A stretch of 64,000 nt of DNA from Hysterangium stoloniferum. Its lineage: Eukaryota; Basidiomycota; Agaricomycetes; Hysterangiales; Hysterangiaceae. The position numbers and the translations under genes were made by a program. The stretch spans positions 124,001 to 188,000 of the forward strand of contig WHVD01000112.1 of NCBI GenBank assembly GCA_015178975.1. The letters run 5' to 3'. Shown here piece after piece: positions 1-64,000 of the stretch. Numbering within the stretch: the stretch's first letter is position 1; each line of letters starts with the position of its first letter. A model generated the notes under the pieces. It made no database searches. It was given only the letters and a program-made list of their open reading frames with translations, and was not told the DNA's origin.

Positions 1-1127
1 TGAAACTGCTCTATATCCTTTGGGCAGTGTATTCCCAGATTTAGAGCACAAAAAGTCCATGAAGAGGTCAATTCTGACTGAAAATGAATTATTAATTATT
101 AAAATGGAAAATTAAATAGAATTAAATAGAGGATCTCACACACCTTTATGTGAGCCTTTAGGGCTCATAAATATTGCTAATATAACCCCCCTATAATGTG
201 GGGAGGAGAGGGCTCAGGGTGGGAGAGGTGGCAGGAGAGAAGGATAGCGGCCTTGAGGCATCCTGCAGGCTTCCCAAGAGTGTGGGAAGTCCTTACATAA
301 GTTTTCCCCATATCACACTCGACACCACATGTGAAGGATAGGTCACATAGGAGGCGCGACTAAAGGCTTTAAGCCTTAGACCTTAAGCCGCTTTATAATG
401 CTATTATTTCCTTTTCGTTTTATATTTTATTTCTCTCTTTATCACTCATAAATACGCTTTTATTAGTTTGAGAGTCCATGTATGCTTGTGGGTGCTCTCG
501 CCCACAAGAAGTATGTGTATGTTACAGTAGTAGTCACACGATAAAAACTCAGACACCTTTCAACCCTGACAACCATCACCTGCACACACAAGTACTGGTT
601 CGGGGTCTTGTCTAAAAACAAACCTCTACTCTATTTCTCTTCATAGAATTACAGTAACTACACTTCGCACTGAAACAGTTGAAGTCAGTTACTATTATTC
701 AACTCGACCTCAAGCTCTTGCCTAGCGTGGTAAGAATATCCATTGTATCTCACTTTCTTAGGATATTCTATCTCTTTCGTGCTATATATACCTTCTCTTA
801 TCTACTCGGTCATTGACCCAGCTAGCTACACAATTGAATCGTACCGTAAGGTCGATCCGTCTTTGTAATTATCTACCGATCGTACCTTAAAGGTCGATCG
901 TAATCTACATCTTAACTACTAGTCGATTGTATTTCGTACTATCGTTAGTCGATAACAATCATACATTGAGTGGTAAACTACTGGACCCTTTACACCACAT
1001 CCATTCAGGAACATATCAATCCATCACTCATACTATCAATCTGATCACTATATATACTCTTAGCCCCTTTGATAAGGTAAGTATCATAATATCTAATATC
1101 TTTTCTGACTCAAAAATCTCTTTTAGT
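1..1127. other. Upstream flank of the DUF6532 gene
   Basis: No coding region that I can support. A perfect 8-bp stem with an 8-bp loop lies at 485-508 (CTTGTGGG / CCCACAAG). Between about 837 and 935 a short motif of the form ATCGTACC..GGTCGAT recurs and is self-complementary. A TATA-like string (TATATATA) sits near 783-790. A probable 5'UTR intron runs from GTAAGT at about 1078 to TTTTAG at 1126, directly before the chosen start codon. An upstream ATG at 927 is in the same frame but would read through that intron-like sequence, so I did not use it. Confidence 0.4.
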
Positions 1128-3490
1128 ATGAATTTCAGTACAAGTACAAATTTCGACTTCACTCCATTTCCTGGGATTCCTGAAGATTTTGACCAGCTTG
1201 AAATCCATCCAGATATTATAGACAATGGTAACATAAATGCAGACACTGACAACTGTGCAGAGCAGGTGTTCAGTGAAAGCTATGGTGGTGCCTGCAACTC
1301 GAATGGATTCATAGCACCAGCAGGTAGTGCTGGCACAGCAGAATTCTATCAGGCGCAATCCTGGATCACATCACAGCCTGTCAGGGCTTACACAGAAAAC
1401 CCTGGACCATTGCTACCTATGTGCCAATACTTACAAGAAAATGGAGTGAATAATAGAAGGGATAATCAGGTGCGCAATTATTTTTTTAGTTTTTTTATTT
1501 TTAGTACTAATTATTGTGTCATTTCCTACAGGCCCCCACTTTCCCTGTTTTGCCTGGGCTCGAAAATTCACCACCTATTAATCCTACTGGTAGCGCTTCA
1601 CAGCCACAAAAGAACAGTGGACATGCATTGGTATCATCTCTCCGTGCACAAAGGGACATCCAGCCCAGGCAGCAAAGAGTTCCCATGGCACGTCCTGCTC
1701 CTTATACTATACTGCTGGTTCACAGGGCACATTCCCTAGATGTCTCTGCACTGCCCACATTGACCAACTGCCCACACTACCTCAATGTACCTGCACGCAC
1801 ATCAACCAAGCACACACAACCTCCCCACCTACAGGCACACGCTGCCCCATCCATTACAAATACACAAACACGTATCCACACATCCCCATCCCCTACTTCA
1901 ACCTCTTTGGTGACTGATCATGAAGATTTCTGAAAAGAGTCCAAGACACTTCAGTGGGATGGCCGTACATTTGCATCTGGTGATCGAGAGGCTAAAGCAG
2001 TGATTGGTGCAGCTGACGCTCTTTTTAAACTGTCACTACTGATGAAATATATGTTTCCGGAGGTTCACAACAATATATTACAAAAAGCAGCTAGTGATGC
2101 TTGGTTTACTGGCCAGCTAAACATCAAAAGAGAAGTCGTGATTCCTTTGGATAGTAATATTATAAGCTATGTAATATTCTCATTCTTATTTTTATTATTA
2201 TCTCACACAGTCCTTTGTAGCTTTGTAGAAATGCTTGTAGTCACCGCAACACCCTTGCAAAAGGAGTCAGGGATGACATCATTGGAACATTCAATCTGCA
2301 TGAGCATAAGGAGCTCAATGTCCGTCTTAATGTCATTCAAACATTGTCCTCCAATGCCATTTTTATTTATGAAAAGGTAAGACTTACAAATGAAGGATGG
2401 CAGAAGTTATCACCTCAAGGTGTAAGTTTTTCTTTTCTATGACCATTTTTAACCTTATTTATTTCTTTGATAATACTATAGAAACCAATGCGCAGTGGTG
2501 AATGGCACCATCCTTGCATCAAAAAGGCCATGATGCACATCGTGTTCAAAAATAGAAATTCACACGGCGCGCAGCATCCTGATATTTTTCAGTCCATGCC
2601 TCTTGAAACCATTGCCTTTTGCTGCATTGCGGTAAGTCATTGACTAGGCTCAATATTCCTCACACTAACAAAATGATAGATTAAGCATGCCCTAGACTAT
2701 GAGGCATCTCATGTGGAGTCACTCATACTAGGCCGTGCTACAAACAATACCTCTTTTGCTTTTGATGGCCGTGTTTATGACCAAAGCTATCGTGCCTACA
2801 TGAAATCCCTTCAAGAATTCCAAAGAAATCACTACAGCTACTGCTCAACACTTCAAGAGAAGCTATGGATTGCGGGAAGGTAATGTATCTTATTCTTGCA
2901 CTATTTGACACTTTATTGAATACATCTACAGCAACAAATTGAATCTATCCTTGCAGAATGACCACAGCATTGAAGACAATATCATCTTTGGAGAAGGAAT
3001 GGACCTGGCTGAGTATGAGATGTTGATTGCAGCAGAGCTAGCAGAAACAGCGTGTCCAGAGATGACAACAGCTGATACAAATACAGTGTGAACATCCTCT
3101 CACACATTTCTTTGAATCAAGCTAAATTTTCTTATAATTTTCTAGACGTCCTTCACAGACATAGGTAGCAGCGAAGATCATACATATGTGAATTCTCACC
3201 TCACTCCATCATTTGAATCAGACAATGTGGTAGTGGCAAGTCACACTAATATCCCATCTCCAACTCTCACTACGCCATCTCCAACTCTCACTATGCCATC
3301 TCCAACTCTCACTACGCCATCTCCAACTCTCACTACGCCATCTCCAACTCTCACTACGCCATCTCCAACTCTCACTACGCCATCTCCAACTCTCAATATC
3401 CCATCTCTGACTCCCAATACACCAGCTGCGACTCTTGATATCCCATCTCAGACTCTCTGGAATCTGCCAGAACCCCATCTCCCACTCTGA
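1128..3490 (+). CDS. DUF6532-domain protein, 8 exons, apparently intact
   Basis: Eight exons join without a stop: 1128-1469, 1532-1909, 1955-2170, 2221-2421, 2482-2631, 2680-2879, 2932-3085 and 3146-3490, giving about 661 residues. All seven introns are GT..AG and 45-62 bp long, as in basidiomycetes. Residues about 250-493 match the DUF6532 pattern of mushroom proteins: a helical start (LFKLSLLMKYMFPEV), then FNLHEHKELNVRLNVIQ, an IFIYEK stretch, a WHHPCIKKAMMHIVFKNR core, and a C-terminal helix ending FQRNHYSY. The function of DUF6532 is unknown. An acidic segment follows, then about ten 7-residue PSPTLTT repeats (residues about 584-653). The weakest call is the 45-bp intron 1910-1954: without it a TGA at 1931-1933 would truncate the protein. 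The intron at 3086-3145 is also a choice; reading through it would stop at 3089-3091. This is the only gene in the window that looks undamaged. Confidence 0.72.
3254..3463 (+). repeat. 21-bp coding minisatellite (PSPTLTT heptads)
   Basis: Ten tandem 21-bp units lie in frame at the end of the DUF6532 gene. Copies 1-6 are nearly identical (CCATCTCCAACTCTCACTAC plus G or TG) and copies 7-10 are degenerate. The period is a multiple of three, so copy-number change would keep the frame. The peptide is rich in Ser, Thr and Pro, suggesting a flexible tail. Confidence 0.9.
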
Positions 3491-3692
3491 CTCAGACACT
3501 ACATCCATTGGTACCTCAGGCTCTACCTCCGCTCTCAAAGCCCCTCTTGGACTCATTTTTTTCTCTTTTCTTCACTTCATATCATTCTCACATTTTGAAT
3601 CAATTTTTTTGTTTTACTGCCTGATAGTCATAATAATCATGTTCTGTTTGATAAAAAATATATCTGCTCTGATCAACGGTCTCAAATTGATT

Positions 3693-3846
3693 TATATTAT
3701 TATATTATTATATTATTATATTATTATATTATTATATTATTATATTATTATATTATTATATTATTATATTATTATATTATTATATTATTATATTATTATA
3801 TTATTATATTATTATATTATTATATTATTATATTATTATATTATAT
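3693..3846. repeat. 8-bp AT microsatellite (TATATTAT)n
   Basis: About 19 nearly perfect copies of TATATTAT with no other sequence. It lies about 200 bp past the end of the DUF6532 gene. An open frame across it is only a by-product of the repeat. Confidence 0.95.
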
Positions 3847-3914
3847 AATTTATATTGTTAAATAATTTACTATATTATATTAGGATAATCATGCACACCA
3901 CACATATTGTCGCG

Positions 3915-4022
3915 TGCTGCTTATACCACATGTACTGCTTATACCACATGTACTGCTTATACCGCATGTACTGCTTATACCGTGCGTACTGCTTATACCA
4001 CGCGTACTGCTTATACCACGTG
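3915..4022. repeat. 18-bp minisatellite, six copies
   Basis: Six contiguous units of consensus TACTGCTTATACCACATG. The last five bases vary between copies (CACATG, CGCATG, CGTGCG, CACGCG, CACGTG), while the CTGCTTATACC core is constant. It lies just before the multigene-family array begins. The short open frame over it is not a credible gene. Confidence 0.95.
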
Positions 4023-4094
4023 TACCTAATATTTGGTCTATGTTGTCTAGTACACTCTCAGACTGGACCTAAAGTACGCGAGGTCTGAGTGGTA

Positions 4095-7000
4095 TAGACA
4101 CTCCAGGACTGTACATACCATATTTTCGACTTTCCTGATGTTCATACAACTCCCAAGTCCACGCTCTGCTTGAAATAATTGTCATTTATAAATAGGATGT
4201 CAGTCTAGCCCTGGGTCGTGCCCGCAAGTGTATTCGAATCACGTATGGCATCAACGCATACAGGCTGCAGAGCTCGCCGCAATGGTGAAAAGTGACTGTA
4301 TGCACTCTTATATTTCCTCAACCTATGGCAGCTTTATTGTCAAGTTTTCAAAGGAAGAAAATGAGTTTAAGGAATTCGTGCAACACATTGCCTCACACGG
4401 TGTGAAGGCTCTCCGTTATAAGATCATGGATCTTGTCGGTTGAACACCGGCCTGGAGGTATGATGAGCCTGAATGAGATATGGATCGAAATGGCGACGGG
4501 GGAGGCTTTTTTCAGACATTTAGTGATATCTTATTTACAACATGTATCGTTCATTATTTGGATGTTAGTCTACGCACAGCTAGTGGACCAAAATATATTC
4601 GACATGTGTATGAGGACAACTGCAGAACTTGCGGCGATAATGCAAAGTGACTATATGCGTTCTTAGATGGGCTCAAATCATATAGCTTTATAATATCTGC
4701 AACCCCGGCTGCAAAGTGAATTAATTAAAGGGCGACGCCATTGGGCTCCTCTTGGTTTGGTTGAGATGTGTTGGTATTATCGACGAGAAATGATTAGGCA
4801 GTGTGCCCAATTGATTGTGCAAGACCTTTGTCAGGGAAACCATGTTTTTCTACCACTGATATGGGGGTCTAATTATACCCTACCGACACACGAGTGGAAG
4901 GAGTGGCAACCACGCAAAGGAAGGAACGTGCAGTGAAATCTAAATATCCAAGCGAGTTACTGGTGAATTGGTCAATGGTCGAGCTGCGCATTATGTCACA
5001 ATATGGAAGAAGAAAAACGAGCATGGGGATGGTATTGATGCTGCGCACTGTGGTACACGCAGATTCAGGCTCGGAAGATCCAGCTATCAGTTCCAGAGTC
5101 AATGCGATTATTCGCTCACCACACACAATGAGATCCCAATTAGGACTCGTGTCGGTCAGAATGAGACTGGTAGGACAGTTTTAGGACAGTTTCATGAACA
5201 GATGTAAGACGGTGCTGGAAGACAAAATATAGGGAACGTACCGTACCATGGCCCCGATGAATGAAGAAACCACATTCAGCTGGTTGATGTGATCAGTGAG
5301 AAGCGTGCTGTCGTGGAAGAAGGTTTGCAAGGAGTGAATACGCTGATATAGTGAAAGTGATGTCCCCAACTTAATGTGAAGTGACAATGATGCTATATAC
5401 TTGTCTACGTCGTTCAATAAAATACTCAATACAGCTCCAGCAATATCTCGAAACCATGCATCTTGGTGGATGCAACACAAGAGAAGCCGTATAGGATGTC
5501 TATAATGGGGAGATAGTCGTAGGTGACTTTGTCTGTTATGGTTTTGGTGGGCAGGATGAAATGATGTCGTGTCGGGACGTACGGGTGTAACCAGAATTCA
5601 ATGTAACCTCTGATCGCTGTGAGCTCCTCTACAGATAGTTGACGAACGTGGCAGATAGCTTCCACGATATGCACAAGGCCGATAATGGTCCAAGAATCAC
5701 CAAATCCTGTTAGATAACAAGCGAATTGTATAATAAATGTTGATGCAACCTCATCCAAGTTGGTGTGCAGCGCACTGGAGGCACCCCAAGATTTTTGGAG
5801 TTGCAAAACCTTCAGAAAATCTTGCTATTTGGCCAAATTTGCTAAGCATTCTTTGAACTGAAAAACTGTTTGAAAATCTTGAGTTTTAGTAGGTTTTTCT
5901 GAGGACAAAAATTGTATCTGAAAACCCTAAAAATGTTGATCAGGAAATTCTAAGGAAACATTGTTGGAAATAGCCTATTTTCTGTGGATTTTCTAAATAG
6001 GAAAATTCTTAAAAAACCCTGGGTTTTGTTAGGGTTTTGCCACCCAACAGAATTCTATGAAAACTGTAATAATTTGCCTAGAGAAATCAATTGAAAACCA
6101 CATATTTCTACTCAATTTTTTTGCTCAGGGAATTGGGTGAAAACTATAATTTTTTACCAGGAAAATCTTGTGCCAAGACAATGTTTTGTTAATGTTTTGT
6201 CAAGGGGAAAACCCATAATGAAATTGACAATTTAATTATATGGGAAATCATTGAATAATTATAGATTTTAATAAGATTTGTGAATCATGCTCAATCAGGA
6301 AAAATCAGTTCAAGGTTTCTCATCTTGAAAAACCTTTAAGAAACTCATGTGAAATTGTTAATTTCTTCAAGATTTCACCAACACATTTTTTGAATTTCCA
6401 TAGTGTTTGTGGCCAAGGAAAATCTTATTGAAATCTATAATTATTCAATGATTTCCCATATAATTAAATTGTCAATTTCATTATGGGTTTTCCCCTTGAC
6501 AAAACATTAACAAAACATTGTCTTGGCACAAGATTTTCCTGGTAAAAAATTATAGTTTTCACCCAATTCCCTGAGCAGAAAAATTGAGTAGAAATATGTG
6601 GTTTTCAATTGATTTCTCTAGGCAAATTATTACAGTTTTCATAGAATTCTGTTGGGTGGCAAAACCCTAACAAAACCCAGGGTTTTTTAAGAATTTTCCT
6701 ATTTAGAAAATCCACAGAAAATAGGCTATTTCCAACAATGTTTCCTTAGAATTTCCTGGTCAACATTTTTAGGGTTTTCAGATACAATTTTTGTCCTCAG
6801 AAAAACCTACTAAAACTCAAGATTTTCGAACAGTTTTTCAGTTCAAAGAATGCTTAGCAAATTTGGCCAAATAGCAAGATTTTTTGAAGGTTTTGCAACT
6901 CCAAAAATCTTGGGGTGTCTCCAGTGGCGGTGACTTGACTATAACGTTGTACAGTGATGACCTAATCGCAGGTGACCCGTGTCTATCTAACCAATGGACG

Positions 7001-7888
7001 CTGGGGCAGTAAATGAAGGCAGAAGCCAAAGATAGCAAAAGTCGGGAAGTGTGACCTTGGCTACTCAGCTGCATGTGAAGTGAAGACATCCAGAAATCTT
7101 CTAAAACCCTTGTCGCTCTTCTGCGAATTTGAGGCGGATATGTGGGTCTATGACTCAGACATGAGGATTTCGAGTGTATTAAGCGATGGACACTGAGTTA
7201 TCAACCTCACTAAATCAACACTGTCTTGAACTAGCCTTCCCAGTCTTGGAAGGGTGAGATGCTTGTGTACAAACTTGCTAAAGGCACCGTCGTCTTGAGA
7301 CAGTTGACTCATGATTTGGTTATATATTGTCAACTTTGCCATCAGCGAGGCTTTCTTTGCACTGTGCAGGGTGTTCATCCCAAACCTTTCCAAACCAATT
7401 CCACAGTAATACCCGGGGCTAATTTCAACACTTAAGATGTCCCAAGACTTCCTGAAATCATTCCCCAGTCCTCGGCACAACTGCGATACGGACTGAGGTT
7501 GGATGTCGTGTTGGTGGAGACTGGAACAATAGTAGGTGGGTCATGGTAGGTCATTTCTCCTTGACACTGAAATGTCCACATGTGGTCTGTAGCATTATAC
7601 TTTACTCACCAACTTGTCAACCCAGACCTCTATATTGTTTGCAGACAGTTGTATGTGCTCCTCGTCATCGGGGGCCCGATAACATAAATCATGGCCGGGT
7701 TCATTACATCCCCATCGTTCTCGAAGCTTCTCCCTAAATATCTCTCTCATCCCAGTCTTAATGATCTGCCGTCGCTCTGAACTCCATACACCTGGGGGGG
7801 CTAAGGGTGGTAGCTCAACGCCTTCAAGGTAGGTTTGAACTATGGCTTCATCGTGATTCCCCAGAGTTGTCTCATTGAATGCAGACAT
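4095..7888 (-). pseudogene. Family A copy 1, split by a CACTA-like foldback
   Basis: A minus-strand relic of the window's main gene family, whose function I do not recognise. Exon 1 (7888 down to about 7614) is open and carries the family hallmark: a Cys, then EPGHDLCYR, then HIQLSAN and a Trp. Exon 2 (about 7540-7200) has a one-base frameshift near 7435. Exon 3 begins near 7140 but is interrupted at 6926 by the foldback element and resumes at 5772 with LHTNLDEVASTFIIQ. Exon 4 follows (about 5475-5250, CCIHQDAWFRDIAGAVL ... LLTDHINQLNVVSSF), then exon 5 (about 5130-4870, LTLELIAGSSEPESACTTVRS). More degenerate 3' modules reach about 4095. Copy 1 cannot encode the full protein because of the insertion and frameshift. 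Confidence 0.65.
5773..6926. mobile_element. Non-autonomous CACTA-like foldback element (1154 bp)
   Basis: The ends are CACTGGAGGCACC and its near complement GGTGTCTCCAGTG, flanked by a 3-bp duplication GCG (5770-5772 and 6927-6929). The empty site is seen in sister copies, for example near 34,490, where GTGCAGCGGTGACTTG is uninterrupted. The two 506-bp arms (5773-6278 and 6421-6926) are near-perfect inverted copies around a 142-bp loop, so almost the whole element is a palindrome. It has no coding capacity and is AT-rich. CACTG/CACTA ends with a 3-bp target duplication are characteristic of the CACTA (EnSpm) superfamily; the assignment is by ends only. Confidence 0.88.
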
Positions 7889-8167
7889 TTGGTCGTAGCA
7901 GTCATACGTACACTAGAAGAAAGTGCCAGGCTTTTATAGTGCAATCAGTCAGAGTGTTCTACAGACTCGTGGATGTGCTTACACAGGATTCACAGCATGG
8001 CATCCCTACCTTCGTAAGCAAAATTCCCTCACCTTCTTTGAACTATATAGGCTCCAGTGGACTTAGTTACTTTACTACTTTCTTATGCCTTCCGCTGAAG
8101 GGTCACACAGAATCTAATAATAGTTTTGATAATTTTCACCCCATAATTTAGTATTTAGGGAATTATT
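7889..8167. other. 5' flank of family A copy 1
   Basis: This stretch is conserved upstream of several A copies (compare 28,646-28,920 and 52,860-53,090). It contains cysteine- and proline-rich short frames but no consistent open frame across copies. It may include a promoter or an upstream exon of the ancestral gene; I see no decisive signal. Confidence 0.35.
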
Positions 8168-10487
8168 GAACGTCACGGTTGCAATACAGCTTTGTTGACG
8201 TTGGCGCTGTCAACCTCAGAATTTATCCGGCGAGATTGCGCGCTTCCTGTTTAATTTTATCAAAACTTTCAATAAGAAGAAACCCGAGTCAATGATAGTC
8301 TAGTTGATGGTAAGCAATGTGGTTTCTTCAGGCACCCTTGCCACTTCAAACGGCTTGGATTTTGTTGAATGTCTGAACAAGACAAAGAGTAAAGTAAGAC
8401 CAAAGTTTTCAGGTAGATGTTATTGACGTACGTAAGGGTCGAACTTGGAATATCTTCGATTGTGGCGTGTCCATCAGAATTTGTATTAATAAACTGTACC
8501 CATATCCCCATGTCAGGTAATACTTGCTTACTCAACCTCATTATTATCTGTCTTGCTGAGTGGAATGTTTCGCCCCAGGCTCAGACTCCTGATGTGTGGA
8601 CATGGCTCTTCAATGCGACGATGACAATGTAGATCCATGATTGTGACCGACGCAGCTTGACCTATCGCAGGCGGAGTTCGTCTGGTACGTACGGATTCAC
8701 CGTGCTGGGAATTCTTATATGTCTCCTTTTCTGCTTTCTTACCGACCCTTTTGTTGCTCGCTACTCCACTGTGCCCTTTGAGCTTCACAAAGGTGGTCAT
8801 GACAGGCCCTCTTCTGTTCCACACGATGGGCATTCATTCCAGCTCTGAGTTTGAAGCCCCAATCCATCCTTCATTTCTCGTTTTGAATGATTGTCATTCA
8901 GGGAATTGATGAGGTGCTGTGAGTTGATACGAATCTCCAAGTTGATCATCGGCTATTGTCATCACAACGTGGGCAGAAGATACGATACTTACCGGGGTAA
9001 TAAATCATAATGTAATGACTCCGGGGATAGTCTTCAGTGCAGCAGGAAAAAGATAGAATAGCATTCAGATCACTCCCGATGACAATAAAACTTCTATATC
9101 CTAGTATCAGACCAAAAGGGACAGGAATTTCCTTCAAAGACAGTGGCAAAGGCCGCACCTGGTCTTGGACTGGTTCAAGAATTCCGAACGAAGTCGCCAC
9201 GGTTCGGTTCAAAAATGGTGCGAGAATAATTATTGCCTATGCGATATATATATCTAGTCCTACAATACATTTGATTATTAGTCACAAAACACGAACCCTA
9301 CAAATTCAAAGGTATCATCGACCCAGTTTTCGTCACGGACGCAGCACAGAGCTCCATTAAGAATAAGAAGGGATTATACGTGCTCTGGAATTGCTTCACA
9401 CGATAATCTTCAATACAGCTCCAGCAACCTGTCGAAACCATATATCTTGGTGGATGCAACCCACGAATAGCTGAATAGGATCTTGGCTAACCCAACATTG
9501 TTACTGGGTATTCTAGCTATAATGATTTTGGTCAGCAGGATGAAGTGTGATGATGGCACGCACTGTTGTAACAAGAATTCAAGTAGCCTCTGATCGCAGT
9601 GACTTCTTCTACACACTGCGGACGCACCATGGTTTCCACGATATACGCAAGCCCGCCAGTAGGTAAAGTATCTTGACTATCAAATGTTGATACATTTCGG
9701 GCGATTTTTATTATACATGTCGATGCAATATTATCGAAGTTGGTGTGTGGTGGTGGTTTGATGGCAGTATTATAAAACAATGACCTCATTGTAGCTGACG
9801 TATTACTTCTATCTGGCGGATCGACACAGGGGCACCATATGAGGGAAAACGCAAAGATGTCAGGAGCTTGGCAATGTGATCTCTCTGCAGTATATAGAGT
9901 GGACACCGCCGGAACAAGGCATAAAGTAATCAATGCTCCCTTCGGAATTTCATGGTTCTACAAAGACGTGAGTATTTCGAGTGTATACAATGATTGACGC
10001 TGAGCTATCCCTACCTCATTAAATTAACCCTCTGTTGAATTAGCCTGCCTAGTCTTCCCAAAGTTAAATTCTGGGTCAGGAACTTATCAAACCAAGATGC
10101 TGTGGGACCATTCCCTGGTCTGCGGCATGACTGAGATACAGGTTGAGGCAGGATGTGGCGTTGGTGGACTCCCTGGCAGTAAAACATCCAATTTGTTAAC
10201 AGTGTACACAATAAGGATAATTCATTTCGCACACTGAGAATTAAACTCAAGCAGTCTGTTATTTGAATAATGGTGTTCCGTATTCAATTCTATCATAATT
10301 CCACCACAAGATATTTAGTTTAAACAATTTTGTATCCTCCCAATGAGGATTGTATTCCTTGTGGGCCCTTGCCATATAAAGGTGCTTGCATCTTCTGGAA
10401 GGTCTGAGAAAAGCAAGAAGCATCACCAGAGTCGATACATCTACTTAAAAATCCAAGAGGAGCTCAGAGCAATATTTCATGAGGTGA
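8168..10487 (-). pseudogene. Family B copy 1 (diverged paralogue of A), degenerate
   Basis: Minus-strand relic of a second subfamily. In gene order: a hydrophobic segment remnant (about 10,420-10,210); an exon-2-like part; FYNTAIKPPPHTNFDNIAST (about 9,780-9,700), clearly homologous to the A segment YNVLVKSPLHTNFDEVAST; TAIRGYLNSC and a WVASTKIYGF remnant (9,410-9,616); a block read as NRTVATSFGILEPVQDQVRP (8,946-9,212) ending YPGKYRIFCPRCDD; then GPVMTTFVKLKGHSGVAS (8,750-8,830) and QVLPDMGIWVQFINTNSDGH (about 8,530-8,400). Stops and frame changes separate the blocks. The function is unknown; the Cys-x2-Cys in the FCPRC segment is the only recognisable motif and is not enough for a call. Confidence 0.55.
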
Positions 10488-10548
10488 TAGCATGGATGGT
10501 GGGAGGCTATGGAGGACTGACACCAGTTTGGGAAAGAGGGCCAGGATG

Positions 10549-10850
10549 GGCATGAGGAGGAGGCAGGGTATTGGACACCTGTTGTTGTTGAAGAACTGTG
10601 ATCTGGGAAGCTATGGTTCTGAGAATGCCGATTAGCTCAAAACAGGACAGTGAGGTTGGCATGGCAGGTGTGACATGTGGTGGGTTATGAGTACTGCCCT
10701 TCTTCTGGATGAGACTTATGGCCACTTGTCATATCTGCCATGCCGACTGCACTATCCTGCTTAGAGCTAATCAGCATTCTCAGAACCATGGCTTCCCAGA
10801 TCATGGTTCTTCAACAACAACAGGTGTCCAATACCCTGCCTCCTCCTGCC
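10549..10850. repeat. Inverted repeat carrying a duplicated peptide
   Basis: Two arms of about 130 bp (about 10,549-10,683 and 10,718-10,850) are inverted copies, roughly 90% alike. Read outwards, both encode the same peptide with mainly conservative changes: SC(F/L)ELI(G/S)ILRT(I/M)ASQI, then VLQQQQVSNTLPPP. The peptide is coiled-coil-like and could be part of a retrotransposon Gag, but it is too short to assign. Confidence 0.6.
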
Positions 10851-11051
10851 CCGAGATGAGATGAAGGATATGATAAATGACATGCAATATATATAGGAAA
10901 TAGAACAAAAGGACAAAGGAACAATGGAGTAGTAGTGTAGTTGAGCATTGTTGAGGATATATATCATGTACCTCCATCAGAAACCATGGACAAATTAATT
11001 TGTCCAAGACAGCTTCAGCCTTATTGAGACGACACTTATTTGCTGTATATA

Positions 11052-11270
11052 CAGTGGGGGACAAAACCGTTCCAATGATTTTTTATATGTCAAAGAACGT
11101 TGAATAACTCAATGAGTACTTGACCAATTGACCTGAAATTTTTAATTTAGGTAGTCATATATGTTGGCTATATGCCCTCAGAATTCTATGACATAATCAT
11201 TATTTGTCATCAAACTATAAATCAAATACTAATGCAATCTCATTGGAACAGTTTTGTCCCTGTCACATAA
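11052..11270 (+). repeat. Left TIR of the Tc1-like element
   Basis: About 220 bp, inverted relative to about 12,688-12,903. The outer motif ACAAAACCGTTCCAATGA recurs in the opposite sense at the inner edge (CATTGGAACAGTTTTGTCCC). These would be the transposase binding sites in an IR/DR-type Tc1 element. Confidence 0.85.
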
Positions 11271-11400
11271 TTAGCACATAACCTTATTGATTATCCACAA
11301 ATAAATGCAAATAAAATCATGTGACCTGTTCAAATTGTGTATATATACAACTGTTCACTTCTCCAAGTGATAGCATCCCAACAACCCATCAGTTTACATC

Positions 11401-11503
11401 ATGAGAGCTTTCACTCCTGCTCAACTTGATCGTGTTCTTACTCTACTTAACAAGGGCAAGTCTGCATATGAAGTAGCTGCTACCACTGGTTGTTCTGTCT
11501 CTA
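11401..11503 (+). pseudogene. Tc1-like transposase, N-terminal fragment
   Basis: An ATG at 11,401 starts MRAFTPAQLDRVLTLLNKGK and continues through EVAATTGCSVSMLR, the first helix-turn-helix of a fungal Tc1-type transposase. It is cut after about 35 codons by the LTR at 11,504. It is the 5' part of the same gene whose C-terminus lies at 12,241-12,660. Confidence 0.85.
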
Positions 11504-12239
11504 TGTTACGACCGTGTCGCAGCCATTCAGCCCTGAGGTTATTGCCACCTATCCACAATTTGAGTTATCACTCAAGTTACCACATTGGAAACCATCGCCC
11601 CCTGATGCTGACATATGCTTTCACGGTGATCAAACTCCATTTACGCCCATGTCAAAATATACTTGTATTATCTGGTTAAACTTTTGATACATCCCTTTTA
11701 TTATGTTGATCCGTGCCATCCTATGTTTCACATATGTCTATCTATATTTGTAGTCCTCGAACTATTTCCTTTTATCATAATTCCACTCTCGGTTATTATT
11801 GGCCTCCAAACTAATCATAAACTTCCCGTTCCTAGTCAAGCTTATTGTTAATACCGTTTTCTGCCTTTCTTCCCATTAGTATTTTCTAGACGCCTGTTAC
11901 TTGTATATGAACCCGCTGTAGTTGTAGTTACTAGGCAATCAGAATATCGACTCAGAATGCCCTCATACGTCTGTAACAGTCTCATACTAAGGATCCCCTC
12001 ATCCGCCTTCACATGCGCTCGCCCACTCCCAGCCCCGACCCCTTGGCCCAACACTCGACTTGTCCTTCGGTCCTGATCGGTATCTCGCTGAAAGGAACTC
12101 TTTAGGATTAGTCTTCGCCTGTCCAAAATTTAAGGACACCCTATGGATATTTGCGAGGGCGCAGCACATAAGCTGAAGCCAAGTCCTTCCGATCGGTCCC
12201 TGTCGGCCACCGACATTAGTCAGTTTTCAGTTCTTAACA
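11504..12239. mobile_element. Solo LTR (736 bp), copy 1, no target duplication
   Basis: It starts TGTTACGACCGTG and ends TTCTTAACA, with TGTTA/TAACA as matching short inverted ends. A second copy of identical length lies at 14,789-15,524. It is inserted in the Tc1-like transposase. The 5 bp on either side (CTCTA and ATATG) do not match, and the transposase codons on the two sides are not contiguous. This suggests a recombinant LTR joining two former insertions, with loss of the DNA between them. No internal retrotransposon sequence is present. The family (Ty3 or Ty1 type) cannot be told from the LTR alone. Confidence 0.8.
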
Positions 12240-12240
12240 A

Positions 12241-12660
12241 TATGCCACCAAGATTGATGGGAGGATGGATGCTGAACTTTATGTTAGCATTTTGGAGGAT
12301 GAACTTCAAGAATCTCTCAAGCATTACAAGAAGAAGACTGGGGATATTGTCTTTCAGCAAGACAATGATCCCAAACACAAAAGCAAGAAGGCCACCAATT
12401 GGCTTAATGGCAGTGATTTTGATGTCATGATATGGCCCCCTCAATCTGCTGATCTTAATCCAATTGAACACCTTTGGCATTACCTCAAGAAGAGGCTACT
12501 AGAGTATGAAGTGGAGCCTAGGAGTATTCAGGAGTTATGGGAAAGGGTCCAGACAGAATGGGACAGGATTCCTGCTTCTATTTGTCAGAATTTGATAGAG
12601 AGTATGCCTAGAGGGATTGTAGCTGTTTTGGATGCCAAGGGGGGCTACACCAAGTACTAG
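12241..12660 (+). pseudogene. Tc1-like transposase, C-terminal catalytic fragment
   Basis: The reading frame resumes at YATKIDGRMDAELYVSILED and ends with TAG at 12,658-12,660. It contains the second catalytic Asp in FQQDNDPKHKSK and the catalytic Glu in SADLNPIEHLWHYLKKRL, 34 residues later, so the motif is DD34E. The first catalytic Asp and the second DNA-binding domain are missing between this fragment and the one at 11,401. An internal ATG at 12,265 is not a real start. The encoded protein would be inactive. Confidence 0.9.
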
Positions 12661-12687
12661 ATTATATGATTTGTATTGGATTATATA

Positions 12688-12903
12688 CCAGGGACAAAAC
12701 TGTTCCAATGAGATTGCATTAGTATTTGATTTATAGTTTGATGACAAATAGTACTTATGTCATAAAATTCTTAGGGTATATAGCCAACATATATGTATGA
12801 CTACCTAAATTAAAAATTTCAGGTCAATTGGTCAAGTACTCATTGAGTTATTCAACATTCCTTGACATATAAAAAATCATTGGAACGGTTTTGTCCCCCA
12901 CTG
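12688..12903 (-). repeat. Right TIR of the Tc1-like element
   Basis: Inverse of the left TIR, ending CCCCCACTG before the TA duplication. The two TIRs differ at only a few positions, so the element was fairly young when it was disrupted. Confidence 0.85.
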
Positions 12904-12905
12904 TA

Positions 12906-14003
12906 TTCACTATACATTTGCTATATATAACTTATTAAAAGTTGGCTTGTAGTTATTGCTGTTTGCATACTTCATGGCAGGGTCCAAAACCTTCATTTTT
13001 TTCTGCCATTTTAAAGTAAGAAGTTGTAAAAGGCATGTCTCCTCAAATATTGCAATTCAGGTCAAGTGTGATATATGAAAATTGATGGATTTTTTTCTTT
13101 CTTGAAAACTATGAAGCCAAAATTTCCACTCTCCCAACAGATAAAATGCATTACAACTAATGAGTAAGTGTTATAAGACTCTTTTTGTGTGGTATTTAAT
13201 GGTCAATTTTCTGTGAGAATGTACCAGAGTGATTTCATTATACATATAAAGATTCTTATGGAAGGATTTGCTGTATGTAGATCTCTGTGTTTTAGCCTCT
13301 AAAGCAATTTCTTTTTGGGATAGATGCTGTAAGCCTGTTGTCAAATAGGCTCACTGGGTCCAGGTTGCACAGGTTGATAGGACCACGGTGTATTGCTTGA
13401 TGAACTAACGAACAGGATACATGGCTGGGCAGTGGAGAAAAACAGGATAATTACATAAGTAACTAAAGGTTCACTTGTATGCCTGGGGTGCCAGGCTTAC
13501 ACTCCTTCCCAAACAAAAACTTATCCACAACTCCAATTACCTCACATGAGAGTAGAGTTATGGAGGATAGCCCAAAACTTTAAAATTTATTTATCCACTA
13601 AAGTATATATATTTATATTGTTTGTTGTAAAATTAATATTTAATCAAATTTAGTCTATCAGAATATTATGGAGAATAAGGAAATCTTAATATTTATCTTG
13701 TATCTGACAAAAGTTAGTCAAACAAACATATATAGATTATCCTTTTGGGGATAAATTCCACAACATGGATTGGTTGGCCAGATAGTTCTGCTTAACTTTC
13801 TAAACCAAATAAATTTAAATTATATGAACTATATTTGAAAGTTTGCATAATATACAAGAGAATGCATCTTATCCCAAAGATTAGGTGACATCCCAAATAA
13901 TTTTGTTTAAGCATGATGTTTGTGGATATTTTAAAAGAGTATACAAGTCTTAAAGATGAAGTTTTGGATTAATGAAATATAAGCTCCTAAAACATGTAGT
14001 CAG
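12906..14003. other. AT-rich non-coding stretch
   Basis: Apart from the 174-bp repeat at 13,328-13,501 I see no gene, RNA or recognisable repeat. It is markedly richer in A and T than the gene-family array and shows no similarity to the A or B modules, so it belongs to the foreign block that interrupts the array between about 10.5 and 17.6 kb. Confidence 0.5.
13328..13501. repeat. 174-bp TIR repeat, copy 1 (MITE-like)
   Basis: It begins TGTAAGCCTG and ends CAGGCTTACA, a perfect 10-bp terminal inverted repeat. A second copy of the same length lies at 15,886-16,059 with roughly 90% identity. Internal text such as ATACATGGCTGGGCAGTGGA is shared. No matching target duplication is visible at either copy, so the superfamily is open. 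Confidence 0.75.
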
Positions 14004-14396
14004 TGTTAGTAATCAAGTCTTCGCATAAACCGAAATCGGAATCAAACCTACAATGACGAGTATATGTGCATATATGCGCATATATTGAGGTGCCGTTAGG
14101 AGGGGAGGAACTCCTAATTGCGAATTTCTCCTTAATGATGCAATCGACTAGAAACTTCAAGTGTCTAAATTTCCCCTATTTACTCTCCTAATATCTCTCC
14201 TAAAATAATTAGAAATTAGATAAAAGTCGTGATATTTCACCATATACCTCAGTGGAGTTTACTCATTCACTCACTGAGGTATATGCGCAATCATTCATTA
14301 GTATTCTATTACTCATTAAAATATCTTGTAGCTTCGCAAACAGGTACTATAATACACAGTGGAGTTTACTCATTCACTCACTGAGCTTCGCAAACA
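14004..14396. mobile_element. LTR-like element with duplicated hairpins
   Basis: Candidate boundaries are TGTTAGTAATC and CTTCGCAAACA. Near the right end a 45-bp hairpin (14,241-14,285; stem CATATACCTCAGTG) and a second hairpin with the same core (CAGTGGAGTTTACTCATTCA) are each followed by GCTTCGCAAACA. The 353-bp solo LTR at 62,363 has the same layout with a different sequence. The flanking 5-mers (GTCAG, GACTC) do not match, so the left boundary is tentative. Confidence 0.5.
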
Positions 14397-14788
14397 GACT
14401 CAATCCTTCCGAAATCTTGTCTACTAATTAACAGTCAGAGCCAGGGGAAATAGTCTCACTTAAAAATATGAGGGCTTTTCCATAAAATTTTGTGTATTCA
14501 ATGAAGTGTGACTATCCTCCTATCTTCAGCAATTGTGGCATCTGAGTTCGGCAGCATCTGTGATGGGTCTGCTTCCAAGGATAAAACTGGTGATGGAATC
14601 TGATACTGATGGGAAAAAACAAAACAATTAAGAGAAATCCAAAACTGGACTTCAACTTGTCCAAACATATAATTCCAGGAATTAGGGTCCAATCACGAGT
14701 CAAAATAGATAACAGTGTGCATAACAGGATGAATCATGAAGGTGGCACAACGGAACAAGGAAATCAATGGGATGGGAATGCTGGAGAG
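14397..14788. other. Non-coding stretch between two LTR-like elements
   Basis: Short overlapping frames occur on both strands, but none has a recognisable domain and none is repeated elsewhere in the window. I see nothing to annotate as a gene. Confidence 0.4.
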
Positions 14789-15524
14789 TGTTATGACCGT
14801 GTTGCAGCCATTCAGCCCTGAGGTTATCGCCACCTATCGACGATTCAAGTTATCACTCAAGTCACCACATTGGAAACCATCGCCCCTGATGCTGACATAT
14901 GTTTTCACAGTGATCAAACTCCATTTATGCCCACATCAAAATATACTCGTACTATCTGGTTAAACTTTTGATACGTCCCTTTTATTATGATGATCTGTTC
15001 TATCCTATGTTTCACATATGTCTATATATAGTTGTAACCCTCGAACTATTTCCTTTTACCATAATTCCGCTCTCGGTTATCATCAGCCTCCGAACTAATC
15101 ATAAACTTCCCGTTCCTAGTCAAGCTTATTGTTAATACCATTTTCTGCCCTTCTCCCCGTTAGTATTTTATAGATGCCTGATACTTGTATATGAACCCGC
15201 TGTTAGTTGTAGTTACTAGGCAATCAGAATATCAACTCAGAATACCCTCTTACACCTCTAGCAGTCTTGTACTAAGAATCCCTCATCCGCCTCCATGTGT
15301 GCTTGTCCACTCTTGGTCACCGACCCTTGGCCCAACACTCGACTTAACCTTTGGTCCTGATCAGTATCTCACCGAAAGGAACTCGTTAGGATTAGTCTTT
15401 GCCTGCCCGAAATTTAAGGACACTCAACAGACATTTGCGAGGGTGCAGCACATAAGCTGAAGCCAAGTCCTTCCGATCGGTCCCTGTCGGCCAACCAACA
15501 TCAGTCAGTTTTCAGTTCTTAACA
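14789..15524. mobile_element. Solo LTR (736 bp), copy 2, no target duplication
   Basis: It starts TGTTATGACCGTG and ends TTCTTAACA and aligns with 11,504-12,239 along its whole length without net length change, at over 90% identity. The 5 bp outside (GAGAG left, CATTA right) do not match. The differences between the copies are mostly transitions. There is no internal domain between the two copies, because 12,240-14,788 contains the rest of the Tc1 element and unrelated DNA, so they are not the two ends of one element. Confidence 0.8.
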
Positions 15525-17630
15525 CATTATAGGATCCATGCTATGTGGGAGTCAAATGCATTGGTGTACAGGATGGGTGCTTAAACAGCGGGATGACAAG
15601 GGTAGTGATAGTGATATGGGGATGATATCTTGAGGTGTCTGGTGTTCAACAACAAGGGGAGTTGACACTGGATGGTGGCAGCAAAAGTCACGGTGATCCT
15701 GCATCGATGAGTGGCAGTGAGTGGGATGAATATTGATCTCCAATTCAGAACATCAAGGTTTGAAAAGGTAGGTGCAGTGGGCAGGAATTAAGAGCTGGGG
15801 GTACAGAGGATGCACCAGAAGTCTGGGAGTGCAATACAGTGAAGTACGGCACAATGAAGCAAAGAAGTCAGTATCAAAAAAAAAGTGTAAGCCTGTCATC
15901 AAATAGGCTCACTGGGTCTGGGTCGCATGGGTTGATAGGACCACAGTGTATTGCTCGATGAACTAATGAGCAGGATACATGGCTGGGCAGTGGAGAAAAA
16001 CAGGATGATTACATAAGTAACTAAAGGTCCACTGGTATGCCTGGGGCACCAGGCTTACAGATGCCCTATATTTTTCATCAGTGTATAGGCAGTGGTTCTT
16101 GAGAAACTGCATCCAATTACAATCATGGGAGGCACTAGAAAGACCATTAGAGATTCCAGAGGCCAATTCATAGTGACCACCTGTGTCACTGAACCATCCA
16201 TCCCTGCACCAGCAGCCCCTCAGAATCAGCATCCTAAACTATGGCCAATTTTCAAGGATGCTGCACACAAAAAACTTGTGAAACCAACAGAATGACCCTG
16301 AGATAAACGAGATGTATGGGGCAAATGTCCTTTTGGAGATGAAAAAGGGTTCTTCTGCCATACATAATAAAAAACAGGAGGCTGGTTTTTGGGCAGCATC
16401 TGGTACTACCAGTAAGTAATCTAATGTCTCCTACTCTACTCTTGTACTTTTATTTATTTATCCCTCATACCTGTGGCTATCACAAGAATACCACAGTCAT
16501 AGGAGATATTAGAGAAGATAATTTAGCTGAAGGTATTTTATTATAATTTACTAGATTCTTGATATTTCAGCTAATAGTTCTTAAATACACAAGGTAGTAG
16601 TGATATATTTAAGGACACAAGTGACTACAGTCAAGAATATGATGAAGATGAAAATGATGGTGAGAATATGGTGTCTGCTGGACAAGTTAAAAACATATTT
16701 GAGATCTGATTTGAAATTCCATATAGAGCTTAAGAAAACAAGTATGTACCTTGTCTATTCCACTACCATCAAACATGAGCCACAACTGGACAGAACAGTT
16801 TTTGAGAATCTGAGGAGATGATAGCTGGGAATCACAAATAGTGAGCAAGAGGAAGACTTGGAAAACACCAGTTGAACATCTGTCAAAGCAATGGTTCACA
16901 CCAGAGACTTACTCCACGATAAATGGGTGGAAGACATAGATTTTTTCAGAAGTTTCTCTCTGGTTGATTTTAATGTGCATGGATGACTTGGTGAGATTTT
17001 GGATAATGCTGTGTGGTACAGAAACAGAATGGTCAAAGATCCCTCCGACATGCAATGTCTCGAGTCTTACAAGTTTTGAGTTCAACTTGAATCATTTAAC
17101 AGGGATTGTGGAGATGCAAGGAACCAATTAACCGCATGTATGTGAGAGCTATTTGGGTGCCAGGGTGTTATAGGACAACCAGTCACAGGCCACAAATATC
17201 TGATGGGAGCAACCACTGAGCAAATATTAAATAAATAATTAAAAGTTATAAATAAATTTCACCCTTTAGATGGGAAATCTGCAGTTTCTCAACATTTTAG
17301 AAGGTAGAATGAAAACTGGACAACTTCAAAGAGGACTGTTTGTTATCAATTGATCATGATCATGGCCTCCGGATTCTTCCCAGTTCTACAGCACCAACAG
17401 GCATGAGTTACACCTATTTCAAGAGCACATTGGGACTACATCTAACATTGTATGAAATTTTTGCTGAGGAAATTTTTCAGAATTGTGGTCTTTTCAAGTC
17501 AGATCCCACTGGAAACAGACCCTGCAGCCTCGGTTCAAGGTCTTGAACGAGGAGAGATACTTTAAGGAGTCCACCCAAAACTGTCCCTATAGGGTTTAAA
17601 GGCCCTCACTTTATTCTGGGGTGTGGGCTA
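15525..17630 (+). other. Foreign AT-rich block with decayed coding relics
   Basis: Only relics are visible. Frames at 16,092-16,295 (with PSIPAPAAPQNQHPKLWPIF) and at 16,600-17,546 (with TGMSYTYFKSTLGLHLTLYE) have a protein-like flavour but are broken by many stops. I could not place them in a family; a decayed transposase is possible but unsupported. The 174-bp repeat copy 2 lies at 15,886-16,059. Array sequence resumes at about 17,640. Confidence 0.35.
15886..16059. repeat. 174-bp TIR repeat, copy 2 (MITE-like)
   Basis: Same ends (TGTAAGCCTG / CAGGCTTACA) and same length as 13,328-13,501. It is preceded by a run of nine A. A matching target duplication is not seen. Confidence 0.75.
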
Positions 17631-17639
17631 CGAAATTGC

Positions 17640-20600
17640 CAATTGTGGAGATAGAATTTGTATTTTGAAGAAAGGATCAGCTTGACCGAGACAACTATCA
17701 GCACTCCAGCGGATTGGTCAGTGATTGTTACAGTGTTCTTTATTAAAGTAGCTGTATATGCTCTTACATTGACTTAAACTATGTAGCATTATGCTACTTG
17801 CAAATCCAGGTACGAAGCGAAGAAATTAAAGTGAAATAGCACCGTCCTCCTCCTAGTCCGGAGGAGATGTGTCGGCATTATCGAAGAGAAATGATTATAA
17901 ATTGTACCAAGTCGATCGAGGCCAATGATGTTTCTTCAACACTGAGACCACATTTGAATTGGACAATACGGGTGCGCCAGTGAAAGGTGTGGTGTCGCGC
18001 ATAGGAAGGAGTTGGATGTGAGAACTAGACCTTCAAATTGGACCATAGATCCATCGTTTTTTGAGCGACGGATCGTGTCCCAATGTGTAAGGAGAGAAAC
18101 GAGAGTGGCGATGATGTTGAAGCTGCGTACCGTGGTACACACGAGTCCAGGGTTGAAAGATCCACCTATCAGGATCAGAATAACCTCGATCCTGTCTTTG
18201 CTGCATAATGTAGCAACTCTGTTAGATGTGACGATGGCAGGTAGATTGAGATTGTGAAGTACTGTGAGTCCTTGCCAATGTTAAAGCTGACATCTTGTGG
18301 TATCTCCTTAGCTAGCACCATTATGGTGACCAACTTACCAGTATTATTTTCAATAAAACGGCGTGGAACCCTCATAGTTATGTTCCAAAGGTTATTTTCT
18401 GGAAAATCGAGACGTGAGTTGAATTTGTAAATGCTACCGACACATCAGTGAAGTGTGGCGACTATGCATACGAAGGAACAGGTGACGACCACTAACATTC
18501 AAGAGGCCCACGGATCTAGTCGATGAGTTCTTTAATATTAGATCAAAGCAAATGACTTTTTCGCTACTACTCCATATGAAATAATTCAAACGTTACAATT
18601 GGTGGAATGAACTCCAGTCAACTGAAGTGGAAGCAGTAGAGGAAATGTGGGGATAGTCAGTCAAATTAATTGTCGTGGCGTGTAGTGTGACGCCAGCGAC
18701 TGAAAGATTGAAACACAACACAAAGGAGACTTCTCGTGGCTTCGCTTCTGCACCCGCCGGGTCGTCGTGGGTAGGCTTCAACTCTGAGTTGATAAGTAAT
18801 CCTGCCTGACATGGCCACGAGCTACTGTTCTCTTATCTGACGTGAAAGTTCACAACATGTGAAGGCGTGTCGGTGTCCTGATCATGGTGTTCTCCATTGT
18901 TTGGGCCGGCTTCCTGTTCTCCGACGCAAATGACACGAGAATAACGGTGGCACAATCTTCTTTAAGATGTCCTAGTGGCATTGGATTGAAATGTACCGCT
19001 AGTACATGTGTTGTGATTTCAGGGAGTAGTCCTCGGAATATATTCAACACCAGTCTAAAGAACCTCGCAACGATCATTACAAGTGCTTGTCTTCGTTTTT
19101 AAATTGTGTAAAATTATGTAGCTTCATACAATTCTCAAGTCCACGTTCTGTTTGAAATTATTGTCATTTATAAATAGGATGGTAGTCTAGCCACGGGTGG
19201 TGCCCACAAGTGTATTCAACTCATTTATGGTATCAACACGGCAACGTGCAGAGCTCGCGGCAATTGTGAAAAGTGACTGTATGCGCTCTCATGTTTGCTC
19301 GACTTATGGCAGCTTTGTTTTCAAGTTTTCAATGGAAAAGAATTAGTTTAAAGAATTCGCCGAACAAATTGCCTCGCACGGTGTGAAGGCCCTCGGTTTT
19401 AAGATCATGGATCTTGTTCATTGAATACCGACCGGCGAAGATATGATGAGCCTGCACGAGACATGTATCAAAATGGGGAGGACTTTTTCAGACATTCAGT
19501 TATATCTTATTTAAAAAATATTTCGTTCATGATTCGAATGTTAGGCTAGGTGGCCCCAAATGTATTCAACACATGGATGGATACAACTGCAGAGGTCGCA
19601 GCGATAATACGAAGTGGCTATATGCGTTCAGACATAGGCCCTAATCATATAGCTTTATAAGATCTGCAACCCCGGGTGCAAAGTGACTTGAATAAAGGGC
19701 GACGCTATTCGGCTCCTCCTCCTGGTTTGATTGAGATGTGTCCGCATTATTGAAGAGAAATGATTAGCAAGTGTGTCCATTTGATGGTGCAAAACCTTTC
19801 AGGGAACCCATGTTTTCCAACACTGATATGGAGTTCTAATTATACCCTACCAACACACGAGTGGAAGGAGTGGCGACCACGCAAAGGAAAGAACGTACGG
19901 TCAAATCTAAACGCTCAATGCTGTTACTGATGGTTTGAACATTGCTCGAGCCGCGCATTACGTCACAATGTGGAAGGAGAGAAACGAGAATATAGATGGC
20001 ATCAAGGCTGCGCACTGTGGTACATGCGGATTCGGGTTCGGAGGATCCAGCTATCATCTTCAGAGTAACCGATATGATTTTCTCGGCACAATCCAAGAGC
20101 GGGTAATTTGGACTCGCTTCCATCAAAACCAGACTGGTAGGACAATTTCATGGGCGGATGTAAGACAGTGCTGTAGGGTAGGGTGGTGTGAACGTACCTT
20201 ACGACGGGCACAATGATCGAAGAAACCACATTGAGCTGGTTGATGCGATCGGTGAGAAGCGTGCTGTCATCGAAGAAGGTTTGCAAGGAGCGCATACTCC
20301 AATACAGTGAACGTGATGCCTCCGAATCAATATGTTGTGTCAATGACGCTATAAGAATGTTTATGTCATCCAGTATAACGTTCAATACAGCTTTACCACA
20401 TCTTGGTGTATGCAATATACGAGAAGTGTAGGATATTGATACAAATAAAGTCGTTGTGAGTGTTTTTGTCTGTTAAGGTTTTGGTGGGCAGGATGAAATG
20501 CTATGATGTCGCGACGCACGATTGTAACCAGTATTCAATGTACCCTCTGATCGCCGTGAGCTCCTCTACAGATAGTTGACGCACCTGGCAGATCGCTTCC

Positions 20601-21200
20601 AAGATATACACAAGGCCATCATGGTTGAGAAATCATGATAACGGGCGATTTGTATGATAAATGTTGATGCAACCTCATCCAAGTTGGTGTGCAGCGGTGA
20701 CTTCACTAAAACGTTGTAAAGTGATGACGTCATCGCAGTTGACGCGTCTCTACCTGCCCAATTGACGCCGGGACAATGTTGGAATGTCCAAGCCAAATAT
20801 GTCATAAGCTGGGCGTGACCTTTGCTACTCGACGACACGTCAAATGAAGACATCGAGAAATCATCTAAAACCCTCATCGCTCTTCTCCGAATTTGAAGTG
20901 GATATGTAGGTCTACAAAGACGTTGGTATTTTGAGTGCATGCAACGTTGACGCTGAGTTATCCCTATCTCATTAAATCAACACTCTCTTGAACTAGTCTT
21001 CCCAATCTTGGCAGGGTGAGATGCTTGCGTAGAATCTTGCTAAAGGCACCGTTGTCTTGAGACAATTGATTCGTTATTTGGCTGTATATTGTCGGGAAAC
21101 TAAGGGTGGTAGTTCCTCAACGTCTTCAATGTAGGACTCAGCCGTTGCTAAATCGTGATTCCCCAGAGTCATCTCGTTGAAAGTAGACATTGGTGGGTAG
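17640..21200 (-). pseudogene. Family A copy 2, with exon 1-2 deletion
   Basis: In gene order: a stub of exon 1 (21,200-21,095, the ELPPLV part), a sharp junction near 21,090, the end of exon 2 (about 21,085-20,960), and an unusually complete exon 3 (20,940-20,566) reading PTYPLQIRRRAMRVLDDF, then FQHCPGVNWAGRDAST, LYNVLVKSPLHTNLDEVAST and, after a frame change, TAIRGYIE. Then exon 4 (20,415-20,210), exon 5 (20,126-19,836, LTLKMIAGSSEPESACTTVR) and more 3' blocks. These include VSFVLCFNVSVAGVTLHATT (18,720-18,650), LVTIMVLAKEIPQDVSFNIG (18,340-18,270) and a second exon-5-like block (18,142-17,936). The exon 1-2 deletion removes the EPGHDLCY motif. Confidence 0.6.
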
Positions 21201-21480
21201 CAGTCGTACTTACATTAGACAGGGGTGCTGAGCGTTTATGGCGCAGTCAGGCGGAGTTAATTCCACCAAGGTACAGCCTTGCGGCCTTGCTTACACAGGA
21301 ATCACAGCCTGTCACCCTTGCCTTTGTAAATAGCATCCCCTCACCCCTCATACAGGCCCCAGGGCACTAAGTTACCTCACTACTTTCTTACGCCTTCTGA
21401 TGAAGGCTCACACAGCATTTAATAATAGTTTAGTCAATTGTCACCCCATAGTATAATATTTCTGGCATTATTGAGCGTCA
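21201..21480. other. 5' flank of family A copy 2
   Basis: Matches the flank of copy 3 (28,646-28,920). It has no consistent open frame. Confidence 0.35.
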
Positions 21481-23640
21481 GAGTTGCAATGCGGCTTTTC
21501 TGACCTTCCAGAAGTAGCATCGACGAGGAATATATAAATGCACTCCACAGCGATGCTCACTGGGTGCTGCATTTAAGTTGGCGCTGTCAACCTCAGACTT
21601 TCTCCGGCGAGATTGCGCTCTTCCCGTTTAAGTTTGTCAAAACTTTCAATGAAAAGAAACACGGATCAATGATAGTCTTCAGGTTAATGGTCACATGAAA
21701 CGGGTGAAATTTTGTAGAATGTCTGAAGAATACAAAGAGTAAGGTAAGACCAGAGTAGATTTTATTGAGGTACGTAACGGTCGAACTTGGAATATCTTCG
21801 ATTGTGGCGTGTCCATCAAATTTTGTATTAATAAACTGCATATATAATCCCATGCCAGGCAATACTTGCTTACACCTAGCTTTATCATTACCTGTGTTGC
21901 CGAGTGGACTATTTCGCCTCAGGCTCATACTCTTGATCCGTGGACATGGCTCTTCAATGCGACGATGACAATGTAATCCATTACTGCGACTCACGCAGCT
22001 TGACCGATCGCAGGCGGAGTTCGTCTGGTCCGTACAGTTCCACCATGCCGGGAATGCATGTCTGTCCCCTTTTTCTGCTTTCTTACCGGCTCCATTGGGG
22101 CTAGCCATGATAGTCCTTCTGTCCCTGATACAAATTTCCAAGTTGATCATCGGTTATTCTTATCACAAAGTGGGCAGAAGATATGATTCTTGCCGGGGTA
22201 ATGCATCATCATGTAATGACTCCGGGGAAAGTGTTCAGTGCAGCAGAAAAAATAGAATACCACTTGCATTACTCTTGACGACAATACAACTTTGGTATGC
22301 TAGTGCCAGTCCGAAAAGGGTAGGAATTCCCTTCAAAGACAGTGTGGCAAAGGCCGCACGTGTTCTTGGACTGGTTCAAGAATTCCTAATGAAGTCGTCA
22401 CGGTTCGAGTCAAGAATGGTCCGGGAATAACCATTGCCTGTGAGATACATATATCTAGTCCTACAATATATTGAATTATTAGTCACAAAACACGAGCCAT
22501 ACAAATTCAAAGGTATAATCGATCTCACGGACTCGGCACAGAGCTGCATCAATAATAAGAAGTGATTGTATGCGCTCTGAAATTGCTTCACAGGATAATC
22601 TTGAATACAGCTCCAGCAACATGTCGAAACCATAAATCTTAGTGGATGCAACCCACGAATAGCTGAATAGGATCTTCGTTAACTGAACGTCGTGACTGGC
22701 TATTCTGGCGACAATGGTTTTCGTTAGCAGGATGAGGTGTGATGGCGCGATGCACTGTTATAACAGTAACCACCGGGACTTCGTCTACACACTGCTGACG
22801 TACGCGGTAGATGGTTTCCATGAAATACACAAGCCCGCCAATGAGTAATGTAATTGCAATCAGGTTATTATTTTATAATAGTTCCGCCAAACCAGCACTA
22901 AACACCAACTTTGATGATGTTGTATCGACATTTATCATACAAATCGCCCAAAGTGTATCAACATTTGATCGTCAAGATGATCGACACCGGGGCACCACAT
23001 GAAGGTAAAACCCAAAGATGTCAGGAGCTTGGCAGTGTGATCTCTCCGCTGTCTATAGCATAGAGTGAACACCACCAGAACAGGGATAAAATAATCAACG
23101 CCCCCTGCGGAATTTCGTGGGTCTGCGAAGACGTGAGTATTTCGAGTGTATTCAATGATTGACGCTGAGCTATCCCTACCTCATTCAATGAATGCTCTGT
23201 TGAATTACTGACATAAGGGATGTGGCGTTCGTGGATCCCTGGTATCCCAACCATACTCGAAGGGTCATGGTAAGTTGTCTCTCTTTGGCAGTGAAACATC
23301 CAGTTTGTCAACAGTCGTGCACCGAGAATTAAACTCAAGCCGGCTGTTGCTTGAATAATGGCCATCCGTATTCAATTTTATCATAACCCCACCACACGAT
23401 TTCTAGTTTAAACAATTTTTTATCGCCCCAATGAGGACTGTATTCCTCGTGTGCCTTTGCCATATCAAGGGGCTTGCATCTTCCTAAAGGTCTGAGCAAA
23501 GCAAGCAAGATGACTATAGTTGACCCGTCCGCTGCAATATCCAAGAGGAATTCAGGGTAATTTTTCACGAGGTGGCTGATCGTCGAACGTGAATATGTTT
23601 TATTCTCTGTCTTGCTCAGCGAGCTGTTCGCCGCGACGCC
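21480..23640 (-). pseudogene. Family B copy 2, degenerate
   Basis: Blocks in gene order: a hydrophobic part with ELLLDIAADGSTI-like text (23,568-23,335, IVWWGYDKIEYGWPLF), MFHCQRETTYHDPSS (23,310-23,230), homologous to the A exon-2 start CQGETTCHDPP, then HTNFDDV and TAI remnants, the MVSTCCWSCIQDYPVKQFQS segment (22,640-22,560), the PVQ..LSLKGIP block (about 22,440-22,200), and the QVLPGMGLYMQFINTKFDGH block (21,880-21,800) leading into the conserved tail near 21,600. Several frame changes are present. Confidence 0.5.
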
Positions 23641-26600
23641 CCAGGCTCGTACTATTCATCCATTGCTGTAGCTGTTAGATGTGACGATGGTAAGGTAGAT
23701 TCAGGATTGTGAGGTACTGTAGGTCCTTGCGAATGTCAACGCTGACATCTAGCTGTGTCTCCTTGGCGAGCACCTTTATGGCGACGAACTCACTAGCATT
23801 GTTTTGATGAAACGGTCTGGAAGCCACGTAATTATGTTCCGCGGAGTATTTTCCAGAAAACGAAGACGTAATTCGAATTCGTCAACGGTGTCGACACACC
23901 AGTGAAAGGTATAGAGACTAACGCATAGGAAGGAACAGGGGACGATAACTAACGTTCAGGAGACCCACGGATCTAGTCAAGTAGTCCTTTAATATTAGAT
24001 TGAATCAAATAATTTCTTTGCTACTACTCGAAATGGCATGATTCAACATGACAATTGGTGGAATGAACTCCAGTCAACTGACATGGAAGCAGTAGGGGAA
24101 CTGTCGGGATAGGGAGTAAAATAAATCGTCGTGACGTGTAGTTTGACGCTAACCACTGAAACATTGAAACAGACCATAAACCAGAAAATCTCAGGGAATG
24201 ACTGCTCCACACAGCGGGTCGTGGGTATTTTTCAGCTCTTAGTTGATATGGGATTTCGCCTGACTTGACCACGAGCTACCTTTCTATTATAAAAGGTGAA
24301 AGCACACGACATGTGAAGAAATCTCGGTGTCTTGATCATGGTGTTTTCCATTGGTTTGGCCCCGGCTTCCTATTCTCCCAAACAAAAGACACGAGAAGAA
24401 TGGTGGGACGGCCTTCTTTGAAACCGCCGTAGTGGTATTCTATTGACATTGTTACTGCTAGTATATGCGATGCGATTCAGCGAGTAGTCATTGGAGTATA
24501 TTCAACACCAGTGTAAGAGAACCTGGCAGCGACTATTACATGTGACGATCTTCGCTTTTAAATTGTATCAAATTATGTAGCTTCATACAACTCTCAAGTT
24601 CGCGTCCTGTTTGAAATAATTGTCATTGATAAATAGGATATCAGTCTCGCCGCTGGTGGTGGCCGCGAGTGTATTCAATGCATGTATGGCGTCAACGCGT
24701 GCATCATGCAGAGCGCGCTGTGGCGGCGAAACGTGACTGTATGCGCTCTTATATTTGCTCGGCCTATGGCAGATTTATCATCAAGTTTCAATGCAAGAAA
24801 ATTAGTTCAAGGAATTCGCCCAGCACATTGTGGAGGCCCTTGGTGGGAAGATTATGGATCTTGTCGATTGAACATTACTCTGAAGGTATGATGAGCCTGA
24901 ACGAGACATGCATCGAATTGGGGGTGGGGAGACCTTTTTCAGACCTCCAGTGATCCTTTACTTTAAAATGTGGATATTAGTCTAATCACGGCTAGTGCAA
25001 ATGTATTTAACACATTTATGGGGACAACTGAGGAGCTCGGGGCGATAATGAAAATGACTATATAGTTCTTACATAGATTCAAACCATATAGATTTATCAC
25101 ATCTGCAACCCCGGCTGCAATCCTGGTTTGGTTGAGATGTGTCGGCATCATCGAAGAGAAATGATTAGAAAGTGTGTCCAATCGATGGTGTAAGACCTTT
25201 GTCAAGGCAACCATGTGCCTTCAACACGTAGAGTGAGGATTGTGAAGTACTGTGAGTCCTCGTCAATGTTAAAGCTGACATCTGGCGGTTTCTCCTTGGC
25301 TAGCATGATTGCGATGACTAACTCACGAGTATTATTTGAAAAAACGGCCTGGAACCCTCATAGTTATGTTCCGGGGTTTTTTTCCCCAGAAAATGGAGAC
25401 GAGTCGAACTCGTCAATGTTGCCGACACATCAGTGAACGGTATGGCGACTACGCATAGGAAGGAACAAGTGACGCCAATTAACGTTCAAGAGTCCGACGT
25501 ATCTTGTCGAAGAGTTCTTTAATATTAGATTGAATCAAATGATTGTTTCATTACTCCTCTAAATGAAATAATTCAAACATGACAATTGGAATGAAATCCA
25601 GTCAACCGAAATGGAAGCAGTAGGGGAAATGTCGGGATAGCCAGTAAAATAAGTTGTCGTGGCGTGTAGTGTGGCGGTACCTACTGAAACATTGAAACAC
25701 AACACAAGCAGGACTTCTCGTGGATTGGGTGCTCCACGCGGCGGGTCGTGGGTATTCTTCAGCTCTAAGTTAATATGTCATTCCACCTGACATAACCACG
25801 AGCTACGTTTCTCTGATCCAAGGTGAAAGTTCACCACAATGTGAAGAAGTGTGGGTATGATGTTGTACAATGGCTTGGCTTCCTGGGAGATGTCCTAGTG
25901 GTATTCGATTGAAATCGTTATCGCTAGTATTTGCGATGTAATTTCAGCGACAGGTAGTCTTCCGAATATATTCAACACCAGTCTAGAGAACGTCGGAGGG
26001 ATCATTACAAGTGACTATCTTCGCTTTAAAACTGTATCAAATTATGTAGCTTCATACAACTCTCAAGTCCGCGTCATGTTCTAATGGTTGTCATTTATAG
26101 TTAGTCTAGCCACCGTTGGTGCCCGCAAGTGTATTCAACTCATGTATGGGATCAACGCGTGCAAGATGCAGAGCTCACGGCAATTGTGAAAAGTGACTGT
26201 ATGCGCTCTGATATTTGTTCGACTTATGGCAGCTTTATTTGCAAGTTTTCAATGGAAGAGAATTAGTTTAAGGAATTCGCCAAACAAATTCCCTTGCACG
26301 GTGTGAAGGCCCTCGGTTTGAAGATCATGAATCTTGTTGATTGAATACCGGCGAAGATAAAATGAGCCTGAACGAGACATGCATTAAAATGGCGACGGGG
26401 GAGGACTTTTTCAGACATTCAGTTATATCTTATTTAAAAAATATTTCGTTCATGATTCGAATGTTAGTTTAGGCACGGCTGGTGGCTCCAAATGTATTCA
26501 ACACATGGATGGGTACAACTGCAGAGCTCGCGGCGATAATACAAAGTGGCTATATGCGTTCTTACATGAGCCCAAAGCATGTAGCTGTATAAGATCTGCA

Positions 26601-28645
26601 ACACCGGGTGCAAAGTGACTTGAATAAAGGGCGACGCTATTCGGCTCCTGGTTTGATTGAGATGTGTCGGCAGGATCGAAGAGAAATGAGTAGCAAGTGT
26701 GTCCATTTGATGGTGCAAAACCTTTGAGGGGAACCATGTTTTCCAACACTGATATGGAGTTCTAATTATACCCTACCAACACACGAGTGGAAGGAGTGGC
26801 GACCACGCAAAGGAAAGAACGGACGGTCAAATCTAAACGCTCAAGGCTGTAACTGATGGATTCGACATTGCTGGAGCCGCGCATTACGTCAAAATGTAGA
26901 AGGAGAGAAACGAGAATGGAGATGGTATCAAGGCTGCGCACTGTGGTACATGCGGATTCGGGCTCGGATGATCCAGCTATCATCTTCAGAGTAACCGCTA
27001 TGATTACCTCGGCAGAATCCAAGAGCAGGTAATTTGGACTCGCTTCCATAAAATTCAAACTGGTAGGACAGTTTCATAGGCATATGTAAGACGGTGCTAT
27101 AAGGTAAAATAGTGTGGACGTACCTTACGATGGACCCAATTAACGAAGAAACCACATTCAGCTCATTGATGTGATCTGTGAGAAGCGTGCTGTCGTCGAA
27201 GAAGGTTTGCAAGGAGGAAATATTCCAATACAGTAAACATGATGCCTCCGAATCAATATGAGGTGTCAATGACGCTATATGCATGTTTATGTTGTCCAAT
27301 AAAGCCATCAATGCAGCTCCAGCGATATCTCGAAACCATGCATCTTGGTGGATGCAACACACAAGAAGCATTATATGATATTCATAAAGGATAAGTCGTT
27401 GTGTCTGATATTCTCTGCTATGGTTTTGGTGGGAAGGACGAAATGGTGTGATGGCACGACGCACGGTTGTAACCAGAATTCAATGCAACCTCTGATCGCC
27501 GTGAGCTCCTTTACAGATAGTGGACGCATGTGGCAGATCCCTTCCACGATATACATGAGGGCGAAATGGGGTAAGCGCAGATCAAATTCTGAGATATAAT
27601 AAGATTCTGAGAAATAACGGGCGATGTATATGATAAATGATGATGCAACCTCATCAAAGTTGGTGTGCAGCGGTGACTTGACTAAAACGTTGTAAAGTGA
27701 TGACGTAATCGCAGTTGACGTATTGCTATTTGACGAGTAAACGCCGGGACACCACCTAAAGGCCGAAGTGAAAGATAGCATAAGTTGGGAAGTATGGCCT
27801 TTGCTACTCTGCTGCGTTTGAAATGAAGAGACCTGGAAATCATCTAAAACCCTCCTCGCTCTTCTCTGAATTTGAGGCGGGTATGTAGGTCTACGATTCA
27901 GACATAAGTATTTCCAATGACTGACGCTGAGGTATCCCTACCTCATTAAATCAACAGTCTCTTGAACTAGCATTCCCAATCTTCGCAGGGTGAGACGCTT
28001 GTGGAGAATCTTGCTCAAGGCACCATCGTCTTGAGACAATTGACTCATTATTTGCCCGTATATTGTCAGCTTTACCATCAGCGAAGCTTTCTTTGCACTG
28101 TAGAGGAGTTTCATCCCAATCCTTTCCAAACCGACTCCACAGTAATACCCGGGGCCAATTTCAATACTTGAAGATGTCACAAGACTCCATGAGATTATTC
28201 CCCAGTCATCGTCATGACTGCGATACGGGCTGAGGTTGGATGTCGTATTGGTGGATATCTTAACAACATTCGGTGGGTCATGGTAGCCCGTTTCTCCTTG
28301 ACACTAAAATGCCCAGCATGTTACACAGATCACATGGAAATAGCATTATACTTTACTCACCCACTCGTCAACCCAAATCTCTATATGGTTTGCAGACAGT
28401 TGTATGTGCTGCTCGTCATCGGGGGCCCGATAACATAAATCATGGCCGGGTTCATTACAACTCCATCGTTCTTGAAGCTTCTCCCTGAATATCTCTCTCA
28501 TCCCCTTCTGAACGATCTGGTCCCGTTGCTCTGAACTCAACACCTCTGGGGAAACTAAGGGTGGTAGTTCCTCAACGCCTTCAATGTAGGACTCAGCCGT
28601 TGCCAAATCGTGATTCCCCAGAGTCATCTCGGTGACAGTAGACAT
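23640..28645 (-). pseudogene. Family A copy 3, with duplicated 3' modules
   Basis: Exon 1 (28,645-28,364) is open: MSTVTEMTLGNHDLATAES to CNEPGHDLCYRAPDDEQH and HIEIWVDEW. It is followed by a GTGAGT donor. Exon 2 lies at about 28,310-27,960, exon 3 at about 27,890-27,500 (LYNVLVKSPLHTNFDEVASS), exon 4 in 27,464-27,110 and exon 5 in 27,058-26,762 (IAGSSEPESACTTVRSLDTI). Downstream modules occur twice (26,740-25,230 and 25,214-23,700), so the 3' half was duplicated in tandem within this copy. Exon 2 has lost its frame near the start (at the SSS/EIGPGYY join) and exon 3 has internal stops. Confidence 0.6.
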
Positions 28646-28930
28646 TCGTGGGTAGCAGTCGTACTTGCACTCGAAAGGGGTGCTGAGCTTTTATGGCGCA
28701 GTCAGTCGAAGAGTTAATTCCACCAAGGTACATCCTTGTGGCCGCCCTTACACAGGATTCGCAGCCTGTCACCCCTGCCTTTGTAAATACCATCCCCTCA
28801 CCCTCCATAAAGGCTCCAGTGCACTAAGTTACCTTACTACTTTCTTACGCCTTCTGCTGAAGGCTCACATAGCATTTAATACTAGTTTAGTCAATTGTTA
28901 ACCCATAGTATAATATTTCTGGCATTATTG
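28646..28930. other. 5' flank of family A copy 3
   Basis: The sequence just upstream of the exon 1 ATG is conserved in copies 2, 3, 5 and 8 and includes GGTAGCAGTCGTACTT-type text. It may hold the ancestral promoter. No TATA box stands out. Confidence 0.35.
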
Positions 28931-28939
28931 AGTGTCAGA

Positions 28940-31650
28940 GTTGCAATGCTGACATTCCAGATGTGGCATTGCCAAGGATAATCTAAATGCACTCCAGAGC
29001 GATGCTTACTGGGTGCTGCATTCAAGTTGGCGCTGTCAACCTCAGACTTTATCCGGGGAGATTGCGCGCTTCCCGTTTAAGTTTATCAAAACTTTCAATG
29101 AGAAGAAACCCGGGTCAATGATAATCTAGTCAGGTGAATGGTCACATGAAAGGGGTTGAATTTTGTAGAATGTCTGAAGAAGACAAAGAGTAAGGTAAGA
29201 CCAGAGTTCTCAGGGTAGATTTTATTGAGGTACGTAAGGCTCGAACTTGGAGTACCTCCGATTGTGGCGTGTCCATCAGAATTTGTATTAATAAACTGCA
29301 CACATAACCCCATGTCAGGTAATACTTGCTTACACCTAGCCGTATTATTATCTGTCTTGCCGAGTGGAATGTTTCTCCCCAGGCTCATACTCTTGATCCG
29401 TGGACATGGCTCTTCAGCGCGACGATGACAACGTAGATTCATGATTGCGACCCACTCAGCTTGGTCTATCACAGGCAGAGTTCGTCTGGTAAGTCCAGAT
29501 TCACCAGGTTGGGAATGCGTATACGTCCCCTTTTTCTAGTTTCTCCCCTCCCCCTTTGGAACTGGCCATGACAGTCCCTCTTCTGTCCCACACGATGGGC
29601 GTTCATCCCAGCTTTGAGTTTGATGCCCCAATCCATCCTTTATTTTCTCGTTTTGAATGATTGTCATTCAGGGAATTAATCCGGCACTGTGAGTTGATAC
29701 GAATTTCCAACTTGATCATCGGCTATTGTCCTCGCAAAGTGGGCAGAAGATACGATGCTTCCCGGGGTAATGCATCATAATGTAATGACTCCGGGGATAG
29801 TCTTCAGTGTAGCAAGAAAATAGAATCACACTTGCATCACTCTCGACGACAATAAAACTTCTGTATCCTAGTATCAGACCGAAAGGGACAGGAATTTCCT
29901 TCAAAGACAGTGGCAAAGGCCGCACCCGGTCTTGGACTGGTTCAAGAATTCCGAACGAAGTCGTCACGGTTCGGTTCAAAAATGGTGCGGGAATAATTAT
30001 TGCCTATGCGATATATATATCTAGTCCTACAATACATTTTATTATTAGTCACAAAACACGAACCCTACCAATTCAAAGGTATCATCGACCCAGTTTTCGT
30101 CACGGACGCAGCACAGAGCTGCACTAAGAATAAGAAGTGATTGTATGCGCTCTGAAATTGCTTCACACGATAATCTTCAATACAGCTCCAGCAAACTGTC
30201 GAAACCATATATCTTGGTGGATGCAACCCCACGAATAGCTAAATAGGATCTTGCTAACCCAACATCGTTACTGTTCGACTATTCTCATCACAAAGTGGGC
30301 AGAAGATATGATGCTTGCCGGGGTAATGCATCATAATGTAATGACTCCGGGGAAAGTGTTCAGTGCAGGAGAAAAAATAGAAAACCACTTGCAGCAGTCT
30401 TGACGACAATAAAACTTCGGTATGCTAGTACTACTCCAAAAAGGGTAGGAATTCCCTTCAAAGACAGTGGGAAAGGCCGCAAGTGGTCTTGGACTGGTTC
30501 AAGAATTCCTTATGAAGTCGTCACGATTCGGTTCAAGAATGGTCCGGGAATAACCATTGCCTGCGAAATATATATATCTAGTCCTACAATATATTGAATT
30601 ATTAGTCGTAAAACGCGAGCCCTACACATTGAAAGGTATCATCGATCCAGTTTTCGTCACGCACTCCGCACAGAGCTGCATTAAGATTAAGAAGTGATTG
30701 TATGCGCTCTGAAATTGCTTCCCACGATAATCTTTAATACAGCTCCAGCAACATGTCGAAACCATAAACTTGGTGGATGCAACCCACGAATAGCTGAATA
30801 GGATCTTGGTTAACTCAACGTCGTTATTGGCTATTCTGGCGACAATGGTTTCGTAAGCAGGATGAGGTGTGATGTTTGATCGTCAAGATGATTGGCACCG
30901 GGACACCATATGAAGGTAAAACCCAAAGATGTCAGGACCTTGGTAGTGTGATCTCTCCGCTGTATATAGAGTGAACACCACCAGAACAGGGATACAATAA
31001 TCGACGCTCCCTCAGGAATTCCGTGGGTCTACGAAGACGTGAGTATTTGGAGTGTATTCAATTATTGACGCTGAGCTATCCCTACCTCATTCAATCAATG
31101 CTCTGTTGCCAAGTCTTGCCAGAGTTTAATTCTGGGTCAGGAACCCGTCAAGCCGGGGTGGTGTGAGACCATTCCCCATTCCGCAGTATGACTGAGATAC
31201 GGGGTGACACAGGATGTGCCGTTCGTGGACCCCCTGGCATCCCAACCTTACTCGAAGGGTCATGGTAGTTGTCTCTCCTTGGCAGCGAAACATCCGGTTT
31301 GTCAACAGTCGTGCGTCGAGAATTAAACTCAAGCCCGCTGTTGCTTGAATAATGGCCTTCCTATTCAATTCTATCATAATCCCACCACACGATTTCTAGT
31401 TTAAACAAATCTTTATCCCCCCCAATGAGGACTGTATTCCTCGTGTGCCCTTGCCATATCAAGGGGCTTACATCTTCCAAAAGGTCTGAGAAAAGCAAGA
31501 AAGATTATTATAGTTGACGTGTCCGCGGCAATATCCAAGAGGGACAATTTTTCACGAGGTGGCTGACCGTCGAACGTGAATATATTTTGTTCTCTGTCTT
31601 GCTCAGTGAACTGTTCGCCGCGACGCCCCAGGCTCATACTATTCATCCAT
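28940..31650 (-). pseudogene. Family B copy 3, with tandem-duplicated block
   Basis: The segment read as NRTVTTSFGILEPVQDQVRP ... YPGKHRIFCPLCEDNSR (29,979-29,716) is present twice: a second, more diverged copy lies at about 30,640-30,300. Upstream in gene order are the LLDIAADTSTIIIFLAFLRP hydrophobic block (31,550-31,480) and LTNRMFRCQGETTTMTLRV (31,310-31,240). Downstream are IKSMSLGRNIPLGKTDNN (29,410-29,350) and QVLPDMGLCVQFINTNSDGH (29,330-29,270). The order is shared with copy 5 (45.8-49.3 kb), which has the same duplication. Confidence 0.55.
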
Positions 31651-34600
31651 TGCTGTAGCTATTAGATGTGACGATGGCAAGGTAGATTAATCATTGTGAA
31701 GCACTGTACGTCCTTGCGAATGTCAAAGCTGACATCTATGTGTGTCTCCTTGGTGAGCACCTTCATGGCGACAAACTCACTAGCATTGTTTTGATGAAAC
31801 GGTCTGGAAGCCACGTAATTATGTTCCGGGGGGTATTTTCCGGAAAACGAAGACGTAATTTGAATTCGTCAACGTTGCCGACACCAAAGGTGTAGAGACT
31901 AACGCATAGGAAGGAAAGGGGACGACAACTAACGTTCCAGAGACCCACGGATCTAGTCGAATAGTCCTTTAATCTTAGATTGAATGAAATGAAATTTTCG
32001 CTACTACTCGCAATGACATAATTCAAATATGACAATTGGTGACATGAACTCCAGTCAACTGACATTGAAGCAGCAGGGGAACTGTCGGGATGGGGAGTAA
32101 AGTAAATTGTTGTGGCGTGTAAGGCTGTCGGTATCAGCCTCACTCGGTCAACACGGACAGGACTAAGTTTTCTTTATTTTTACATCTCAGTAGGATACAA
32201 GGTGAATGCGAGGTTCCCTAGGGAAGAGTGGGGAAAGGATTAATGGTCAAGGAGATGATCTTCTATCACTATAGGATATGGGATTTTATATAGAGTCAAG
32301 GAGATGAGAAGAGATTCGAGATCCTGATCTGGTTCCACCAGGCATGTGTCGCTAGGGGAATGCTGTTGATCGAGCCCAATATCGGGTTGGGACTCGGTGA
32401 CACGGGCAATTGGTAAGTCGGCCAGGGGTGGCCAGTGGTCAATGATGCGGCTCTGCATGTGTGATAAGTCGGCCAGGATTACATGGCGTGTAGTTTGACG
32501 CTAACGACTGAAACATTGAAACAGACCATAAACCAGAAATTCTCGGGGAATGACTGCTCCACGCGGCGAGTCGTTGGTATTCTTCAGCTCTTAGTTGATG
32601 TGGGATTCCGCCTGACATGACCACGAGCTACCTTTCTCTTATACACAGTGAAAGCTCACGACATGTGAAGAAATTTCGGTGTCTTGATCATGGTCTTTTC
32701 CATTGGTTCGGCTTCCTGTTCTCTCAAAGAAAGGACACGAGAAGAATGGTGGGACCGCCTGCTTTGAGATGCCGTAGTGGTATTCGATTGACATTGTTAC
32801 GGCTAGTATATGCGATGTGATTTCAGCGAGTAGTCATTGGAGTATATTAAATGCCAGTGTAGAGAACCTCGCAACGACTATTTCAAGTGACGATCTTCGC
32901 TTCTAAATTGTGAGATTATGTAGTTTCATACAACTCTCAAGTTCGCGTCCTGTTTGAAATGATTGTCATTGATAAATAGGATATCAGTCTAGCCGCTGGT
33001 GGTGGTCGCGAGTGTATTCAATGCATGTATGGCATTAACACGTGCAACATGCAGAACCCGCGGCGAAAAGTGACTGTATGCGCTCTTATATTTGCTCGGC
33101 CTATCACAGCTTTATTGCCAAGTTTTCAATGGAACAGAATTAGTTTAAGGAATTCGCCCAACACATTGACTCGCACGGTGTGGAGGCCCTTGGTGGGAAG
33201 ATCATGGTTCCTGTCGATTGAACATTACCCTGAAGGCATGATGAGCCTGAACGAGACATGCATCGAATTGGGGGTGGGGGAGACCTTTTTCAGACCTCTA
33301 GTGATATCTTACTTTAAAATGCGGATGTTAGTCTAATCACGGCTGGTGGAAATGTATTCAACACATTTATGGGGACAACTGAGGAGCTCGCGGCGATAAT
33401 GAAGAGTGACTATATAGTTCTTACATAGGTTCAAATTATATAGATTTATAACATCTGCAACCCCGCCTGCAATCCTGGTTTGGCTGAGAAGTGTCGCCAT
33501 CATCGAAGAGAAAAGATCAGAAAGTGTGTCCAATCGATGGTGTAAGACCTTTGTCAGGGCAACCTTGTGCCTTCAACACTGATAGGGGGGTCTAATTAGA
33601 CCGTACCGACACACGAGTGGACGCTGTGGCGACCACGCAAAGGAAGGAACGCGCGGTGAAATCTAATCTTTTAATCCAGTAATTGGAGAATTTGTCGTTG
33701 GTCGTGCCGCGCAAAATGTCACAATGTGGGAGAAGAGAAACGAGAATGGCGATGGTATCGTGGCTGCGCACCGTGGCCAACGCAGATTCGGGCTCGGAAG
33801 ATTCAGCTATCAGCTTCAGAGTCAAGTCGATTATCTTTTCGCCAGTCACTAGGATAACCCAACCTGGGGTCGTGTGGGTCAGAATGAGACTGGTAGGACA
33901 GTTTCATGGGCGGATGTAAGACGGTGCTATGAGGTAAAATATTGTGACCGTACCTTGCGATGGGCCCAATGAGCGAAGAAACCACATTCAGCTCATTGAT
34001 GTGATCGGTGAGAAGCGTGCTGTCGTTGAAGAAGATTTGCAAGGAGCGAATACTCGAATACAATGAGTACGACGTGTCGAAATCAAGATGAAGTGTCAAT
34101 GGCGCTATATGCATGTTTATGTCGTCCAATAAAACCCTCAATACAGTGCCAGCGATATCTCGAAACCATGCATCTTGGTGAATGCAACACAATAGAAGCC
34201 GGATAGGAGACTCATAAAAGTAAAGTCGTTGTGTCTGATATTCTCTGTTATGGTTTTGGTGGGAAGGATGAAATGGTGTGATGGCACGACGCACGGTTGT
34301 AACCAGAATTCAATGCAACCTCTGATCGCCGTGAGCTCCTTTACAGGTAGTGGACGCATGTCGCAGATCGCTTCCACGATATACGTAAGGCGGAAAAGGG
34401 GTAAGGGCCAATCAAATTTTGAGATTCTGAGAAATAACGGGCGATGTGTATGATAAATGATGATGCAACTTCATCAAAGTTGGTGTGCAGCGGTGACTTG
34501 ACTAAAACGTTGTATAGTGATGACGTAATCTCAGATGACGTGATGGCAGGTGACGCGTCTCTATCTAACCGGTGAACGCCGGGGCAGTAAAAGAAGGCCG

Positions 34601-35465
34601 AAGCTAAGAATGCCATAAGCTGGGCAGTGTGACCTTTTCCGCTCCGCCACATGTTACGTGAAAATATCAAACTGCTTAAAACTTCCGTCGCTCTTCTCCG
34701 AATTTGAAGCGGGTATATAGGTCTACGACTCAGATATGAGTATTTCCAGTGTATTCAATCATTGAGTATCCCTACCTCGCTAAATCAGCACTATCCTGAA
34801 CTAGTCTTCCCAGTTTTGGCAGCGTAAGATGCTTTTGTAGAAACTTGCCCAAGGCACCATCGTCTCGTACCAAACGGGTGATTTCCCGGTATATTGTCAG
34901 CTTTGCGATCAGCGAAGCTGTCTTAGCACTGTGAAGGACTTTCATCCCAACCCATTCTAAACCGACTCCACAGTAATACCCGGGGCCAACGTCAATACTT
35001 GACATTGTCCCCTGACTCCGTGAGATCATTCCCCAGTCATCGGTATAACTGCGATATGGGCTAAGGTTGGATGTCGTGTTGGTGGATATCTTAACAACAG
35101 TGGGTGGGTCATGGCAGGTCGTTTCTCCTTGACACTGAGATCTGCCGCATGTAACACAGATCACATGAAAATAGCATTATACTTTACTCACCAACCCGTC
35201 AACCCAGACCTCTATATGGTTTGCAGACAGCTGTATGTGCTGCTCATCATCGAGGTCCCGATAACATAAATCATGGCCTGGTTCGTTACAGCGCCATAGT
35301 TATTGAAGCTTCTCCCTGAATATCTCTCTCATCCCTTGAACGATCTCGTCCCGTTTCAATACACCAGGGGAAACTAAGGGTGGTAGCTCTTCAATGTCTT
35401 CAAGGTAGATCCCAGCCGTTGCCGAATCATCATTCCCCAGAGTCGTCTCGTTGAAAGTATACATT
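31650..35465 (-). pseudogene. Family A copy 4, stop in exon 1, LTR in 3' part
   Basis: Exon 1 (35,465-35,184) has an in-frame stop in the FREKLQ*LWRC region (near 35,300) and a short deletion. Exon 2 (about 35,125-34,770) is open: CQGETTCHDPPTVVKISTNT to LTLPKLGRLVQDSADLAR. Exon 3 opens with PIYPLQIRRRATEVLSSLIF and holds HTAQLMAFLASAFFYCPGVH, but loses frame after IIHIARYFSES through a small deletion. Exon 4 (34,260-33,960) has CCIHQDAWFRDIAGTVLRVL and LLTDHINELNVVSSLIGPI. Exon 5 is at 33,870-33,600. A solo LTR (32,118-32,483) interrupts the downstream VSVVSVKLHATTIYF block. Confidence 0.65.
32118..32483 (+). mobile_element. Solo LTR, TGTAAGG family, copy 1 (366 bp)
   Basis: It starts TGTAAGGCTG and ends CGGCCAGGATTACA. 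Perfect 5-bp target duplication TGGCG (32,113-32,117 and 32,484-32,488). Shared text with two other copies: CCTCACTCGGTC near the start, GACAGGACTAAGTTTTCT, and the last 20 bp. No internal retrotransposon region. Confidence 0.9.
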
Positions 35466-38275
35466 GGTGGGTAGCAGTCTCACCTACACTAGAAGGGGGT
35501 GCCTTGCTTTTGTACCGCCACCAGTCGGAGAGCTAATTCCATGAAGGTACAGCGTTATGGCTGTACTTACACGTGATACACAGCATTTCATTCCTGCTTT
35601 CGTCCATAAGGTTCCCTCACCTTCCTTGAATCTTATAGGCTCCACCGGAATGAGGTCACTACTTCTTGCACCTTCCACTGAAGGCTCACACAGCATATAA
35701 TAATTGTTCAGTCGATTGTCACATAGTATAGAATTTCTCAACGTCAGAGTTGAAAGCAAAACGGCTTTTCTGATATCGAGAAGTGACATTGCCATGTACC
35801 TTATAAATGCAGTCCAAAGCGATACCGAATGGTTGGTGCCTTCAAATTGCCGCTGTCAGCCTCAGGCTTTGTCCAGAAAGATTGCACACTTCCTGTTTTT
35901 TATTTTGCCAACTTTCACTGAGGAGAAACCCAGGGCCAGTGATGGCCTAGTCACATTAATGGTAAGCAACGTGATTGCTTCATTTGCCCTCGCCATATCC
36001 TTGATTGTGGCGAATCAATCCGGTGTGTATTACCTCATCCTAAATATAATCTCGTCTTGGGCGACACTGACAGCTAGCCTTATCATTCTCTGTCTGTCTG
36101 AGTGGAATGTTTCGCCCCAGGCTCACACGATTGATGCGTGGACATTGCTCTTCAAAGCGACGATGACAAGGTAGATCAAGCATTGTGACCCACTCGTAGT
36201 TTGACCCATTGCAGGCAGAGCTCTTCCGGTACGTAAAGATTCACCACGCTGGCTATGCTAATACATTCTCCTTTTCTGCCATCTTTCTGCCCCCTTCGGT
36301 GCTGCCAATTCTACTGTGCCCTTTCAGCTCCATATGGGTCGCTGTAACAATCCCTCTTCGTTCCCACACGATGGCCATTCATCGCAGCCCTGCCTTTGTC
36401 ACCACAACCGATCCTTCATTTTCTCGTTTTGGCTAATTTGTCAGTCAAGGAATGGACGAGGGAGCCTTAGTCTTAACATACTTCCGAGATGATAATCGGC
36501 TCAAACTAAATTCCCAAGAGGTTCAAGGTTGAACCAGGTCGTTGAGATGTGCATTGTCCCTTAATGTTCAAGGAAACAAACAAGAATGGTGAGGGGAGAG
36601 AGCCCTGGTACATGCAGATTCTTGGTCAGATGGTGCAGCTATTAGTTCAGTATAGCCCCAATTATTCCTTTGAGAGCCGACGCCCATGGCCAATGTGGTC
36701 TCCAAGTCATTTACATCAGAAATGCACTGGTGGGGTAATGTCATGCACAAATGAAAGACAATACTGCAAGAGAAAAGATGGTGAACATAGTGTATTAAGG
36801 ACTCGACAAGCAAGGAAACCACCCAAGTTGATGTGAATGGAGAGCAGCACCGTGTTGTCATTGAAGAAGGTTAGCAAGGCGAAAAATTTCCACGACAGTG
36901 ATTGCTATGTCGAAAAATGAATATGACCCCCCGAGGATGTCATATTTCTGTTTATTCCATCCACCACGATATTGAATACGGGTTAAAGGCCCTTGTTTAT
37001 TGCAAGGGTTTGGGGTATAAGATCGCCGACCTGGAGATTGAACATGGATTTTGAAGATAAGATTCGCGTGAACGAGAGAAATGTTGTCATGGATCAGTGA
37101 TTATTCCTACTGTTCTCTGTTATTCTTTAATGACTTCCTTCGTGTAATCCTAGGTAAGTGACATGGGAACTCAGGTGGCGGGGGCTTCTTCGAGATTTGG
37201 TAGTGGTATTCAATATGATGGGATGGCCGTTAATGAATCGGATGTGGTTATAGCAACGACTAGAACTTGCGGATATATTCAGCATGTGTGTGAGAGAGAG
37301 TTGTGGAGCATGCTGTGAGGGAAAAAGTGGCTGTATGCGCTCTTAAAATGGATCAAACTTCTATGTGGCTTGAAAATCCGGGTTACAGATATGAAGAGAA
37401 ATCATTAAAATCGAGTCAAATTGATCGAGAAAGACTTTCCCCTGGGCAACCATATTTCTTCAAAACTGAGGCCATGTTAGAATTAGACGATACGGACGCA
37501 CCAGTGAAAGCTGTCGCCACGACGCATCAGAAGCCATTGGCCGTGAGAACTAGACCTTCATAGTCAATCATGGATCCTTCGTTGATTGAGTTGCGGATCG
37601 CGTCCCCATGGATTAGGCTAGAAATGAGAATGGCGGTGGTATTGAAGCTGCGCACCGTGGTACACGCGAGTCCAGTCGAACACCGATTATTTCTTCGGCG
37701 CATACATAATGTAGCAACTCTGTGTTCGATGTGACGATGGCAACCTAGATTGATGATTGTGAAGTACTGTGAGTCTTTGACAATGTTAAAGCTGACATCT
37801 GGCAGTGTTTGGCTAGCACCATTATAGCGACTAACTCACCAGCATTATTTTTGATAAACCTGCCTGGAACCCCCATAGTTATATTGCGGGGGTTATTTTC
37901 CGACAAATGGAGATGTAAGTCGAATTCGTTAATGCTATCGACACATCAATGAAAGGTGTGCCGACTACGCACAGGAAAGAACAGGTAACGATAACCAACG
38001 TTCAAGAGTCCGACGAATCTTGTCTTTCATATTAGATTGAATCAAATGTCTTTTTCGATACTACTCGAAGTGAAACAATTCAAAACATAACAATCGGTAG
38101 AATGAACTCCAACGAACAAAAATGAAAGAAGCACGTGAAATGTCGGGATAGCCAGTAAAATACATCGTCGTGGCGTGTAGTGTGACCCTAGCGACTGAAA
38201 CATTCAAACACAGCACAAACGAGATGTCTTGGCTTGGCTTGTGCACGTGGCGGGTCGCTGTGGGTCTTCAGCTGA
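35466..38275 (-). pseudogene. Diverged family blocks (A 5' flank, B and third subfamily)
   Basis: From right to left: B-type tail blocks (36,440-36,000, MAIVWERRGIVTATHMELKG); a third, more diverged subfamily (36,861-36,550) whose translation ends IAAPSDQESACTRALS, recognisably related to IAGSSEPESACTTVRS of exon 5; then A-type 3' modules (37,990-37,440 and 38,246-38,061, SFVLCLNVSVARVTLHATTM). All frames are broken. Much of this interval recurs at 57.5-60.3 kb; the part at 37.28-38.27 kb is about 97% identical to 59.26-60.26 kb. Confidence 0.5.
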
Positions 38276-38279
38276 TTCC

Positions 38280-40050
38280 CCCTACCTGTTTAATTTTATC
38301 ACAACCTTCAACGAGGAGAAACCCAAGGCAAGTGATGGTCTAGTCGGGTTGATGGCAAGCAACGTCGTTTCATCCTTCACGCTTGACATATAAATCGGAT
38401 TGAACTTTGTGCAACGTCTGAGCAAAAGAAAAATAGTGACATAAGACCAGACCAAAGTTCTCATTGTGTATTTTATTGAGGTACATAAGGGTCTGACTTG
38501 GAAATATTTTGATTATGGCGTGTCCATCCGAATTTGTATTGACGAATTGTATATATAATCGCGTATCACGTAATACTTACTTACAGCTAGTTTCTCATTA
38601 TGGCTGAATGGAATTGATTCTTTGATGCTACGATGACAACGCAGGCCAATGATTGTGACCCACCTATCGCTTTGAACAATTGTAGGCGGAGTTCTTCCAA
38701 TATGTGCTTACACGTGCCTGTTCTACCATCGCACTGCCCCTTCATTGCTGCCCACTCCATTTTAAGTATCACAAAGGTGGCCATAACAGTCCCTCTCTCT
38801 CCCACATGATGGACATATTAAAAATAGTATGAGTTGGCTTATTGTAATACACAATCTACAAGTGGGTAATAGACTTGTAATAATAGTACTTGTTGTCAAT
38901 CAATGTGTCAGTTAGTGAATCACCTTTTGACATGATAGGTAGGATGCTAGTTTAGGTGTACACTAGTTCTGGAATGCATTAACCTCAGAAAAACATGGTC
39001 CACAATTAGCATCCTTCTATGAAAAAGTGAAGAAATGGGTGAACCACCCCTAGGAAAAGGGTGGTTTCATCACCAATTCCAACAGGATATTCATCGGTCT
39101 CAGTTTGTCACCCCAATCCATCCTTCATTTTCTGGTGTTTCATGATTGTTAGTCAAGGAAATAATGAAGTCTGTAGGGTCCATACAAACTTCCTAGCTCA
39201 TCAATGGCTATTGTCATCACCAAATGGGTAGAAGATACAGTGCATGTCAAGGTAATGCATCATAATGTAATGACTCTGGGGGATAATCTTCAGTGCAGCG
39301 GAATAACAACAAATATATTTTTTTAGAATACAGTTAGGATCACTCTCGATGATAATTAAACTTCAGTATCCTGGGGCCAGACCAAAAATGACAGGAATTC
39401 CCTTCAAGACAGTGGCAATGGCCGCATCCAGTCTCGGATTGGTGTGTAAACATTCCTGACCAAGTCCTCTCCGGTTGGTTCAAAAACGGTCCAAGAATAA
39501 TTATCCCTGGTGAGATGTACACATGTAGTCCTACAATATTTAGTCACAAACCACGAATCCTACAACTTCAGAGGTATCATCGACCCAGTTTTCATCATGG
39601 ACTCAGTGCAGAGCTGCAATTTGAATAGAAGTGATTGCATGTGCTCTGAAATTGCCCCAAACTATGGAGGTTTAGTCAACTTTTATTCGCCCTCCAAGGC
39701 TAGTTAAAAAATGGAATGATGAGATCCGCCTGTTAGTTTGTTCCAAATCTGTCAGCATTGTCTGAGGAGAAATTGGGTTGAGGTATGGAGCAGGACGTTT
39801 GCCAGGTCAAACAACGTCTTTCCAAGGCTGATATGGAGTTCGAAGAAGATGTTGCTGCTACACCAGTGAAATGTGTGGCCACCACAGAAAGAAAGGAAAG
39901 AGCGGTGGAAACTAAATTTTCAAGACACTCAAGGCTGAACCGCTTGTTGATGGGCTGTGCATTGTGTCTTGATGTCTTAATCTGCAAGGAGACAAACAAA
40001 AATTGGGACTGCATAGTATAGTATTTATAGCATTCTTGAGCATCAGAGTT
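38280..40050 (-). pseudogene. Family B copy 4, degenerate, with solo LTR
   Basis: Contains GTVMATFVILKMEWAAMKG (38,805-38,750), the PGIIILGPFLNQPE segment (39,510-39,460) and GNSCHFWSGPRILKF (39,400-39,350), which are the B-block equivalents in shifted frames. The 269-bp LTR at 38,816-39,084 interrupts the block. Frames are lost throughout. Confidence 0.45.
38816..39084 (-). mobile_element. Solo LTR (269 bp), minus orientation
   Basis: On the minus strand it begins TGTTGGAATTGGTGATGAAA and ends CTATTTTTAATA, where TAACA has probably changed to TAATA. The flanks are GGACA (38,811-38,815) and GGATA (39,085-39,089), a 5-bp duplication with one transition. Removing the element restores GGACATTCATC, as in intact sister copies. 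It shows internal inverted text (CCACCCCTAGGAAAAGGGTGG). Confidence 0.78.
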
Positions 40051-41932
40051 GAAATCAAAACGGCTTTTCTGATATCGAGAAGTGACATTGCCTATGTATA
40101 TTATAAATGCAGTCCAGAGTGATGCTGACCGGTTGCTGCCTTCCAGTTCACAGCAGTACACGTGAGTCCAGGTGGAAAGATCCAGCTATCAGGGTCAGAG
40201 TGACCCCGATTATTTCTTCACCGCATAATGCAGCAACTCTGTTCAATGTGACGATGGCAAGGTATATTAAGGATTATGAAGTACTGTGAATCATTGACAA
40301 TGGTCAAGCTGACATCTGGAAGTGTCTCCTTGGCTAGCACCATTATGACGACTAACTCACCAGCATTATTCTTGATAAAACAGCCTAGGACTACGCATAG
40401 GAAGGAAGAGGTGACGACAGCTAACGTTCAAAGTCCCATGTATCTGGTCGACGATTGTATTAATATTAGATTGAATCAAATGGCTGTTTTGCTACTACTC
40501 GAAATGAAATAATTCAAACATGACAATTGGTAGAATGAACTCCAGTCGACTCGACTGGAAGCAGTAGGGGAAATGTCGGGATAGCGAGTGAAATAAATTG
40601 TCGTACCATGTAGTGTGACGCTAGCGACTCAAACATTGAAACACAACACAAACGAGACTTCTTGTGATTTGGCTTTTGCACGCGGCGGGGGGGTGTGGGT
40701 ATTCTTCAGCTCTGATTGATAAGTGATTCCCCCTGATACAACGACAAACTACCTTTCTCTTATCCAAGGTGAACGCTCATGACAATGTGAAGTGTGGGTG
40801 TTTGATCATGGTGTTGTCCATTGGGTTGGCCTGGCTTCATGTTCTCCCGAACAGATGATGACACGAAGGTAACGGTAGGACTGCCTTCTTTGAGACGTCC
40901 TGGCGGTATTCGATTAATATTGCTACCGCGATGTGATTGCAGTGATGGAAAGTCCTCGGGCTATATTTAACACCAGTCTAGAGAATCTCGCAGCGATCAT
41001 TACAGGGGACTATTATTGTTTTAAATTGTGATAAATTATGTAGCTTCATACAACCCTCAAATCCGCGTTCTGTTTGAAATGATTGTCATTTATACATAGG
41101 ATGCCAATCTAGCCATGAGTGGTGCCCGCAAGTGTACTCAACTCATGTATGGCATCAACGCGGACAAGCTGCAGAGCTCGGGGCAATGGTGAAAAGTGAC
41201 TGTATGCGCTCTTATATTTGTTCGACCTATAGCAGCTTGATTTTCAAGTGTTCAATGGAAGAGAATTAGTTTAAGGAATTCGCCGAACAAATTGCCTCGC
41301 ACGGTGTGAAGGCACTCGGTTTTAAGATCATGGATCTTGTTGATTGAGTACTGGCGAAGATATGATGAGCCTGAATGAGACATGCATCAAAATGGGGACA
41401 GGGGAGGACTTTTTCAGACATTCAGTAAGATCTTATTTAAAACATGATAATACAAGGTGGCTATATGTGTCCTTACATAGGCCCAAATCATATAGCCTTA
41501 TAAGATCTGCAACCCCGTGTGCAAAGTGAGTTGAATAAAGGGCGACGCTATTCGCCTCCTGGTTTGATTGAGATGTGTCGGCATTATCGAAGAGAAATGA
41601 TTAGCAAATGTGTCCATTTGATGGTGCACAACCTTTCAGGGAAACCATGGTTTCCAACACAGATATGCACACGAATGGAAGGAGCGGCCACCACGCAAAG
41701 GAAAGAACATGCCATCAAACCTAAACGCTCAAGCCTGTAGCTGGTGGATTGAACATTGCTCGAGCCGCGCATTACGTCAAAATGTCGAAGGAGAGACACA
41801 AGAATGGCGATGCAATCGAGGCTACGCACTGTGGTACACGCGGATTCGGACTCGGAAGATCCAGCTATCAGGTTCAGAGTCAACTCGATGATACTTTCGC
41901 CAGACGCCAGGAGGTGCCAATTAGGACTCGTG

Positions 41933-42060
41933 TGTTAGTTTGAGTAATGCTAGCAGTGCTTCCCAGGGTCAGGTGGTGTAATGGTTAACACCCCTGCTAT
42001 ATATGCAGAAGCCCTGGGTTCAATCCCCAGTCTGGCCATTCATTTTCTACACTTTTAACA
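41933..42060 (+). repeat. TRIM LTR 1 (128 bp)
   Basis: TGTTAG to TTAACA. It contains the tRNA-like sequence 41,967-42,037, followed by a T-run (ATTTTC) and CTTTTAACA at the LTR end. These T4 runs would act as Pol III terminators about 10 and 20 bp past the tRNA-like 3' end. Confidence 0.85.
41967..42037 (+). tRNA. tRNA-like sequence 1 (in TRIM LTR 1)
   Basis: 71 nt that fold as a cloverleaf. The acceptor GGTCAGG pairs with TCTGGCC (two G-U pairs), the D stem is GTGT/ACAC, and the T arm is perfect: CTGGG, TTCAATC, CCCAG. The A box TGGTGTAATGG and B box GGTTCAATCC match the Pol III consensus. The anticodon stem has four good pairs and one C-A mismatch. The loop TATATAT would give anticodon UAU, but position 33 is A instead of the near-invariant U. 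It is therefore probably not a working tRNA, but the promoter looks intact. Confidence 0.65.
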
Positions 42061-42215
42061 GGTTATGGGCCCCGCTGTGTGCTATAGGGCATGGTTCCTG
42101 TGTGTAGAGTGAACAGCTATATTTGTGTGTAGTATAGTGGACAAGTCTGGACAAAAGAGCCAGAGAGGACCTATATCTGCTTATAGTATAGTTGAGTGCT
42201 AGCATTAAGGGAGTG
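42061..42215 (+). other. TRIM internal region 1 (155 bp)
   Basis: Runs from GGTTATGGGCCCC to a purine-rich AAGGGAGTG. It has no open frame and no Gag or Pol similarity. It is nearly identical to 42,344-42,498. Confidence 0.8.
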
Positions 42216-42343
42216 TGTTAGTTTGAGTAATGCTAGCAGTGCTTCCCAGGGTCAGGTGGTGTAATGGTTAACACCCCTGCTATATATGCAGAAGCCCTGG
42301 GTTCAATCCCCAGTCTGGCCATTCATTATCTACACTTTTAACA
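42216..42343 (+). repeat. TRIM LTR 2 (128 bp)
   Basis: Nearly identical to LTR 1; the visible change is ATTATC for ATTTTC after the tRNA-like part, which removes one of the two T4 runs. Confidence 0.85.
42250..42320 (+). tRNA. tRNA-like sequence 2 (in TRIM LTR 2)
   Basis: Identical to sequence 1 over all 71 positions as far as I can read. The start is exactly 283 bp after that of copy 1. Confidence 0.65.
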
Positions 42344-42498
42344 GGTTATGGGCCCCGCTGTGTGCTATAGGGCATGGTTCCTGTGTGTAGAGTGAACAGC
42401 TATATTTGTGTGTGGTATAGTGGACAAGTCTGGACAAAAGAGCCAGAGAGGACCTATATCTGCTTATAGTATAGTTGAGTGCTAGCATTAAGGGAGTG

Positions 42499-42626
42499 TG
42501 TTAGTTTGAGTAATGCTAGCAGTGCTTTCCAGGGTCAGGTGGTGTAATGGTTAACACCCCTGCTATATATGCAGAAGCCCTGGGTTCAATCCCCAGTCTG
42601 GCCATTCATTATCTACACTTTTAACA
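42499..42626 (+). repeat. TRIM LTR 3 (128 bp)
   Basis: Terminal LTR, differing from LTR 2 by CTTTCC for CTTCCC just before the tRNA-like part. It is followed directly by the TCGTG target duplication. Confidence 0.85.
42533..42603 (+). tRNA. tRNA-like sequence 3 (in TRIM LTR 3)
   Basis: Same 71-nt cloverleaf-like sequence, again offset by 283 bp. A and B boxes are unchanged. The same U33 defect is present. Confidence 0.65.
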
Positions 42627-42937
42627 TCGTGTGGGTCAGAATGAGACTGGGGCGGCAAGTTTCACAGGCGGATGTAAGACGGTGCTATAAGGTAAAACAT
42701 TATGAACGTACCTTACGATAGACCCTATGAGCGAAGAAACGACGTTGATGTGATCAGTAGGAAGCGTGCTGGCGTCGAAGAAGGTTTGCAAGGAGGAAAT
42801 ATTCCAATACAGTAAACATGATGCCTCCGAATCAATATGTTGTGTCAATGACGCTATATGTTGTCCAATAAAACCCTCAATACAGCTCCAGCAAAATCTC
42901 GAAACCATGCATCTTGGTGGACGCAACACATGAGAAG

Positions 42938-43265
42938 TGTAAGGTCGTCGATTGACCTCACTCGGTCGGTACAGACAGGACTAAGTTTTCTCTGTTCGAG
43001 TCGTTAGAATATGAGAGAGATACAGGTAGAAGCTTCTGCTTGTAACTACATTAATCATGGGTTAATATATCTTGGCAGAACAAAGGAGTGGCATCAGAGA
43101 CATAGGGGGAAACAAAAGGACAATGGAGGTGGTGACACGAGGTAAGAGAACAAAGGGACAGCTCGGCGGAAGACAAAGGCGATTAGGTAAAACAAAAGAG
43201 AGTTATGTGGAACAATGGGGATCCTATTGGTAATGTGCGCCTGTGGTAAGACGGCCAGGATTACA
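42938..43265 (+). mobile_element. Solo LTR, TGTAAGG family, copy 2 (328 bp)
   Basis: TGTAAGGTCGTCG to GGCCAGGATTACA, with a perfect duplication AGAAG (42,933-42,937 and 43,266-43,270). Shares CCTCACTCGGTC and the 3' end with the copy at 32,118. It is inserted in family A copy 5, only about 310 bp from the TRIM-like element. Confidence 0.9.
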
Positions 43266-43639
43266 AGAAGCCGTATAGGATAGTCATAACGGAGAGATAG
43301 TTTCCGGTGACTTTGTCTGTTATGGTTTTGGTGGGCAGGATGAGATGATGTGATCTCGCGACGCACGGTTGTATGTAACCTCTGATCGCCGTGAGCTCCT
43401 CTACAGATAGTGGACGCACGTAGGAGATCGTTTCTACGATATACGATATACGGAAGGCCGAAAATGGATGCCGGGACACCATTTGAAGGCCGAAGCCAAG
43501 GATCTCATAAGCTGGGTGTGACCTTTGCTACTTGCCGCATATTAAGTGAAGGCGTACTCATTTAGAACCATCCATTCTCGTTTCCGAATTTGAGGTGGGT
43601 ATGTGGGCCTACGAAGACGTCAGTATTTTGAATGTATTT

Positions 43640-45000
43640 AACTTGGAGGGCCTCATGCATTTCACCTGACGTCTTAATGGCAACTGCAGCATATCCACCA
43701 TTCTCATTTGCCGCTTCTTTCTCGATCTGCGAGAATTCAACTCGTCATGTAACGTGATCAATACGTCCAATAATCTCGGGCTCACTACCTTCCGAGGGGC
43801 CGTACGCAGTATTGGACATTCTTTCATTGAGGACCTCGGAGATAATTATATAGGAGATTTCATTTCGAGGGAACATTATGAAGGAGGAAGCCCCGTCCAT
43901 TCCGCAGAGGGGCGTGAAGAAACCTCTGGTGGGAGGCTTGAAGGCCTTGCTGCACAGTAATGTAAGGGGGTTATCTGCTGAATATTATCAGTGACCATGC
44001 AATTAAAAATATTTATGACACTTGATGAAGTAAAATAAAAGCCCCCAGAAATCGTTGGATACAGTTCACATCTCAACTCATTTTTTTATAGATGTATTCA
44101 GGATATTAGTAGAGTTGCAAGAATATTTGTATTTATTTATTTATAAAGCACCCGCTCACTCAAAATTGTGTGGAATCATACACATAAATCAACTTGAATC
44201 TAGCCATACTTGAGAAGAATACAGTGGGCTATCCAGAGGGTGTATATCAGTCATTTCATGTAGTACCATTGCACCCCATTCGCATCACATTAATTATAGA
44301 GGGCAAATATAATAGTTGTATCAGACTGAAAGGAAACTTCGGCCTCGAAAGCTATTCACTACATATGAGCTGTACACTCAGAATGGATGACTAGACTCCT
44401 TCCTTAGGCGGGAGCATTCGCGTCTCTATGAAGATTGGACGTCTCAACGTAAATATTCGAGGTTCTTGAGGTTGAGCTCTGCCGGGATAATGTTCAACCC
44501 GAGGAAATGACTGAAGGTTATGTGATTTCAATAGTAATTCTTTAACCGACAATTCCAGTCGATTGATCACTGCAGTACTACTAGGCTAAATTGATGCTAT
44601 ACATTCTTGCAATCCGGAAATATATTTGGTGCCGGCGCCGCCGCTACTGGGGTCCGTCAAGCGACAGCAGTTTCAACGTGTTTCATGAAGTCCAACTATG
44701 TTCCACGCTGTAGGAAGTCAGTGAAATTAAATGAAGCACTCTAAGCACTTCATCGAAGGTGTTGAAGAGCAATGACGAAATACTGACGAAATTCGAGTCG
44801 TCATTAGACAAGCCAAAAAGGCAACGTGACAGAAAATGGAACATCCAAGATCCAGCTTCGTATAAGGATTCGGAGGATAGTTGACACTGGACTCCGAGGC
44901 ATATAAAGTTGTCAAAGATGTCAGCTTTCGCATGTTATGAAAATTGTCGTCCCATTTGAGCCTCAGGTTAGTTGTTTACTGATTAGCCATAGAGCATGTA
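43640..45000. other. Unique block inside family A copy 5
   Basis: This 1.36-kb block is not found elsewhere in the window and replaces most of exon 2. Short frames are visible: on the plus strand at 43,754-43,960 (with FIEDLGDNYIGDFISREHYE), and a minus frame at 44,933-44,727. None has a recognisable domain. GTAAG and CAG pairs suggest there may once have been a spliced gene. No target duplication or terminal repeats mark its ends, so it could be a relic of host sequence carried by recombination. Confidence 0.4.
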
Positions 45001-45569
45001 ATGCACTATTCCACGTGGAGGACTTTCATCCCAACCCTTTCCAAACCTATTCCACAGTAATACCCGGGGCTAATTTCAATACTCGAAGTTGCCCCAACAT
45101 ACTACGAGTCCATTCCCCAGTCCTCGCCATGACTGCGATATGGGCTGAGGTTGGGTGTCATGTTGGTGGATATCCAAGACATCTTAACAACAGTCGGTGG
45201 GTCATGGCAGGTGGTTTCTCTTTGACACTGAAATATGCTGGATGTCACACAGATCCCATGAAAATAGCGTTATACTTGACTCACCAACTCCTCAACCCAA
45301 AGCTCTATATGGTTTACAGACAATTGTATGTGATGCTCGTCATCAGGGTCCTGATAACATAAATCATGGCCTGGTTCGTTACAGCTCCATCGTTCCCTGA
45401 GGTTCAGCCGGAATACATTCCTCATCCACGCCTCATTGATATTCTCCTGTTGAGCTGAACTCAATACACCTGGGGAAGCTAAGGGTGGTAGTTCCTCAAC
45501 GTCTTCACGGTAGGACTCAGCAGTTGCCAAATCATGATTTCCCAGAGTTATCTCATTGAAGGTAGACAT

Positions 45570-45830
45570 TGGTGGGTAGCAGTCGTACTTACACTCAAAC
45601 GAGATGCTGAACTTTTATGCCGCAGTCAGTCGGAAATTTAATTCCACCAAGGTACAGCCTTGTGGCCGGGCCTACGCAGGATCCACAGCCTTTGTAAATA
45701 ACATCCCCTCACCCCCCATAAAGGCTCCAATGCACTAAGTTACCTAATTACTTTGTTACACCTTCTGCTCAAGGCTCACACAGCATTTAATATAATAGTT
45801 TAGTCAATTGTCACCCCATTGCATAATATT
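45570..45830. other. 5' flank of family A copy 5
   Basis: Matches 28,646-28,920. Just before the ATG it contains TGTAAGTACGACTGC (minus-strand sense), a good donor-like site, but its role is unclear. Confidence 0.35.
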
Positions 45831-48800
45831 TCTGGCATTATTGAGCGTCAGAGTTGCAATACGGCTTTTCTGACATTCCAGAAGTGGCATTGCCAAGGAT
45901 AATATAAATGCACTCCAGAGTGATGCTCACTGGGTGCTACATTCAAGCTGGCGTTGTCAATCTGAGACTTTATCCAACGAGATTGCGTGCTTCCTGTTTA
46001 ATTTTATCAAAACTTTCAATGAGAAGAAACCCGGGTCAATGATAGTCTAGTCAGGTTACTGGCAAACAACGTGGTTTCTTCAGGTACCCTTGCCACAGCA
46101 AACAGCTTGAATTTTGTAAAGTGTCTGACGAAGACAAAGAGTAAGTAAAACCAGAGTTCTCAGGGTAGATTTTATCGAGGTACGCAGGGGGACCTTGGAA
46201 TATCTTCGATTGTGGCGTGTCCATCAGAATTTGTATTAATAAACTGCACACATAACCCCATGTCAGGTAATACTTTCTTACACCTAGCCTTATTATTATC
46301 TGTCATGCCGAGTGGAATGTTTCGCCCCAGGCTCACACTCTTGATGCGTGGACATGGCTCTTCAGCCCGACGATGACAACGTAGATCCATGATTGCGACC
46401 CACTCAACGTGACCTATCGCAGGCAGAGTTCCTCTGGTACGTCCAGATTCACCATGCTGCGAATTCTTCTATGTCCCCTTTTTCTGTTTTCTTACCGGCC
46501 CTTTTGTCACTCGCTACTCCACTGTGCCCTTTGAGCTTCAAAAAGGTGGCCATGACAGGCCTCTTCTATCCCACACGATGGGCATTCATCCCAGCTCTGA
46601 GTTTGAAGCCCCAATCCATCCTTCATTTTCTTGTTTTGAATAATTGTCATTCAGGGAATTAATGAGGTACTGTGAGTTGATATGAATCTCCAAGTTGATC
46701 ATTGGCTATTCTCATCACAATGTGGGCAGAAGATACGATGCTTGCCGGGGTAATAGATCATAATGTAATGACTCCGGGGATAGTCTTCAGTGCAGCAGGA
46801 AAAAATAGAATACCATTCAGATCACTCCCGACGACAATAAAACTTCTGTATCCTAGTATCAAACCAAAAGGGACAAGAATTTCCTCCAAAGACAGTGGCA
46901 AAGGCCGCACCTGGTCTTGGACTGGTTCAAGAATTCCGAACGAAGTCGTCACAGTTCGGTTCAGAAATGGTGCGGGAATAATTATTGCCTATGCGATATA
47001 TATATATAGTCCTACAATACATTTGATTATTAGTCACGAAGCCTACAAATTCAAAGGTATCATCGACCCAGTTTTCGTCACGGACGCAGCCACAAAGCTG
47101 CACTAAGAATAAGAAGTGATTGTATGCGCTCTGAAATTGCTTCACACGATAATCTTCAATACAGCTCCAGCAACCTGTCGAAACCATATATCTTGGTGGA
47201 TGCAACCCACGAATAGCTGAATAGGATCTTGCTAAAACATCGTTACTGTTCGACTATTCTCATCACAAAGTGGGCAGAAGATATGATGCTTGCTGTAATC
47301 CTGACCGTCTTACCACACAGATCCCATCAACAATCACCTCACCATCATCTATTGATCACGCCCCTTTGTGCTGCCGATCTGATCGAGATTCATTATCTCT
47401 ACTGCGCAGCTTCGATCGTCCCCTTGTTGTCCTACTGATCCAATCGAGATACATTGACTCACCATGCCACTCCGAGTCTTCCCCTCGTTTCCTATTCCAT
47501 TATTGTTCTTTTAACCCCTTTTCTGTTCACACATTAAAAGCCACCACCGTTATTGTTGACCACATATATATTAACCCTTCAGAAGATCTACACTACACTG
47601 TACATACTCCTACCCACCATCTACAAAAGACGAGAACTTTGTCCTGTCTGTTATTCACTGAGTGAGGTTGACACCACAACCTTTCACTTGCCGGGGTAAT
47701 GCATCATAATGCAATGACTCCGGGGAAAGTGTTCAGTGCAGGAGAAAAAATAGAAAACCACTTGCATCATTCTTGACGACAACAAAAACTTCGGTATGCT
47801 AGTACCACTTCAGGAAGGGTAGGAATTTCCTTCAAAGACAGTGGCAAAGGCCGCACGTGGTCTTGGACTGGTTCAATAATTCCTAATGAAGTCGTCCCGA
47901 TTCGGTTCAAGAATGGTCCGGGAATAACCATTGCCTGTGAGATATATATATCTAGTGCTGCAATATATTGAATTATTAGTGGCAAAACACGAGCCTTACA
48001 CATTGAAAGATATCATCGATCCAGTTTTCGTCATGGACTCCGCACAGAGCTGCATTAAGGATAAGAAGTGATTGTATGCGCTCTGAAATTGCTTGACACG
48101 ATAATCTTTAATACAGCTCCAGCAACATGTCGAAACCATAAACTTGGTGGATGAAACCCACGAATAGCTGAATAGGAACTTGGTTAACTCAAGGTCGTTA
48201 TTGGCTATTCTGGCGACAATGGTTTCGTCAGCAGGATGAGGAGTGATGGCGCGATGCACCGTTATAACACGAATTTAAGTAGCTTCTGATCGCGGTGACA
48301 TCTTCTACGCATTACTGACGCACGTGGTAGATGGTTTCCATGAAATACACAAGCCCGCCAATGAGTAAAGTAATTGCAATCGGGTTATTATTTATAATAG
48401 TGCCGCCAAACCACCACTAAACTCTAACTTTGATGATGATGTATCGACATGTATCATACAAATCGCCCAAAATGTATCAACATTTTATCGTCAATATGAT
48501 CGACACCGGGACACCATATGAAGGTAAAACCCAAAGATGTCAGGACCTTGGCAGTGTGATCTCTCCGCTGTATATAGAGTGAACACCACCAGAACAGGGA
48601 TAAAATAATCGACGCTCAGGAATTTCGTGGGTCTACGAAGACGTGAGTATTTCGAGTGTATTCAATGATTGACACTGAGATTTCCCTCCCTACCTCATTA
48701 ACTCAATGCTCTGTTGACTTAGTCTGTCCAGTCTTGCCAGAGTTTAATTCGGGGGTCAGGAACCCGTCAAGCCGGGGTGCTGTGAGACCATTCCCCAGTC

Positions 48801-49285
48801 CGCGGTATGACTGAGATATGGGGTGACACAGGATGTGGCGTCGACTCCCTGGCATCCCAACCATACTCGAATGGTGATAGTAAGTTGTCTCTCCTTGGCA
48901 GCGAAACATCCAGTTTGTCAACAGTCGTGCACCGAGAATTAAACTCAAGCCGGCTGTTGCTTGAATAATGGCCATCCGTATTCAATTCTATCATAATACC
49001 ACCACACGATTTGTAGTTTAAACAATTTTTTATCGCCCCAATGAGGACTGTATTCCTCGTGTGCCTTTTCCATATCAAGGGGCTTGCATCTTCCGAAAGG
49101 TCTGAGCAAAGCAAGAAAGACGATTATAGTTGACCCGTCCGCTGCAATATCCAAGAGGAGTTCAGGGTACTTTTTCACGAGGTGGCTGATCGTCGAACGT
49201 GAATATGTTTTATTCTCTGTCTTGCTGAGTGAACTGTTCCCCGCGACGCCCCAGGCTCATACTATTCATCCATTGCTGTAGCTGT
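45830..49285 (-). pseudogene. Family B copy 5, duplicated block with LTR insertion
   Basis: Same order as copy 3. In gene order: ELLLDIAADGSTIIVFLALL (49,170-49,110), DKLDVSLPRRDNLLSPFEYG (48,910-48,850), HTNF remnants, MVSTCCWSCIKDYRVKQFQS (48,150-48,080), IPGPFLNRIGTTSLGIIEPV (47,930-47,870). The block is then repeated at 47,205-46,740, with TTSFGILEPVQDQVRPLPLS. The TGTAAGG-type LTR (47,294-47,686) is inserted between the two versions. Further on are IKSVSLGRNIPLG and DMGLCVQFINTNSDGHATIE (46,390-46,200). Frames are broken. Confidence 0.55.
47294..47686 (-). mobile_element. Solo LTR, TGTAAGG family, copy 3 (393 bp), inverted
   Basis: On the minus strand it starts TGAAAGGTTGTGG and ends GGTCAGGATTACA. 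Perfect duplication CTTGC (47,289-47,293 and 47,687-47,691). Internal text CCTCACTCAGTG and ACAGACAGGACAAAG matches the other two copies. It is longer than they are and lies in the opposite orientation. Confidence 0.88.
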
Positions 49286-52200
49286 TAGATGTGACGATGG
49301 CAAATCAATTTTTCGCTACCACCGGCAATGACATAATTCAAACATGACAATTGGTGGAATGAACTCCAGTCAACTGACATGGAAGCAGCAGGGGAACTGT
49401 CGGGATAGGGAGTAAAATAAATTGTCGTGGCGTGTAGTTTGACGCTAACGAGTGAAACATTGAAACAGACCATAAACAAGAAAATCTCGGGGAATGACTG
49501 CTCCACGCGGCGGGTCGTGGCTATTATTCAGCTCTTAGTTGATATGGGATTCCGCCTGACATGACCACGAGCTACCTTTCCCTTATACAAGGTGAGAACT
49601 CACGACGTGTGAAGAAATGTCGGTGTCTTGATCATGGTGTTGTCCATTGGTTTGCCCCCGGCTTCCTGTTCTTCCAAACAAGGGACACGAGAAGAATGGT
49701 GGGACCCCCTTCTTTGAAACGCCGTAGTGGTATTCGATTGACATTGTTACTGCTAGTATATGCGATGTAATTTCAGCGAGTAGTCATTGGGGTATATTCA
49801 ATACCAGTGTAGAGAACCTCGCAGCGACTATTACAAGTGACGATCTTCGCTTCTAAATTGTATCAAATTATGTAGCTTCATACAACTCTCAAGTTCGCGT
49901 CCTGTTTGAAATGATTGTCATTGATAAATAGGATGTCAGTCTAGCCGCTGGTGGTGGCCGTGAGTGTATTCAATGCATGTATGGCATCAACGCGTGGAAC
50001 ATGCAGAGCACGCGGCGGGGGCGAAAAGTGACTGTATGCGCTCTTATATTTGCTGGGCCCATGGCAGCTTTATTGCCAAGTTTTCAATGGAAGAGAATTA
50101 GTTTAAGGAATTCGCCCAACACATTGACTCGCACGGTGTGGAGGCTCTTGGTGGGAAGATCATGGATCTTGTCGATTGAACATTACCCTGAAGGTATGAT
50201 GAGCCTGAACGAGACATGCATCGAATTGGGAGTGGGGAGACCTTTTTCAGACCTCCAGTGATATCTTACTTTAAAATGTGGATGTTAGTCTAATCACGGC
50301 TAGTGCAAATGTATTCAACACATTTATGGGGACAATTGAGGAGCTCGCGGCGATAATGAAAGGTGACTATATAGTTCTTACATGGGTTCAAACCATATAC
50401 ATTTATAACATCTGCAACCCCGGCTGAAACCCTGGTTTAGTTGAGATGCGTCGGCATTATCGAAGAGAAATGATTAGAAAATGTGTCTAATCGATGGTGT
50501 AAGACCCTTGTCAGGGCAACCATGTGCCTTCAACACTGATAGGGTCTAATTAGACCGTACCGACACACAAGTGGAAGGTGTGGCGACCACGCAAAGGAAG
50601 GAACGCGCGGTGAAATCTAAAGCATCAAGCGAGTAATTGAAGAATTTGTCGGTGGTCGTGCCGCGCATAATGTCACAATGTGGAAGAAGAGAAACGAGAA
50701 TGGCGATGGTATCGAGGCTGCGCACTGTGGTCAACGCAGATTCGGGCTCGGAAGATCCAGCTATCAGCTTCAGAGTCAATGCGATTATTCGCTCACCATA
50801 CCCAAGGAGATCCCGATTAGGACTCGTGTGAGTCAGAATGGGACTGGTAGGACAGGTTCATGAGTGGATGTCAGACGGTGCTGGAAGATAAAATATAGTG
50901 AACGTACCGTACGATGGGGCCAATGAACGAAGAAACTACATTCAGCTGGTTGATGTGATCGGTGAGAAGCGTGCTGTCGTTGAAAAAGATTTGCAAGGAG
51001 CGAATACTCCAATACAGTGAGTCCGACGTGTCGAAATCAAGATGAAGTGTCAATGACGCTATATGCATGTTTATGTCGTCCCATAAAACCCTCAATACTG
51101 CTCCAGCAATATCTCGAAACCATGCATCTTGGTGGATGCAACACATGAGAAGCCGGATAGATTGGGAAAATAGTCGCTGGTGACTTTTCTGTTATGCCTT
51201 TGGTGGGAAATATAAAATGATGGAATGTCGCGACGCACGGTTGTAACCACAATTCAATGTAACCTCTGAGCGCCGTGAGCTCCTCTACAGATAGTGGACG
51301 CATGTGGCAGATCGCTTCCAGGATATCAGTAAGGCCGAAAAGGGGTAAGCGCCGATCAAATTCTGAGACATAATGAGATTCTGAGAAATGACGGGCGATG
51401 TGTATGATAAATGTTGATGCAACCTCATCAAAATTGGTGTGCAGCGGTGACTTGACTAAAACGTTGTATAGTGATGACGTAATCGCCGTTGGTGACGCGT
51501 CTCTATCTAAATAAACGCCGGGGCAGTAAAAGAAGGCCCAAGCCAAGAATGTCATAAGGTCGGTAGTGTGACCTTTGCTGCTCCCCCACATGTGTGAAAT
51601 TCTCGGGACACTCCCTAAAACTTCCGTCGCTCGTTTCCGAATTTGAGGCGGGTATATAGGTCTACGACTCAGATATGAGTATTTCCAGTGTATTCAATGA
51701 TTGAGGTATCCCTACCTCGCTAAATCAGCACTGTCTTGAACTAGTCTTCCTAGTCTTGGCAGCGTGAGATGCTTTTGTAGAAACTTGCCAAAAGCACCAC
51801 CATCTTGTAACAAACGGGCGATTTCCCGGTATATTGTCAACTTTGCGATCAGCGAAGCTGTCTTAGCACTGTGAAGGACTTTCATCCCAACCCTTTCCAA
51901 ACCAACTCCACAGTAATACCCGGGGCCAATCTCGATACTTGACATTGTCCCCTGACTCCGTGAGATCATTCCCCAGTCATCGGCATGACTGCAATAGGGG
52001 CTGAGGTTGGATGTCGTGTTGGTGGATATTTCAACAACATTCGGTGGGTCATGGCAGCCCGTTTCTCCCTGACACTGAAATGCGCAGCATGTGACACATA
52101 TCACATGGAAATAGCATTATACTTTACTCACCCACTCGTCAACCCAAATCTCTATATGGTTTGCAGACAGCTGTATGTGTTGCCTACCATCGGGGACCCG

Positions 52201-52416
52201 ATAACATAAATCATGGCCAGGCTCGTTACAACCCCAACGTTCTCGAAGCTTTTCCCTGAATATCTCTCTCATCCCCGTCTTAATGATGTGGTCCCGATGC
52301 TCTGCACACAATACACCTGGGGAACTTAAGGGTGGTATCTCCTCAACGCCTTCAAGGTAGGTCTGACCCGTTGCCTCATCGTGATTTCCCAGAGTTGTCT
52401 CGTTGAAAGCAGACAT
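49285..52416 (-). pseudogene. Family A copy 6, well preserved but frameshifted
   Basis: Exon 1 (52,416-52,135) is open: MSAFNETTLGNHDEATGQTY, CNEPGHDLCYRVPDGRQH, HIEIWVDEW. The donor is GTGAGT. Exon 2 (about 52,077-51,720) is open from CQGETGCHDPPNVVEIST to LTLPRLGRLVQDSADLAR. Exon 3 (about 51,664-51,240) is open from PIYPPQIRKRATEVLGS through FLAWAFFYCPGVYLDRDA and LYNVLVKSPLHTNFDEVAST to TALRGYIELWLQP. A 10-bp deletion at the start of exon 4 (about 51,160) shifts the frame ahead of LLMCCIHQDAWFRDIAGAVL. Exon 5 is at 50,840-50,546. This and copy 8 best show the ancestral exon structure. Confidence 0.68.
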
Positions 52417-52599
52417 TTGTGCGTAGCAGTCGTGCTTACACTAGGAGGTGCCGGGTTTTTAATAGCGCTGCCAGTCGCAATGTTCTACAGACTTGTGGCT
52501 GTCCTTACACAGGATTTACAGTCGCCTTCATACCCAAAATCCCCTCACCTTCCTTGAGCTATTTGGGCTCCAGTAAACTTAGTTACCTTGCTACTTTCT

Positions 52600-52850
52600 T
52601 TGCAGACAGTTGTATGTGCTGCCCATCATCGGGGGCCCGATAACATAAATCATGGCCGGGTTCGTTACATTTCCATCGTTCTCAAAGCTTCTCCTTGAAT
52701 ATATCTCTCATCCCAGTCTGAATGATCTGGTCCCGTTGCTCTGAACTGCATACACCTGGGGGGGCTAAGGGTGGTAGCTCAACGCCTTCAAGGTAGGTCT
52801 GAACCGTTACCTCATCGTGATTCCCCAGAGTTGTCTCATTGAGAGCAGAC
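52600..52850 (-). pseudogene. Orphan extra exon 1 of family A
   Basis: A second exon-1 copy 5' of copy 6, reading MSALNETTLGNHDEVTVQTY with ERWKCNEPGHDLCYRAPDD. It ends at HIQLSAK without exons 2-5. It lies directly upstream of the 5' flank of copy 6, so it is a partial tandem duplication. Confidence 0.6.
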
Positions 52851-52859
52851 GTTTGGGCG

Positions 52860-55083
52860 TAGCAGTGGCACTTACACTAGAAGAAAGTGCCAGGCTTTTG
52901 TAGCGCAGTCAGTCAGAGTGTTCTACAGACTCGTGGCTATGCTCACACAGGATTCACAGCATGTCATCCCTACCTTCGTAAGCAAAATGCCCTCACCTTC
53001 TTTGAACTATATAGGCTCCAGTGGACTTGGTTACTTTACTACTTTCTTACTAATAATAGTTTTGATATTTTTCACCCCATAATTTAGTATTTAGGGAATT
53101 ATTGAACGTCACGGCTGCAATACGGCTTTGCTGACGTTGGCGCTGTCAACCGACCTCAGATTTTATCCGGCGAGACTGCGCGCTTCCTGTTTAATTTTAT
53201 CAAAATTTTCAATAAGAAACCCGGGTCAATCTAGTCAGGTTGATGGTAAGCAATGCGGTTTATTCAGGCACCCTTGCCACTTCAAACGGCTTGAATTTTG
53301 TAGAATGTCTGAACAAGACAAAGAGTAAAGTAAGACCAGAGTTTTCAGGGTAGATTTTATTGACGTACATACGGGTCGAACTTGGAATATCTTCGATTGT
53401 GGCGTGTCCATCAGAATTTGTATTAATAAACTGTACCCATAACCCCATGTCAGGTAATACTTGCTTACTCCAACCTCATTATTTTCTGTCTTGCTGAGTG
53501 GAATGTTTCGCCCCAGGCTCACACTCTTGATGCGTGAACATGGCTCTTCAATGCGACGATGACAATGTATATCCATGATTGTGACCGACGCAGCTTGACC
53601 TATCGCAGGCGAAGTTCGTCTGGTACGTACAGATTCACCATGCTGTGAATTCTTGTATGTCCCCTTTTTCTGCTTTCTTACCGGCCCTTTTGTTCCTCGC
53701 TACTCCACTGTGCCCTTTGAGCTTCACAAAGGTGGCCATGACAGGCCCTCTTCTGTCCTGCCCGATGGGCATTCATCCCAGCTCTGAGTTTGAAGCCCGA
53801 AACCATCCTTCATTTTGAATGATTGTCATTTAGGGAATTAATGAGGTACTGTGAGTTGATATGAATCTCCAAGTTGATCATCGACTATTGTCATCACAAC
53901 GTTGGCAGAAGATACGATGCTTGCCGGGGTAATGGATCATAATGTAATGACTCTGGGGATAGTCTTCAGTGCAGCAGGAACAAAATAGAAAACCATTCAG
54001 ATCACTCCCGACGACAATAAAACTTCTGTATCCTAGTATCAGACCGAAAGGGACAGGAATTTCCTTCAAAGACAGTGGCAAAGGCCGCACCTGGTCTTGT
54101 CCTGGTTCAGGAATTCCAAACGAAGTCGTCACGGTTCGGTTCAAAAATGGTGCGGCAATAATTATTGCCTATGCGATATATAGTTTGTAGAATGTCTGAA
54201 CAAGGCAAAGAGTAAGGTAAGACGAGAGTTCTCAGGGTAGATTTTATTGAGGTACGTAAGGCTCGAACTTGGAGTATCTTCGATTGTGGCGTGTCTGTCA
54301 GAATTTGTATTAATAAACTGCACACATAACCCCATGTCAAATAATACTTTCTCACACCTAGCCTTATTATTATCTGTCTTGCCGAGTGGAATGTTTCTCC
54401 CCAGGCTCATACTCTTGATGCATGGATATGGCTCTTCAGCGTGACGATGACAATGTAGATCCATTATTGCGACCTACTCAGCTTGACCTATCACAGACAG
54501 AGTTCGTCTGGTATGTCCAGATTCACCAAGTTGGGAATGCTTATATGTCCCCTTTTTCTGGTTTCTCCCCTCCCCCTTTGGGACTGGCCATGACAGTCCC
54601 TCTTCTGTCCCACACGATGGGTGTTCATCCCAGCTTTAAGTTTGATGCCCCAATCCATCCTTCATTTTCTCATTTTGAATGATTGTCATTCAGGGAATTA
54701 ATCTGATACTGTGAGTTGATATGAATTTCAACTTGATCATCAGCTATTGTCATCGCAAAGTGGGCAGAAGATATGATGCTTGCCGGGGTAATGCATCATA
54801 ATATAATGACTCCGGGGATAGTCTTCAGTGCAGCAGGAAAAATAGAATACTACTTGCATCACTCTCGACGACAATAAAACTTCGGTATCCAAGTACCAGT
54901 CCAAAAAGGACAGGAATTCACTTCAAAGACAGTGGCAAAGGCCGCACCTGGTCTTGGACTGGTTCAAGAATTCCTAATGAAGTCATCATGGTTCGGGGCA
55001 AGAATGGTCCGGGAATAATCATGGCCTATGAGATATATATATCTAGTCCTACAATATATTTAACTATCAGTCACAAAACGATT
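52860..55083 (-). pseudogene. Family B copy 6, two tandem 3' halves
   Basis: The b-block NRTVTTSFGIPEPGQDQVRP ... YPGKHRIFCQRCDD (54,144-53,878) and a second version (about 55,080-54,740) each precede a set of tail blocks (54,464-54,250 and 53,576-53,380), with IKSMSLGRNIPLGKTDNN and INTNSDGHATIEDIPSS. At 55,083 the sequence switches abruptly into A copy 7, so the upstream B modules found in copies 3 and 5 are deleted here. Confidence 0.55.
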
Positions 55084-57491
55084 ATCATTGATAAATAGGA
55101 TACCAGTCTAGCCGCTGGTGGTGGCCGCGAGTGTATTCAATACATGTATGGCATCAACGCGTGCAACATGCAGAGCGCGCGGCGGCGGCAAAAGGTGACT
55201 GTATGCGCTCTTATATTTGCTCAGCCTATGGCAGCTTTATTGTCAAGTTTTCAATGGAAGAGAATTAGTTTAAGGAATTCGCCCAGGACATTGACTCGCA
55301 CAGTGTGGAGGCCCTTGGTGGGAAGGTCATGGATCTTGTCGATTGAACATTACCCTGAAGGTATGGTGAGCCTGAACGAGACATGCATTGAATTGGGGAT
55401 GGGGAGACCTTTTTCAGACCTCCGGTGATATCTTACTTTAAACAAGTGTCGTTCATGATGCGGATGTTAGTCTAATCACGGCTAGTGCCCCCAAATGTAT
55501 TCAACACATTTATGGGGAGAACTGAGGAGCTCGCGGCGATAATGCAAAGTGACTATATAGTTCTTACATAGGTTCAAACTATATAGATTCATAGCTGCAA
55601 CCCCGGCTGCAATCCTTGTTTGCTTGAGATGTGTCGGTATCATCGAAGAGAAATGATTAGAAAGTGTATCCAATCGATCGTGTAAGACCTTTGTCAGGGC
55701 AAACATGTGCCTTCAACACTGATAGGGGGGTCTAATTAGACCCTATCGACGTACGAGTGGAAGGGGTGGCGACCACGCGAAGGAGGGAATGTGCAGTCAA
55801 ATCTAAATTCTCAAACAGCTCCCTGATGATTTGGTCATGGGTCGAGCCGCGCATGGCGTCACAATGTGGAAGGAGGGAAACTAGAATGGTGATGGTATTG
55901 ACGCTGCGCACTGTGGTACACGCAGATTCTGGCTCGGAAGATCCAGCTATCAGCTTCAGAGTCAAGGCGCTTATTTTTTCGCCAGAAACTAGGAGAATCA
56001 AATCTGGGCTCGTGTGTGTCAAAATGAGACTGGTAGGACAATTGTATGGGCGGATGTAAGACGGTGCTGGAAGATAAAATATAGTGAACGTACCGTAAGA
56101 TGGGCCCAATGAACGAAGAAAGCACTTTCAGCTGGTTGACGTGATCGGTGAGAAGCGTGCTGTCGTTGAAGAAGGTTTCCAAGGAGCCGATGCTCCGATA
56201 CAGTAAGTTCGACGTGTGAAAATCGAAATGAAGTGTCAATGACGCCACATGGATGTTTATATCGTCCAATAAAACCCGCAACACAGCTCCAGCGATATCT
56301 CGAAACCATGCATCTTGGTGGATGCAACACACGAGAAGCTTTATAGGATATTCATAAAGGTTAAGTCGTCGTGTCTGAGATTCTCTGTTATGGTTTTGGT
56401 GGGAAGGATGAAATGGTGTGATGGCACGACGCACGGTTGTAACCAGAATTCAATGCAACCTCTGATCGCCGTGAGCTCCTTTACAGATAGTGGACGCATG
56501 TGGCAGATCGTTTCCACGATAGTAATAAGGCGGAAAAGGGGTAAGCGCCGATCAAATCCTGAGACATAATGAGATTCTGAGACATAACGGGCGATGTGTA
56601 TGATAAATGTTGATGCAACCTCGTCCAAGTTGGTGTGCAACGGTGACTTGACTAAAACGTTGTATAGTGATGACGTAATCGCAATCAACTCTTTAAAACT
56701 TCCGTCGCTCTCCTCCGAATTTGAGGTGGGTATATAGGTCTACGACTCAGATATAAGTATTTCCAGTGTATTCGATGATTGAGGTATCCCTACCTCGCTA
56801 AATCAGCACTGTCTTGAACTAGTCTTCCGAGTCTTGGCAGCGTAAGATGCTTGTGTAAAAACTTGCCAAAGGCACCATCGTCTCGTAACAAACGGGTGAT
56901 TTTCCGGTATGTTGTCAGCTTTGCGATCAGCGAAGCTGTCTTAGCACTGTGAAGGACTTTCATCCCAACCCATTCCAAACCGACTCCACAGCAATACCCG
57001 GGGCCAATGTCAATACTTGACATTGTCCCCTGACTCCGTGAGATCATTCCCCAGTCATCGGTATAACTGCGATATGGGCTAAGGTTGGATGTCGTGTTGG
57101 TGGATATCTTGACAACAGTGGGTGGGTCATGGCAGGTCGTTTCTCCTTGACACTGAGATCTGCCGCATGTAACACAGGTCACATGAAAATAGCATTATAC
57201 TTTACTCACCAACCCGTCAACCCAGACCTCTATATGGTTTGCAGACAGCTGTATGTGCTGCTCATCATCGAGGCCGCGATAACATAAATCATGGCCTGGT
57301 TCGTTACAGCGCCATCGTGCTTGAAGCTTCTCCCTGAATATCTCTCTCATCCCTTTAACGATCTCGTCCCGTCTCTCTGAAGTCACTACACCCGGGGAAA
57401 CTAGGGGTGGTAGCTCTTCAATGTCTTCAAGGTAGATCCCAGCCGTTGCCGAATCATCATTCCCCAGAGTCGTCTCGTTGAAAGTAGACAT
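55084..57491 (-). pseudogene. Family A copy 7; five exons resolvable, frameshift in exon 3
   Basis: This copy lets me define the splice sites. Exon 1 is 57,491-57,210 (94 codons), exon 2 is 57,152-56,794, exon 3 starts at 56,739 and ends at 56,435, exon 4 is 56,384-56,094 and exon 5 starts at 56,029. The introns are 57, 54, 50 and 64 bp, all GT..AG with matching phases. Exon 1 has RWRCNEPGHDLCYRGLDDEQ and HIEVWVDGL, joined to CQGETTCHDPPTVVKIST. Exon 3 has lost about 30 residues and shifted frame after RRRATEVLKS, stopping at once. Exon 5 reads LTLKLIAGSSEPESACTTVR then LVSLLPHCDAMRG. No domain was recognised; the product looks helical. Truncated 3' modules reach 55,084. Confidence 0.7.
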
Positions 57492-60275
57492 TAGTGGGTT
57501 TCCCTTCGCCCATAAGGTTCCCTCACCTTCCTTGAACCTTATAGGCTCCACCGTAATGAGGTCACTACTTCTTACACCTTCCACTGAAGGCTCACACAGC
57601 ATATAATAATGGTTCAGTCGATTGTCACATAGTATAGCATTTCTCAACGTCAGAGTTGAAAGCGAAACGGCTTTTCTGATGTCGAGAAGTGACATTGCCA
57701 TGTACCTTATAAATGCAGTCCAAAGCGATACCCCATGGTTGCTGCCTTCAAGTTGCCGCTGTCACCCTCAGGCTTTGTCCACAGAGATTGCACAATTCCC
57801 GTTTTCAATTTTGCAAACTTTCACCGAGGAGAAACCCGGGGCGAGTGATGACCTAGTCCCATTAATGGTAAGCAACGTGATTTTTTCATTGGCCCTCGCC
57901 ATATCCTTGGTTGTGACGAATATGGCGAGGGTCAATCCATCCGGGTGTGTATGAACACATTCTAAATATAATCTCGTCTCAGGCGACACTGACAGCTAGC
58001 CTTCTTATTATCTCTCTGTCTGAGTGGAATGTTTCGCCCCACGCTAATACGATTGATGCGTGGACATTGCTCTTCAAAGCGACGATGACAAGGTAGATCA
58101 AGCATTGCGACCCACCCGTAGTTTGACTTATTTCGGCTCTTGCGGTATGTAAAGATTCACCATGCCCAATTCCACTGTGCCCTTGGAGCTCCACATAGGT
58201 CACCGTAGCAATCCCTCTTCGTTCCCACACGATAGCCATTCATCGCAGCCCTGGGTTTGTCACCAGAATCGACCCTTCATTTTCTCGTTTTGGCTAATTT
58301 GTCAGTCACGGAATGGACGAGGTGCCCTGAGTCTTAACATACTTCCGAGCTGATAATCGGCTATTGTCGTCAAAAAATGGGCGGAACATGCGACGCTTGC
58401 CACGGCAATACATCATAGTGGCTCTCAGATAATCTCAAGTGCAGCAGGATAACAAAAGGATTATGTCTTGGCAATACCATTTGGATCACTCTTGACGACA
58501 ATTATACTTCAGTACGCTGGTACCGGACCGAAAACGACAGCAATTCCTTTCAAAGACAGTGGAAATGGTCGAACCCAGTCTCAGAATGGTTCAGAAACAC
58601 TCCAAGGATATTTGCTGCCGTGAGACGTATATATATAGTCTTACAATATATTTAATTATTACAACACAAAGTCCTACAAAGCCAAAGGTATCATCGACAC
58701 AATTCTCGTCAGCAATGAATTCCAGAGTTGCAATGAGCATAAGAAGTGATTGAATGAGCTTTCAACCCGACTCAAATGATGTAAGTTTATGTAACTATTA
58801 ATCCTACCAAAGCGAGCTGAAAAAAAAAGGAAACAGGAAAGATATTATTCTCTTCCTTGCTTGCTTTCAATATACCAGTGAAAGGTGTGGCCACCGTGCA
58901 AAGGAAGGAATGAGGGGTAGAAAATAAATTCCCAAAACATTCAAGGTTGAACCGGTTCGTTGAGCTGCACATTGTCCCTTAATGTGGAAGGACATAAAAC
59001 AAGAATGGTGAGGGGAGAGAGCTTGAGCGCTGTGGTACATGCAGATTCCAGGTCAGACGATCCAGCTATTAGTTCAGTATAACCGCAATTATTCCATTGA
59101 GAGCCAACACCCGTGGTCAACATGGTCTCCGAGTGATTTGAGTCAGAAATGGACTGGGGAGGAGATCTCATGCACAAATGAAAGACAATACTGGAAGAGA
59201 AAAGATGGTGAACATAGTGTATTACGGACTCCACAAGCAAGGAAACAACCCAAGTTGATGTGAATGGTATTCAACATGTGTGTGAGAGAGAGTTGTGGAG
59301 CATGCTGTGAGGGAAAAAGTGGCTCTATGCGCTCTTAAAATGGATCAAACCTCTATGTGGCTTGACAATCCGGTTACAGATATGAAGACAAATCATTAAA
59401 ATCTTGTCAAATTGATCGAGAAAGACCTTCCCCTGGGCAACCATATTTCTTCAAAACTGAGACCATGTTAGAATTAGACGACACGGACGCACCAGTGAAA
59501 GGTGTCGCCACGACGCATCAGAAGCCATTGGCGGTGAGAACTAGACCTTCATAGTCAATCATGGATCCTTCGTTGATTGAGTTGCGGATCGCGTCCCAAT
59601 GGATTAGGCTAGAAATGAGAATGGCGGTGGTATTGAAGCTGCGCACCGTGGTACACGCGAGTCCAGGTCGAACACCGATTATTTCCTCGGCGCATACATA
59701 ATAATGTAGCAACTCTGTGTTCTATGTGACGATGGCAACCTAGATTGATGATTGTGAAGTACTGTGAGTCTTTGTCAATGTTAAAGCTGACATCTGGCAG
59801 TGTCTCCTTGGCTAGCACCATTATAGTGACTAACTCACCAGCATTATTTTTGATAAACCTGCCTGGAACCCTCATAGTTATATTGCGGGGGTTATTTTCC
59901 GAAAAATGGAGATGTAAGTCGAATTCGTTAATGCTATCGACACATCAATGAAAGGTGTGGCGACTACGCACAGGAAAGAACAGGTAACGATAACCAACGT
60001 TCAAGAGTCCGACGAATCTTGTCTTTCATATTAGATTGAATCAAAGGTCTTTTTCGATACTACTCGAAATGAAACAATTCAAAACATAACAATCGGTAGA
60101 ATGAACAAAAATGAACAAAAATGAAAGCAGCACGTGAAATGTCGGGATAGCCAGTAAAATACATCGTCGTGGGGTGTAGTGTGACCCTAGCGACTGAAAC
60201 ATTCAAACACAGCACAAACGAGATGTCTTGGCCTGGCTTGTGCACGTGCCGGGTCGCTGTGGATCCTCTTCAGCT
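57492..60275 (-). pseudogene. Duplicate of the 35.5-38.3 kb block
   Basis: Upstream of copy 7 exon 1 a deletion joins KEGEGTLWAKGNP to the exon-1 start, producing one 168-codon open frame (57,701-57,195) absent from the sister locus at 35.5 kb. Further left are B-type tails (58,239-57,980, MAIVWERRGIATVTYVELQG), a B block remnant (58,700-58,440), the third subfamily (59,240-58,941, YTELIAGSSDLESACTTALK), and A-type 3' modules (59,875-59,480; LVTIMVLAKETLPDVSFNID). The part from 59.26 to 60.26 kb is nearly identical to 37.28-38.27 kb. Confidence 0.5.
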
Positions 60276-63200
60276 CTGAGTTGATAGGTGATTCCCCCTA
60301 ACATCACCACGAGTTACCTTTCCCTTATCTAAGGTGAATGCTCACGACAATGTGAAGATGTGTCTTGATCATGGTGTTGTCCAATGGCTTGACCCGGCTA
60401 TTTCACGAGAATAACGGTGGGACGGCCTTCTTTGAGGCGTCCTAGTGGTATTCGATTGACATAGTATATGCGATGTGATTTCACCGAGTAGTCCTCGTAA
60501 TATTTTCAACACCAGTCTAGAGAACCTCAGCGCTCATTACAAGTGAATATCTTCGCTTTCAAATTGGGTCAAATTATGTAATTTCATACAACTCTCAAGT
60601 CCGCGGTCTGCTTGAAATGATTGTCATTTATAAATAGGATCTCAGGCTAGCCACGAGTGGTCCCCGCAAGTGTATTCGACTCGCGTATGGCATCAACGCG
60701 TACAAGCTGCAGAGCTCGCGGCAATAGTGAAAAATGACTATATGCGCTCTTATATTTTCTCGACCTATGGGAGCTTGATTTTCAAGTGATCAATGGAAGA
60801 TAAATAGTTTAAGGAATTCGCCCAACACGTTGCCTCGCATGGTGTGGAGGCCCGTGGTTTGAAGATCATGGATCTTGTCGATTGGACACTGGCCTGAATG
60901 TATGGCCTGAACGCGACATGTATCGCAATGGGGGAGGCCTTTTTCAGACCTTCAATGACATCGTATTTAAAAAAACTGTAGTTCATAATTCAGATATTAG
61001 TATAGGGACGGGTAGTGCCGCAAAATGTATTCAACACATGTGTGGGGACACTGCAGACCTCGCGACGATAGTACAAAGTGACTATATGCGTTCTTTCATA
61101 GGCTCAAATAATATAGCTGTATACCATCTGCAACCCCAGCTGAAAAGTGAGTTGAATAAAGGGCGATGCTACTTGTTTCCTCGTGGTTTGGTTGAGATGT
61201 GTCAGCACTATCGAAGAGAAATGATTAGCGAGTGTGTCCAATTGATGGTGCAAGACCTTTGTCAGGGCAACCATGTTCCTCCACCACTGATGTGGGGGTC
61301 TCATTAGACCCTGCTGACACACGAGTGGATGGTGTGGCGACCACGGAAAGGAAAGACCGTGCGGTCAAATCTAAACGCTCAAGCGGGTAACTGATGGATT
61401 GGTCATGTCTCGAAACGCGCATGATGTCACAATGTGGAAGAAGAGAAACGAGCAGGGCGATGATATCGAGGCTTCGCACTGTGGTACACGCGCGTTCGGG
61501 ATCGGAAGATCCAGCTATCAGTTTCAAAGTAACCACCATGATTATCTCGGCAGAATGCAAGAGCGCGGAATTTGGACTCGCTTCCATCATAATCAGACTG
61601 GTAGGAAAGTTGCATAGGCGGATGTAAGACGGTGCTACAATGTCAAATATTGTGAACGTACCATACGATGGGCCCAATGAGCGAAGAAACGACATTCAGC
61701 TGGTTGATGTGATCGGTGAGAAGCGTGCAGTCATCGAAGAAGGTTTGCAAGGAGCGCATACTCCGATACAGTGGATATGATATCTCCGAATCAGTATGAC
61801 GTGTCAATGACGCTGTATACATATTTATGTCGTCACTAAAACCTTCAATGCAGCTCCAGCAATATCTCGGAACGATGCATCTTGGTGGATGCAACACACG
61901 AGAAGCCGTGTAAGATATCCACACGAGGTAAGCCGATGTGGGCAATTTTGTCTGTTATTGTTTTTGGTGGGCGGGATGAAATGATGTGATGTCACGGGTT
62001 GCAACCAGAATTCAAAGTAACCTCTGATCGCCGTGAGCTCCAATACATATAGTTGACGCACGTGGCATATCGCTTCTACGATATACACAAGACCGATAAT
62101 AAGTGAGAGACCATGAAAACCGGCGATGTGTATAATAAACGTTGATGCAACCTCTTCAAAGTTGGTGTGCAGCGGTGACTTGACTAAACCGTTGTAGAGT
62201 GATGACGTAATCGCAGATGACACGTCTCTATCGAACCAATAAACGCCGGAGCAAGTGAAGGCCGAAGCCAAAGATAGCATAAGTTGGGAAGCGTGAACTT
62301 TGCTACTCCGCTGCATTGGAAGTGAAGACACAGGGAAATCATCTAAAACCATCGCGGCTCTTTGTTGAGATAGACTCGAGCGCCCAAGCCTACGTCAAGT
62401 CTACAAGACAACGCTAAGTAGTATTGCCTACTCTATGTCAAGTTAACACGACCATACCAAGACATTACGTGCCTTAGACACGTATACCGCTATTATAGTT
62501 CTTTTTCTTTCTCCCATATCCGAAACCTATTTAGCTAGCTCAGTAGCGGCCTCATACCTCAGTCGAACCATTCTTACGTGTCGACTGAGGTACGTTATTA
62601 TTCCTATAGTCCAGTTACAGCCAGCTCACTAAAATACGTTGTAGCGTACTTCGTTACAGGTAACAAATATATAGTCGAACCATTCTTACGTGTCGACTGA
62701 GCGTACTTCGTTACACTCTTCTCCGAATTTGAGGGGGGTATGTAGGTCTACGACTCAAATATGAGTATTTCAAGTATATTCAACATTGACGCTGCGTTAT
62801 CCCTACCTCACTAAATCAACACTCTCTTGAACTAGCCTCCCCAGTCTTGGCAGCGTAAGATGCTTGTGTAGAAACTTACTAAAGGCCCCATCGTCTCGAT
62901 GCAATCGACTGGCGATTTCCTTGTATATTGTCAGCTTTGCGATCAGCGAAGCTGTCTTAGCACTGTGAAGGACTTTCATTCCAACCCTTTCTAAACCGAC
63001 TCCACCGTAATACCCGGGGCCAATCACAATACTGGATGATGTCCCAAGACTCTGTGAGCTCATTCCCCAGTCATCATCATGACTGCGATACGGGCTGAGG
63101 TTCCATGTTATGTTGGTGGATATCTTAACAACGTTCGGTAGGTCATTGTAGCCCGTTTTTCCTTGACACTGAAATGCCCAGCATGTGACCCAGATCACAC

Positions 63201-63510
63201 GGAAATAGCATTATACTCTACTCACCCACTCGTCAACCCAAATCTCCATATGGTTTGCAGATAGCTGTATGTGCTGGTCGTCATCGGGGGCCCGATAACA
63301 TAAATCATGGCCGGGTTCGTTATAACCCCATCGTTCTTGAAGCTTCTCCCTGAATATCTCTCTTATCCCCTTCTGAATGATCTGGTCCTGTTGCTCTGAG
63401 CTCAATACATCTGGGGAAACTAAGGGTGGTAGTTCCTCAACGTCTTCAATGTAGGACTCAGCCGTTGCCAAATCCTGATTCCCCAGAGTCATCTCGGTGA
63501 CAGTAGACAT
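60275..63510 (-). pseudogene. Family A copy 8, interrupted by a solo LTR
   Basis: Exon 1 (63,510-63,229) is open: MSTVTEMTLGNQDLATAES, ERWGYNEPGHDLCYRAPDD (the first Cys is now Tyr). Exon 2 (about 63,171-62,815) is open, CQGKTGYNDLPNVVKIST to LVQESVDLVR. Exon 3 begins PTYPPQIRRR, is cut by the LTR at 62,363-62,715, and continues MVLDDFPVSSLPMQRSSKVH to LYNGLVKSPLHTNFEEVAST and TAIRGYFEFWLQP. Exon 4 keeps CCIHQDASFRDIAGAALKVL, then loses frame at about 61,830 through a small deletion. Exon 5 (about 61,600-61,330) has LTLKLIAGSSDPERACTTVR. The 3' modules end near 60,275. Confidence 0.65.
62363..62715 (+). mobile_element. Solo LTR (353 bp) with duplicated hairpin ends
   Basis: TGTTGAGATAGAC to GTACTTCGTTACA, with a perfect target duplication CTCTT (62,358-62,362 and 62,716-62,720). 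Near the right end a hairpin (stem TACCTCAGTCGA, 62,555-62,592) and a second copy of its core (AGTCGAACCATTCTTACGTG) are each followed by GCGTACTTCGTTACA. The element splits family A copy 8 in exon 3. Confidence 0.88.
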
Positions 63511-63576
63511 TGGTGGGTAGCAGTTGTACTTCCACTCGAAAGGGGTGCTGAGATTTTATGCCGCAGTCAGTAGGAG
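63511..63576. other. Short 5' flank of family A copy 8
   Basis: Same flank as in copies 2, 3 and 5 up to GCCGCAGTCAG, then an abrupt change at about 63,573 into inverted B sequence. Confidence 0.5.
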
Positions 63577-64000
63577 ATATATATTGTAGGACTACATGTC
63601 TACATCTCACCGGGAACAATTGTTCCTGGTCCGTTGTTGAACCGAACGGAGATGACTTGATCACAAATGTTTAAACCAATCCAAGACCGGGTGTGGCCAT
63701 TGTCACTGTCTTTAAAGGGAATTCCTGTCATTTTTGGTCTGGCCCCAGGATACTGAAGTTTAACTGTCGTCGAGTAATCCCAACTGTATTCTGAAGGAAT
63801 ATTTTTGTTGTCATCATGCCACAATGCTTGATCTACCTTGTCATCGTCGCTTTGAAGAGCAATGTCCACGCATCAATCGTGTGAGCGTGGGGCGAAACAT
63901 TCCACTCAGACAGAGAGATAATAATATGGCTAGCTGTCAGTGTCGCCTGAGACAAGATTATATTTGGAATGTGTTAATACACACCCGGATGGATTCGTCA
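63577..64000 (+). pseudogene. Inverted fragment of family B with internal deletion
   Basis: The reverse complement of this stretch matches B sequence in two separated parts: 39.3-39.55 kb (the block with FLN.PE / PGARPKMTGIPFKDS text) and 36.0-36.2 kb (the tail). They are joined directly near 63,810, so 1 kb or more is missing. All other B copies in the window run in the opposite sense. It continues beyond the right edge of the window. Confidence 0.55.

Follow-up and report, generated by a model that had tools for sequence, protein, structure and literature searches.

A Helenus-type miniature LTR retroelement in Hysterangium stoloniferum, its candidate Copia helper and a putative record of plus-strand priming

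The window, a 64,000-nucleotide stretch of Hysterangium stoloniferum DNA (contig WHVD01000112.1, positions 124,001 to 188,000), carries at 41933-42626 an array of a dispersed, recently active retroelement. By its structure the element is a member of Helenus, a group of TRIMs whose LTRs contain a tRNA sequence and which has been reported from Agaricomycetes among other hosts (Kojima 2024, PMC10886601). Its kind is therefore published and not new; what is new here is a candidate Copia helper and a putative fossil record of plus-strand priming. In our full proposal, to which we give a probability of about 0.9, this Helenus-type TRIM would have its RNA made by Pol III, would use machinery supplied by Copia and would start its plus strands at the polypurine tract (PPT) or at PPT-like sites. 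The earlier note, made from the sequence alone, had described a miniature LTR retroelement, a counterpart of Cassandra whose LTRs each contain a tRNA-like sequence. That description is supported by the anatomy, the dispersed copies and the target duplications (TSDs).

The basic unit consists of a 128-bp LTR, a 155-bp internal region and a second 128-bp LTR, and the array in the window has the order LTR-int-LTR-int-LTR (Table 1). The three repeats (TGTTAG..TAACA) and two spacers reported by the earlier note are exact to the base, and the enclosing TCGTG duplication and the purine tract directly before LTR 2 and LTR 3 are both present. Any two of the LTRs have 1-2 base differences, the two spacers a single one. 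The array part of the window has no ORF reaching 180 aa, and the usual transposition proteins do not fit the internal region because 155 bp is too short for them. Pfam was searched at E 0.001 with four ORFs of the window, an ORF of the flank and a C-terminal piece of a Copia, and none of them matched. The three-LTR form would result from unequal recombination, or from template transfer before integration.

Table 1. Features of the array, in window coordinates.
Feature	Position	Strand	Basis
TSD, left copy, TCGTG	41928..41932		sequence; 5-bp target once at related empty sites
LTR 1, 128 bp, TGTTAG..TTTTAACA	41933..42060	+	sequence, repeat comparison
tRNA-like sequence, LTR 1	41967..42038	+	ARAGORN; Rfam tRNA 46.8 bits
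box A TGGTGTAATGG, LTR 1	41974..41984	+	sequence
LTR position 47, preceded by PPT-like CAGGTGGTG	41979..41979	+	four aberrant insertions at other genomic places have their left end here
box B GGTTCAATCCC, LTR 1	42017..42027	+	sequence; common to three LTR families
T4 close to the end of LTR 1 (4 bases before it), possible terminator for Pol III	42053..42056	+	sequence
internal region 1, 155 bp, without long ORF	42061..42215	+	repeat comparison, ORF search
PBS GGTTATGGGCCCCGC, internal region 1; same in an autonomous Copia of the genome	42061..42075	+	sequence comparison
polypurine tract AAGGGAGTG, internal region 1	42207..42215	+	repeat comparison, PPT ranking
LTR 2	42216..42343	+	repeat comparison
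tRNA-like sequence, LTR 2	42250..42321	+	ARAGORN; Rfam
internal region 2, 1 base different from region 1	42344..42498	+	repeat comparison
PBS, internal region 2	42344-42358	+	repeat comparison
PPT, internal region 2	42490-42498	+	repeat comparison
LTR 3	42499..42626	+	repeat comparison
tRNA-like sequence, LTR 3	42533..42604	+	ARAGORN; Rfam
TSD, right copy, TCGTG	42627..42631		sequence; related empty sites

The assembly (111 Mb, 554 contigs) was searched with two patterns, allowing up to three mismatches. The box-A pattern occurs at 261 sites against 0 for its reversed control, and the PPT/LTR junction pattern at 109 sites, again against 0, which excludes chance as their source. The 100 junction matches listed divide into 70 exact ones, 10 with a single mismatch and 20 with two, and many of these 20 are the variant of a related family.

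A 5-bp TSD was found at 49 of the 74 element places sampled in two batches. The first batch (L001-L038) comprises 34 distinct places, two of them pieces at L031 and another two, L017 and L035, with identical flanks; 30 of the 34 have a TSD, 27 as the alignment cut them and three (L019, L038 and L004) after the left end was moved. The second comprises 40 loci from the PPT/LTR junction list, decayed copies included, 19 of which have a TSD at the normal left end. Not counted as TSDs were an apparent GGTTA in three loci, which reflects repeats of the primer site (PBS), and that of L109; L107 and L111 were kept among the 40 and scored without TSD, both having been passed over in the TSD listing, L107 and, to judge by its right end, probably L111 because they resemble other right ends. 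Most of the first batch, and of the TSD-bearing share of the second, consists of LTR-int-LTR units of about 411 bp. Twenty single LTRs were taken from the box-A list as having no listed partner close by: a perfect 5-bp TSD flanks 14 of them, and L126 and L141 bring the number to 16 when one-base indels are tolerated. Two of these single LTRs, L140 (C57:941417) and L141 (C57:992049), have the same left flank, which suggests either that a segment was duplicated or that the target is repeated.

Four related sites lack the array and contain the target once (TCGTG in L142 and L143, TCGTA in L144, TCATA in L145); they are related copies of the target, 94-96% identical over the stretch that aligns. 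The target itself, at 41500-41927, is a multi-copy repeat with at least 40 further matches of 76-96% identity, many of them on C257, C388, C547 and C63. The LTRs of 141 distinct copies have a median identity of 0.984 to the reference copy, and in several elements both LTRs are identical to it, which indicates recent activity.

Two other origins can be set against these results. The three LTR copies, in direct order and 283 bp apart, could suggest that an ordinary tRNA gene was locally duplicated in tandem, the reading that the earlier note had named as its own possible undoing. It is refuted by the dispersed copies, numbering hundreds of box-A sites, by the independent 5-bp duplications and by the empty sites, and base 33 of the tRNA-like part is not U; we regard it as wholly improbable. 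A SINE-type, target-primed tRNA element that became tandem by accident would explain the tRNA-like head with its Pol III boxes. tRNA-derived SINEs (SINE2) have such boxes A and B but lack LTRs, PBS, PPT and a fixed 5-bp TSD, their duplications arising by target-primed reverse transcription. The direct terminal repeats, PBS, PPT, constant 5-bp TSD and TSD-flanked single LTRs of the present element refute this origin, to which we attach practically no weight. Nor did we find evidence for the suggestion that such an element bridges SINEs and TRIMs. A dispersed LTR retroelement is thus retained.

Like Cassandra of plants, which has a 5-bp TSD, the element carries a small-RNA sequence in its LTR; this is 5S rRNA in Cassandra, whereas it is tRNA-like in the window, where no Rfam match other than tRNA appears in 41800-42800 at gathering scores. 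Cassandra, too, is a TRIM; its LTR holds a small-RNA promoter of the Pol III type (PMC10886601), and it forms long tandem arrays (PMC7215508). The likeness to Helenus is closer. In the passages of Kojima 2024 on this group, Helenus elements have the size of TRIMs without transposition genes, a tRNA-derived sequence in each LTR, a PBS after the 5' LTR and a PPT before the 3' LTR, all as in the window; fungal members have a 5-bp TSD and mostly a PBS of the initiator-tRNA anticodon-loop type, which the PBS here, judged by eye, appears to resemble; single LTRs and tandem arrays are known, and a Copia helper has been proposed (PMC10886601). Of the motifs that most Helenus have, GGTTC of box B is present here and so is a TGG for the YGG of box A; box A begins with TGGTG, in contrast to the TRGCY of most Helenus (PMC10886601).

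Two further families that carry a tRNA-like sequence in the LTR were noticed in the genome. L071 (C4:59850-60850) has a tRNA-like LTR of about 251 bp, an internal region of only about 66 bp and the same PBS, in tandem units of 317-318 bp. L116 (C60:44300-45200) is related to the family in the window, its LTR being 82% identical over 94 bp and its internal region 84% over 82 bp, and the PPTs of the two are close. Its PBS starts with TGGTAGC and is of the 3'-end type, as against the anticodon-loop type, which would represent a switch of primer site between sister families. Separately, many tRNA-Stop(TTA) genes of 94-97 nt were called in local arrays (L045, L048, L052, L055 and others, on C112, C68 and C410). 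They were considered as a further Helenus family and rejected because the loci inspected have no LTR/PBS layout; they look like arrays of intron-bearing tRNA-Lys-like genes, the Lys reading being made by eye.

ARAGORN calls three tRNA-Ile(TAT) genes in the window, one per LTR, and each LTR scores 46.8 bits with the Rfam tRNA model (gathering cut-off 29). The claim of a tRNA-like sequence in every LTR therefore holds, but its length is 72 nt and not 71; the fold is of the tRNA type as claimed, but the cloverleaf is not perfect, since in the Rfam alignment base 33 of the anticodon loop is A and a non-standard C-A pair stands at the base of the anticodon stem. Working tRNAs have U at position 33 and an intact anticodon stem, and a functional tRNA is therefore unlikely here. 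The T4 described after this part is found in all three LTRs; LTR 1 has in addition a second and closer T4 at 42043-42046, which reads TTAT in LTR 2 and LTR 3. Box A of LTR 1 fits what we take to be the general consensus, TRGYNNARNGG. The isolated 72 nt fold into a cloverleaf (-26.7 kcal/mol, z -2.2, 7 of 200 shuffles equally good), and a longer transcript-like sequence of 100 nt folds without one (z -0.7, 46 of 200).

From the boxes and from homology, Pol III transcription of the element may be inferred. The polymerase would initiate a little before box A of the left LTR, pass the weak T4 there and terminate at the right-LTR T4, so that the short RNA produced would have its end repeated. The left T4 should nevertheless end most transcripts early, a hindrance to read-through which suits another reading: the TRIM might be transcribed by Pol II from elsewhere, with the tRNA-like part as a passenger. 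This reading also agrees with the decay of the copies. The earlier note named conservation at boxes A and B as support for its reading; 26 diverged LTR copies give no sign that these boxes decay less than the rest, 55 of 127 circular shifts in the control being as low; neutral decay after insertion can explain this, and the result neither excludes nor supports a function. On the other hand the tRNA-like sequence is complete enough to reach its Rfam score, and box B, together with the TGTTAG start, is common to three LTR families (three sequences only) whose LTRs have otherwise diverged. We therefore judge a passenger unlikely and keep Pol III as the probable polymerase. Pol III transcription of Helenus is presented by its author, in the passages on the subject, as expected and not validated (PMC10886601).

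The earlier note proposed that the transcript might be packaged or primed by an autonomous LTR element, and such an element can now be suggested. Copia C13 has two identical 349-bp LTRs and the TSD CTGTA on both sides. Where its LTR meets the internal region it reads CACTTTTAACA followed by GGTTATGGGCCCCGC, which is the TRIM sequence over 26 nt (LTR end and PBS). Against the proposal, BLAST finds only 11 bp alike between the LTRs of Copia and TRIM, to which by eye the TGTTA start can be added. The LTR-end/PBS pattern TTTAACAGGTTATGGGCCCC occurs at 1,232 sites in the genome against 3 in the control, far more than the TRIM family can account for, so that this junction must be common to other elements. 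Eight Copia RVT_2 domains lie 2,886-2,911 bp downstream of an exact junction on the same strand, and at this distance no junction/RVT_2 pair is found on opposite strands. The comparison set 100 listed exact junctions (of the 1,232 sites) against 80 RVT_2 places, taken from contigs as far as C183. These 80 are from 150 listed, one place on C22, a contig without a listed junction, being left out.

Mobilisation of the TRIM by Copia is thus supported by the common 26-nt block and the even spacing of the eight RVT_2 domains. Particle, reverse transcriptase and integrase would come from a Copia whose LTR end and primer site match those of the TRIM, with packaging as the step that we infer, and integration would make the 5-bp duplications that are seen at the insertions. 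Reverse transcription would begin at the PBS on what appears to be the 5' half of the initiator tRNA-Met. The PBS pairs by eye, with one G-U, with CUCAUAACC, which we take to be the initiator tRNA sequence; a single search pattern for the host initiator tRNA gene had 0 matches in the genome. Ty5 and Drosophila copia are autonomous, protein-coding elements without a tRNA-like LTR. They belong to the Copia superfamily and take as primer the anticodon-loop portion of a tRNA (PMC10886601), as is proposed for the TRIM. The sharing of LTR end and PBS differs from that of Copia-9_PGr and LTR-1_PTrit, which share internal sequence and not LTRs (PMC10886601).

Five aberrant insertions have their left ends at two sites only, four at LTR position 47 and one at internal position 34. 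In the four LTR47 insertions the truncated left LTR abuts a perfect TSD (GTTTT, ATCAC, GTCCG and GAAGG), and the 82-bp left piece has 0, 0, 1 and 0 mismatches to its own right LTR. The fifth, L004, has the layout int34-155, LTR, int, LTR and is flanked by AAGAAT at either end; possible readings are a 6-bp duplication AAGAAT, a 5-bp AAGAA plus an extra T, or a deletion through GTT microhomology. In the reverse transcription of LTR elements the left end is fixed by where the plus strand begins. If this point lies downstream of the PPT, the left LTR is truncated; if it lies upstream, an extra partial internal region is added. Background on the PPT is given in a review of plus-strand synthesis (PMC3185511, in the part concerned with the PPT).

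When the 274 positions of the unit are ranked by how closely their 9-mers match the true PPT, LTR47, int34 and int139 are jointly second to it. This measure was chosen after LTR47 had been seen, but int34 played no part in the choice. Both left-end sites are therefore among the three most PPT-like after the PPT itself, which points to plus-strand mispriming at PPT-like sites and supports in return the role of AAGGGAGTG as PPT. Plus strands would start there and occasionally at LTR47 or int34, as the five left ends suggest. A pattern search for further LTR47 ends, blind to left ends after G (the case in two of the four known), returned two known cases, two point mutants and no new one. Among the titles listed from the open-licence literature on Agaricomycete TRIMs and on truncated LTRs in connection with the PPT, none describes such left ends; for later work on Helenus one further paper was listed, a meeting report of 2026, and the Helenus passages of Kojima 2024 give an account without mispriming fossils.

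The same ends might instead come from cDNA stopping at the 5' end of the RNA, or from deletion after insertion. An RNA starting at LTR47 would also yield a recurrent left end in four of the five cases, and L004 can be read as the microhomology deletion with the TSD AAGAA. A start inside box A, however, fits Pol III poorly, and a later deletion would not set a perfect TSD against the truncated end four times. Moreover, two separate sites both rank at the top of the PPT-like 9-mers, and the int34 copy has the layout that mispriming predicts. We hold these alternatives to be improbable and prefer mispriming.

A second class of unusual product lies at the junction shared with Copia. At seven loci (L077, L080, L085, L086, L088, L098 and L107) foreign upstream sequence ending in AACA is joined at the exact LTR/PBS junction to a TRIM part consisting of PBS, internal region and LTR. 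The upstream end is TTTTAACA in L080, L098 and L107, with variants in the other four, and an eighth chimera, L097, has TTTTTAATA at the junction. A second PBS copy follows the TRIM LTR in L080, L086, L098 and L107, and also in the truncated copy L111. TSDs were searched in the seven, and only L098 gave a convincing fit: AGAAC fits a left end starting with TG and a right end after the 15-nt PBS copy. The match of L088 with a TG start is probably chance, and that of L107 was dropped because L111 has the same sequence beyond the second PBS, which leaves no plain flank. The TRIM unit of L107 thus seems to lie inside another repeat, and this speaks for recombination at the junction rather than for cDNA ending at the PBS copy. 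As a whole the chimeras are no more than suggestive of plus-strand transfer between elements, or of other recombination at the shared junction. That the genome records reverse transcription of the TRIM in a Copia particle, with about one in ten TSD-bearing insertions (5 of 49) misprimed and the chimeras as recombinants of co-packaged RNAs, we propose tentatively, at slightly under an even chance.

The ARAGORN call in every window LTR has one practical consequence, since spurious tRNA-Ile(TAT) genes could fill the annotations of genomes with such copies. For the biology of the family, the chimeras, if they are true recombinants of co-packaged RNAs, would count as direct evidence that the particle was shared. 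A single genome holds the candidate helper, the TRIM, its empty sites and its aberrant products, and the minimal shared signal (LTR end and PBS) and the rule of plus-strand priming are therefore directly testable.
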